Source: Oscillospiraceae bacterium (GTDB lineage Bacteria; Bacillota; Clostridia; Oscillospirales; CAG-272). From it: 42,500 bases of DNA. Each line of letters starts with the position of its first letter. Positions within the stretch are counted from its first letter, which is position 1. Below are positions 1-42,500 of the stretch, one piece after another. The stretch is taken from NCBI GenBank assembly GCA_015064445.1, contig SVSE01000009.1, positions 1 through 42,500 on the forward strand. Reading direction: 5' to 3'. A program made the position numbers and the translations under genes. The notes beneath the pieces were generated by a model, which did not search any database, was not told the origin of the DNA, and worked only from the letters and a program-made list of their open reading frames with translations.

Positions 1-60
1 AAAGGCTTTGAACCAAGACTCAAAGACACCTACGAAATTCCTGTTATTATTGAAATATGA
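1..60 (+). CDS. C-terminal tail of a plus-strand gene entering from the left (partial)
   Basis: Frame 1 is open from the first base to a TGA at 58-60 and encodes 19 residues ending in TYEIPVIIEI. The composition is protein-like, but the piece is too short to assign to a family. The other two forward frames lack a comparable reading. It would converge on the minus-strand gene that ends at 115. It may instead be a chance open frame. Confidence 0.3.
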   Translation, partial: KGFEPRLKDTYEIPVIIEI

Positions 61-114
61 TGATTTTTACTGAAAAACTAACGATTTACTACTATAAAAG
101 GTGTTCTGTTGGGG

Positions 115-585
115 TTAAGCAAACGCAGATCCCTTTATTTTTGTCAACTGCTTAGGTGCGAAGAAATACTCCATTTTTGAGCAATTTTGGAACATTTTGG
201 TATTTAGGACATTAAAAACAACGTTTTCATCGGTACATTGAAAATTTGCCACAACGATTTCGGTTTTTGCATATGTTGTTCCGTTATCTACAATGCTTAT
301 ACCGTTTAGTTCCGTACTACTTACTAATGTGTATTCAACATATACACTTTGAGTAGTGTCCTTTTGCAGGTTAGATACATAGGCATAGGTATTTTTACCT
401 GTTTCAGTATCGGTGCCATTGATATACCAAATGAGTCCCGACCCGTCCTCATCCCACAATGGAAGAACTGTTTCATCGGTTAAGGTTACCTTTTCCCTTG
501 ATTCATCGGGGGCAGCGCTTACTGCCAATGCGAGCATACAGCACATAAGCAATGCAAGAGACAAAATCAAAAAGAGCTTTTTCAT
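115..585 (-). pseudogene. Secreted protein, N-terminal fragment with the start of a BspA-like leucine-rich repeat
   Basis: The start chosen is the ATG at 585, preceded by AAGGAG, and not an in-frame upstream start that lacks a site. The product is 156 residues. It opens with a signal peptide (MKKLFLILSLALLMCC, then LAVSAAPDES), followed by a region with no family I recognise. It ends in KMEYFFAPKQLTKIKGSAFA. The last phrase is the beginning of a BspA-type (LRR_5) repeat, in which 'L..I...AF..C..L..I' units normally continue for hundreds of residues. Here TAA follows GSAFA directly and no repeat is visible in the other frames beyond it. I infer a surface adhesin-type protein cut off at the first repeat by rearrangement, or at an assembly breakpoint. 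A genuinely short secreted protein is the alternative. Confidence 0.55.
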
Positions 586-622
586 ATTATTCTCCTTAAA
601 AATAAAACATTTATACATTTTA

Positions 623-651
623 ATTATAACATGGTTCAATTTTTTAGTCAA
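623..651 (-). promoter_or_regulatory. Promoter of the secreted-protein gene
   Basis: On the minus strand TTGACT (646-651) and TATAAT (623-628) are separated by 17 bp, with a TGT extended -10 element. It lies about 40 bp upstream of the ATG at 585. Confidence 0.75.
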
Positions 652-699
652 TATGTATAATTAACAAATTCCCTCCCCATGTTTTTGTACTTGTTGCAC

Positions 700-738
700 A
701 AAAAACGGCGTGTTGAGCCATAATCACCAACACCGCCG
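700..738 (-). terminator. Possible second terminator behind the oxidoreductase gene
   Basis: CGGCGTGTTG (706-715) pairs with CAACACCGCCG (728-738) with one bulge. Read on the minus strand, the stem is followed by TTTTT. It sits about 25 bp past the stronger hairpin at 756-786 and would act as a back-up. Confidence 0.45.
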
Positions 739-755
739 GTGGTTTACTTGACAAT

Positions 756-786
756 AAAAAAATTGCACTCTATGGTGCAATTTTTC
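756..786 (-). terminator. Rho-independent terminator of the oxidoreductase gene
   Basis: The TTGCAC/GTGCAA arms (763-768 and 775-780), extended by flanking A/T pairs, form a hairpin that is followed on the minus strand by a run of T. Confidence 0.7.
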
Positions 787-791
787 GTTCA

Positions 792-1841
792 TTAATATTT
801 GAATTTTACGGTTTGACCGAGCTTTGCGCTCTCGAAAGCCTGCTCCATAACCTTCAAAACAAGTCTTACCTGATCGTGAGTTACGATTTGTGGCTCTTTT
901 CCGTCTACTGCCCTTACAAGGTTACGATAGAAATCGTGAACATCTGACTTTGGAATATCAATCTCGTATTCATCAAGAGTCACGCTATCACGAGGTGCCA
1001 TTGTCTTTGTAAGTCCTGCTGCGGTTTGAACAGGGAGAACATCGTTCTCGTGCCAGTATTTACATTTTGCAACCCTTGTCTTCTCACGCCAGTCACGAAT
1101 AAGTGCAGAGCCCTTTTCAGCCTTCATATAAAATCTTGGAAGTGCAATAAAGTTATATGTTCCAACCTCGCAGAATGCAACCGCGCCACTCTCAAATGTG
1201 ATTGTGAGATAGAAGCCATCATCAACCTCGTCAGTTGTGATATTAGTTGTAACACAGTTTATTGTATCGATTTTTTCGTCCTTATAGATGAGCAAGAGCT
1301 GGTCAATTATATGAACGCCCCAGTCGAGCATCATTCCACCACCATACTGTGCGTGACAGCGCCAGTCAGATGGAATTCCTCTTGAGCCGTGAATTCTTGA
1401 TTCAATTCTTATAGGCTTGCCAATTTCGCCAGAATCCTTGATTTGTTGCATAGCAAGATAGTCAACATCCCAGCGTCTGTTTTGGTGAACTGTAAAGAGC
1501 TTCCCACTTTCCTTTGAGGCCTTTATCATTTCCTCAAGGTCAGCTGAGCACATAGCAACAGGCTTCTCACAAACGACATTCTTGCCACCTCTCAAAAGTC
1601 TTACAACGGTTTCAAGATGCACATCGTTAGGAATTGCGACGGTTACGATTTCAACGCTTTCATCAGCGATAAGCTCATCAAGAGACGAGTACGCATAAAT
1701 TCCACGAGATTTTGCAAGCTCACGCTTCGCCTCATCAATATCAAAAATACCTGCAAGCTCGAGAACATCGCTTTTAAGAGCATGGTTTACATGCCATCCG
1801 CCCATTCCACCGTAGCCTACAACTGCAAATTTTTTCTTCAT
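792..1841 (-). CDS. Gfo/Idh/MocA-family NAD(P)-dependent oxidoreductase
   Basis: This is a 349-residue protein of normal family length. The N-terminal Rossmann fold shows VVGYGGMGGWH (residues 7-17). The sugar-dehydrogenase motif CEKPVAM follows at about residues 91-97. The C-terminal substrate domain carries GGGMMLDWGVHIID, where the Asp and His are the usual catalytic or binding positions. Family members oxidise or epimerise sugars, inositols and amino-sugar derivatives. The substrate here cannot be read from sequence. The gene has its own promoter and terminator, so it is monocistronic. The ATG at 1841 has TTGGAGA upstream. It lies next to a sugar-ABC ATPase in the same orientation, which fits a role in sugar catabolism but does not prove one. 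Confidence 0.9.
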   Translation of the reverse strand: MKKKFAVVGYGGMGGWHVNHALKSDVLELAGIFDIDEAKRELAKSRGIYAYSSLDELIADESVEIVTVAIPNDVHLETVVRLLRGGKNVVCEKPVAMCSADLEEMIKASKESGKLFTVHQNRRWDVDYLAMQQIKDSGEIGKPIRIESRIHGSRGIPSDWRCHAQYGGGMMLDWGVHIIDQLLLIYKDEKIDTINCVTTNITTDEVDDGFYLTITFESGAVAFCEVGTYNFIALPRFYMKAEKGSALIRDWREKTRVAKCKYWHENDVLPVQTAAGLTKTMAPRDSVTLDEYEIDIPKSDVHDFYRNLVRAVDGKEPQIVTHDQVRLVLKVMEQAFESAKLGQTVKFKY

Positions 1842-1890
1842 TTATATATAATCTCCAAGATATATTTATTATATTATTAGTACTATGGTA

Positions 1891-1919
1891 ATAATACAAT
1901 ATTAAAATCAAAAAGTCAA
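1891..1919 (-). promoter_or_regulatory. Promoter of the oxidoreductase gene
   Basis: On the minus strand TTGACT (1914-1919) and TATTAT (1891-1896) are 17 bp apart, just downstream of the terminator of the preceding ATPase gene. Confidence 0.7.
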
Positions 1920-1931
1920 TACTTATAATGA

Positions 1932-1957
1932 AAAAAGCCTCTAAAAAGAGGCTTTTT
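1932..1957 (-). terminator. Terminator of the ABC ATPase gene
   Basis: The AAAAAGCCTC / GAGGCTTTTT arms (1932-1941, 1948-1957) form a 10-bp stem ending in a T run on the minus strand, directly after the stop at 1961. Confidence 0.85.
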
Positions 1958-1960
1958 CTA

Positions 1961-3118
1961 TTAGTGAATGATATACTTTTGTGTTTCCTTGTCGAAGAGG
2001 TGGATTCTTGAGGAGTCGATAGCGATCTTAATCGTATCGCCTGCTCTTGCACCTGAACGAGATGAAACCTTAGCAATGATGTCATTCTTAATGTTTTCGC
2101 CCTTGTTGGAATCGAGGTTGAATGCCTCAACACCGTCAATTGCGAGGTAGAGGTAAATTTCAGCACCCATAAGCTCTGTAACATCAACCTTAGCCTCGAT
2201 AACATTCTCAGGCATATTGTTGAGGTAGATTTCCTCATCGTGAATGAGCTCTGGACGGATACCTGCGATAACCTCCTTGCCGAAGTAAGCCTCAAGTGCA
2301 GGATCGCTTGCCTTTTCGGAAGGAAGCTTAATTGCATTCTCTCCAAATACGATGTAAGCATCATCGCCTCTCTTTTCAAGAGTAACATGGAGGAAGTTCA
2401 TTTGAGGAGTTCCGATAAAGCCTGCAACGAAGATGTTAACTGGCTTGTCATAGAGGTTTTGTGGTGAGTCAACCTGCTGTGTAAAGCCATCCTTCATAAC
2501 TACGATACGAGTAGCCATTGTCATAGCCTCAACCTGGTCGTGAGTTACATAAATGAAGGTTGTACCAACAGTTTGGTGAATCTTTGTAATTTCAGTTCTC
2601 ATCGCTGCACGAAGCTTTGCGTCAAGGTTTGAAAGAGGCTCGTCAAGCAAGAATACCTTTGGCTCTCTTACGATAGCACGACCGAGCGCAACACGCTGCT
2701 TCTGACCACCTGACATTTGAGCAGGCTTTCTGTTAAGAAGGTTCTCGATACCAAGAATCTTTGCAGCTGCCTCAACACGGCGCTTAATTGTTTCCTTTGG
2801 AACCTTACGGAGCTTAAGACCGAATGCCATGTTTTCGTAAACGGTCATATGTGGATAAAGCGCATAGTTCTGGAACACCATCGCAATATCTCTATCCTTA
2901 GGAGCTATATCGTTCATAAGCTTGTCGCCGATATAGAGCTCACCCTCGGTAATCTCCTCAAGACCAGCGATCATACGAAGTGTTGTTGACTTTCCGCATC
3001 CGGAAGGACCAACGAAGATAATAAACTCCTTGTCTGCGATTTCGAGACAGAAGTCAGATACGGCAGTAACACCACCGGAATACTTTTTGTAAATGTGCTT
3101 AAGTGAAAGACTTGACAT
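1961..3118 (-). CDS. msmK: Sugar ABC transporter ATP-binding protein (MalK/UgpC/MsmK type), orphan
   Basis: This 385-residue protein belongs to the CUT1-family ATPases that energise uptake of oligosaccharides and glycerol-phosphate. Walker A is GPSGCGKST at about residue 38. The signature is MSGGQKQRVALGRAI, Walker B is KVFLLDEPLSNLD, and the switch is YVTHDQ. A C-terminal regulatory TOBE/OB extension (about residues 240-385) contains the usual IAGIRPELI phrase. No permease or binding-protein genes lie next to it. In several Gram-positive bacteria one such ATPase (MsmK) is shared by many dispersed sugar transporters, and I infer the same here. The symbol names the type and not proven orthology. 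The gene is monocistronic, with AAGGAG before the ATG. Confidence 0.9.
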   Translation of the reverse strand: MSSLSLKHIYKKYSGGVTAVSDFCLEIADKEFIIFVGPSGCGKSTTLRMIAGLEEITEGELYIGDKLMNDIAPKDRDIAMVFQNYALYPHMTVYENMAFGLKLRKVPKETIKRRVEAAAKILGIENLLNRKPAQMSGGQKQRVALGRAIVREPKVFLLDEPLSNLDAKLRAAMRTEITKIHQTVGTTFIYVTHDQVEAMTMATRIVVMKDGFTQQVDSPQNLYDKPVNIFVAGFIGTPQMNFLHVTLEKRGDDAYIVFGENAIKLPSEKASDPALEAYFGKEVIAGIRPELIHDEEIYLNNMPENVIEAKVDVTELMGAEIYLYLAIDGVEAFNLDSNKGENIKNDIIAKVSSRSGARAGDTIKIAIDSSRIHLFDKETQKYIIH

Positions 3119-3169
3119 ATTTTTACTCCTTGCTTTTAGCAGAATTCATATTTATAGCATAAAAAATCA

Positions 3170-3213
3170 CGGTTTCCCGTAAAATTGCGCAATAATATAT
3201 AATAATTATATCA
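3170..3213 (-). promoter_or_regulatory. Extended -10 promoter and small palindromes ahead of the orphan ATPase
   Basis: On the minus strand TGATATAAT (3205-3213) is an extended -10 without a good -35. Downstream, in the presumed leader, lie a perfect palindrome ATTGCGCAAT (3184-3193) and a small hairpin ACGG-GAAA-CCGT (3170-3181). The palindrome could be an operator. No known box is matched. Confidence 0.4.
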
Positions 3214-3270
3214 AAAACGCACGGGAATTCATAGTGGTATTTTGCACAAAATTTTTAGTTCTTTTTTAGC

Positions 3271-3296
3271 AAGGTTGCACAATTTTTGTGCAACCT
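3271..3296 (-). terminator. Hairpin behind tex, probable terminator
   Basis: AAGGTTGCACAA and TTGTGCAACCTT form a strong stem about 20 bp past the tex stop. On the minus strand only GCT and then an A run follow, so the U tract is missing. It may act with Rho or as a 3'-protecting structure. Confidence 0.5.
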
Positions 3297-3313
3297 TGTT
3301 GATTTAGTCAATT

Positions 3314-5482
3314 TTAGAACTTCATTGTAAGAGCAATTCTCTTTTTAGCCAAGTCAACGCTCTTAATCCTTACATTAACGACATCTCCAACGCTGAGAAC
3401 CTCGCTCGGATGCTTAATGTACTTGGTTGAAATCTCGGAAATATGAACGAGTCCGTCCTGGTGAACTCCAATGTCAACGAACGCACCGAAGTCGATAACA
3501 TTTCTTACAGTTCCAACGAGCTCCATTCCCTCTCGCAAATCCTCCATACCGAGAACATCTGCACGAAGAATAGGCTGTGGCAACGAGTCACGGACATCGC
3601 GTCCTGGCTTTTCAAGCTCGCCGATAATGTCAAGCAAGGTTGGTTCGCCGATTTCGAGCTCAGATGCAAGCTTCTTTGTGCCATATTTAGCACACCTTTG
3701 GCGAAGCTCCTTCAGGTTGCTCTTAGCAACATCGTCCATTGTGTAATCAAATTTAGCAAGAAGTGCCTTTGCAGCATCGTATGCCTCTGGGTGAACGCCT
3801 GTGTTATCAAGGATTTCCTTTGATTCGGGAACACGAAGGAAGCCTGCGCACTGTTGATATGCCTTATCGCCGATTTTTGGAACCTTGAGAAGCTGTGAGC
3901 GCTTTGTAAATTCGCCATTCTCCTCACGGTATTTTACAATATTTTTAGCAGATGCAAGGTTAATACCTGAAATGTATGAAAGAAGTGAATAGGATGCTGT
4001 GTTTACATCTACACCGATACGGTTAACACAGTCCTCAACTACTCCACCGAGCGCCTCGTCAAGTCTTGCCTGCTTCATATCGTGCTGATACTGGCCTACA
4101 CCGATAGATTTAGGATCAATCTTAACAAGCTCTGCAAGTGGGTCTTGAAGTCTTCTTGCAATAGAAATTGCAGATCTTTGAGTTACATCGAAGTCAGGGA
4201 ACTCCTCTGTTCCGAGCTTTGATGCCGAGTAAACGGAAGCGCCCGCCTCGCTTACTACGATATATTTTTTGTCCGGATCGCCCATGCCCTTAAGCACGCC
4301 TGCGATAAAGATTTCGCTTTCCTTAGATGCTGTGCCATTACCGATAGCAACGACATCAACACCATACTTTCTGATAAGTCTTTCAACCTTCTTAGTTGAG
4401 CCCTCGATATCCTCTCTTGGCTTGGTTGGATAGATAACATCCCAGTCAATGTACTTACCAGTTTTATCTACTACTGCAAGCTTACAGCCCGTTCTATAGC
4501 CAGGGTCGTAGCCAAGAACTGTTTTACCTCTTAGAGGCGCTTGCATAAGAAGGTGCTTTAGGTTATCGGAGAAGAGCTTGATTGCGCTTTCACTTGCATC
4601 ATCAAAGATAGATGCACGAATTTCTCTTTCAACGCTTGGCGCGATAAGTCTATCATAGCTATCAACGATTGCGCTTTGGAGATATTCTCTTGCAGGGCTC
4701 TTTACATTTGTAATAATCTCGCCAAAGAGATAGTTGAGAATGATATCGCTATCAACCTGAACATTAACCTTCAAGAATTCTTCCTTTTCGCCACGGTTAA
4801 TTGCAAGAACACGGTGTCCAGGAATCTTCTTAACGCTTTCATTATAATCGTAATATGCCTCGTAAACGGATTGCTCATCCTTTGCCTTCTTTGAAACGAT
4901 AGTTCCGTGGTCAAAGGTGAGGGCACGAATCGCCTTTCTATATTCAGCATTATCAGACACATCCTCGGCGATAATGTCCTTTGCACCATTGATTGCATCC
5001 TCGGCACTCTTGACATGCATTTTCTTGTCCTCTGCCTCGGTTGTAATATAATCGCCTGCTATGTCCTCGATGCTTCTCTCATAAGAGCTCCTTTGCTCCA
5101 TAATAAGCTGTGCAAGTGGCTCAAGTCCTCTCTTTCTTGCAAGAGAGCCTCTTGTTTCTCTCTTTGGCTTATAAGGACGATAGATATCCTCTACCTCGGT
5201 AAGAATCTTTGCATTAGCAAGAGCCTCCTCAATTTCAGGAGTGAGCTTGCCCTGTGCGTCGATAAGCGCTCTTACCTCCTCCTTTCTCTGCTCAAGAGAA
5301 CGGAGATATTTGAGTCTTTCGTCAAGGTTACGAAGTATTTCATCATCAAGAGAGCCTGTTACCTCTTTTCTATAACGAGCGATAAATGGGATTGTATTAC
5401 CGTCATCAATGAGTCCTACAGTTGCCTCTACTTGGCTAATTCTTAGTTTAAATTCTGCTGCGAGTTCGTTTATAATGTTCAT
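3314..5482 (-). CDS. tex: Tex-family RNA-binding protein
   Basis: The product is 722 residues, the family's usual length. The domain order is clear: the N-terminal helical Tex domain (GNTIPFIARYRKEVTGSLDD, residues about 28-47), a YqgF/RNase H-like core (VLGYDPGYRTGCKLAVVD, about 323-340), tandem helix-hairpin-helix segments (YISGINLASAKNIVKYRE), and a C-terminal S1 domain (GTVRNVIDFGAFVDIGVHQD near residue 655). Tex is a conserved nucleic-acid-binding protein linked to transcription and toxin-gene expression in some pathogens. Its exact molecular role is unsettled. It is the last gene of a minus-strand run that begins with the pseudouridine synthase; the gap to the preceding PHP gene is 42 bp and holds no terminator. 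The ATG has AAAGGATG upstream. Confidence 0.95.
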   Translation of the reverse strand: MNIINELAAEFKLRISQVEATVGLIDDGNTIPFIARYRKEVTGSLDDEILRNLDERLKYLRSLEQRKEEVRALIDAQGKLTPEIEEALANAKILTEVEDIYRPYKPKRETRGSLARKRGLEPLAQLIMEQRSSYERSIEDIAGDYITTEAEDKKMHVKSAEDAINGAKDIIAEDVSDNAEYRKAIRALTFDHGTIVSKKAKDEQSVYEAYYDYNESVKKIPGHRVLAINRGEKEEFLKVNVQVDSDIILNYLFGEIITNVKSPAREYLQSAIVDSYDRLIAPSVEREIRASIFDDASESAIKLFSDNLKHLLMQAPLRGKTVLGYDPGYRTGCKLAVVDKTGKYIDWDVIYPTKPREDIEGSTKKVERLIRKYGVDVVAIGNGTASKESEIFIAGVLKGMGDPDKKYIVVSEAGASVYSASKLGTEEFPDFDVTQRSAISIARRLQDPLAELVKIDPKSIGVGQYQHDMKQARLDEALGGVVEDCVNRIGVDVNTASYSLLSYISGINLASAKNIVKYREENGEFTKRSQLLKVPKIGDKAYQQCAGFLRVPESKEILDNTGVHPEAYDAAKALLAKFDYTMDDVAKSNLKELRQRCAKYGTKKLASELEIGEPTLLDIIGELEKPGRDVRDSLPQPILRADVLGMEDLREGMELVGTVRNVIDFGAFVDIGVHQDGLVHISEISTKYIKHPSEVLSVGDVVNVRIKSVDLAKKRIALTMKF

Positions 5483-5524
5483 CGTTGTTGCATCCTTTTT
5501 GTTACAGTATAGTTTTTATATTTT

Positions 5525-6577
5525 TTAATATTCAATGTAGTCTTTTACAAAATAGCTGTGGGTGTGTGCGTTATTTCCATATTTATCTCTTACGGTTATA
5601 CGGAAGTAAACATCGCCCTTATCAAGTGGGAATTCTGCGTGAGTTATTTCCTCGCCATTTTCTCCCTCTACTACGCGATATGATCTTGCAAAGCCGTTGA
5701 GGAATACAGCCTTTGCAGGAGAGCAATCTACCTTTATTACATTATCCTCTACATAGAGTGCGTGAATAAGTGGTGGATTGTCCTGACCGCTTGTGCAATA
5801 TATATGTCCCTTTTCCATAGCCTCAAGGACCTTGTCATATTCAAGCGCCTCTGCGCCTATCATTGTCGAGCCACCGAAGGAGTGAGCAAGGCTTCTGCCT
5901 CTGTTATGGTTATCGTCGCCCATTGAGCAACAGAGGTTATACATTCCTGACGCAAGCATCTCATCATAGATGTATGGGCAATATTCCTTACCTGTTATAC
6001 GCTCGGTTGCGTAGTTGAGAATTTCAAGTGACCAAAGTCCCTTCAAATTAAGGTAAAGCTCCTTGTCATTAAGCGACCAAACTGGGTGGTTATATTGAAC
6101 GAGGAAGCCCGCCTCATTACATCTCCTAATTGTTTCATTGATGTTCTCAATCGTGTATTCACGCTTGTAGCCATCGCCCTTAAAGGTGTCCTTGTATTTA
6201 TCACTTAGCCAACCAAGAGATTCAAGATTAGCTGCTGGCTGAGTGGTATTATGAGGATCCTTTGAGAAGATGTTCATATGGATTACGCGTCTTCTCTGCC
6301 AACCGTTGTTTTCTGCGCCGAGAGGGTCGGGATGATAGGTTGTTTGCGCCTCGTTTGCCGAGTATTCCGAGCTCGTGATAGCAAGGAAATTTTCATCGTT
6401 TAGGTCAGAGTGGTCAAGCAAAATTTCGTGGTCGGTATAAGCAACAATTGAATATCCCTTTGCCTTATACGCCTCCTTTACCTCCTCAGGAGTTAGCTGA
6501 CCGTCGGAAACTGTCGTATGGCAATGGAGGTTCGCCCTATACCAGTTTACATTTTCGGGTAAAAGATATTTTTTCAT
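5525..6577 (-). CDS. PHP-domain phosphoesterase-like protein, paralogue A
   Basis: This is a 350-residue protein with a polymerase-and-histidinol-phosphatase (PHP) fold. The metal-ligand motifs are in order: LHCHTTVSDG (H18, H20, D25), AYTDHE (D49, H50), a conserved Glu in SSEYS, IHMNIF, YNHPVW and MGDDNHNRG. The C-terminal 70 residues form a beta-rich extension with the phrase CTSGQDNPP. PHP enzymes hydrolyse phosphate esters using two or three metal ions. The substrate here is unknown. It is paralogous along its whole length to the gene just upstream (6587-7630), 9 bp apart, so the pair arose by tandem duplication. Both are co-transcribed with tex and the pseudouridine synthase. No signal peptide is visible, so it is probably cytoplasmic. 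Confidence 0.85.
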   Translation of the reverse strand: MKKYLLPENVNWYRANLHCHTTVSDGQLTPEEVKEAYKAKGYSIVAYTDHEILLDHSDLNDENFLAITSSEYSANEAQTTYHPDPLGAENNGWQRRRVIHMNIFSKDPHNTTQPAANLESLGWLSDKYKDTFKGDGYKREYTIENINETIRRCNEAGFLVQYNHPVWSLNDKELYLNLKGLWSLEILNYATERITGKEYCPYIYDEMLASGMYNLCCSMGDDNHNRGRSLAHSFGGSTMIGAEALEYDKVLEAMEKGHIYCTSGQDNPPLIHALYVEDNVIKVDCSPAKAVFLNGFARSYRVVEGENGEEITHAEFPLDKGDVYFRITVRDKYGNNAHTHSYFVKDYIEY

Positions 6578-6586
6578 ATTCGCCTC

Positions 6587-7630
6587 TTATTTTTCAATAT
6601 AATTCTTTACAAAGTATGTGTGAGTGTGTGCATTGTTGCCATATTCATCACGAAGTGAAACTCTAAAATAAACATCGCTCTCACGAAGTGGGAACTCTGC
6701 GTGAGTTATTGTTTCGCCCTCTGGTGCTGTGATATGACGGTCTGCCCTGCCATAACCATTTATGTTGATATTAGTAACAGGTGTACAATCAATCTTAATC
6801 ATATTGTCTTCAACATAGAGCGCCTTGAACTGAGGTGGATTATCTCTGCCTGATGAGCAGTAAATATTTCCATTTTCCATAGCCTCGATAATCTGCTCGT
6901 ATTTGAGCTCCTTAGCACCGATAAAGGTAGAGCCACCAAAGGACTCACGGAAGCCTGCGTGGTTATGGTTATCGTCTCCCATTGTGCAAACGAGGCTATA
7001 CATACCATTTCTTGTCATATCATCGTAAATGTAAGGACAGTATTCGCTACCTGTTTCAAGCTCGGTTGCATAGTTGAGAATTTCAAGACCCCAAAGTCCC
7101 TTTAGGTTGATATAATCCTCTCTTTCGTTAAGTGACCAGTATGGATGGTTGAGCTGAACGAGGAAGCCTGCCTCATTACAGCGTCTAATCATTTCATTTA
7201 TATTATCTGTTGTATACTCTCGAATAAATCCGTCACATTTTGTGTCAGGATAGCGATCTCTCAAAATCCAGTTTTGATTTATGTCAGTTGCTGGCATAAA
7301 GGTGTTATGAGGATCCTTTGCAAATATGTTGAGGTGCATACATTTCTTGCGCACCCAAGGGCTTATGCCCGTATCAAAGATTTCTGGGAATCCAGGCTGT
7401 GCCTGATTTACTGCGTACTCTGAACTTGTAAGAGCGAGAAAGCCCTCATCGTTTAGGTCGGAGTGGTCAAGCAAAACATCGTGGTCGGTATATGCTACAA
7501 TAGAATATCCGTGATTTTTGTATGCCTCCTTAACCTGCTCAGGAGTCAAGGCTCCGTCAGAGTGCTTTGTATGGCAGTGAAAATTAGCACGATACCAATT
7601 AAGCTCTGGTGAAATTAGATATTTTTTCAT
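6587..7630 (-). CDS. PHP-domain phosphoesterase-like protein, paralogue B
   Basis: This 347-residue protein is the upstream member of the tandem PHP pair. It starts MKKYLISPELNWYRANFHCH, almost the same as paralogue A, and keeps every metal-ligand motif at the same numbering: FHCHTKHSDG (H18, H20, D25), AYTDHD (D49, H50), SSEYA, LNHPYW and MGDDNHNHAG. The two differ mainly in the loop at about residues 75-125, which is where substrate choice would be expected to vary. Its ATG overlaps the end of the pseudouridine synthase gene (taaATG), and GGAGAAC within that gene serves as its ribosome site, so the two are translationally coupled. The substrate is unknown. Confidence 0.85.
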   Translation of the reverse strand: MKKYLISPELNWYRANFHCHTKHSDGALTPEQVKEAYKNHGYSIVAYTDHDVLLDHSDLNDEGFLALTSSEYAVNQAQPGFPEIFDTGISPWVRKKCMHLNIFAKDPHNTFMPATDINQNWILRDRYPDTKCDGFIREYTTDNINEMIRRCNEAGFLVQLNHPYWSLNEREDYINLKGLWGLEILNYATELETGSEYCPYIYDDMTRNGMYSLVCTMGDDNHNHAGFRESFGGSTFIGAKELKYEQIIEAMENGNIYCSSGRDNPPQFKALYVEDNMIKIDCTPVTNININGYGRADRHITAPEGETITHAEFPLRESDVYFRVSLRDEYGNNAHTHTYFVKNYIEK

Positions 7631-8335
7631 TTATTTGTTCTCCTTCAAGAGTAATTTCTCTTCTTCATCGGTAAGATAACGCCATTCTCCACGGTCAAGC
7701 GAGGTGTCAAGCGCGACTCCTGCAAAGCTTATTCGTTCAAGATAGGTTATCTTATTATCAACTGCCTCAAGCATACGCTTGATTTGATGATATTTTCCCT
7801 CGATTAAGGTAATCTCTCCATCACAGTCGCCCGTCATTGTAATTTCGCAGGGCTTAGTTACATAATCGCCGATATCAACACCGTCCTCGAGTGCCTTTAT
7901 ATCGCTTTCGGCGAGAGGGAGTTTTGATTTGAATTTATACACCTTTTTTGCGTGGTGCTTTGGCGAGAGCAATCTATGTGCGCTCTCTCCATCGTTTGTA
8001 AGAATTACAAGTCCGAGCGTGTTCTTGTCAAGACGACCACACGGAAAAAGGTCCTTGCGCCTTTCCTCGTCGTTCAAGAGGTCAAGCACGGTTTTTTCTC
8101 TTGCGTCATCAGTTGCACTAACATAGCCCTCGGGCTTATTGAGCATTATGTAGGTGAATTTTTTATAGGTTATTTTTGTCCCACAAAGAGCAATCTCGTC
8201 CTTTTCGGGATCAACATGCACATCTGCACGCTTTACAGGCACGCCGTTTACGAGAATTTTGCCCTGTCGAGCAAGCCTTGCGCTCTCGCTTCTTGTAGCC
8301 TTGCCCATTTCGGATAAAAGCTTATCTATTCGCAA
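7631..8335 (-). CDS. rsuA: RsuA-family pseudouridine synthase
   Basis: I choose the TTG at 8335 as start (234 residues, beginning MRIDKLLSEMGKATRSES). AGGGGGTG lies seven bases before it, whereas the in-frame GTG further upstream has no site and would overlap the promoter spacing. An N-terminal S4 RNA-binding domain (residues 1-60) is followed by the catalytic domain with GRLDKNTLGLVILTNDG, where the Asp is the nucleophile that isomerises uridine, and by the KYHQIKRMLEAV motif. The length and S4 domain fit RsuA, which modifies U516 of 16S rRNA; RluB/E/F-type specificity cannot be excluded. It is the first gene of the four-gene operon ending in tex. Confidence 0.85.
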   Translation of the reverse strand: MRIDKLLSEMGKATRSESARLARQGKILVNGVPVKRADVHVDPEKDEIALCGTKITYKKFTYIMLNKPEGYVSATDDAREKTVLDLLNDEERRKDLFPCGRLDKNTLGLVILTNDGESAHRLLSPKHHAKKVYKFKSKLPLAESDIKALEDGVDIGDYVTKPCEITMTGDCDGEITLIEGKYHQIKRMLEAVDNKITYLERISFAGVALDTSLDRGEWRYLTDEEEKLLLKENK

Positions 8336-8363
8336 AACGACACCCCCTACTTTCACAAATTAT

Positions 8364-8391
8364 AGTATAGCACAATTTGGCATAATTGTAA
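8364..8391 (-). promoter_or_regulatory. Promoter of the rsuA-PHP-PHP-tex operon
   Basis: On the minus strand TTACAA (8386-8391) and TATACT (8364-8369) are 16 bp apart, about 30 bp before the TTG start. A second -10-like TATAAT overlaps slightly downstream. Confidence 0.6.
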
Positions 8392-8483
8392 ATATTATTT
8401 ATATATTTTTTATATATATTTCAGTGTAAATGTAGCGCTTTTTTGTACAAAGGCGAAAAATATCGCTTTTTGATAAAAATGTG

Positions 8484-8512
8484 TTGATTTTATCTTCTAA
8501 ATAATGTATAAT
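8484..8512 (+). promoter_or_regulatory. Promoter of the scaffold/GGGtGRT operon
   Basis: TTGATT (8484-8489) and TATAAT (8507-8512) are separated by 17 bp. AAGGAG precedes the ATG at 8549. Confidence 0.75.
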
Positions 8513-8548
8513 ATATTCGAAAAAAATTTATTTTAAGGAGATTTTCAT

Positions 8549-9241
8549 ATGATTTATTCACACGAAGTTGAAAGCATGTGCTCCGTTGCTAAGGGACCAA
8601 AGCATGGTCCAGCTCCTATTCCTGAAGAAGGTAAGTGGGTACAGGCAAAGGAAATCACAGACATTTCAGGCTACACACACGGTATTGGCTGGTGTGCTCC
8701 ACAGCAGGGCGCTTGCAAGCTCTCTCTCAATGTTAAGAACGGTATAATCGAGGAGGCTCTTGTTGAGACTATCGGTTGCTCAGGTATGACTCACTCTGCA
8801 GCTATGGCAGCAGAAATTCTTCCTGGCAAGACAATTCTTGAGGCTCTTAACACTGACCTCGTTTGCGACGCTATTAACACTGCTATGCGTGAGCTCTTCC
8901 TCCAAATCGTTTATGGAAGAACACAGTCTGCATTCTCTGAGGGTGGTCTTGTTATCGGTGCTGGTATGGAGGACCTCGGTAAGGGTGCTCGTTCAATGGT
9001 TGGTACTATGTATGGTACTAAGGCTAAGGGCGTTCGTTACCTCGAAATGACAGAGGGCTACTGCACAAGAATGGCTCTTGATAAGGACGATCAGGTTATC
9101 GGCTACGAGTTCGTTTCTCTTGGCAAGATGACTGACTTCATTAAGAAGGGCATGGAGCCAAATGAGGCTTATGAAAAATCTAAGGGTACATATGGTAGAT
9201 TTGCTGAGGCTGATCACTATATCGATCCAAGAAAGCAGTAA
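8549..9241 (+). CDS. NifU/IscU-like iron-sulfur scaffold homologue partnered with GGGtGRT protein
   Basis: This 230-residue protein has a core (about residues 40-150) resembling the IscU/NifU N-terminal scaffold. C49 and C56 lie in WCAPQQGACKLSLNV and C77 in TIGCSGMTHSA, spaced roughly like the first two scaffold cysteines. The third classical cysteine position is not obvious. Extra N-terminal (with C11) and C-terminal regions are not part of classical IscU. In Clostridia, genes of this type are found next to a GGGtGRT-family gene, as here (14 bp downstream). The pair's joint function is, as far as I know, uncharacterised. A role in iron-sulfur or metal handling is an inference from the scaffold similarity. 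Codons rich in GCT, AAG and CTC suggest high expression. Confidence 0.75.
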   Translation: MIYSHEVESMCSVAKGPKHGPAPIPEEGKWVQAKEITDISGYTHGIGWCAPQQGACKLSLNVKNGIIEEALVETIGCSGMTHSAAMAAEILPGKTILEALNTDLVCDAINTAMRELFLQIVYGRTQSAFSEGGLVIGAGMEDLGKGARSMVGTMYGTKAKGVRYLEMTEGYCTRMALDKDDQVIGYEFVSLGKMTDFIKKGMEPNEAYEKSKGTYGRFAEADHYIDPRKQ

Positions 9242-9255
9242 GGAGGGCGACTAAC

Positions 9256-10254
9256 ATGGCATTGTTTGAAGGATATGAAAGAAGAGTCGAGAAAATCAAT
9301 GCGGCTCTCAAGGAATATGGAATTAACTCCATCGAGGAGTGCAAGGAAATCACTCTCGCAAAGGGCGTTGACTGCGATAAAATCGTAAGAGAAACACAGC
9401 CTATTTGCTTTGAAAACGCTGTTTGGGCTTACACAGTAGGCGCAGCTATCGCTATTAAGAAGGGTTGCAAAAAGGCTGCTGACGCTGCTGCTGCAATCGG
9501 TATCGGTCTTCAGGCCTTCTGTATCCCTGGCTCAGTTGCTGAGAACAGAAAGGTTGGTCTTGGACACGGTAACCTCGGCAAGATGCTTCTCTCCGAGGAA
9601 ACAGAGTGCTTCTGCTTCTTGGCAGGACACGAGTCCTTTGCTGCTGCAGAGGGCGCAATTAAGATTGCTCTTAACGCTAACAAGGTAAGAGTAAAGCCAC
9701 TTCGCGTTATTTTGAACGGTCTTGGCAAGGACGCTGCTATGATCATTTCAAGAATCAACGGCTTCACATATGTTGAAACCGAGTTTGATCCATATGCAGA
9801 AGAGGTTAAGGTTATCTCTGAAAAGGCTTATTCAAATGGTCCTCGCGCTGATGTTAAGTGCTACGGCTCTGACAACGTTCCAGAGGGCGTTGCAATTATG
9901 AAGCTCGAGAATGTTGGTGTATCTATCACTGGTAACTCAACTAACCCAACAAGATTCCAGCATCCTGTTGCAGGCACATATAAGAAGTGGTGCTATGAGA
10001 ATGGCGTTAACTACTTCTCTGTTGCTTCAGGTGGTGGTACAGGTAGAACACTTCACCCAGATAACATGGCTGCAGGTCCTGCTTCCTACGGTATGACTGA
10101 TACAATGGGTAGAATGCACGGTGACGCTCAGTTCGCTGGCTCCTCATCCGTTCCTGCTCACGTAGAAATGATGGGTCTTATCGGCGCAGGTAACAACCCA
10201 ATGGTTGGTATGACTGTTGCAGTTGCAGTTGCTATCGAAGAGGCTTGCAAGTAA
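9256..10254 (+). CDS. GGGtGRT-family protein (PF14057)
   Basis: This 332-residue protein carries the family's name motif, VASGGGTGRTLHPDN (GGGTGRT at residues 259-265). It also has a Gly-rich region near the N-terminal third (GIGLQAFCIPGSVAENRKVG) and HGNLGKMLLSEETECFCFLAGHESFAAAEG. The family is widespread in anaerobic Clostridia and has no established biochemical role that I know of. The Gly-rich loops suggest a nucleotide or phosphate site, which is inference only. Cysteines at the ECFCFLAGHE and ETQPIC segments could bind a cluster delivered by the scaffold-like neighbour. It is translated from AGGAGG nine bases before the ATG, as second gene of a two-gene operon ending at the hairpin at 10287. 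Confidence 0.85.
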   Translation: MALFEGYERRVEKINAALKEYGINSIEECKEITLAKGVDCDKIVRETQPICFENAVWAYTVGAAIAIKKGCKKAADAAAAIGIGLQAFCIPGSVAENRKVGLGHGNLGKMLLSEETECFCFLAGHESFAAAEGAIKIALNANKVRVKPLRVILNGLGKDAAMIISRINGFTYVETEFDPYAEEVKVISEKAYSNGPRADVKCYGSDNVPEGVAIMKLENVGVSITGNSTNPTRFQHPVAGTYKKWCYENGVNYFSVASGGGTGRTLHPDNMAAGPASYGMTDTMGRMHGDAQFAGSSSVPAHVEMMGLIGAGNNPMVGMTVAVAVAIEEACK

Positions 10255-10286
10255 AAATTTAACAATTTGCAAAACAAGACTTATAA

Positions 10287-10317
10287 AAATATGCCACGGG
10301 CTTTCCGTGGCATATTT
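10287..10317 (+). terminator. Terminator of the scaffold/GGGtGRT operon
   Basis: The AAATATGCCACGG / CCGTGGCATATTT arms form a perfect 13-bp stem with a GCTTT loop. Confidence 0.85.
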
Positions 10318-10338
10318 GCTAAATAAAGGAATTTAAAT

Positions 10339-10977
10339 ATGTTTGATTATACAAGAGGTGTCCTTGCTGACACTGTGGATTCGATTAAGCGTCTTACAAG
10401 GGCTATCGATATTATCGCTCAAATTGTTTATATCATTTATCTTATTGTATCTATTGCCACAGGCAAAAGCTTTTTGGCGGCAAACTGTGTTCTCTTGGCA
10501 ATTTCAATTGCGTACTTTATCTACTTCTTATCAACTATAAAGCGTTGGTACACAAAACAAGAAAAGGCGCGAAGAAAAAAGGTCAAAAACATACTTTGGT
10601 ATTCAAAAAAGCTTGTACATATTGTAGTTATTGTGTTGGCGATTGTTGACCTTTCTCTTGCAGAGGAAGTTGACAGCTTCTCTATTTTGAGTGTTGTCTT
10701 TATGGTTTTGGGCTTCCTTATTCCTTCTCTTTTGAAAATAATCACTAACATAATTGAAAAAAGAATTGACCTCTTTATTGCGGCAATAAAGAGAGACACG
10801 CCAAAGCCACTTGTTAAGGTTGTCAAGAAGATGACTCACTCAGATGATGACGACGAGGTTGAGGACGACGATGACCTTCAAGCACAGCTTGACAGAATCT
10901 GCATCGAGCAAAAGGAAATGCGCGAAAGAAAAAGAGCGTGGAAGAATTCCATTAGAATGAACAAGGTTACAAAATAA
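10339..10977 (+). CDS. Small integral membrane protein with acidic cytoplasmic tail, unknown function
   Basis: This is a 212-residue protein that I do not recognise. Four hydrophobic segments are visible at about residues 23-43, 45-67, 92-108 and 115-138. They are linked by a basic loop (KQEKARRKKVKN) and followed by an amphipathic stretch. The C-terminal tail contains an Asp/Glu cluster (HSDDDDEVEDDDDLQ) and a basic helix (QKEMRERKRAWKNS). The positive-inside rule puts the basic loop and the tail in the cytoplasm. AAAGGAA precedes the ATG. It follows a terminator, so it needs its own promoter, but I cannot identify one in the 20-bp gap. Read-through from the GGGtGRT operon is possible. Confidence 0.65.
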   Translation: MFDYTRGVLADTVDSIKRLTRAIDIIAQIVYIIYLIVSIATGKSFLAANCVLLAISIAYFIYFLSTIKRWYTKQEKARRKKVKNILWYSKKLVHIVVIVLAIVDLSLAEEVDSFSILSVVFMVLGFLIPSLLKIITNIIEKRIDLFIAAIKRDTPKPLVKVVKKMTHSDDDDEVEDDDDLQAQLDRICIEQKEMRERKRAWKNSIRMNKVTK

Positions 10978-11005
10978 AAAATGCTCTGTTTTTACAGAGC
11001 ATTTT
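10977..11005. terminator. Bidirectional terminator between convergent genes
   Basis: AAAATGCTCTGT / ACAGAGCATTTTT with a TTTT loop. A-rich and T-rich flanks on both sides let it serve the membrane-protein gene (+) and the TIR gene (-). Confidence 0.85.
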
Positions 11006-11011
11006 TAATTA

Positions 11012-12772
11012 TTACAAGGAATAGTTAGGAATGTAAATGTATCCCTTTTTGTCAGCTATCTTCATAAAGATAAGCACGAGAATATCAATTACAGCACCAG
11101 AGAGACACATAGCAGGTGCGCCATCTATTTCAGCAATAAGGAATATTATTGTTAGCAAGGACGAGAACACGAGTGATATTATCGAGAATACAATAGCTGT
11201 TACTCTTCTCCTCTTTACCTTACCCGAATTCGATGGATCGGCCCTAAGCGCGCCTCTGCCGAATATTGACGGCAAGAACGAAAGTGTAGCACCGATAAAG
11301 AGTGCAAGGAAGAATGCGCCCTCCATATACATATTAGAGCTTGCAATAAATGAGAAGATTGTAAGAAGCACCCATTTAATGATTGAGAATGTGATTCTTA
11401 GCGCCTTTTTACCTTTTCTTACCTTTGCGAAGGTAAGCTGCTTTGAAACCTCGCTATCATCGCTATATGAATTATAGCTCGATGCATTATAGCTTCCTGT
11501 GTTGTTATATGAAGCTTGCTGATTTTTCTTTGCATCATCAGCCTGAGCCTTTATTGCTCTTGACTGATTTTGAACCTTTTCCTCAGTTGCTGCGAGCTTC
11601 TTTTGAAGCTCCTCAAGCATCTTGCGCTGTTCCTCAAGGATCTTGTTTTGAGCAGAGCTTTCGCTCTCCTCCTTTGCCTTATTTTCGGCATCCTTGCTCT
11701 GAACCTTTTCCTCAGTTTCAGCGAGCTTTCTTTGAAGCTCCTCGAGCATTTGGCGTTGCTCCTCACGAGCCTTGAGCTCAGCCTCCTCCTTAGCCTTGCG
11801 TTCTTCCTCACGCTTCGCTCTTTCCTCTGCCTCCTTACGCGCTCTTTCCTTCGCGTTAGCAAACTTGGAAACGAAGTCGGTTATCTTTTGTGATGCGTCA
11901 AAGCTATGGAACTCTACGCCCTGAATTTTACCTGGGATTCCAGGGATTCTTTCGATTACATCCTGATCAAATGCGATCATTATACTGTTAGACTGCTTTT
12001 CATTATCAGTCATCATTGAGTAGTATCTTGTATACTCGTTTCTAACCCAAGGTGTTCTGAGATACTCCTCGTGGCTACAAACAACAATCATACTCTTTGA
12101 TGTATGCAAAGCATACAAAATGAGCGCCTCATAGTCCTCGCCTACTCTATCGCCGATTTCTCTTTCGGAATAGAACGGATTAAGACCTGACTTTTTAATG
12201 CTATCGTAGAGCTTACCTGCCCAAACGCTATCCTGTGTATAGCCACCGTTACCGTCCGAAACCTTTACGCAGATAAAGGTATCATAGATAAGTCCGGTCT
12301 TTTGAAGCTCAACAAATTTTTCTCTTATGTAGTCAATCTCTGATGCACGGGCAGCATATTCCTTCTTCTGCTCTGGTGTTGCAAGCTTAATAGCCTTTGC
12401 AAGATGAGGGTCGCTTGAAAATTTCTTCTCGCTAACCTGACAGCAAATAGCCTGCCAACGGTCGTTTACTACATCCTTTATATACTTTACCTTGTTTGCG
12501 GCGAGAGCCATACCGAAGTGAGCCTTTGATTCCTTTGGATCAAGCTCAGCAGCCTTTTCGTAAGCATTATACGCTCTTTCAAAGTCGGTGTCGTTAAGTC
12601 CCTCATCACCACTACGAAGGTAGTGAATTACCTCGCTTGTTTGCTCTTTTTTAGGCAAAATGTTAGTGTAACCGCAGAATTTACACCTATAAACGCCAGT
12701 ATTAGCAATTTTCTCGTCAAGTGGGGCAGTACAGCCTGCGCACTGAAGCACAGCTATGTTTTGTTCTGACAT
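11012..12772 (-). CDS. Membrane-anchored zinc-ribbon / TPR / TIR-domain / coiled-coil protein
   Basis: This 586-residue multidomain protein begins with a CxxC-CxxC zinc ribbon (C11, C14, C30, C33). A TPR-like helical region follows (about 50-95, YNAYEKAAELDPKESKAH). The TIR domain spans about 162-305 and starts IYDTFICVKVSD. It keeps the box-2-like loop (YSEREIGDRVGEDYEA) and a W-x-x-x-E signature (W242, E246 in TPWVRNEY). In NAD-cleaving bacterial TIRs the Glu of this helix is catalytic. A charged coiled coil (about 305-420) contains two copies of an MLEELQ-KLA-TEEKVQ unit. A Ser/Asn/Tyr-rich linker then leads to about four C-terminal membrane segments (455-575). Family knowledge: bacterial TIR domains are often NADases in phage defence. 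That role here is inference, because no partner system is adjacent. Confidence 0.85.
   Translation of the reverse strand: MSEQNIAVLQCAGCTAPLDEKIANTGVYRCKFCGYTNILPKKEQTSEVIHYLRSGDEGLNDTDFERAYNAYEKAAELDPKESKAHFGMALAANKVKYIKDVVNDRWQAICCQVSEKKFSSDPHLAKAIKLATPEQKKEYAARASEIDYIREKFVELQKTGLIYDTFICVKVSDGNGGYTQDSVWAGKLYDSIKKSGLNPFYSEREIGDRVGEDYEALILYALHTSKSMIVVCSHEEYLRTPWVRNEYTRYYSMMTDNEKQSNSIMIAFDQDVIERIPGIPGKIQGVEFHSFDASQKITDFVSKFANAKERARKEAEERAKREEERKAKEEAELKAREEQRQMLEELQRKLAETEEKVQSKDAENKAKEESESSAQNKILEEQRKMLEELQKKLAATEEKVQNQSRAIKAQADDAKKNQQASYNNTGSYNASSYNSYSDDSEVSKQLTFAKVRKGKKALRITFSIIKWVLLTIFSFIASSNMYMEGAFFLALFIGATLSFLPSIFGRGALRADPSNSGKVKRRRVTAIVFSIISLVFSSLLTIIFLIAEIDGAPAMCLSGAVIDILVLIFMKIADKKGYIYIPNYSL
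11573..11762 (-). repeat. Internal duplication in the coiled coil of the TIR protein
   Basis: Two segments about 120 bp apart (near 11580-11640 and 11705-11765) encode the same unit, EEQR(K/Q)MLEELQ(K/R)KLA, followed by TEEKVQ. They have diverged in sequence but stay in frame. This is a length-variable coiled-coil repeat and not a mobile element. Confidence 0.7.
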
Positions 12773-12806
12773 TGTCCTGTTCTCCTTAAATTATCATATC
12801 ATTTCA

Positions 12807-12835
12807 ATTTTATCACGATATATTTAATAAGTCAA
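12807..12835 (-). promoter_or_regulatory. Promoter of the TIR gene
   Basis: On the minus strand TTGACT (12830-12835), 17 bp, then TAAAAT (12807-12812) with TGA as extended -10. AAGGAG precedes the ATG. Confidence 0.75.
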
Positions 12836-12876
12836 GGGGGACTTTATTAATTTGTAATAAAAGTAGCAATTGCGTT

Positions 12877-13509
12877 TCATCGCTCAATTTCCCTCTTCTC
12901 ATATTCCAAGAGCTCACGCATTATATTTTCAGGGCGATGAGCATCAATGCTTGAATATTTGCCTCTTTTTCCTATTTCAAGCATTTTGCCAACATGCGTA
13001 AAGCCTAAAATTTTTGGAGGTAAATGCGTCACTATATCATCAATATTTCGCACAACCATCATATTTTCCCAGCGATTTGCGAGATTGCGCGATAAATAGC
13101 CCCAAATAACTCTTGGCGAGGCAAAAGCATAGCCCTCAATTTTCGAGCGCAAATCAGGGCGATTATACCACACGTACTCGTGGCAAAGGATTGCAACTCC
13201 TGCCCCGTGGGAATAGCCAACGACAACTATTTTTTCGATGCTTTCATCTAAAATGGACGCAGATATGTATTTTTCGATTGACTTGAAAACTCTCATAAAG
13301 CCTCTATGGCACAGCCACACTCCCCCGTCAAAGTGCGAATATGCCTTGGCTGGAAAGTCGAAATTGTTAAGCCAGTCGGTCTCTCCGTTCGAGCATTCAA
13401 GGTAGATATAAAGTGTATTTTCTATTCTTTCAAGGGCGTAATCTGCCGAATTCTCAACCTGCGTGTATGAGATTTCAAGACACCTTCGAAACATTTCGCT
13501 CAATTTCAT
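12877..13509 (-). CDS. Class 3 (alpha/beta-hydrolase) lipase family protein
   Basis: This 210-residue protein has the lipase nucleophile elbow VVGYSHGAG (Ser100) and the class 3 follow-on phrase GYAFASPRV. A likely acid is in RNIDDIVTHLPP and a likely catalytic His in SIDAHRPENI. The conserved substrate-side phrase CHRGFMRVF is also present. Such enzymes hydrolyse acyl-glycerols or phospholipid acyl chains. There is no signal peptide, so it appears cytoplasmic, unlike secreted fungal relatives. AGGTGA lies before the ATG. It is upstream of and co-directional with the TIR gene, but the TIR gene has its own promoter in the gap. It is divergent from the deacetylase gene. Confidence 0.8.
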   Translation of the reverse strand: MKLSEMFRRCLEISYTQVENSADYALERIENTLYIYLECSNGETDWLNNFDFPAKAYSHFDGGVWLCHRGFMRVFKSIEKYISASILDESIEKIVVVGYSHGAGVAILCHEYVWYNRPDLRSKIEGYAFASPRVIWGYLSRNLANRWENMMVVRNIDDIVTHLPPKILGFTHVGKMLEIGKRGKYSSIDAHRPENIMRELLEYEKREIER

Positions 13510-13559
13510 AAAATCACCTCATTTCATAAAATGCGCCTTTTGTTTTTTTGACAATTCTA

Positions 13560-13588
13560 TTGAAATTCAGGGGCTTTTATGCTACAAT
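13560..13588 (+). promoter_or_regulatory. Promoter of the polysaccharide deacetylase gene
   Basis: TTGAAA (13560-13565), 17 bp, then TACAAT (13583-13588) preceded by TGC as extended -10. The TTGACA at 13548 is 29 bp from this -10 and so is not its partner. Confidence 0.65.
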
Positions 13589-13616
13589 ATATTTAGCACA
13601 TGTTTTGGAGGATATT

Positions 13617-14957
13617 ATGACTGAAATTATCTTTTCTTTTGATACAGAGGACTTTACCTCATCAAGGGCTGCTGACGGTATTTTGTATGAGGCCAAGCTC
13701 TTTCACGAGGAGGGTGTTAAGGGTTGCTTTTGCGTTGTAGGTCTTTTGGCAAAGCACTTAAAGGAATGGGGGCGCACTGATGTTATCGAGGCGCTATCTC
13801 ATCACGAAATAGGCACTCACACCTATGGTCATACGCTTCATCCAATGATAAACGAATACACCGACATTGATAGCTTTGAGAGCGCACAAGAGGAGCTTAT
13901 TCGTCAAGAAAGCCTTGGTGTTGAATACATAAAGGACGCGCTTGAAGTTGACAAGGTTTGGGCTGCATGCCCTCCAGGAAACCAAAAATCATATGTTGCA
14001 ATGTATGGCTATCACAAGATGGGAATTCCGATTTATGCTGACACCTTCTGCGATACTGCCGAGGGCACAGGTGCATACTACTGCAACATTTTCCACGCAA
14101 ATTACACCTTTGGCATTGAATGGTTTTTGCGCGATGCAACAGAGGACGACATAAAAAAGGCGCTCGACGAGCTTGCAAAGCGTGAGCGCGCTGTAATATA
14201 TACTCATCCAAATATGATAATCAAGAGCGATTTTTGGGACGCAGTAAACTATCATAAGGAAAATCTTGTCCCCTTTGGCGAGTGGATTGAGCCCGAAGAT
14301 TTACCCGAGGAAATCACGCAAAGGGTGCTTGATAATATGCGTGTTCTTATTCGCCTTATCAAAAACGACCCGCGCTTTAAGATAACAACATATTCCGAGC
14401 TTGCAAAATCGCTCGAAAATGATGGGGAGCGAATCATCAAGAAATCAGATATTCCAGCAATTTACGCTTCTCTTAAGGACTCATTCTTCCCACTTCAAGA
14501 GCCTAATTCCTTCTCTCTTTGCGACATTATGCTTGCCTGCAGGGATTTCCTTTTAGGAAAGGACACACACAAGTGCGAGGATGTGTTTGGATTTTTGGCT
14601 AAGCCCTATGAGATAAATAAAAAAATAACTGTTTCGGCACAGGACATAATTAATGCGTGCCCACAGATAAAGGACGGATTTTTCTTGCCCGAAAAAATCT
14701 TTGTAAATGGCAAGGCTATCGGCCCTGCTGACTGGCTTTTCGGTGCGCTTGAGGTGCTTTTGGGCGCAGAGAGTGTCGATATTTTGCCAAAGGCACAGCT
14801 TCCATCTCTTGATTGTATGCCTGAGGTTCGCGATTCTGCCTTCAAGGGTACTTGGCAACACTCTGACACCTTTGAGGACAAATACCTCTCTGACCGTCTG
14901 CGCTATCAAAGCTGGACAATGCGCTTCAGAGCCTGCAGTCGAAAGATTCACGCCTAA
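13617..14957 (+). CDS. Polysaccharide deacetylase-family protein with C-terminal repeat-like extension
   Basis: The start chosen is the ATG at 13617 (446 residues), with TTGGAGG eight bases before it; an upstream in-frame ATG would overlap the promoter. Residues 1-230 are a NodB-like deacetylase domain. IIFSFDTEDF supplies the paired acidic residues and EIGTHTYGHTLHP the metal-binding histidines. The third ligand region includes WAACPPG. Such enzymes remove N- or O-acetyl groups from glycans. The C-terminal half (about 290-430) is unusual: ITVSAQDIINAC then LPEKIFVNGKAIGPADWLFG resembles pseudomurein-binding repeats (PF09373), and FSLCDIMLACRDFLLG looks like the start of another. No signal peptide is visible, so an exported role is uncertain. 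Confidence 0.8.
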   Translation: MTEIIFSFDTEDFTSSRAADGILYEAKLFHEEGVKGCFCVVGLLAKHLKEWGRTDVIEALSHHEIGTHTYGHTLHPMINEYTDIDSFESAQEELIRQESLGVEYIKDALEVDKVWAACPPGNQKSYVAMYGYHKMGIPIYADTFCDTAEGTGAYYCNIFHANYTFGIEWFLRDATEDDIKKALDELAKRERAVIYTHPNMIIKSDFWDAVNYHKENLVPFGEWIEPEDLPEEITQRVLDNMRVLIRLIKNDPRFKITTYSELAKSLENDGERIIKKSDIPAIYASLKDSFFPLQEPNSFSLCDIMLACRDFLLGKDTHKCEDVFGFLAKPYEINKKITVSAQDIINACPQIKDGFFLPEKIFVNGKAIGPADWLFGALEVLLGAESVDILPKAQLPSLDCMPEVRDSAFKGTWQHSDTFEDKYLSDRLRYQSWTMRFRACSRKIHA

Positions 14958-14978
14958 TAGACAAAAACATCTCAATTA

Positions 14979-15006
14979 AAAAAGCAACTCGAACGAGTTG
15001 CTTTTT
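14979..15006. terminator. Bidirectional terminator, deacetylase / lipoprotein genes
   Basis: AAAAAGCAACTCG-AA-CGAGTTGCTTTTT is a perfect 13-bp stem between convergent genes. Its core recurs in the hairpin at 16471. Confidence 0.85.
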
Positions 15007-15010
15007 GTTT

Positions 15011-16399
15011 TTACTTGCTATAATCACAATTGCAGGTGTAGCTAATATCTGCATTTAGATTTGATATTACCGCGTCAATCTCGAGTATTGCTTTATAACA
15101 AACGATATCCGAGTCCTTCATTTTAAATTCAAATCTCATCTCCGAAGATGATATTTTTCCTCTAATCTTTTTCAGCATTGAGGCATAGCTTTCGTAATAT
15201 GCGCCATACGGATTGCCAACTCTGAAAATGTAAAGCGTCTCTCCGTTTCCTAAATCCTCGATTGTTATGTCCGACACCATCATTGAATCATACAACATAG
15301 CATCCTTTAGCGAGCCAATGGACGCCATTTCTTGCAAATCGTCGCTTTCCTCGGTTTTCTTTAGCTCGGACTCCTCGTATGTTTTCTTTTCCCCGTTCTC
15401 ATAAACTATTTTTGTATCGTTGGTTTTAGTGGTTATCTCGTAGCTAAATTTATCATCGTCTGTATTGTAGGTGATATTAAAGGTTTCGCTTGCAGTTTCT
15501 CTTTGTCCTCTATAGCTCATCATTTCCTTTTGCATAAGCTCGAAGCTTCCACTATCCTTATTTTGCTCCCTCTCTAATGCATTACTTGCCTTTTCAAGCA
15601 CAGTAAGGTCATCCACCTGCTTGAAGCCATCAATATTAAGTGGCTCAAAGCTTGCATTATCAAAATCCGAATAGGTGGTTTTTATTGATACGCTATTTCT
15701 GCTTGTTACATCAAATATAAATGTTATGTTAACATTCGTTAAAAGAAGATCCTCGTTAGCTATGAATTCAACCTCTACATCCTCAAAGTCTATATTAGTT
15801 GAACCAGAATTGAAGAATTTATAAAACACCTCAACAGCATCATCGGAAAAGTCGGAAATGGTGGTCTTCCATGTTCCATCATCCTGCTCCTCACAGCTCA
15901 TCTTTTCCGCATCTGCCTTAGTAAATTCCAAAATAGCGATATTATTTACGTTCAAAACCTCTTCCTCAAAGGCCAAATAATCTTCGAGAGATATTTCAGA
16001 ATATAGCTTTTGCACAAAATCGCCATTGACTGTAGTGCGTCTATACATTTTTCCAAACTGATATCCACTAATTGAAACAATTTTTTGAGTTACAGAAGCG
16101 TTCAAATCGGGTATGATTTCGGATTTTTCATAAAAGCGATAATCGTCCGTTCCCACACCCATATAAGTTCCCAAGGTAGTGTCTCTAACGCTCACCCCGT
16201 CGATATGCATTTTTGTTTCCGTTTTAACATTATAGGAATCGAGCTTGTTCATATTATCACTCGCCATGCTTATCATTGCAACAGAACGAAGCTTTTCGCC
16301 TGGAATTAGCTTGAGCGATTTTGCGCCACAGGAGCAAAGTGCAACAACGACAAACGAAAGAATCAAAGCAAATGTAATTATTTTAAATAATTTTTTCAT
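15011..16399 (-). CDS. Lipoprotein of unknown function
   Basis: The start chosen is the ATG at 16399 (462 residues), with GAGGTG just upstream. A lipoprotein signal peptide ends in LCSCG, so the mature protein would begin at that second Cys and be tethered to the outer face of the membrane. The body has two similar halves in style: alternating beta strands with TETKMHIDGVSV / YNTDDDKFSYEITTKTND and Lys/Glu-rich turns (KTYEESELKKTEESDD). The pattern recalls large Gram-positive lipoproteins that report strand-rich 'LolA/LppX-like' folds, but I recognise no specific family. It is monocistronic, with a consensus promoter at 16431-16459 and a shared terminator. Confidence 0.65.
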   Translation of the reverse strand: MKKLFKIITFALILSFVVVALCSCGAKSLKLIPGEKLRSVAMISMASDNMNKLDSYNVKTETKMHIDGVSVRDTTLGTYMGVGTDDYRFYEKSEIIPDLNASVTQKIVSISGYQFGKMYRRTTVNGDFVQKLYSEISLEDYLAFEEEVLNVNNIAILEFTKADAEKMSCEEQDDGTWKTTISDFSDDAVEVFYKFFNSGSTNIDFEDVEVEFIANEDLLLTNVNITFIFDVTSRNSVSIKTTYSDFDNASFEPLNIDGFKQVDDLTVLEKASNALEREQNKDSGSFELMQKEMMSYRGQRETASETFNITYNTDDDKFSYEITTKTNDTKIVYENGEKKTYEESELKKTEESDDLQEMASIGSLKDAMLYDSMMVSDITIEDLGNGETLYIFRVGNPYGAYYESYASMLKKIRGKISSSEMRFEFKMKDSDIVCYKAILEIDAVISNLNADISYTCNCDYSK

Positions 16400-16430
16400 A
16401 AGCACCTCAACAAAATATCTCTATAAATAT

Positions 16431-16459
16431 ATTTTATCATTGCTACAAATCGTTGTCAA
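16431..16459 (-). promoter_or_regulatory. Promoter of the lipoprotein gene
   Basis: On the minus strand TTGACA (16454-16459), 17 bp, then TAAAAT (16431-16436) with TGA extension. Confidence 0.8.
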
Positions 16460-16470
16460 GGTTAACAATA

Positions 16471-16498
16471 AAAAAGCAACTCGTTTGAGTTGCTTTTT
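16471..16498 (-). terminator. Terminator of the acyltransferase gene
   Basis: AAAAAGCAACTC-GTTT-GAGTTGCTTTTT, a 12-bp stem directly after the stop at 16500. Confidence 0.85.
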
Positions 16499-16499
16499 G

Positions 16500-17252
16500 T
16501 TATTTTGTCGCGGTTTTAAGCTCTTTTTCCTCTTCCCTTTCGGTCTTATCAAAGGTCATTCTACCAAGCTCATTACAACGGTCAAGGAGCCTTTTGGCGA
16601 TGTCCGCTCTTGTTGCTCCACCCTTTGCAAGCTCAGAGTACTTTATAGGCGCATCGATTACATATTTGAGCTCCTTGCGCTTGAAATATGTAACAAAAAT
16701 CGGAACATCCATTCCTCTCTTGTAGCACACCTCGGCAAGCATTACAAAGCCTGCGAAAAAGCCCTCAAGCTGTTCGAGATAACCGTTCTTGGAGTCCTCA
16801 GGGAACACGACGATGTTATCTCCCTTTTTGAGCGCCTCCATGCTCTCGCGAAGAGTTTTAACAAGCCTTGCATCCTTGTATGTAGAAATGAGATTAAGAC
16901 CTTTATAGAAAAGATTTGTTATCGGGCTTGCGATAAGGCAGAAAAGCCTTGCAAGATGAATATTCCAGTGCTTTTTCTCATGATAGTAAACTCTTGTCTG
17001 ATACTTATAGAGCGATACGAGTCCAGAGTTCATCTCGTGTGCGCCCCAAAATCTAATCGGCTTATCACAATAAAGCTCCATAGACATTGGTGCATCTGTG
17101 CCCTCGTGGTTGCTTATGATGATAGCGCTATTCGAGAATTTCTCGCCAAGGAAAATAAATTCAGGCTCCTTGTATCTACCAAGCATAAGACGCTTCATAA
17201 ACTTAAACCAGCCCTTGCGGTCTTGATTGTTTATTATCTGTTTTTTGTTCAT
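16500..17252 (-). CDS. PlsC-like 1-acylglycerol-phosphate acyltransferase, divergent
   Basis: The start chosen is the ATG at 17252 (250 residues), with GAAAGG upstream; the 16 codons before it lack a site. The acyltransferase block I motif appears as IISNHEGTDAP (H49, D53). This is H-x3-D, one residue shorter than the classical H-x4-D. Block III appears as VVFPEDSKNGY in place of FPEGTRS. A hydrophobic stretch (LFCLIASPITNLFYKGL) could dip into the membrane. The family transfers acyl chains to lysophosphatidate or related acceptors. The departures from both motifs make the acceptor and activity uncertain. It is monocistronic; a TATAAT at 17306-17311 is the only promoter hint and its -35 is weak. 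Confidence 0.7.
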   Translation of the reverse strand: MNKKQIINNQDRKGWFKFMKRLMLGRYKEPEFIFLGEKFSNSAIIISNHEGTDAPMSMELYCDKPIRFWGAHEMNSGLVSLYKYQTRVYYHEKKHWNIHLARLFCLIASPITNLFYKGLNLISTYKDARLVKTLRESMEALKKGDNIVVFPEDSKNGYLEQLEGFFAGFVMLAEVCYKRGMDVPIFVTYFKRKELKYVIDAPIKYSELAKGGATRADIAKRLLDRCNELGRMTFDKTEREEEKELKTATK

Positions 17253-17402
17253 TTTTCCTTTCTCCTCTTTTGCTACGCAAAAATCAACAAAATTCGACAA
17301 TAAAAATTATACAACAAATAAGTTAAAAAATATACAACAAATTATGAACTTTTTGTTAACAAAGTCATCTTTCGTTTATTTATGGAGCATTTTCAGAAAC
17401 AA
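17253..17402. other. AT-rich intergenic stretch
   Basis: No gene is visible. It holds the leader of the acyltransferase gene (a TATAAT on the minus strand at 17306-17311, no good -35) and a short direct repeat TACAACAAAT (near 17310 and 17332). Nothing else stands out. Confidence 0.5.
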
Positions 17403-17404
17403 AA

Positions 17405-17426
17405 AAGCACCTCGAATGAGGTGCTT
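17405..17426 (-). terminator. Terminator at the end of the tRNA-linked element
   Basis: AAGCACCTC-GAAT-GAGGTGCTT, followed on the minus strand by TTTTTT. No protein gene ends here; it closes the non-coding stretch that follows tRNA-Gln. Confidence 0.7.
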
Positions 17427-17587
17427 CGTTAAATTGAAATTGCAGAACTAGGATTCTCGCTTTGCGAGGCTTTTGCTCGAGCCTTATGCTAGCGAGCTGA
17501 CAACGGCTTTCTCGCAAAAGAGCGCACCCAATTTTCGTTTGTAAACAAACGAAAAACTGGGGCGAATTCAGTTTCGATGTCAAAAAA
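17427..17587 (-). repeat. Non-coding repeat-like element with a partial copy of the tRNA-Gln 3' end
   Basis: This stretch between two terminators has no credible gene. At 17442-17456 it contains GCAG-AACTAGGATTC, which matches the tRNA 3' end (GCAG-CGG-AACTAGGATTC at 17627-17643) apart from three missing bases, in the same orientation. It also holds a perfect hairpin, TTTTCGTTTG-TAAA-CAAACGAAAA (about 17532-17555), and several short CTCGC/GCGAG arms. It resembles either a mobile-element footprint next to a tRNA att site or a copy of a dispersed small repeat. Confidence 0.5.
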
Positions 17588-17590
17588 GAA

Positions 17591-17618
17591 AAACAGACCA
17601 TCAAGCGATGGTCTGTTT
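17591..17618 (-). terminator. Terminator of tRNA-Gln
   Basis: AAACAGACCAT-CAAGCG-ATGGTCTGTTT, followed by TTTTTTC on the minus strand, five bases past the tRNA CCA end. Confidence 0.85.
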
Positions 17619-17623
17619 TTCTT

Positions 17624-17697
17624 TGGCAGCGGAACTAGGATTCGAACCCAGACATACAGAGTCAGAGTCTGCTGTGCTACCTTTACACAATTCCGCT
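17624..17697 (-). tRNA. tRNA-Gln (anticodon CUG), CCA encoded
   Basis: The minus-strand reading folds into a complete cloverleaf of 74 nt. The acceptor is AGCGGAA/TTCCGCT (7 bp), the D stem GTGT/GCAC, and the anticodon stem GCAGA/TCTGT with loop CTCTGAC, giving anticodon CTG. The T stem is CTGGG/CCTAG with loop TTCGAAT, then discriminator G and an encoded CCA. CUG decodes CAG, glutamine. It is a single tRNA transcript with its own consensus promoter and terminator. Confidence 0.95.
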
Positions 17698-17742
17698 ATC
17701 ACTTGCATTTATTCTCTGACAATATTTTGTAATGCGTGTGTT

Positions 17743-17771
17743 ATTATAGCACAAGAATTTCGCATTGTCAA
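17743..17771 (-). promoter_or_regulatory. Promoter of tRNA-Gln
   Basis: On the minus strand TTGACA (17766-17771), 17 bp, TATAAT (17743-17748) with TGC extension: a full-consensus stable-RNA promoter. Confidence 0.85.
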
Positions 17772-17805
17772 TAATTTATTTGAAAATTTGTAAAATTATT
17801 TTTGG

Positions 17806-17834
17806 TTGACTTTTTAAGGCTCGTATGATAAAAT
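17806..17834 (+). promoter_or_regulatory. Promoter of the alanine symporter gene
   Basis: TTGACT (17806-17811), 17 bp, TAAAAT (17829-17834) with TGA extension. AAAGGAG precedes the ATG at 17865. Confidence 0.8.
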
Positions 17835-17864
17835 TATGGAGACTAATTCTCAAAAGGAGTATTT

Positions 17865-19262
17865 ATGGAGAAAATCATAAACCTCATAAACGATGCCCTT
17901 TATAGCTATGCTCTTATCATTATATTAGTGTTAGGTGGCATGTACTTCACTATTCGCTCCAAGGCAGTTCAGTTTAGAAGCTTGCCTACACAATTCAAGG
18001 TTGTAACGGAAAAGCCAAACGATAAAAAGGGAGTTTCATCCTTTAAGGCACTCATGGTTTCAACCGCATCACGCGTTGGAACGGGTAATATTATCGGTGT
18101 TTCAACGGCGCTTTGTCTTGGTGGCTTTGGCTCTGTTTTTTGGATGTGGATAATTGCTCTTATCGGCAGTGCTTCTGCTTTTATCGAAAGCACACTCGCG
18201 CAAATTTATAAAAGAAAGGGTATCGACGGAAGCTACGGTGGCCCTGCATACTACATAGAAAGCGCACTCAAGTGCCGTCCTCTTGCAATAGTATTCTCTA
18301 TTCTCTTGATTTTAACCTACGGATTCGGCTTCAATATGCTTGCATCCTACAATCTTCAATCAACATTTTCAACATATAGCTTCTATCACGAAGGCTCAAC
18401 CCCTTGGATAATCGGTCTTGTGCTTGCGCTTTTGGTTGGCTATTGCCTATTTGGCGGTGGCTCAAGAATCGAGAAGGTTACAAGCGTGCTCGTTCCATTT
18501 ATGGGCATCGCTTACATTCTTGTAGCTCTTATCATAATTTGCCTAAATATAACCAGTACCCCCTCTATTTTCGGAAAAATTTTTACCGAAGCATTCAATT
18601 TTGAGGCTATATTCGGTGGATTTGGTGGCTCTTGCGTTATGTACGGAATTAAAAGAGGACTGTTCAGTAACGAGGCAGGCGTTGGTAGTGCACCTAACGC
18701 ATCAGCATCAGCTGACATAAGCCATCCCGCAAAGCAAGGACTTGTGCAGGTGCTTTCCGTGTTTATTGACACAATCCTTGTTTGCTCTGCAACTGCATTT
18801 ATGTGTATGTGCTCAGGAATTGAGCCAAGCGAGAGCATATCGGGTGCACCTTACATTCAACTGGCGCTCAAAGCAACTCTCGGCTCGTTTGGTCCTATCT
18901 TCATAACAATAGCTATGATTCTCTTTGCCTTTACCACATTGCTCGGAAACCTTTACTACGTTGACAAGGCGTGGTTTCACATTTTAGGCAAAGAGCCAAG
19001 TAAGAAATTTAAGTATGTTTACTATGTTGTAGCATCACTTATCATTCTTCTCGGCGCAGGACTTGATGCAGGCTTGCTTTGGGGCATTGCCGATATCACA
19101 ATGGGACTTATGGCGCTAATCAATATGCCTGTTATCTTCTATCTTTCAAAATATGCGCTTCGTGCATTGAAGGATTATAATTACAAGAGAAAATCAGGCT
19201 TGCCCGACACCTTCAAGGCATCTGACATTGATTTACCTCACGAGGTTGATTATTGGAAATAA
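17865..19262 (+). CDS. alsT: Alanine/glycine:cation symporter (AGCS family)
   Basis: This 465-residue polytopic membrane protein has about 11 hydrophobic segments. The AGCS hallmark is present: GLFSNEAGVGSAPNASASAD (about residues 263-282), together with the N-terminal STASRVGTGNIIGVSTAL and the GSYGGPAYYIE segment. The family imports alanine or glycine with Na+ (or H+). It is slightly shorter than many AGCS members because its periplasmic N-terminus is short. It is monocistronic, with a strong extended -10 promoter and a strong terminator. The symbol denotes family type; the substrate is inferred from the family. Confidence 0.93.
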   Translation: MEKIINLINDALYSYALIIILVLGGMYFTIRSKAVQFRSLPTQFKVVTEKPNDKKGVSSFKALMVSTASRVGTGNIIGVSTALCLGGFGSVFWMWIIALIGSASAFIESTLAQIYKRKGIDGSYGGPAYYIESALKCRPLAIVFSILLILTYGFGFNMLASYNLQSTFSTYSFYHEGSTPWIIGLVLALLVGYCLFGGGSRIEKVTSVLVPFMGIAYILVALIIICLNITSTPSIFGKIFTEAFNFEAIFGGFGGSCVMYGIKRGLFSNEAGVGSAPNASASADISHPAKQGLVQVLSVFIDTILVCSATAFMCMCSGIEPSESISGAPYIQLALKATLGSFGPIFITIAMILFAFTTLLGNLYYVDKAWFHILGKEPSKKFKYVYYVVASLIILLGAGLDAGLLWGIADITMGLMALINMPVIFYLSKYALRALKDYNYKRKSGLPDTFKASDIDLPHEVDYWK

Positions 19263-19287
19263 AAAAGCCGTTTTTACGGCTTTTTTT
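19262..19287 (+). terminator. Terminator of the symporter gene
   Basis: AAAAAGCCGT-TTTT-ACGGCTTTTT with a seven-T tail. The next gene's -35 begins two bases later. Confidence 0.9.
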
Positions 19288-19288
19288 A

Positions 19289-19317
19289 TTGACTTTTTTC
19301 TTCACTTATACTAAAAT
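19289..19317 (+). promoter_or_regulatory. Promoter of the GH127 gene
   Basis: TTGACT (19289-19294), 17 bp, TAAAAT (19312-19317). TATACT overlaps it at 19307 but with poor spacing. Confidence 0.65.
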
Positions 19318-19344
19318 AAGGTTAATACCTTTAAGGAGATTCTT

Positions 19345-21153
19345 ATGAAGCAGATTGATTTTTCAAACACAAGAATAAACGGTGGCTTTTGGGCGCAAAA
19401 GCAGAGCCTTGTGCGCGAGGTATCATCGCACGCAATCTACAAAAGATTCAAGGAAACAGGTCGCTTTGATGCGTTTAAATTCGACAAATCGGTAAATCCC
19501 CACTTCTTTTGGGACAGCGATGTTGCAAAATGGATTGAGGGTGTAGCATATCTTGCAAGTGAGAAACGAGAGCCAGAGCTTGAGGCAATTGTTGACGAGC
19601 TCGTTTCAGAAATTGCAAAAAATCGCGATGAGTGTGGCTACTTTAACATATTCCACCAAATTATAGAGCCTGAAAATCGCTTTAAAATTCGTGACCACCA
19701 CGAGCTTTATTGTGCAGGACATTTAATGGAGGCAGGTGTTGCGTATTATGAGGCAACGGGCAAGCGCGAGCTTCTTGACCTTATGTGCGACTATGCCGAC
19801 TATATTGAAAGGCGCTTTTTAATCGACAAGGACACCGACTTTGTAACTCCTGGACACGAGGAAATTGAGCTTGCGCTTGTGCGCCTTTATGATTGCACGG
19901 GCGAAAAGCGCTACCTTGACCTTGCAAAATTCTTCGTTGATGAGCGTGGTGCAAGCGATGAGCAGGGCTATGACTGGGCAAACAACATTTACAATCAATC
20001 ACACAAGCCAGCAAGAGAGCAATTTACTGCCGAGGGACACGCTGTAAGAGCTGTTTACCTCTACTGTGCTATGGCAGATATTGCAAGAAAATTCGGTGAT
20101 GTATCGCTAAAAGAGGCTTGTGAGAGGATATTCGAGGATATCTCCGAGCGCAAAATGTACATAACTGGTGGCATCGGCTCATCTCATCTCGGAGAGGCGT
20201 TCACCGCTCCATACGACCTACCTAACCTTATTTCATACACGGAGAGCTGTGCGGCGCTCGGCCTTGCGCTCTTTGCACATAGAATGCTTCTTATAGACAA
20301 CGATTCACGCTATGCAGATGTTGTTGAAAGAGCGATTTACAATGGATTCTTGTCCTCAATCTCTCTTGACGGTACAGCCTTCTTCTATACAAATCCACTT
20401 GAAATTATGCCCGATTTGCATACAAGGGATGCAAGCACAACGGACAACTCTATGTGGCTTCCTATAATGCAAAGAAAAGAGGTATTTGACTGCTCTTGCT
20501 GTCCACCTAACATCTTGAGATTTATCGCATCAATTGCCAATTTTCTCTACACCTGTGACGATAATGCCATTTATGTTCATCAATTTATGCAGAGTGAAAG
20601 CACAATAAATGTCGGTAGCAGAGCTGTTAAAATCTCTCAAAAAACCGATTACCCATACAACGGTAAAATCGAGCTTTGTACCGATAGTGATGTGCGTCTT
20701 GCAATAAGAATCCCTGAGTGGTGCAACACCTATAAGGGCGAAACCGTAAAGGGCTACGCATTTTTCGATGCCAAGGCAAATGAGCCTATTACAATTGATT
20801 TTGAAATGAAGCCATTTTTTGTTGGTGCAAATCCAAGGGTTGCCTTTGACTGTGGCAAATATGCAGTACAAAAAGGGCCTATCGTTTACTGTATGGAGAG
20901 CCACGACAATGGTAAAATGCTTCGTGACCTTTATCTTGATTCAAGCGCCGACTTCTCTGCCTCGTGGAACGATGCGCTCGGTGTACCTACGCTTACAATT
21001 GATGCATACAGGCGCAAGGATACCGACAAGCTCTATTATCGAAAGGGCGATGACACAACCGACCTTTACAAAACCTCGGCAACGCTTATTCCGTATTTTG
21101 CCTTTGCAAACAGAGGCGAAGCTGAGATGCAGGTTTGGCATTTTGTTAAATAA
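19345..21153 (+). CDS. Glycoside hydrolase family 127 beta-L-arabinofuranosidase
   Basis: This 602-residue protein is a little shorter than the HypBA1 type (about 650). The zinc/thiolate site of GH127 is fully visible. E300 and C302 lie in SYTESCAA, and C385 and C386 in FDCSCCPPNILR. In HypBA1 the equivalent first Cys of the CC pair is the nucleophile and the other residues hold zinc. The (alpha/alpha)6 barrel spans about residues 30-400 (FFWDSDVAKWIEG; GHEEIELALVRLYDCTG), followed by beta-sandwich domains (DVRLAIRIPEWC; VQKGPIVYCMES). It removes beta-L-arabinofuranose from plant glycoprotein glycans. No signal peptide is seen, so it acts on imported oligosaccharides. It is a single-gene unit, without neighbouring arabinose genes. 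Confidence 0.92.
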   Translation: MKQIDFSNTRINGGFWAQKQSLVREVSSHAIYKRFKETGRFDAFKFDKSVNPHFFWDSDVAKWIEGVAYLASEKREPELEAIVDELVSEIAKNRDECGYFNIFHQIIEPENRFKIRDHHELYCAGHLMEAGVAYYEATGKRELLDLMCDYADYIERRFLIDKDTDFVTPGHEEIELALVRLYDCTGEKRYLDLAKFFVDERGASDEQGYDWANNIYNQSHKPAREQFTAEGHAVRAVYLYCAMADIARKFGDVSLKEACERIFEDISERKMYITGGIGSSHLGEAFTAPYDLPNLISYTESCAALGLALFAHRMLLIDNDSRYADVVERAIYNGFLSSISLDGTAFFYTNPLEIMPDLHTRDASTTDNSMWLPIMQRKEVFDCSCCPPNILRFIASIANFLYTCDDNAIYVHQFMQSESTINVGSRAVKISQKTDYPYNGKIELCTDSDVRLAIRIPEWCNTYKGETVKGYAFFDAKANEPITIDFEMKPFFVGANPRVAFDCGKYAVQKGPIVYCMESHDNGKMLRDLYLDSSADFSASWNDALGVPTLTIDAYRRKDTDKLYYRKGDDTTDLYKTSATLIPYFAFANRGEAEMQVWHFVK

Positions 21154-21182
21154 AAAGAAGCAGACTGAGTCTGCTTCTTTTT
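21152..21182. terminator. Bidirectional terminator, GH127 / phosphoribosyltransferase genes
   Basis: AAAAAGAAGCAGAC-TGA-GTCTGCTTCTTTTT is a perfect 14-bp stem overlapping the ends of both convergent genes. Confidence 0.85.
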
Positions 21183-21738
21183 ATTTTATCGTTCCATTTT
21201 CATCGCTAAAGAGTGGGAGCTCCTCGAGATAAACAATATCAGGACGGGCAATTGCATCGCCCTCTGCGAGGATTGCCATCTTACCAACGACCTCTCCGCC
21301 TGCCTGTCTTACAAGCTCCTCAATTGCGTGGAGTGACTCACCTGTTGAGATTACATCATCAACGATAAGAATTCTCTTGCCATTCATGAGCTTTGCATCA
21401 GCACCGTCAAGGAAAAGCTTCTGCTCCTTAGCTGTTGTGATTGAGCGAACCGATACAGAAAGAATATCGGTCATATAAAGCTTTGGACCCTTTCTTGCGA
21501 GCATATATTTCTGATTATTTTGAAGTCTTGCCATCTCGTGTACGAGAGGAATTCCCTTTGCTTCAGCTGTAATCAAATAATCGTACTCTGGAGCCTTTTC
21601 CAAAAGTGCCTTTGCACAAGCAGTTGTAAGCTCAGGATCGCCAAAGATTACAAAGCCTGCTATGTAAAGCTCGTCATTTACTTTACAAATAGGAAGCGCA
21701 CGGTCAAGACCTGCTATTTTCATATTATGATAATTCAT
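21181..21738 (-). CDS. Purine-type phosphoribosyltransferase
   Basis: This 185-residue type I PRTase has a PRPP-binding loop, RILIVDDVISTGESLHA (about residues 121-137). An upstream YDYLITAEAKGIPLVHEMA holds the usual PRTase flexible-region start, and the hood-forming C-terminus is short. The length and the AEAKG.PL.HE phrase are nearest to adenine/xanthine PRTases, which salvage free bases into nucleotides. I cannot choose the base from sequence alone. It is monocistronic with a consensus promoter that abuts the serS terminator. AAGAGGT precedes the ATG. Confidence 0.8.
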   Translation of the reverse strand: MNYHNMKIAGLDRALPICKVNDELYIAGFVIFGDPELTTACAKALLEKAPEYDYLITAEAKGIPLVHEMARLQNNQKYMLARKGPKLYMTDILSVSVRSITTAKEQKLFLDGADAKLMNGKRILIVDDVISTGESLHAIEELVRQAGGEVVGKMAILAEGDAIARPDIVYLEELPLFSDENGTIK

Positions 21739-21771
21739 AGCTATACCTCTTTTATTTAAATTTACACTTAT

Positions 21772-21800
21772 ATTTTATCATTTTTTACAAAATATGTCAA
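21772..21800 (-). promoter_or_regulatory. Promoter of the phosphoribosyltransferase gene
   Basis: On the minus strand TTGACA (21795-21800), 17 bp, TAAAAT (21772-21777) with TGA extension, four bases past the serS terminator stem. Confidence 0.85.
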
Positions 21801-21804
21801 TAGA

Positions 21805-21829
21805 ATAGCCGAGGATTTTCCTCGGCTAT
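21805..21829 (-). terminator. Terminator hairpin of serS
   Basis: ATAGCCGAGGA-TTT-TCCTCGGCTAT is an 11-bp stem. The following tract on the minus strand is TCTATT, so termination may be partial. Confidence 0.65.
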
Positions 21830-21833
21830 CTTA

Positions 21834-23117
21834 TTACTTCTTTTCGATTTTGGTCTTTCCGCCCATATATGGCTGAAGAGCTACTGGAATATTGATGCTT
21901 CCGTCTGCATTCATATTGTTTTCAAGGAATGCAATAAGCATACGAGGTGGAGCAACAACCGTATTATTAAGAGTGTGTGCAAAATACTTTCCGTCCTTTG
22001 CGTTTACTCTTATCTTAAGTCTGCGCGCCTGTGCGTCGCCAAGGTTAGAGCAAGAGCCAACCTCGAAGTACTTCTGCTGTCTTGGTGACCAAGCCTCAAC
22101 ATCTATACTCTTTACCTTGAGGTCTGCAAGGTCGCCTGAGCAACACTCGAGAGTTCTTACAGGAATATCCATTGTTCTGAAAAGATCAACGGTGTTCTGC
22201 CAAAGCTTGTCAAACCACATTGGGCTCTCCTCTGGCTTACAAACAACGATCATTTCCTGCTTCTCGAACTGGTGAATTCTATAAACTCCACGCTCCTCGA
22301 TACCGTGTGCGCCCTTTTCCTTACGGAAGCAAGGTGAATATGAGGTGAGAGTTTGTGGGAGCTTCTCCTCTGGGAGAATGGTGTCGATAAATTTACCGAT
22401 CATAGAGTGCTCACTTGTACCGATAAGGTAAAGGTCCTCGCCCTCTATTTTATACATCATCGCTTCCATTTCAGCAAAGGACATAACGCCTGTTACAACC
22501 TCGCTTCTAATCATAAATGGTGGAATGCAATAGGTAAATCCACGCTCAATCATAAAGTCGCGTGCATATGAGATGATAGCAGAATGAAGTCTTGCAATAT
22601 CGCCCATAAGATAGTAGAAGCCGTTACCAGCAACCTTTCTTGCGCTATCGAGGTCGATACCATCAAGCGCCTCCATAATCTCGGTGTGGTAAGGGATTGG
22701 GAAATCAGGAGTTACAGGCTCGCCATACCTTTGAACCTCTACATTCTCGCTGTCGTCGCGTCCGATAGGAACACTTGGGTCGATAATGTTAGGAATAGTC
22801 ATCATAATCTTTTTGATTTTTGCCTCGTATTCCTCTTCAAGTCTTTCAAGCTCTGCAAGACGGTTAGCTGCAGCTGTAACCTGTGCCTTTACCTCATTTG
22901 CCTCATCACGCTTGCCCTGTGCCATAAGCGCGCCGATTTGCTTTGAAAGCTTGTTTCTATCGCCACGAAGTCTATCAGCCTCGCCCTTGAAGTCACGATA
23001 CTGCTTATCAAGCTCGATTACCTCGTCAACCAAGGGAAGCTTGTGATCCTGAAACTTGTTTTTGATGTTCTGCTTTACAACATCAGGATTCTCTCTTAAA
23101 AATTTTAAATCAATCAT
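21834..23117 (-). CDS. serS: Serine--tRNA ligase, archaeal-like type
   Basis: The start chosen is the ATG at 23117 (427 residues, MIDLKFLRENPDVVKQNIKN), with TTGGAGG upstream; a longer in-frame reading runs back into the T-box terminator. Residues 1-110 are the tRNA-binding coiled-coil arm. Class II motif 2 is SPCFRKEKGAHGIEERGVYR and motif 3 is TVVAPPRMLIAFLEN. The serine-pocket segment is LYLIGTSEHSMIGKF, where most bacterial SerRS have a TAEVP phrase. TSEH and SPCFRKE.GAHG are features I associate with archaeal-type SerRS. It charges tRNA-Ser. It is regulated by the upstream T-box, so expression rises when tRNA-Ser is uncharged. Confidence 0.93.
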   Translation of the reverse strand: MIDLKFLRENPDVVKQNIKNKFQDHKLPLVDEVIELDKQYRDFKGEADRLRGDRNKLSKQIGALMAQGKRDEANEVKAQVTAAANRLAELERLEEEYEAKIKKIMMTIPNIIDPSVPIGRDDSENVEVQRYGEPVTPDFPIPYHTEIMEALDGIDLDSARKVAGNGFYYLMGDIARLHSAIISYARDFMIERGFTYCIPPFMIRSEVVTGVMSFAEMEAMMYKIEGEDLYLIGTSEHSMIGKFIDTILPEEKLPQTLTSYSPCFRKEKGAHGIEERGVYRIHQFEKQEMIVVCKPEESPMWFDKLWQNTVDLFRTMDIPVRTLECCSGDLADLKVKSIDVEAWSPRQQKYFEVGSCSNLGDAQARRLKIRVNAKDGKYFAHTLNNTVVAPPRMLIAFLENNMNADGSINIPVALQPYMGGKTKIEKK

Positions 23118-23148
23118 ATTAACCTCCAAAATGGATAATTTTACAAAA

Positions 23149-23353
23149 TAAAAAATGCGCCCTTGAAAATTAAGGGTGCAAATGCACGGTACCACCTTAT
23201 GTTTAACTCACGACCGATAACGAGGTCAGGCGTCATATTCATCATATGATGCTCGGGAATGGAACACTGTGGGAATGTCGACACCTTTCAGCTAGGAGCA
23301 TCGATCTCTTGTTCATACCACTATACAGCTATTTTTCCGTCTTCGCATTTTAC
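23149..23353 (-). promoter_or_regulatory. T-box riboswitch leader of serS
   Basis: The minus-strand leader contains an AGAGA motif, a CTAGCTGAAAGG stem I segment closed by GATGCTC/GAGCATC, and the T-box core AAGGTGGTACCGTG (23185-23198). An intrinsic terminator follows (TGCACCCTT ... AAGGGCGCA, then TTTTTT; 23149-23180). A TCC codon at 23261-23263, just before ATTCCCGAGC, is the best serine specifier candidate; that assignment is inference. Uncharged tRNA-Ser would stabilise the antiterminator and let serS be transcribed. Confidence 0.9.
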
Positions 23354-23359
23354 GCTTCG

Positions 23360-23388
23360 ATTTTAACACACTTTTTTGTGCTTGTCAA
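23360..23388 (-). promoter_or_regulatory. Promoter of the T-box-serS unit
   Basis: On the minus strand TTGACA (23383-23388), 17 bp, TAAAAT (23360-23365) with TGT extension. This puts the transcript start near 23353. Confidence 0.85.
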
Positions 23389-23408
23389 GTAATAATCTCA
23401 TTTTTATT

Positions 23409-23417
23409 TCATATAAT
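23409..23417 (+). promoter_or_regulatory. Possible -10 of the SipL-like gene, sporulation-type candidate
   Basis: TCATATAAT at 23409-23417 has no housekeeping -35 at 17 bp. CATATAAT resembles the -10 of mother-cell sigma E/K promoters (CATACAAT / CATANNNTA). That reading is suggestive only. Confidence 0.35.
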
Positions 23418-23448
23418 GTAACGAGATTAAATTTTGAAGGAGATATCT

Positions 23449-24981
23449 ATGAATAATTTAGAAGCCAAAAAGGCGATGCTTGGTGTAATTTCCTGTGATA
23501 GCGTGATAACACACGATGTAAGTGAGGAGTTTTCCTTGCCAGATTATGTAAACGAGGTAAGGCGAGTTCTCGTTACAAGGGCGCAGGTTTTGCCAGAGAG
23601 CAAGTACTTATCAGACACACAGAATGGGACAAAGATTGATTTTGGGGGCACGGTTACATATTCCGTAATTTACACCGATGATGAGGGCAAGCTATGCTCT
23701 ACTCCTCTATCAAGCACCTATGAGGCATCGAGTGTGCTTAAGTGTCAGGGTGGCACGGTTTTAGTTGACACAGTAGCTGACAATGTAACAACGAGAGTAA
23801 GCGCACCAAGAAAGCTGACGGTAAAGACTCGCTTAAAGAGTAGAATTCTCGCCATTGAGGAAAACGAGTACATCGAGAAAATCGAGGGCAAATCAAGTGC
23901 AGATGAGCTTTTTATTGAAAGACTTACCAAGAATGTAAGCTCGCTTTCCGTGCGCTCAGGCTCACTTCAAGGTATAAAAATGAGCGAAAAGCTCGACACA
24001 GGGTCGAAAAAATCGCTCCGTCCTGTCCTTTGTGATGCGATTTCCTATCTTGATGAGGTTAAGGCGACAAATGGTGGCGTCAGCTGTCGTGGCTCTGCGA
24101 TTGTGAAGTGCGTTTGCGAAAGCGAGGGAGAGCTAATTTCGCTTTCAAGGTCGATTCCTATTTATGAGGAGATAGCACTCGAGGGTGCGCTTCCTACCGA
24201 TATGGCAAGTGCCGATATAAGATGCGTAAGCCTTGCGATTTCGAGCGAGGAAACCGATGATGCGTGCGAGCTTTTCTTTGATTTGGGGTGCGAGATTGAT
24301 GCGTTGGCGTTCAGAAGCGTTGAAAACACCTTGAGCGTTGACTGCTACTCTACTAAAAATGATATGGATACCACATATAAGTCAATTGATATATACAATG
24401 CAATAAGGTGTCAAAATGGTGCTATGTCCTTAAATGACAGCATCAAGCGCAAAAGCAAGGACATTGTTGAAATAATCGACACATTGCTCGATGCAACCTG
24501 TGAAAAATGTGAGGTCAAGGGAAATCGTGCGATAATATACGGTCGCCTTTGTGCGAGTGTTTTGGGCAAGGGCGAGGCAAAGGAAAACGGAGATTTTGAG
24601 TATTTTTGCGAAAATCACGAGCTTCCCTTTAAGTATGAGCTTCCTCTTGATTGTGAGTGTGCAAGCCCTATCTTCCGTTGCCATATCGACTCTTCTCTTG
24701 TTAGCGCAAGATATGCAGATGATAAGCTACATATTGTGGCAGAGCTTTATCCCTGTGTCGAGATTTTTGACAAATCAAGCGAGGGCGTGCTCGATACAGC
24801 CTCGATTAAGCGAGAGACTGAATATAGCGAGTGTGCATCGTGCGTAAGAGTCTATTTTCCAAGCGAAAGCGACACTCTTTGGAGCGTGGCAAAGAAATAT
24901 CACATATCAAGAGACAAAATCGCGTCGCAAAACTCCCTTGATAACGGTAGCCTTGACGGAATAAAAAGCTTGCTAATATAA
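23449..24981 (+). CDS. DUF3794 (SPOCS) and LysM domain protein, SipL-like
   Basis: The start chosen is the ATG at 23449 (510 residues), with AAGGAGATAT upstream. Repeated SPOCS/DUF3794 modules can be seen at about residues 25-130 (DYVNEVRRVLVTRAQVLPES), 190-290 and 330-430. A C-terminal LysM-type domain follows (about 465-510, SDTLWSVAKKYHISRDKIAS). This is the architecture of SipL, which binds SpoIVA and is needed to build the spore coat in Clostridioides difficile. I infer the same role, which makes the organism a spore-former or a recent descendant of one. The C-terminus is abrupt (GIKSLLI), so the LysM repeat is slightly short. It is a single-gene unit with a strong terminator. Confidence 0.85.
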   Translation: MNNLEAKKAMLGVISCDSVITHDVSEEFSLPDYVNEVRRVLVTRAQVLPESKYLSDTQNGTKIDFGGTVTYSVIYTDDEGKLCSTPLSSTYEASSVLKCQGGTVLVDTVADNVTTRVSAPRKLTVKTRLKSRILAIEENEYIEKIEGKSSADELFIERLTKNVSSLSVRSGSLQGIKMSEKLDTGSKKSLRPVLCDAISYLDEVKATNGGVSCRGSAIVKCVCESEGELISLSRSIPIYEEIALEGALPTDMASADIRCVSLAISSEETDDACELFFDLGCEIDALAFRSVENTLSVDCYSTKNDMDTTYKSIDIYNAIRCQNGAMSLNDSIKRKSKDIVEIIDTLLDATCEKCEVKGNRAIIYGRLCASVLGKGEAKENGDFEYFCENHELPFKYELPLDCECASPIFRCHIDSSLVSARYADDKLHIVAELYPCVEIFDKSSEGVLDTASIKRETEYSECASCVRVYFPSESDTLWSVAKKYHISRDKIASQNSLDNGSLDGIKSLLI

Positions 24982-24984
24982 CAA

Positions 24985-25010
24985 AAAACGGACACAGTGT
25001 GTCCGTTTTT
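24985..25010 (+). terminator. Terminator of the SipL-like gene
   Basis: AAAACGGACACA / TGTGTCCGTTTTT arms immediately past the stop at 24981. Confidence 0.85.
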
Positions 25011-25015
25011 GTTGT

Positions 25016-25135
25016 TTAGCTTGCCGAAACTGTAAACTTGATGCTTCCAGGTTTCGAGCCACTTCCCTCTGAGATATAAACCATGAGGTAGTATGACTTT
25101 CCTGCCTCAAGGCTCTTGCTAATCGAGAAGCTAAC
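25016..25135 (-). pseudogene. C-terminal remnant of a secreted/surface protein
   Basis: The minus-strand frame ending in TAA at 25016-25018 reads VSFSISKSLEAGKSYYLMVY, then SEGSGSKPGSIKFTVSAS. This is the typical last strands of an extracellular beta-sandwich repeat ('LEAGK.YY..V....G..G...FTVS'). No start or earlier domain exists: beyond about 25135 the DNA belongs to a different fragment. It is non-functional as it stands. Confidence 0.6.
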
Positions 25136-25204
25136 GACAAAGAAATCTTTGTTATTGCCAAAATATTGGATGTACCAATAGAAAAACTATTTGAAAACGA
25201 ATAA
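25133..25204 (+). pseudogene. C-terminal remnant of an XRE-family HTH regulator
   Basis: The plus-strand frame reads NDKEIFVIAKILDVPIEKLF followed by ENE and TAA (25202-25204). This is the standard last helix and end of an XRE/Cro-CI helix-turn-helix domain. The remainder of the domain is missing; leftwards the frame runs into the other remnant and reaches a TGA. No start codon or ribosome site is present. Confidence 0.6.
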
Positions 25205-25207
25205 TAA

Positions 25208-25230
25208 AAATCCCCCGATTTGGGGGATTT
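25208..25230. terminator. Terminator after uvrA, also facing the HTH remnant
   Basis: AAATCCCCC-GATTT-GGGGGATTT with T runs on both strands; it serves uvrA on the minus strand. Confidence 0.85.
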
Positions 25231-25232
25231 TA

Positions 25233-28064
25233 TTATTTATAGCCATTCAATGCCTTTTTGACATATTTGCCGGTATATGAGGTTGGGTGCTTTGCAAGCT
25301 GTTCAGGTGTGCCTGTTGCGACAACTGTTCCTCCTGCGTCGCCTCCCTCAGGGCCGAGGTCGATTATATAATCGGCTGTTTTGATAACATCGAGGTTGTG
25401 CTCGATTACCATTACGGTATTTCCTGCGTCAACGAGTCTTTGTAGAACACCGATAAGCTTATTTACATCCTCGGAGTGGAGTCCTGTTGTAGGCTCATCA
25501 AGAATGTAGATTGTCTTACCTGTGGAGCGCTTTGCAAGCTCGGTTGCAAGCTTAACTCTTTGCGCCTCTCCACCTGACAGGGTAGTTGAGGATTGACCTA
25601 TCTTTACATAGCCAAGACCTACATCGCACATTGTTTGTAGCTTTCTTGATATGGCTGGAATATCGGCAAAGAAGGCTGCGCCCTCCTCAGATGTCATATC
25701 AAGCACATCCGAGATATTCTTGCCCTTGAATTTAACCTCCAAGGTATCCTTATTATAGCGCTTGCCCTTACAAACATCACATTTTACATAGACATCGGGC
25801 AAGAAGTGCATTTCTATCTTCTTAACGCCATCGCCCTCACAGCTCTCGCATCGTCCTCCCTTTACATTAAAGGAGAAGCGACCTGGTCCGTATGAGCGCA
25901 TTTTCGCGTCTGGTGTTTTGGCAAACAAATCTCTGATTTCATTGAAAAGCCCCGTATATGTGGCTGGATTTGACCTTGGTGTGCGTCCGATTGGCGACTG
26001 GTCAATTGCGATAACCTTATCAAGCGCCTCATAGCCTGTAATCTCATCACATTTACCTGGGAAGGTTATTGCGCGATTGAGCTTTCTTGCAAGAGTTTGC
26101 AAGAGAATTTTGTTTACAAGTGAGCTTTTTCCAGAGCCCGAAACGCCCGTTACAGCGACAAAGCAACCGAGAGGAATATCAACATCAATGTTTTTGAGGT
26201 TGTTCTCTCTTGCGCCCTTTATCTTCAAGAAATTGCCGTTGCCAGCTCTTCTTGAGGTAGGAATAGGAATGCTTCTTCTGCCTGAAAGGTACGCACCTGT
26301 GATTGAATTTTCGTTTTTCATTACCTCATCAGGAGTTCCACAGGCAACAACCTCGCCACCGTGAACGCCAGCGCCTGGTCCTATGTCGATAATATAGTCG
26401 GACTCGAGCATAGTTTCCTCGTCGTGCTCTACAACAATAACGCTGTTTCCAACATCACGAAGGTCCTTTAAGGTCTTTATAAGCTTACTATTATCTCTTT
26501 GGTGCAAGCCTATGCTTGGCTCGTCAAGAATATACAAAACTCCGACAAGTGATGAGCCGATTTGAGTTGCAAGACGGATTCTCTGCGCCTCGCCACCTGA
26601 CAGCGTTGAGGCTCTTCTTGCAAGAGTTAGGTATTCAAGTCCTACGCTCTTCAAGAATCCAAGGCGAGCGCGAATTTCCTTCAAAATTTCCTTTGCAATC
26701 TCTGCCTCGCTTGGCGAAAATTCAAGGCTATTAATAAAATCAAGCTCCTGTGTTATGCTCATTCGGCAAAACTCGTCTATGTTTTTGCCATTTACAGTAA
26801 CTGCGCGCGAGAATTTATTGAGCCTTTGTCCATTACATTCAGGGCAAGGTGTTTCCTCAATAAACTGGTCGTAATACTCATCGCCCATCATCTGCATTCT
26901 CTGCTGAATGGTCTTTATAACGCCCTCAAATTTTGTGGTTTGGCGTCTTTTTTGCTTAGCGAAGTATCTGTCAATTGTGTAATACTCATCGCCTGTGCCA
27001 TAAAGGATTATATCAAGCTGTTCCTTTGAAAAATCCTTGAGGGGTGTGTCAATAGAAAGTCCCATTCTCTCGCAAACTGCCTTAAAAAGTGGGCCTGTCC
27101 ACGATTGCTCATCAATGCTCTTGAAGCCATTTACCTGTATTGCGCCCTCAGAGAGCGAAAGCGACTTATCTGGAATTATTTTTTCAGGGGAGATATTTCT
27201 CATTTCGCCTATACCAAGGCAATGAGGGCAAGCACCGAATGGGTTGTTAAAGGAGAATGAGCGTGGCTCAATTTCGCCAAAGCTTATGCCGTGCTCCTCG
27301 CAGGCGTAGTTGGTCGAAAACTTATACTCTATGCCCTCTTTTTCCTTTGGAACGGTGGCGATTACCACATTTCCGTCTGCGATTTTAAGCGCTGTTTCAA
27401 CGGAGTCTGCAAGACGGGAGCGAATTCCGTCCTTTATCACAAGACGGTCAACGATTATGTCAATATTGTGCTTTTTAGTAAGCTCAAGCTCGATTTCCTC
27501 GGCAAGCTCATAAACAGCACCATCAATTCTAACTCTTGCATAGCCATTCTTTTGTGCGTCGGCAAGCACCTTCTCGTGTCTGCCCTTTTTGCCACGCACA
27601 ACAGGGGCAAGCACCATAAATCTCTCACCCTGTGGTAAAGAAAGGATTTTATCTATTATTTGGTCAACGCTCTGTTGCTTTATTTCCTTGCCGCACTCAG
27701 GACAATGAACTGTACCAAGGCGCGCGTAAAGAAGTCTCAAATAGTCGTAAATCTCGGTTACCGTTCCAACGGTTGAGCGAGGGTTCTTTGAGGTTGTCTT
27801 TTGGTCAATTGATATAGCAGGTGACAAGCCCTCGATAGAATCGACATCGGGCTTATCAAGCTGTCCTAAGAACTGACGCGCATAGGACGATAGCGACTCG
27901 ACAAAGCGCCTATGTCCCTCGGCATATATTGTATCAAACGCAAGAGATGATTTTCCCGAGCCCGAAAGTCCCGTTAGAACAACGAGCTTGTCGCGTGGGA
28001 TTGTGAGGTCAATGTTTTTAAGATTATGAACTCTTGCGCCCTTAATTTCAATTTCGTTAATCAT
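25233..28064 (-). CDS. uvrA: UvrABC excinuclease subunit A
   Basis: The product is 943 residues, full length. It has two ABC ATPase modules: Walker [15 protein letters not shown] (about residues 31-44) and [13 protein letters not shown] (near 645), each followed by an LSGGEAQR signature ([27 protein letters not shown]) and LDEP Walker B. Zinc-finger cysteines are present ([11 protein letters not shown]; the C..C sets around ENPC-like [13 protein letters not shown] and [10 protein letters not shown]). UvrA scans DNA as a dimer and loads UvrB at helix-distorting lesions. It overlaps the uvrB stop by 8 bp, so the two are one operon in the order uvrB-uvrA. Confidence 0.98.
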
Positions 28065-30042
28065 TTTTACCTTTTTCCTGCTTCGTTATTTGAAGCTCTC
28101 TTATTTTATCGCGCAAGTATGCAGCCTTTTCAAATTCAAGCTTACGCGATGCCTCGCGCATTTGTGAGGTAAGCTGTTCTATCAGCCTTGCTCTTTCGCT
28201 TGCGCTCATCTTCTTTGTTTTCTTTGATTCCTCGGTCTTCTTACCAAGGTCGATCACATCGTAAACATCCTTGACAATTGTCTTTGGAATTATTCCGTGC
28301 GCCTTGTTATACTCGGTTTGCACCTTGCGACGACGGTTGGTTTCGTCAATTGCGCTCTTCATCGAGCGAGTAATGGTGTCGGCATACATAATAACCTTAC
28401 CATTTGCGTTTCTCGCTGCGCGTCCAACCGTCTGAATAAGTGAGGTTTCTGAGCGAAGCAATCCCTCCTTATCAGCATCAAGAATAGCGACAAGCGATAC
28501 CTCAGGAATATCAAGTCCCTCACGCAAGAGGTTAATTCCCACAAGAACATCGAACTCGCCAAGGCGAAGCGCACGAATAATTTCCATACGCTCAATCGTT
28601 TCGACATTGTGGTGAATATACTTAACCTTAATGTTATTTGAGGCAAGGTATTCTGTTAGGTCCTCTGCCATTTTAGTTGTCAGCGTGGTTACAAGCACTC
28701 TTTCGCCCCTTTCGGCACGAATTCTAATCTCACCCATAACATCGTCAACCTGCGCCTCTATCGGTCTTACCTCAATTTCAGGGTCAACAAGTCCTGTTGG
28801 ACGGATTAGCTGTTCAGCTACAACCGTTGAATTTTGCTTTTCGAAATCGGCAGGAGTTGCTGACACGAAAACGGTTTGATTAAGCTTTGACAAAAATTCG
28901 TTGTAGTAAAGAGGTCTATTGTCGTATGCAGATGGCAATCTAAATCCAAACTCGACAAGATTTTTCTTTCTTGCGAGGTCGCCACCGCTCATTCCCCTTA
29001 CCTGTGGAAGCATTACATGGCTTTCATCAACGAACATTATAAAATCCTCGGGGAAGTAGTCAAGAAGCGTGTGTGGAGTTGAGCCTGGCTCTCTACCTGC
29101 CAAGACTCTTGAATAGTTTTCAACGCCTGAGCAAAAGCCGATTTCACGAAGCATTTCGAGGTCGTATCTTGTTCTTTCCTCGATTCTCTGCGCCTCAAGA
29201 AGCTTGTTCTCGCTCTTGAAAAACGCAACACGCTCCACCATTTCCTCTTCTATTTCCTTGAGGGCGCGTTCCCTTTTTGCATCACTTACAACATAGTGAT
29301 TTGCAGGGAAAATCGAGCAGAAGGTAAGATGACGAATAACCTCGCCCGTTACTATGTTAATCTCGCTAATTCTCTCAATTTCCTCGCCAAAGAATTCAAT
29401 TCTTATCGCCTTATCCGAGGACGATGCAGGCAGAATTTCAACCACATCCCCACGAATTCTGAACTTATCTCTTACAAAATTGATATCGTTTCTCTCGTAA
29501 TTCATGCCAACAAGGCGACGCACGAGAGTATCTCTGTCCATTTCCATTCCCTCACGGACATCGATTACCATATTATGATACTCCTCAGGGTCTCCAAGAG
29601 AGTAAATACACGACACAGATGCGACAATAATTACATCTCTGCGCTCAAAAAGGGCGCTTGTCGCGCTATGGCGAAGCTTATCAATCTCGTCATTTACCAT
29701 TGCGTCCTTTTCGATATAAATATCCTTGCCAGGAATATACGCCTCTGGCTGATAATAATCATAGTAGGACACAAAATACTCAACTGCATTTTCGGGGAAA
29801 AGCGCACGCATCTCCGTACAAACCTGTGCTGCGAGCGTCTTATTTGGCTCTAAAATCAAGGTTGGACGGTTGAGGTTGGCAATTATATTTGCCATTGTGA
29901 AGGTCTTTCCGCTTCCTGTAACACCGAGAAGCGTTTGCATCTTATTTCCGTTTTTGATAGCATTAGTGAGCGTTTCTATTGCCTGTGGCTGGTCGCCAGT
30001 TGGCTTATAATCGCTTACAAGCTTAAACTTATTTTGCTCCAC
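28057..30042 (-). CDS. uvrB: UvrABC excinuclease subunit B
   Basis: I choose the GTG at 30042 (661 residues, beginning [18 protein letters not shown]), because AAAGGGG lies eight bases before it. The TTG upstream overlaps that site. Walker A is [13 protein letters not shown]. The DNA-clamping beta-hairpin is [20 protein letters not shown], and the helicase motifs include DESHVMLPQ and QTVGRAARN. The C-terminal UVR motif that binds UvrC is [16 protein letters not shown]. The length and domains are normal. The promoter (30074-30102) is consensus. I see no Gram-positive SOS box (GAAC-N4-GTTC) near it, which is unusual for uvrBA but not decisive. Confidence 0.98.
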
Positions 30043-30073
30043 GGTATTATCCCCTTTCAATATTATTCACTCT

Positions 30074-30102
30074 ATTTTATCATATTTTGTATTGTTTGTA
30101 AA
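30074..30102 (-). promoter_or_regulatory. Promoter of uvrBA
   Basis: On the minus strand TTTACA (30097-30102), 17 bp, TAAAAT (30074-30079) with TGA extension. No LexA-like dyad overlaps it. Confidence 0.75.
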
Positions 30103-30126
30103 TAAGATATTCTCATTTTGAAAACA

Positions 30127-30156
30127 AAAAATACAACTCGTGTGAGTTGTATTTTT
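30127..30156 (-). terminator. Terminator of the anchored-protein gene
   Basis: AAAAATACAACTC-GTGT-GAGTTGTATTTTT is a perfect 13-bp stem next to the stop at 30159. Confidence 0.9.
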
Positions 30157-30158
30157 GT

Positions 30159-30722
30159 TTATTTTATCTCGTGAGGAAGCGAGTCCTGTCCTGCCTTGTG
30201 AATTACAACGGAATTCTTCTCTCCTATAACCTCGCTCAAAGCATCGATTACCATATTTAGCTTGAGGGATGTGTCTTTAAAATCAACATTTGTGAATTCA
30301 AGCTTGAAGTATTCGTAATGGTATTTTGAAGCCTTATCTACAATAGTTGGGGAATAGGTATTTCCCTTTTCGTCTGTCAAGGTGTAATAAATCAAATCCT
30401 CATCAAATGTAGGATAATTTTCCTTGATATCGTCCATATGCTTTTCGTTGTATCTTACTGTGATTTGAAGATAGCCCGATTTTTCAATATAGTAGAGGGA
30501 GTATGAATAAAGTCCACCGTTTTCAGAAAATCCGTTGCTCTCTCCTGGGACATGAGTGCGCACATCGCTTGATATCTCATATGCCTGATTAAAGGCGTCC
30601 GTTTTTTGTAGCGCCTCAAGCTCCTTATGCTCCTGCTTTATCATATTGACAGCAAGAAGCGCAAGGACGGAAAGTATTGAAACGACCAAGACTATTTTAA
30701 GTATTTTTCCAAGCTTTGCCAT
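30159..30722 (-). CDS. Membrane-anchored extracytoplasmic protein, unknown function
   Basis: This 187-residue protein has a single N-terminal membrane segment (IVLVVSILSVLALLAVNMI, residues 10-28) with no lipobox or clear cleavage site. A strand-rich domain outside the membrane follows, with YSLYYIEKSGYLQITVRYNE, YYTLTDEKGNTYSP and YFKLEFTNVDFKDTSLKLNM. I recognise no family. It is monocistronic, divergent from yceD, with AAGGAG before the ATG. It could be an envelope-associated protein; nothing more can be inferred. Confidence 0.65.
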   Translation of the reverse strand: MAKLGKILKIVLVVSILSVLALLAVNMIKQEHKELEALQKTDAFNQAYEISSDVRTHVPGESNGFSENGGLYSYSLYYIEKSGYLQITVRYNEKHMDDIKENYPTFDEDLIYYTLTDEKGNTYSPTIVDKASKYHYEYFKLEFTNVDFKDTSLKLNMVIDALSEVIGEKNSVVIHKAGQDSLPHEIK

Positions 30723-30757
30723 TTATTTCTCCTTGTTTTTTCGTCTGTTCGAGTTAT

Positions 30758-30786
30758 ATTCTACCATAGTTTTTAAGTATGTGCAA
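30758..30786 (-). promoter_or_regulatory. Promoter of the anchored-protein gene
   Basis: On the minus strand TTGCAC (30781-30786), 17 bp, TAGAAT (30758-30763) with TGG extension. Confidence 0.65.
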
Positions 30787-30804
30787 GTTTTTTTGAAAAA
30801 ATAC

Positions 30805-30833
30805 TTGACAAAGGTATCATTTTTCTATATAAT
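30805..30833 (+). promoter_or_regulatory. Promoter of the yceD-rpmF operon
   Basis: TTGACA (30805-30810), exactly 17 bp, TATAAT (30828-30833): perfect consensus, as expected for a ribosomal-protein operon. Confidence 0.9.
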
Positions 30834-30867
30834 AATAAACTGTAAATTGCGCGCGGAGGAGTTTTTT

Positions 30868-31389
30868 ATGATTCTTGACCTAAAGCCCCTATTAAGCGGT
30901 AAGCTTTCTAAGCTTGATTTCTCTTATGAGATTGGTTTTGATAACGAGGAATCTCCTATTATTCCGCCGGATGATGTTTCGTTCACACCGCCTGTTATAG
31001 TTAAGGGCTATATCACGGATAATGCCGGATATATGACTCTTTCAGCTACTGCTGAGCTTTCCTATAACACGCATTGTGCAAGATGTCTTAAGGACTTATC
31101 TGGCAAATTCGTCCTTAATTTCAATCGCACCGTCGCTACATCAGGTACTCTTCAAAACGAGCAAAATGACGATTTCGTTATTGTTAAAAACGGTATGCTG
31201 GACATCGACCGTGAGCTTGTGGAGGATTTGCTACTTGAGTTTCCGTCAAGGTTTCTGTGTAAAGAGGAATGCGCAGGACTTTGTCCAAAATGCTTTAAAA
31301 ACCTAAATTTTGGTCCTTGCGATTGCCCGAAGAAAAAAGAAATTGATCCAAGACTCGCAATTTTGCAAAAACTACTTGAAAACGATTAA
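30868..31389 (+). CDS. yceD: YceD/DUF177-family protein
   Basis: The start chosen is the ATG at 30868 (173 residues), with CGGAGGAG seven bases upstream. A longer open frame beginning at 30646 lies antisense to another gene and across the promoter. The family is linked to 23S rRNA accumulation and in many bacteria sits directly before rpmF, as here. Visible features are a central beta-rich region with HCARCL (Cys pair) and the C-terminal EECAGLCPKCFKNLNFGPCD, a Cys cluster typical of Clostridial members that may bind zinc. It is co-transcribed with rpmF, 59 bp downstream. Confidence 0.9.
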   Translation: MILDLKPLLSGKLSKLDFSYEIGFDNEESPIIPPDDVSFTPPVIVKGYITDNAGYMTLSATAELSYNTHCARCLKDLSGKFVLNFNRTVATSGTLQNEQNDDFVIVKNGMLDIDRELVEDLLLEFPSRFLCKEECAGLCPKCFKNLNFGPCDCPKKKEIDPRLAILQKLLEND

Positions 31390-31448
31390 AGATTGTGTTA
31401 TAATACCAAGGATAAAAAAAGATAAGCTCAAAAAGGAGGTTACTTACA

Positions 31449-31634
31449 ATGGCAGTACCTAAGAGAAAACAGTCTCATTCAAGAACTAATCTCAGAAGAT
31501 CCAACAATAGCAAGATGACAGCACCTACAATGGTTAAGTGCTCAAGATGTGGCGAATACAACCTCGCTCACCGTGTTTGCTCTGCTTGTGGCTTCTATGG
31601 AAACAAGGAAATCATCAAGAAGACTGAGGCGTAA
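31449..31634 (+). CDS. rpmF: 50S ribosomal protein L32
   Basis: This 61-residue protein starts MAVPKRKQSHSRTNLRRSNN, the standard L32 N-terminus that packs into 23S rRNA. It has the zinc-binding type of C-terminus, CSRCGEYNLAHRVCSACGFY, with four cysteines. The zinc form is the ancestral one; some bacteria carry Cys-free copies for zinc shortage. The ribosome site is AAAGGAGG. It follows yceD in the conserved order and ends at the hairpin at 31647. Confidence 0.98.
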   Translation: MAVPKRKQSHSRTNLRRSNNSKMTAPTMVKCSRCGEYNLAHRVCSACGFYGNKEIIKKTEA

Positions 31635-31646
31635 GCTAAGACACTC

Positions 31647-31671
31647 AAGACCACAAGGCAATTGTGGTCTT
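31647..31671 (+). terminator. Terminator of yceD-rpmF
   Basis: AAGACCACAA-GGCAA-TTGTGGTCTT, followed by ATTGTTTTTT. Confidence 0.9.
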
Positions 31672-31696
31672 ATTGTTTTTTAAGGAAGGATTAATA

Positions 31697-32245
31697 ATGA
31701 AATATTCTCCAAAAAAATTTGACACGGCGATAAGGGCCATTTACTCTATCGCTCTTATTTCCTCGTTCGTTATTATGATGATACCTGCCAAGGGGGCGCT
31801 GTCAAGCGTGCTATCATCTGTTGCACTTTTGTTGCTCGGCGTTTCACTTATGCTTTTCATAAAATACGATGCGACAAAATATGAGTACATTTTGCTTGAA
31901 CGAAATGGCACCTTCGATTTTTATGTAAACAAGATTAACGGCAGGCGCGGGGCTTATGTTTGCTATTTTCCCATTAGTGACTGTGTAGCGCACGGAGAGT
32001 TTGGGGATACAACTCGCACCGAGCTTAATGCAAAATATAACAGCTGTTCATTTTCCAAATATGTGCAGAACTTTTTGAGTGGCAAAAGATATTTTGCGCT
32101 CTTTGCGCACGAGGGCAAGCATCAATGCATTGTCTTTGAGCCAAATGATGAAATCATCAGAATTTTCAACGAATTCGCAGGAAAACGAGTAATTGATGGC
32201 GAAATCACTGTAGAAAATGTAGAAAACGAGCAAAAAGAGGCTTAA
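31697..32245 (+). CDS. Small membrane protein, unknown function
   Basis: The start chosen is the ATG at 31697 (182 residues), with AAGGAAGG upstream; an earlier in-frame ATG lies inside the preceding terminator. Two adjacent hydrophobic segments form a hairpin (about residues 13-32 and 34-54, YSIALISSFVIMMIP / LSSVLSSVALLLLGVSLML). A cytoplasmic soluble domain of about 125 residues follows (KYEYILLERNGTFDFYVNKI, YFALFAHEGKHQCIVFEPND). The design, two helices plus a beta-rich PH-like domain, recalls YcxB- or YdbS-type proteins, but I do not recognise a family. It may depend on read-through from rpmF, since no promoter is evident in the gap. Confidence 0.65.
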   Translation: MKYSPKKFDTAIRAIYSIALISSFVIMMIPAKGALSSVLSSVALLLLGVSLMLFIKYDATKYEYILLERNGTFDFYVNKINGRRGAYVCYFPISDCVAHGEFGDTTRTELNAKYNSCSFSKYVQNFLSGKRYFALFAHEGKHQCIVFEPNDEIIRIFNEFAGKRVIDGEITVENVENEQKEA

Positions 32246-32259
32246 TTTAGCCTCTTTTT
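32232..32259 (+). terminator. Terminator overlapping the stop of the small membrane-protein gene
   Basis: AAAAAGAGGCT-TAATTT-AGCCTCTTTTT. The stop codon lies in the loop. Confidence 0.85.
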
Positions 32260-32270
32260 GTTTTGTTTAT

Positions 32271-32300
32271 TATATGAACATATGTTAATATATTCATATA
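32271..32300. promoter_or_regulatory. Orphan dyad with a near-consensus Gram-positive LexA (SOS) core
   Basis: TATATGAA ... TTCATATA (32271-32278 and 32293-32300) flank GAACATATGTTA (32276-32287), which matches GAACATATGTTC at 11 of 12 positions. It lies between two terminators of convergent genes, with no promoter or gene start beside it. A chance AT-rich palindrome is possible. Confidence 0.3.
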
Positions 32301-32317
32301 ATGATTGCAAGTAAAAG

Positions 32318-32345
32318 AAAAAAGACTCTTTTCAGAATCTTTTTT
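32318..32345 (-). terminator. Terminator of the amino-acid ABC operon / NUDIX gene
   Basis: AAAAAAGACTCT-TTTC-AGAATCTTTTTT (one G-T pair) overlapping the stop at 32332. Confidence 0.75.
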
Positions 32346-32772
32346 CAGTTGCTTCTCCGAAGCGTGATTTTATAAATTTAAGTGCCTCGGTAAATATTAT
32401 TCTATCATTTTCAAAGGTTTTTTCAGGGAATTCATCCTCGAAGAACCATTTAAATGCAGCTATTTCCTGAGGCTGTGGCTCTACATACGCCCTCGTTGTA
32501 AGGGACGCAAAGTAAACCACCTTTTTTTCTATGTTCTTTTTCTTTCCTATAAGGTATACCGATTCCATACGGAAGCCGTTTTCGATTTTTACATCGATTC
32601 CGGTTTCCTCCTTTACCTCACGGATTGCCGTTTGGTATTCGTTCTCGCCCTCCTCGACATGTCCCTTTGGGAAGGACCAAAAATCAGCATATCTATTTTT
32701 GATGAGAAGCACAGCGTATTTGCCACGCGTCTTACGGAAGATCACTGCACCACAGGATTTCTCGTACCTCAC
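32332..32772 (-). CDS. NUDIX hydrolase
   Basis: This 146-residue protein carries a complete Nudix box, GHVEEGENEYQTAIREVKEE then TGI (about residues 38-60), which binds Mg2+ and hydrolyses nucleoside-diphosphate-X compounds. The N-terminus SCGAVIFR and the later FPKGH are typical of diadenosine-polyphosphate (MutT/Ap4A) type members. The exact substrate is not readable. It is the last gene of the ABC operon, 24 bp after the ATPase gene and without its own promoter. No functional link to amino-acid uptake is evident. Confidence 0.85.
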   Translation of the reverse strand: MRYEKSCGAVIFRKTRGKYAVLLIKNRYADFWSFPKGHVEEGENEYQTAIREVKEETGIDVKIENGFRMESVYLIGKKKNIEKKVVYFASLTTRAYVEPQPQEIAAFKWFFEDEFPEKTFENDRIIFTEALKFIKSRFGEATEKRF

Positions 32773-32796
32773 CCTATCATCTCCTTTAATTTGAAT

Positions 32797-33633
32797 TTAA
32801 AGGACAGCTTTAAAAAATTGTACTGTTCTTTCGTTTTTCGGATTGTCAAAAACCTCGCTGGGAGTACCTTCCTCAGCGATCACTCCACCGTCCATAAATA
32901 AAACTCTTGTTCCAACCTCTCTTGCAAAGCCCATTTCGTGAGTAACAATAACCATTGTCATTCCCTCGTCAGCAAGCTCCTTAATGAGGTCAAGAACCTC
33001 GCCTACCATTTCAGGGTCAAGCGCACTTGTAGGCTCGTCAAAGAGCATTACCTTTGGATTCATAGCAAGAGCCCTTACAATAGCGATTCTTTGCTTTTGT
33101 CCACCTGACAAGGTAGAAGGATAAACATCAGCCTTTTCCTCAAGGCCGATACGACAAAGAAGCTCGTGAGCCTTGTCGGTTGCATCCTTTATTATTTGAG
33201 CCTTCGTTTTTTCTATTTCCAAAAGTGGCTTTTTATTTTTTCTGAAAAGATTTCCTGCCTTTGTAAAGAAATTCCTTGTCTTCTTAGAGCGAAGCTCGGA
33301 AAGTCCTATATGAACAGGGGCAAGAGTTATGTTTTGAATAACTGTTTTATTATTAAAAAGGTTGAATTGCTGGAACACCATTCCGATTTTACGGCGATGC
33401 TTGTTTATATCAACCTTGAAGTCTGCAAGGTCCTCTCCGTCAAAAAAGATAGAGCCTCCACTTGCGTCCTCCATACAGTTAAGACATCTCAAAAAAGTCG
33501 ATTTTCCTGAGCCTGATGGGCCAAGAACAACAACCTTTTCCTTCTCGTAAATACAGGTATTTATGTCCTTCAATACTTCGTTATCGCCGAACTTCTTATT
33601 AAGATGCTCGACTTTAATCAATACTTCTGCCAT
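32797..33633 (-). CDS. Polar amino-acid ABC transporter ATP-binding protein with an extra insert
   Basis: This 278-residue ATPase is of the GlnQ/HisP type; relatives are about 240-250. Walker A is GPSGSGKST (38-46). The Q-loop is [10 protein letters not shown], the signature [17 protein letters not shown], Walker [13 protein letters not shown], and the switch [12 protein letters not shown]. The additional length is an insert at about residues 110-150, between the Q-loop region and the helical subdomain's end. It is rich in Lys and Arg ([20 protein letters not shown]). It sits near the face that meets the permease, so it may alter coupling, which is inference. It is third in the operon binding protein-permease-ATPase-NUDIX, 11 bp after the permease. 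Confidence 0.92.
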
Positions 33634-33644
33634 AAGCTACCTCC

Positions 33645-34385
33645 TTACGATGATTTCTTGGATTTCTTCTCAGCGCCATATTTACGGTCGCTCTTATTGA
33701 GAAAGACTTCCATAATTTTAATAAGTGCTGTTATGAACAAGATTATAGCAATATAGATTATCGCCATAAACAAATATCCCGCCTCATATGTATAGCCTGG
33801 AAGCGCAATCGCTTTAACTGCGGTGTAAAGGTCATATATAGCTATGAAGCTGAGCACTGAGGTTTCCTTAATAAGCGTTATAAATTCGTTTCCAAGTGTA
33901 GGGAGAATGTTCTTTATAGCCTGTGGAATAACAATTTTAAGCATTGTTACAGAATATCCAAGACCAAGTGCACGACCTGCCTCCATCTGACCTGCGTCAA
34001 CAGAATTAAGTCCGCCACGCATAATCTCAGAAACATAAGCTCCACTATTCATACCAAAAACTGCAATACCGACGCTAACTGCCTCTACGCCCTGCACACC
34101 AAGAAGTGGCAAAAGCAAATAATAGGCGACAAGAAGCTGTACCACCATAGGCGTACCACGGAAAATCGCAACATATACGGTGCAAATCTTATCAAGCACT
34201 CTCATAGAGCGTCTATATTTAGGTGCAACCTTTATTATCGCAATCAGTGTACCGATAATGATACCTATAACAAGACCGAGCACAGCGATTTTTATAGTAT
34301 TCCAAAGTCCTGTAAAAAAGAGCTTTAGGAAGTATTCGCCAGACAAGGTCTCAAAAAATGTCTTTATTTGACTGAAGCTCAGCAT
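33645..34385 (-). CDS. Polar amino-acid ABC transporter permease
   Basis: This 246-residue protein of the HisM/GlnP family has about five membrane segments. The N-terminal motif is FFTGLWNTIKIAVLGLVIGI. The EAA loop that contacts the ATPase reads EAGRALGLGYSVTMLKIVIP, with QAIKNILPTLGNEFITLIKE after it. The C-terminus is Lys-rich and cytoplasmic (KYGAEKKSKKSS). As only one permease gene is present, it would act as a homodimer. A strong hairpin separates it from the binding-protein gene (34410-34432). Confidence 0.93.
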   Translation of the reverse strand: MLSFSQIKTFFETLSGEYFLKLFFTGLWNTIKIAVLGLVIGIIIGTLIAIIKVAPKYRRSMRVLDKICTVYVAIFRGTPMVVQLLVAYYLLLPLLGVQGVEAVSVGIAVFGMNSGAYVSEIMRGGLNSVDAGQMEAGRALGLGYSVTMLKIVIPQAIKNILPTLGNEFITLIKETSVLSFIAIYDLYTAVKAIALPGYTYEAGYLFMAIIYIAIILFITALIKIMEVFLNKSDRKYGAEKKSKKSS

Positions 34386-34409
34386 ATTAAATCCTCGTTA
34401 CACAAATCT

Positions 34410-34432
34410 CCCCCCACGCTTTCGTGTGGGGG
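34410..34432 (-). terminator. Intercistronic hairpin between binding-protein and permease genes
   Basis: CCCCC-CACG / CGTG-T-GGGGG arms with a CTTT loop and one bulged T. No T run follows on the minus strand. Such G/C-rich stems within ABC operons usually protect the 3' end of the binding-protein message or act as partial terminators, giving more binding protein than permease. Confidence 0.65.
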
Positions 34433-34444
34433 AAGTGTAAATAA

Positions 34445-35311
34445 TTATTTACCGTTTACTACTCTAACGATAGCTGTTCCAGGAGCCTCATCAACTACTA
34501 CTGCGTAAAGGTTTCCGTTTACAAGATCCTTTACTGCGTCAAGAGCAGTTGCGTAGCCCTTGCCCTCGAGGTTAGCGAAGCCATTATAGCCCCAGTCCTC
34601 GTTACCTACAACATACATACCGCCTGTTGTGCCTGTCTGGAAGCCAACCTTTGTGCCAGCTGTAAGAGCTGTGATTACAGCCTCAACCTCAGCAGCGCTT
34701 GTGCAAGCGTCAAATGCTGTGTTATCTGCTGCAACAATAATCTTCTGTGATGCGTTGTAGTAGGTATTTGAGAAGTCATAGCTTGCCTCACGGTCAGCGC
34801 TTACAGTAATACCAGCCATACCTGCATCAGCATAGCCTGCGTTTACCTCTGTGAAGATTGTGTCGAACTCAGGAAGGTTCTTAACAACAAGCTCGAGGTT
34901 TCTCGAAGCTGCATAAGCAGCAGCGATTTCAATGTCAAGACCATAGATCTTTCCGTCAGAGCCGAGATACTCAAATGGCTCGAATGGGCAGTTAGTAACT
35001 ACTACAAACTTGTTATCTGTGTTAGAAATGTTGCCAGACGCAACTGTGTAGCCAACCTTTTCGCCCTCGCCCTTGAAGTACTTATCAACGAGCTTCTGGA
35101 ATTCGCCGTTTCCTTTGATTTCAGCAAGGAATGCGTCCATATCCTGCTTAAGTGCAGTGTTGCCTTCCTTAACTACGAATGCATACTCTTCCTGTGTAAG
35201 CTGAACATCGATAATCTTTACCTTTGGTTCATCATCGCCATTACATGCAACGAATGCAAAGCAACAAACGAGCATTACAAGTGCAAGAGCAAGTGAAATA
35301 ATTTTTTTCAT
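34445..35311 (-). CDS. Amino-acid ABC transporter substrate-binding lipoprotein, circularly permuted
   Basis: The start chosen is the ATG at 35311 (288 residues), with GGAGGA upstream. The lipobox is FVAC (C23). Residues 31-80 (KIIDVQLTQEEYAFVVKEGN, then FLAEIKGNGEFQKLVDKYF) match the segment that ends ordinary family 3 binding proteins ('LKILDE.LTEEEYA.AVKKGN....L..LK.DG....I..KY'). After a linker (81-99) comes the usual beginning (KFVVVTNCPFEPFEYLG, about 101-117), then AGITVSADREASYDFSNTYY with the ligand-binding Arg, and AVVVDEAPG. The protein stops at VVNGK, exactly where that segment should follow. The whole fold is therefore present in rotated order. It is the first gene of the operon, with a consensus promoter. 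Confidence 0.9.
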   Translation of the reverse strand: MKKIISLALALVMLVCCFAFVACNGDDEPKVKIIDVQLTQEEYAFVVKEGNTALKQDMDAFLAEIKGNGEFQKLVDKYFKGEGEKVGYTVASGNISNTDNKFVVVTNCPFEPFEYLGSDGKIYGLDIEIAAAYAASRNLELVVKNLPEFDTIFTEVNAGYADAGMAGITVSADREASYDFSNTYYNASQKIIVAADNTAFDACTSAAEVEAVITALTAGTKVGFQTGTTGGMYVVGNEDWGYNGFANLEGKGYATALDAVKDLVNGNLYAVVVDEAPGTAIVRVVNGK

Positions 35312-35366
35312 CTTAAAATCCTCCATAATTTATTTTGGCGCATAGCCAAGTCTTTAAGATGTAAAC

Positions 35367-35395
35367 ATTATACAACTTTGAAATTAAGATGTCAA
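35367..35395 (-). promoter_or_regulatory. Promoter of the amino-acid ABC operon
   Basis: On the minus strand TTGACA (35390-35395), 17 bp, TATAAT (35367-35372): full consensus. Confidence 0.9.
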
Positions 35396-35483
35396 TACCT
35401 TTATTATAAAATGCGCCTAATTTATGCATCGTTTTTGTGAATAAAATTAAATTTTTGTGAATATATTCATTTTTTGATGAATA

Positions 35484-35505
35484 AAAACGCCCGTTTGGGC
35501 GTTTT
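35484..35505 (-). terminator. Terminator of the six-gene alkD-CPBP operon
   Basis: AAAACGCCC-GTTT-GGGCGTTTT with a TTTTTATT tail on the minus strand. Confidence 0.9.
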
Positions 35506-35508
35506 TTG

Positions 35509-36546
35509 TTATTTTTCTTCGTTAAATTCTGCTCTAAAAAGCTCGTAATCTGGAAGCTCACTTTTCTTTGGTGGAATAAGCAAAATTATTCCTATTGCAA
35601 CAAGCACAACTATTGTGCAGGCGAAGCCTCCCTCGATGCCAAATGCACCACCGTTTGCAGCTGTCATATTAGGATTTGACACAACGCGGAAGATTGATGG
35701 CATTTGTCCCATTCCACTAACGCTTGAGCCGAAAATATTGCCCTGTGCGAAGTTCCACATTGAATGGATTGCACACGCGCCCCAAAGGTCGCCACGCTTA
35801 AGCACATATATTCCCTCGAAAACTCCGAACAAGAATATGTTAATCAAGGCAAGCACCGTAACGCCTGCGTTTGAAATGTGAATAAGTGAGAATACTGCCG
35901 ATGAGAAGAATACTGCCAAGAATACCTTGTAATCGCGGGCTACGCTTGTCATAAGATAGCCTCTTATAAAGATTTCTTCAGACGCACCTTGAATTATGAA
36001 TGCAAGGAAGAACAAAATTATTGGGAAGCTAAATGATGCGCCACCCTCGAATTTCACAGAGCCTGTCAAAAATGCGATAAGGAATGCAAGTGAATACATA
36101 GCAAGACCGATTATTGCGCCAACGCCATATTCGAGTGCTATGTTGCTTTTTCTCAAGCCGAGCGTTGGAAGCTTTCTTTTCTCGAAGATTTTGCAATAAA
36201 GGATTGCACAAATAGCGAGTGCCACAGTCGAGACAAGCGATATAAGCACGAGCCACCACGGAATGTTAGAGGCGATATCACTCAAAACGGAGCTATATGA
36301 CTCCATTAGCGCCTCCATATCCATTTCGCCACTTGACGCTTGACCTAAAAGCGATTTAAATTCGCTTGTGCTAAACAAATAAATCATTGTGGGCAAAAGC
36401 ATTATCGATTGTCTTGCTGTATCTGCCACAAAATAAACTATCATAAAGAACAAAAGCGAGTACAAGAAGTGAGTCGGGCGATGATTTATCGCTGCCTCAT
36501 CAAGCATTTTTGTTCTATTGAATCTAACATTATCTCTTATGCTCAT
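35509..36546 (-). CDS. CPBP-family intramembrane metalloprotease
   Basis: This 345-residue polytopic protein has about eight hydrophobic segments. The CPBP/Abi catalytic motifs are GASEEIFIRGYL (the E-E-x-x-x-R motif), FSLIHISN (His of motif 2) and GACAIHSMWNF (motif with His and Asn). The family includes CAAX prenyl-protease homologues and bacteriocin-immunity proteins, and cleaves substrates within the membrane. The substrate is unknown. It is the last gene of the operon; its start overlaps the NUDIX stop by 4 bp (ATGA), so translation is coupled. Confidence 0.9.
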   Translation of the reverse strand: MSIRDNVRFNRTKMLDEAAINHRPTHFLYSLLFFMIVYFVADTARQSIMLLPTMIYLFSTSEFKSLLGQASSGEMDMEALMESYSSVLSDIASNIPWWLVLISLVSTVALAICAILYCKIFEKRKLPTLGLRKSNIALEYGVGAIIGLAMYSLAFLIAFLTGSVKFEGGASFSFPIILFFLAFIIQGASEEIFIRGYLMTSVARDYKVFLAVFFSSAVFSLIHISNAGVTVLALINIFLFGVFEGIYVLKRGDLWGACAIHSMWNFAQGNIFGSSVSGMGQMPSIFRVVSNPNMTAANGGAFGIEGGFACTIVVLVAIGIILLIPPKKSELPDYELFRAEFNEEK

Positions 36547-37085
36547 TTTCTCTCCTTCAAAAGCCTGTCAGCCTTTAAAATCGCAACCTGTGTCTTTGAA
36601 TCCTTAATTTCGCCCGTCATTACCATTTCTACAAGAGTGTCAAGAGGAATCTTCACAACCTCCAAAAACTCGTCCTCGTCAGGGTGAGATTCCGTATAGG
36701 AAAGTCCTGTTGCCATATAGGTATAGATTTTCTCATCAGTAAATGCTACGGTTGTGTAGGTCATACCGATAAATTCAACATTCTCGGCTACAACGCCACT
36801 CTCCTCCTCAAGCTCACGCTTAACTGCGTCAAGAGGATCCTCGCCTATTTCAAGCTTTCCTGCTGGAATTTCCAAAAGAACACTTGAAAAAGGATATCTA
36901 AACTGTTTTACCATAATAACCTCGCCCTCATCGGTTATGGGAATTACGCACACAGCCCCTGGGTGTCTTACAACCTCACGGAACGCTCCCTTGCCATTTG
37001 GAAGCTCGATATCATCTACAAAAAGCTTTACAACCTTGCCATCAAAAATCTGCTTTGAGGCAAGCTGTTTTTCATATAGCTCCAT
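36543..37085 (-). CDS. NUDIX hydrolase, ADP-ribose pyrophosphatase type
   Basis: This 180-residue protein has a Nudix box GKLEIGEDPLDAVKRELEEE followed by SGV (about residues 76-98). The preceding VMVKQFRYPFSSVLLEIPAG is characteristic of ADP-ribose pyrophosphatases, as is the downstream acidic HPDEDEFLEV. These enzymes split ADP-ribose to AMP and ribose-5-phosphate. The gene overlaps both neighbours (4 bp with CPBP, and its ATG shares a base with the stop of the anchored protein). Together with dut and the AlkD-like gene it makes a nucleotide-housecleaning theme. Confidence 0.9.
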   Translation of the reverse strand: MELYEKQLASKQIFDGKVVKLFVDDIELPNGKGAFREVVRHPGAVCVIPITDEGEVIMVKQFRYPFSSVLLEIPAGKLEIGEDPLDAVKRELEEESGVVAENVEFIGMTYTTVAFTDEKIYTYMATGLSYTESHPDEDEFLEVVKIPLDTLVEMVMTGEIKDSKTQVAILKADRLLKERK

Positions 37086-37855
37086 TATTTGCTCCTTTGA
37101 TAGGTTACTTTTTTGCCATCAGCGCCCTTGAGCGTCAATGTGTCGTTTTCTATTTCGTACTCGTATGGAATAACATACTTCTCCTTGAGGTCATAGTCAG
37201 CCTCTGGAACGATGATGTTTTCGTTAATAAAGAGATACAATGTTCCGTTTTTGGTCGAATATACAATGTTGTTTGTTACCTCTTCATCAGATGCTGTGCC
37301 TGTATAATCATTAGCAAACACATACTTCATCGAGGCATTTTCGCTATTTGTCCACTCTCCAAAAATCGAGGCGTCCTTATTATATTCAAGATTGTATGCC
37401 TCAAGGACGGTGTTGGTCTTATTTTCACGAAGCACAAGCGTTTTCTTGTCGTCGCTTATTGAGAATTTTGTCCTTGAGCTTTGAATTACGCCACCCACGC
37501 TATATGTGATTACAAGCGTGTTTTGGTCCTCTATGCGATATGTGCTTAGCTCATCACGCACAGCCTCAATTCCGTACACATATAGGCTTGTAATTACCTT
37601 TCCGTCGGTGCGAAAATCGTAAATCTTATAAAAGGAATCATCAAAATTCTCCTTCTCCTGCCATGTGCCAACAAGCGACACTCCGTCGTACTTATATTTG
37701 CTATTATAAGCGCTGTTTTTGTGGTCCTTAATCGCAGGAATTCCAAAAACTAAAAACAGCACGAGGGCGACAGCCACGCCAAAGAGCCCAACTATTGCCA
37801 AAATCTTCTGCTTTTTAGTCGCTTTTCTTTTCTTTTGTGTTGAGTTTGTTTTCAT
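37085..37855 (-). CDS. Membrane-anchored protein with two lipocalin-like repeats
   Basis: This 256-residue protein has a Lys-rich cytoplasmic N-terminus (QKKRKATKKQK) and one membrane segment (ILAIVGLFGVAVALVLFLVF, about 18-37). An outside region follows with two tandem beta-barrel-like units, each beginning with a G-x-W phrase: SLVGTWQEKENFDDS (near residue 60) and SIFGEWTNSENASMK (near 165). The pattern resembles lipocalin-like domains of Gram-positive surface proteins. I do not recognise the exact family and no ligand can be proposed. It overlaps the histidine-phosphatase gene by 4 bp. Confidence 0.65.
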   Translation of the reverse strand: MKTNSTQKKRKATKKQKILAIVGLFGVAVALVLFLVFGIPAIKDHKNSAYNSKYKYDGVSLVGTWQEKENFDDSFYKIYDFRTDGKVITSLYVYGIEAVRDELSTYRIEDQNTLVITYSVGGVIQSSRTKFSISDDKKTLVLRENKTNTVLEAYNLEYNKDASIFGEWTNSENASMKYVFANDYTGTASDEEVTNNIVYSTKNGTLYLFINENIIVPEADYDLKEKYVIPYEYEIENDTLTLKGADGKKVTYQRSK

Positions 37856-38493
37856 TCATTCTCCTTAGCAAGCTCTGCTAAATCCCAAGGGGATACATTA
37901 TACGCCTGCAAAATAGTTTTTTCTCCGTCATAGGTGTAAAGCACGAGGTGGCAATTGCCGATAGCGTGCTCAAAATCTGGTGGGATTTTGTCCGATTTTT
38001 CAGATTCCCTTGCGAAAATTCTTGTAACTGCGCCGTGTGTTACAACAAGCACACGCTCGCCCATTTTTACATTGTCCTTAATGAAAGCATTGAGTCTTTC
38101 CATTAGTGACTCAATTGTTTCAACGGTTTTGATTTCAGGCACATTATTAAAGGTCGCCCTTGAATATTCCTCATATACAAGTCCTGACATTTCGCCAAAA
38201 TCACGCTCGATTATACGCTCATCAATGCCGAAATATTCACACCCTACTGCGTCTTTTATGATTTTTGCAGTATCTGATGCGCGAGAAAGTGGGCTTGAAA
38301 TTATCTTTGTCCAGCTAACGCCAGCCCTATCAAGCGCATCCTTAAAGCCCTTAGCACACTCGCGTGCTTGTGCTATGCCTGTTTCGTTTAAAGGCACCTC
38401 CTCGCGTCCTTGCATTCTCGCCTGTAAATTCCAATCAGTTTGACCATGGCGAATAAAGCAAACGATGCCCTTTGATTTATCAAAAAAGTCCAT
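37852..38493 (-). CDS. Histidine phosphatase-family protein
   Basis: This 213-residue protein has the catalytic motif VCFIRHGQTDWNLQ, with the phospho-accepting His in RHG (about residues 14-16). It also has GREEVPLNETG, SPLSRASDTAKII (second Arg) and VLVVTHGAVTRIFA (second His). The family includes phosphoglycerate mutases, alpha-ribazole phosphatase and broad-range phosphatases. No cobalamin genes are nearby, so a specific substrate is not assigned. It is translationally coupled to dut (1-bp overlap) and to the next gene. Confidence 0.9.
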   Translation of the reverse strand: MDFFDKSKGIVCFIRHGQTDWNLQARMQGREEVPLNETGIAQARECAKGFKDALDRAGVSWTKIISSPLSRASDTAKIIKDAVGCEYFGIDERIIERDFGEMSGLVYEEYSRATFNNVPEIKTVETIESLMERLNAFIKDNVKMGERVLVVTHGAVTRIFARESEKSDKIPPDFEHAIGNCHLVLYTYDGEKTILQAYNVSPWDLAELAKENE

Positions 38494-38930
38494 TATTTTC
38501 TTCCTGTTGAGCCAAATCCGCCCTCGCCACGCACGGTGTCGCTAAGCTCAGACGCTTCCTCAAAATCACATTTAATATAAGGTGTTACAACCATTTGTGC
38601 AATTCTCTCGCCAACGCTAACGGTCTGCGCCTCGCTTGAATGATTGTGAAGCGCAACCTTTATCTCTCCACGATAATCACAGTCAACCACACCAACCTTG
38701 TTTGCAGGTGCAAGCCCTCTCTTACAAGCAAGACCGCTTCTTGCATAAATGAGCGCAACATAGCCCTCGCTAAGCTCCATAGCGAGTCCTGTGCTTATAA
38801 ATGCGGTTTCGCCAGGCTTTATTACGACATCATTGTCAATGCAGGCATAGAGGTCTGCGCCAGCAGAATACTCCGAGCCATATGTTGGAATTATTGCCCT
38901 TTCGTTTAGCTTTTTAAGTCTTACCTTCAT
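38493..38930 (-). CDS. dut: dUTP diphosphatase
   Basis: This 145-residue trimeric-type dUTPase has all five motifs in order: SAGADLYAC, ARSGLA, GVVDCDYRGEIKV, RIAQMVV and GEGGFGSTGR. The Tyr in motif 3 excludes UTP, and the Gly-rich C-terminal arm closes over the substrate. The enzyme converts dUTP to dUMP, which protects DNA from uracil and feeds thymidylate synthesis. It is the second gene of the operon, 2 bp after the AlkD-like gene. Confidence 0.97.
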   Translation of the reverse strand: MKVRLKKLNERAIIPTYGSEYSAGADLYACIDNDVVIKPGETAFISTGLAMELSEGYVALIYARSGLACKRGLAPANKVGVVDCDYRGEIKVALHNHSSEAQTVSVGERIAQMVVTPYIKCDFEEASELSDTVRGEGGFGSTGRK

Positions 38931-38932
38931 AT

Positions 38933-39628
38933 TTATCTCCTAAAAGTCTTTAAATAGTCCTTTTTATCCTTTGGTATGCAAAGGCTTTCTCTTGCCTTTT
39001 GAATTGCCTTGTTGTGTGTCCATTTATCAAGAATATTTCCCTCGATTATCGGCAAGGCAAGCTCATAATTTTTAGTGAGCGCTGTGGCAAAAAACCACGC
39101 CTGCGCCATTTTTATATAAAACTCGTCTCTTTTAATTTGCTTAACCAAGTCAATCGAGGTGCGTGCCATATCGCAATCTAAATAATAACAAAGAAGCGAC
39201 ACGATTCCAAAGCGTACGGTATATTCCTCGCTTGAAGATAAGCATTCCTTTACAAAATCAAGCCTTCCAAGTGGCTTAGCAAAGAATTTTTTAAGCGAGG
39301 ACACGGTAATATCAACGACTGCCCAGTTGTCCATATATGGCAAAAGCGCCTCAATATAGGGCATCGCCTTATCGGAGTCCAAGAGGCCAAGCATATATCC
39401 GTGAACTATATACTCATCATAATAGGTATGTGGCAGAGAGTTAAGAAACGATTTTCCCTCGGGCGATTTTACATACCTTTTTGCGATTTCTCGACACACA
39501 GGCGCACGCACGCCAAGCACAGTGTTGCTATCAACCGTCGGTATCAGCTTACTATGAAAGCTCTTATATTTCAAATCTGCGCGTTCTACAAGCTCGTCTG
39601 TTATGATGTTCATTTGCGCCCTCTTCAA
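38933..39628 (-). CDS. DNA alkylation repair (AlkD-like) protein
   Basis: This 231-residue protein is built of HEAT-like helical repeats. Recognisable phrases are TVLGVRAPVCREIAKRYVKS, HTYYDEYIVHGYMLG, MDNWAVVDITVSSLKKFF, and the C-terminal THNKAIQKARESLCIPKDKK. AlkD-family glycosylases release alkylated purines without base flipping. The conserved D.W..VD segment is present, but many Clostridial homologues are untested as glycosylases. It is the first gene of the six-gene operon, with its own strong promoter, and is placed immediately before dut. Confidence 0.85.
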   Translation of the reverse strand: MKRAQMNIITDELVERADLKYKSFHSKLIPTVDSNTVLGVRAPVCREIAKRYVKSPEGKSFLNSLPHTYYDEYIVHGYMLGLLDSDKAMPYIEALLPYMDNWAVVDITVSSLKKFFAKPLGRLDFVKECLSSSEEYTVRFGIVSLLCYYLDCDMARTSIDLVKQIKRDEFYIKMAQAWFFATALTKNYELALPIIEGNILDKWTHNKAIQKARESLCIPKDKKDYLKTFRR

Positions 39629-39644
39629 AATGTTCTATTTAATA

Positions 39645-39673
39645 ATTTTATCACAAATAGTATTTTATTTCAA
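39645..39673 (-). promoter_or_regulatory. Promoter of the alkD-dut-...-CPBP operon
   Basis: On the minus strand TTGAAA (39668-39673), 17 bp, TAAAAT (39645-39650) with TGA extension. Confidence 0.8.
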
Positions 39674-39717
39674 TATAATATAAAAAATTTAACATTTTTG
39701 AAACAAACAAGTAAAAA

Positions 39718-39743
39718 ACACAGGCATTTTTCAATGCCTGTGT
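39718..39743 (-). terminator. Terminator of the Nif3-MBL operon
   Basis: ACACAGGCATT-TTTC-AATGCCTGTGT followed by TTTTTTAC on the minus strand. Confidence 0.85.
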
Positions 39744-39747
39744 CAAT

Positions 39748-40518
39748 TTATATTTCGATTTCCAAGCCATCATAGGCAACGTGCGCGCCCATTTCGCGAG
39801 CAATTTGCTCGGTTTTTTCGTGTGGTGCGTGCAGTGATGGGGCAAGGTGCGAGAAATACACCTTAGAGTGCTCATCAATTATATCAACGGTTTTAAGCGA
39901 GGGGAGCATTACGCGAAGCATTTTTATGCTATTATGCTCTCCTATTCGATAGTCTCCGTCGTAGTCGCCCATTGTGCAATCAAGCACAGCGAGGTCTAAT
40001 TTTCTTTTGTTTAAATGGTAATAGGTTGTGTTAAGAAGCCACGCGCCATCACAGCCATAAAATATGCTTTTGCCGTCCTTTTCAATCAAAAGATGCTGTG
40101 GACACGCGCTCTCGTCGTGATTCGCCCTCATTCCTGTAACGCTCACCCCACAAGGAAGCTCACACTTGGTATAAAGTGCCATTTTGTTTATCTTGACATT
40201 TGAAATTTCCAAGGAGCTCGCATCCTCACGAAGCCACAAATTGAGGGGAGTGTGTCTATTTTTTGCAATTTTTTCGATATTTTTAGGCTCGAAATGGTCG
40301 CAATGAAGGTGTGTTATAACAATGTCGGTTATATCATCATAGCACACGCCTGCAATATCAAGTGCATTTGGCGTATGAGTACCACAATCAACCAAAATAT
40401 GTCCGTCAATTAGCATAGAGGACGAGCGCCTTGCGTCAAGGTCAAATTTGTCCTTCAAATCGGTATCAAGCCTTGGCGAATAGTCATAGGCACAGGTGCC
40501 AAGAAACTTAATTTTCAT
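39748..40518 (-). CDS. MBL-fold metallo-hydrolase
   Basis: This 256-residue protein has the metallo-beta-lactamase metal motif VITHLHCDHFEP (H-x-H-x-D-H) and VDCGTHTP upstream. The third His is in GMRANHDESACPQHLL, the bridging Asp in FYGCDGAWLL, and the final His in VYFSHLAP. The layout resembles PhnP/RNase Z-like phosphodiesterases, but the substrate is not readable. Its ATG shares a base with the stop of the Nif3-like gene, so the two are translationally coupled. Confidence 0.88.
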   Translation of the reverse strand: MKIKFLGTCAYDYSPRLDTDLKDKFDLDARRSSSMLIDGHILVDCGTHTPNALDIAGVCYDDITDIVITHLHCDHFEPKNIEKIAKNRHTPLNLWLREDASSLEISNVKINKMALYTKCELPCGVSVTGMRANHDESACPQHLLIEKDGKSIFYGCDGAWLLNTTYYHLNKRKLDLAVLDCTMGDYDGDYRIGEHNSIKMLRVMLPSLKTVDIIDEHSKVYFSHLAPSLHAPHEKTEQIAREMGAHVAYDGLEIEI

Positions 40519-41288
40519 TAGTTATACACCTCTCCACATTCGATATAAATCGTTTCAAAAGGATATTTTGCCTTCATTTTTTCGGCGAGCAATCTCATAC
40601 CATCGCGCTCAGAGGCAACATGTCCCATTACCATAAGCGTTTTATTTATACCAAGCGCGCAGGCATCTCTTGCATATTCGGCAAGCTTCCATTCGCAAGC
40701 CTCGCCTGTCATTACAATTTCAATGCTCTCATCACAAAGAAGCTCAAAAACTCCACCTGGTGTGCCAAAGCAAGCGCCAAGTCTTTTTGATGGCTTGTTC
40801 TCCTCACCAGATATGCGAAGGTGCTTAATCCCAAGCTCCTCTCTCATAATTTTAGCAAGAGCGTTAGCTGTTATAGGCTCGTCACACTCGAAAACATAGG
40901 ATGCGCTATATGGTGTTCTCTTTATTTCGCCCTTGATGCCAAGATAATGCATTTCGCCCTCGGTTATCATATCGGCAACACGGTAATGCATATTGTCATG
41001 ATAGCGCCAAATAACGATTCCACTCTCCTCGATTAGCTGTTTTTTAGCCACAGTAACCGAAGTTTTTGGAATGTCGGTGTCCATATGGTCATAATATGTA
41101 GGCTCGTGCACGATGAGCATATCAACGCCCATTTCCTTTGCGCGCCTTACAACATCAACTGTGGCAAACATAGTAACGCCAACCCTTTTTATTTCCTTTT
41201 CTGCGTCGCCTGCCTTTATTGTATCGCAGGTAACCTCTGGGGCAAACGCGCCCTCGCAAAGCTCCTTTATAAGCTCACTTGCTTTCAT
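40518..41288 (-). CDS. Nif3-like dinuclear metal centre protein
   Basis: The start chosen is the ATG at 41288 (256 residues), with AAAGGAGAT upstream. The longer open frame runs back into an inverted-repeat element and has no site. Family phrases are GVTMFATVDVVRRAKEMGVD, LIVHEPTYYDH (metal His and Glu), WRYHDNMHY and the C-terminal MVMGHVASERDGM. Family knowledge: Nif3-like proteins bind two metals, form hexameric toroids and have been proposed to act as GTP cyclohydrolase-like enzymes, though the in vivo role is unsettled. It is the first gene of the operon with the MBL gene. I find no convincing promoter in its leader. Confidence 0.85.
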   Translation of the reverse strand: MKASELIKELCEGAFAPEVTCDTIKAGDAEKEIKRVGVTMFATVDVVRRAKEMGVDMLIVHEPTYYDHMDTDIPKTSVTVAKKQLIEESGIVIWRYHDNMHYRVADMITEGEMHYLGIKGEIKRTPYSASYVFECDEPITANALAKIMREELGIKHLRISGEENKPSKRLGACFGTPGGVFELLCDESIEIVMTGEACEWKLAEYARDACALGINKTLMVMGHVASERDGMRLLAEKMKAKYPFETIYIECGEVYN

Positions 41289-41470
41289 TTTTATCTCCTT
41301 TGAATGATTTGACGATACTATCGTCATGAATTGAATTGCCTTGTTATCCTTTGCGCCCGCAGGGCAATTCATTGTTGAATCTGTCGTTTGAGACAAACGA
41401 CACTTTCAACATAGGTCAAGACTCCAAAAGGTCTCAAAATCGGTCAAAAACGGGGGGTTGTAAGTACAAA
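41289..41470. repeat. Inverted-repeat-rich element in the leader of the Nif3-like gene
   Basis: Four hairpin arms follow one another. They are TGACGAT-ACT-ATCGTCA (about 41311-41327), GAATTGCC ... GGCAATTC (about 41332-41372, enclosing a CGCCCGCAGGGC core), and TGTTGAA ... TTCAACA enclosing GTCGTTTG-AGA-CAAACGAC (about 41373-41411). A looser AGACTCC ... GGTCT lies near 41418-41434. No gene is credible here. The nested symmetry is typical of small dispersed repeats (MITE/REP-like). TCGTTTG...CAAACGA also occurs in the element at 17532-17555. Confidence 0.55.
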
Positions 41471-41475
41471 AAGTC

Positions 41476-41946
41476 TCACTTTCCAGCAAATTCTTTTATC
41501 TTTTCAAGTAAAAACGAAAAATATTTGTGAGTACCTTGTTGATCTTCCACCACATAGAAAAGATTGTTTCTTGTAACAAAATAAAAGGAAGTGTCATCCA
41601 TTTTTTTCGCTTCAATTATGTAGGAATACTCAATACGAGTGTTGGATTCAACTTTAGCACTTGTTTGATTTACCATTATATGATCATCTTCAAATTGATA
41701 CTCTATTGTTTTATTAGGATTTTCTTGTAATTGTTTTTTTAGAGCTTCGGAAAGCTTTGATTTTCTGTTTTTTATTAATGCAAAAATCGCAACAAGTGAA
41801 AGTGCCAAGAAAAACATCCCGGCATAGAGCGTATGAAAGTTTTCGAGTAAGAAATCAGCTATGATTAAGCCAATACTTAACAGTCCTGTTAACAAGGCAT
41901 ATATCGAACTATTCCTTCTCCACTTTGCTGTATGAAACAAGTTCAT
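41476..41946 (-). CDS. YcxB-like small membrane protein, possibly 5'-truncated
   Basis: Read from the ATG at 41946 the product is 156 residues. A two-helix membrane hairpin (about 13-32 and 38-57) is followed by a soluble C-terminal domain, IEYQFEDDHIMVNQTSAKVE then YSYIIEAKKMDDTSFYFVTR. This is the layout of YcxB-family proteins (PF14317). The ATG lacks a ribosome site. In-frame codons upstream (WYTYELLLKM, to a TAG at 41977-41979) look like the usual YcxB N-terminus. I therefore infer that the first few residues and the start were lost at a junction. Base composition is more AT-rich than the chromosome to its left. Confidence 0.55.
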   Translation of the reverse strand: MNLFHTAKWRRNSSIYALLTGLLSIGLIIADFLLENFHTLYAGMFFLALSLVAIFALIKNRKSKLSEALKKQLQENPNKTIEYQFEDDHIMVNQTSAKVESNTRIEYSYIIEAKKMDDTSFYFVTRNNLFYVVEDQQGTHKYFSFLLEKIKEFAGK

Positions 41947-42202
41947 TTTTAATAATAGCTCGTAAGTGTACCACTTCTACCGAGGTGGTATATCCATCGG
42001 TCATAACCAAGTCGAAGAACAACGACCCCCAATCGGTGACCTCATCGTTTTCGTAGACATTCGCCTCGGCTTGTATTGTGATTCCGACCTCCTCCTCAAA
42101 GGTGTATTTCTTTGAGAAGTCATAGTCGTTGATGGTCGTGTAGTAGCCCCATTGGTCTCCAACGTTATTGTTGTAAATCATCGTGGCTGTACAGGTTACC
42201 AT
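41909..42202 (-). CDS. Unrecognised short frame, possible fragment of a secreted protein
   Basis: This 97-residue frame (ATMIYNNNVGDQWGYYTTIN, then FSKKYTFEEEVGITIQAEAN) reads like a strand-rich extracellular domain. It has no signal peptide, and its ATG lacks a clear ribosome site. It overlaps the frames on both sides by 38 bp. I infer a fragment and not a complete gene. Confidence 0.35.
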   Translation of the reverse strand: MVTCTATMIYNNNVGDQWGYYTTINDYDFSKKYTFEEEVGITIQAEANVYENDEVTDWGSLFFDLVMTDGYTTSVEVVHLRAIIKNELVSYSKVEKE

Positions 42203-42365
42203 AAACAGCCGATAACTGTGCTATTTCTTTGCCATAACGCTCTTTGATATCCGCTTTTAAATAATAAAAGTTTTTGCCGATTGCATCATCTTTCTCGCAG
42301 AAGAGCAAATTAATACTTGGGTCGGTAAAGATGTTTATGAGCTTGAAATCCCTCGCAAAATTCAA
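42165..42365 (-). CDS. Unrecognised short frame after the methyltransferase fragment
   Basis: This 66-residue frame (FARDFKLINIFTDPSINLLF ... YLKADIKERYGKEIAQLSAV) is protein-like. Its first possible start is a TTG overlapping the TGA of the upstream frame (TTGA). It may be a fragment joined by frameshift or rearrangement, or a coupled small gene. I recognise no family. Confidence 0.35.
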   Translation of the reverse strand: MNFARDFKLINIFTDPSINLLFCEKDDAIGKNFYYLKADIKERYGKEIAQLSAVYGNLYSHDDLQQ

Positions 42366-42500
42366 GGCTCCCCATACTGTATCTGTGTGTGTTGTTGCAT
42401 CGGCACATTTTCGATAATAACGAAAGAGGGCTGCAAAGCCTTTATGGCTTCGACCGCATAGTATATTAAATAATTTCGGGGGTCTAATGGGTCTTTCTTA
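42362..42500 (-). pseudogene. C5 cytosine DNA methyltransferase fragment (partial, runs off the window)
   Basis: The minus-strand frame entering from the right reads KKDPLDPRNYLIYYAVEAIK, then ALQPSFVIIENVPMQQHTQI, and stops with QYGEP at a TGA (42362-42364). 'P.N.L...........P.F...ENV' is motif IV region of C5 cytosine methyltransferases, where Glu-Asn-Val contacts the target cytosine. In the family the protein continues for more than 150 residues beyond this point (motifs VI-X), and none is seen in the 400 bp that follow. The gene is truncated here. The context suggests a phage or mobile-element remnant. Confidence 0.6.

Follow-up and report, generated by a model that had tools for sequence, protein, structure and literature searches.

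The gene at 34445..35311 of the window (the whole stretch of 42,500 nucleotides analysed here) very probably encodes a functional, lipid-anchored amino-acid-binding component of an ABC importer, a member of family PF00497 (SBP_bac_3) that has been re-wired by circular permutation of its chain. We divided proteins of this family into segment A (the first part of lobe 1), segment B (lobe 2) and segment C (the closing part of lobe 1). The canonical order is A-B-C, and the window protein has the order C-A-B (Table 1). Its lipoprotein N-terminal sequence is MKKIISLALALVMLVCCFAFVAC. The coordinates of the original prediction were borne out and the coding strand is the minus strand; the plus-strand translation of the same interval is interrupted by stops.

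Table 1. Features of the permuted binding-protein gene and its operon, in window positions.
Feature	Position	Strand	Remarks
288-aa substrate-binding lipoprotein of PF00497 with permuted order C-A-B	34445..35311	-	Profile, PDB-sequence and segment-HMM matches; model
Signal peptide with lipobox FVAC; lipidation predicted at Cys23	35243..35311	-	30/30 aligned rows keep Cys23
Segment C, residues 30-84; in canonical proteins the strand and helices that close lobe 1 at the C-terminus	35060..35224	-	
Linker, residues 85-98 (~14), bridging the old C- and N-termini	35018..35059	-	
Segment A, residues 99-194; canonical protein start, first part of lobe 1	34730..35017	-	
Segment B, residues 195-288; lobe 2, which here ends the chain	34448..34729	-	
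Sigma-70-type consensus promoter, TTGACA-17-TATAAT	35367..35395	-	12/12
GGAGG ribosome-binding site	35320..35324	-	8 nt upstream of ATG at 35311
Hairpin between binding-protein and permease genes, terminator-like pattern	34408..34435	-	
Amino-acid ABC permease (PF00528; HEQRo_perm_3TM)	33645..34385	-	
GlnQ-like amino-acid ABC ATPase	32797..33633	-	Inserted stretch near residues 113-144

PF00497 is the sole Pfam match above its cut-off in the window protein (94.5 bits against a curated cut-off of 26.4) and falls into two stretches. A profile search of the genome gave two out-of-order matches: the end of the profile (positions 97-131; window 35072-35299, 26.8 bits, E 4.7e-6) lies upstream of profile positions 2-96 (window 34715-35005, 71 bits). 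The protein violates the linear order of the profile, and its homology to the family stands. In phmmer searches against PDB sequences, residues 14-176 of the 4zv1 chain aligned with query 104-283 and residues 181-231 with query 29-79, the latter match being weak alone (i-Evalue 0.039). The best stretch of 6a80 paired query 17-80 with chain 166-229, and the second stretch of 2pvu fell below significance. The tandem protein 6h30 (GlnPQ SBD1-SBD2) gave a single stretch, query 43-202 with chain 187-334, that crosses its two-domain junction; this junction has the C-then-A order of the window protein, but joins two complete domains where the window protein has one. Together, the out-of-order family, PDB and segment-HMM matches support the proposed circular permutation, and a chance origin of the order is excluded because it is conserved in other species. 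The other PF00497 gene of this genome (L072, G000:C6:28000-33000) has the canonical order; its open frame spans 287 codons, just 208 of them after the first ATG/GTG/TTG, and its 5' end may be interrupted.

AlphaFold2, run on an alignment of 30 sequences (A1), returned a monomer model with a mean pLDDT of 87 that has the two-lobed amino-acid-binding fold of PF00497. This model replaced a single-sequence prediction (pLDDT 36), whose poor quality means that the predicted fold rests on the alignment. Confidence extends through both segments C and A, in agreement with the earlier proposal of a complete fold; homology and model confidence support the view that residues 31-80 would complete lobe 1. 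Foldseek and VIA-align follow chain order, and the whole rotated chain is beyond their reach. Among the 50 Foldseek matches listed, query-normalised TM-scores were 0.35-0.48. The VIA-align matches listed mostly cover model residues 95-288, with aligned ranges beginning at residue 92 or later in 45 of 50 and at 52-53, in chain order, in the remaining five.

Residues R174, D274, T169, T228 and T229, which we take from work on LAO and GlnH to hold the alpha-amino acid, are invariant across the 30 rows of A1. Ligand-site positions are conserved and amino-acid binding is predicted; N107, which presumably occupies the place of LAO Asp11, argues weakly against a cationic ligand. C108, in a TNCPFEPFE motif, is also invariant, and C203 in lobe 2 is at least 90% conserved across the same rows. 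Compared with two relatives (L034 and L035), the window protein has dN/dS of 0.02-0.12 in segments C, A and B and a higher value, 0.28-0.32, in the linker; in three of the five pairs (L036, L038 and L039) dS is at or past saturation and uncomputable for most segments.

In the window protein, segment C comes directly after the predicted lipid anchor, a linker of about 14 residues leads to A, and the chain ends with lobe 2. The C-A-B order thereby makes lobe 1 (C and A) and lobe 2 (B) each nearly continuous in sequence. The anchored N-terminus would sit where lobe 2 meets the hinge, not at the old N-terminus, a location that we deduce by assuming canonical topology. As in canonical relatives, the protein would then close around an alpha-amino acid and deliver it to the permease of the adjacent gene, powered by the ATPase encoded next. 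The order could have arisen by fusion of tandem copies followed by trimming, and tandem A-B-C fusions do exist: [ABC]2 and [ABC]3 chains are encoded at L125 and L126, in the same order of bacteria as the window.

The gene context is that of an amino-acid ABC importer operon, with a PF00528 permease and a GlnQ-like ATPase adjoining. The interval 32300-35600 has nine promoter-like sites, where shuffled sequences have 6.3 (sd 2.9), and the one upstream of the binding-protein gene is the sole 12/12 match; both this promoter and the lipobox, with its invariant Cys23, had been correctly called. The intergenic hairpin (z -4.14, equal folding in 0 of 200 shuffles) possibly allows more binding protein to be made. 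Across 29 named loci the C-A-B gene is followed by a permease in 25 and by an ATPase in 23, L037 and L046 ending ahead of any ATPase gene. At four loci (L045, L048, L054 and L057) the C-A-B binding protein and permease form one chain of 526-542 aa. The insert of the window ATPase is basic and 32 residues long; inserts at the same place in related operons are very variable in length, and others have hardly any. The window protein shares with canonical PF00497 proteins (GlnH, HisJ, LAO, ArtJ, GlnPQ SBD1/SBD2) the family, the predicted fold, the ligand-site positions and the operon with PF00528 and GlnQ-like genes. It differs from them in its C-A-B order and in termini that would lie near the lobe 2/hinge edge, and C-A-B tethers have a shorter median length.

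Relatives with the same order were found at the 29 named loci and in many genomes. By match span, C-A-B proteins occur in 25 of 57 genomes, including that of the window (same genus, 21 of 29). Surveys of the order, class and phylum with A1 considered no more than 6 to 8 candidates in each genome, and their counts are lower bounds: at least 32 of the 394 genomes from the order (32/32 were read at the DNA level, and one of them has an insertion in A), at least 29 of 291 genomes of the class (24 read as DNA) and at least 2 of 398 genomes of a phylum sample (the window genome and G644). The other five class genomes (G855, G951, G1068, G820 and G907) were scored by match span; G855, G820 and G907 also begin in the C-A-B register of the doubled profile described below. 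A tblastn search of plasmids gave one match, partial (query 99-283), from Monoglobus pectinilyticus. Three loci titled Candidatus Riflebacteria and a fourth (L061, RUG334) that groups with them in the tree also encode C-A-B proteins. In a 127-row tree these Riflebacteria-type proteins are grouped with rows titled as Clostridia or Bacilli, and L059 joins the group of the window protein with support of 97/86 in a 56-row tree. Their placement suggests that the genes may have been acquired by transfer from Clostridia. At one of these loci (L060) the neighbouring genes are TPR, PP2C-like and pilin-like.

We weighed four other explanations against a functional permuted importer component. An assembly or binning chimera has in its favour that the window genome is in 13 contigs and that most of the 29 named loci are metagenome-derived, judging by titles and isolate names; however, the order recurs in those 29 named records and in three single-contig genomes (G274, G993 and G1021). 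An assembly error, which the original prediction had named as a risk, is therefore no explanation and can be ruled out for this gene, and we give a chimera of either kind almost no probability. It is extremely improbable that the gene lacks function and is what decay has left of two tandem binding proteins: tandem fused binding domains do occur in the same order of bacteria (L125 and L126), but the open frame, consensus promoter, low dN/dS, conservation across many families and operon all speak for a working gene.

The permuted protein might instead serve mainly as a receptor or sensor, not as a transporter subunit. At the four Riflebacteria-type loci (L059-L062) both permease and ATPase are absent from the flanks examined, and in two of the four genomes no relative of the window permease was detected at E 1e-10. 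Yet a permease directly follows the gene in the window and in 25 of the 29 named loci, and we regard this role as very unlikely. Finally, segment C could complete lobe 1 of a neighbouring molecule in a domain-swapped dimer, an arrangement that would fit the variable linker at the C-A joint and is compatible with the monomer prediction. Given that the monomer model is confident across both segments, such a swap seems very unlikely. We thus favor a single permuted chain acting as the binding component of the adjoining importer.

Segment HMMs applied to the loci set revealed a second rotation. Among distinct proteins, 78 were C-A-B, 26 A-B-C (including one fragment), 17 B-C-A and four B-C-A-b; nine more had other calls (fragments, single segments and L094 with a split A). 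In the C-A-B protein L094:1492-2607 an insertion splits segment A into two HMM matches. The B-C-A proteins have at least three distinct breakpoints: ahead of a DLxGKxIGVQ stretch (e.g., L118, L122 and L149), behind an FDxCxTxxDV helix (L016, L106 and L109) and in mid lobe 2 (L167, L170 and L209). Some of these domains are repeated or fused to permeases. For example, L063:620-4288 encodes 1223 aa with four tandem B-C-A repeats and L064:1561-3801 encodes 747 aa with two, some B matches being weak in both; by reading, both chains terminate in a permease. Single B-C-A domains are permease-fused at L115, L119 and L157 (the L157 permease by reading) and in two Riflebacteria-type genomes (L188 and L189; C-A by HMM, B by reading). 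A 763-aa open reading frame with tandem B-C-A domains adjoins a lone B-C-A gene in a single-contig genome (L208).

To locate the breaks, we used a doubled canonical profile made from six proteins (alignment A2), on which the start of a match reveals the rotation. The A-B-C proteins served as controls: 25 of 26 were placed in the canonical register, and the remaining one, a fragment, as a part of it. One run from 145-171 was obtained for 64 of the 78 C-A-B proteins, the other 14 giving only the A-B part as best domain; 13 of 17 B-C-A proteins gave runs from 83-109 and four just a part, and one of four B-C-A-b proteins gave a rotated run. For 118 genomes of the class, the matches listed include C-A-B starts (162-169) in 12 genomes, of which nine were read at the DNA level; B-C-A starts (94-99) are listed for six genomes, plus G897 at 106, with 7/7 read as B-C-A. 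Among the same listed matches none starts inside A except in G879, a 165-aa fragment at a contig end that was read as A-B-C. Thirteen listed matches begin at 196-215; these run to the profile end and therefore contain a whole A-B-C, and G902 among them was read as A-B-C. For 249 genomes of the phylum, the only rotated proteins among the matches listed were from G644 (C-A-B), G668 and G502 (both B-C-A); a 779-aa chain from G556, whose order was not read, was also listed. Every breakpoint read lies within lobe 2 or at its edge, and among the matches listed, a listing limited by E-value, the breaks gather at the two lobe crossings, with lobe limits that we assign by assuming canonical topology; the listed matches are not independent events.

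To place the orders on trees, near-copies more than 92% identical were removed (132 to 127 rows). Proteins with odd calls (L063 repeats, L078, L094 and fragments) were excluded from all trees. More careful trees also excluded long-branch rows (L064, L074, the L124 fragment, L127 and L019_2447, and for the 56-row tree L167 and L170) and were thinned within groups at >66% identity, or >62% for the 56-row tree. A quick tree of the 127 rows requires six changes for C-A-B (starred branches force four) and five for B-C-A (four forced). The 56-row tree, built on columns rearranged into canonical order and omitting the first 23 of B, requires six for C-A-B (6-6 in bootstraps; five forced) and seven for B-C-A (three forced). 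C-A-B and A-B-C proteins form well-supported sister pairs (L107 with L130, 99/92; L123 with L032, 96/90). AU tests on a 53-row tree rejected a single clade of C-A-B proteins (p 0.0003, the tested group including one long row, L022) and a single clade of B-C-A proteins (p 1e-72). The trees show changes of order and cannot tell gain of an order from its loss; from these sequence comparisons, the chain seems to have been rearranged repeatedly and with more than one breakpoint. In the 56-row tree a B-C-A group (100/96) is nested in the main C-A-B group, which as a whole has support of 99/93. The nesting forks have middling support, and a further rotation of a protein that had been rotated before is thus likely, not firm.

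Differently rotated proteins also occur side by side. In three genomes of the same genus as the window genome, two binding-protein genes precede one permease-ATPase pair: C-A-B and B-C-A at L066, B-C-A and C-A-B at L069, and C-A-B with canonical A-B-C at L068. If both proteins feed the shared permease, rotation would be no bar to docking, and the L068 pairing suggests that docking is kept despite permutation. The tether between the lipidated cysteine and the fold has a median of 6 residues in C-A-B proteins (quartiles 5-8, range 3-20, n = 78) and 15 in A-B-C proteins (quartiles 4.5-31, range 1-51, n = 25), a difference that is a lead only because some canonical tethers are equally short and the rows are related. 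The lipobox pattern missed 4 of 128 proteins. Tether lengths of B-C-A proteins were not used, since their fold start is poorly located (negative distances).

A permuted binding protein per se is already known. TpMglB-2 (Tp0684) is a naturally permuted, lipid-anchored glucose-binding protein of treponemes and Gram-positive relatives, for which its authors propose a "Type Ic / cluster Bc" and raise a link to anchoring (part of PMC4990184). It resembles the window protein in its natural permutation, lipid anchor, probable ABC importer and retained ligand binding (the last for TpMglB-2 itself), and differs in its type I / cluster B fold, family and breakpoint, as described in the same part of that paper. 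Its permuted part has just 13% identity to EcMglB, whereas the moved segment of the window protein is still recognisable by sequence (PMC4990184, in part). With PF00497 as the only family above cut-off, the window protein falls outside Type Ic / cluster Bc, going by the cluster B definition in that part of PMC4990184. Natural permutation among two-lobed binding proteins and their relatives likewise links glycine-betaine-binding and molybdate-binding proteins and CysB, as detected by CPSARST (PMC2395249, in part). Those cases were detected from structure at <24% identity, and the section of PMC2395249 on them contains no PF00497, recurrence, breakpoint survey or operon. In the relevant part of PMC9732360, "permuted" refers to GFP. 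No report of circular permutation in PF00497 was found in the literature searched, which lay mostly outside subscription journals, in line with the original prediction, whose author knew of no described example in this family; within that literature the repeated and varied occurrence in PF00497 appears to be new.

Possible, if somewhat doubtful, is the broader reading that rotation in PF00497 is recurrent and selected: independent events would have shifted the chain ends out of lobe 1 and into lobe 2, mostly to the two hinge crossings, and would leave each lobe continuous and let the anchor or permease fusion pull on lobe 2, with some permeases serving two differently tethered binding proteins. 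If so, a permease served by two binding proteins that are anchored through different lobes would be a natural experiment on tethering geometry and delivery. Importers of amino acids are widespread among bacteria, and the fold of their binding proteins is both textbook material and a scaffold for biosensors. A linear profile splits rotated members into two fragments. The rotated forms in Clostridia, many from animal guts, provide a natural set bearing on the origin of permutation, on tolerated breakpoints and on whether docking depends on the site of membrane attachment.
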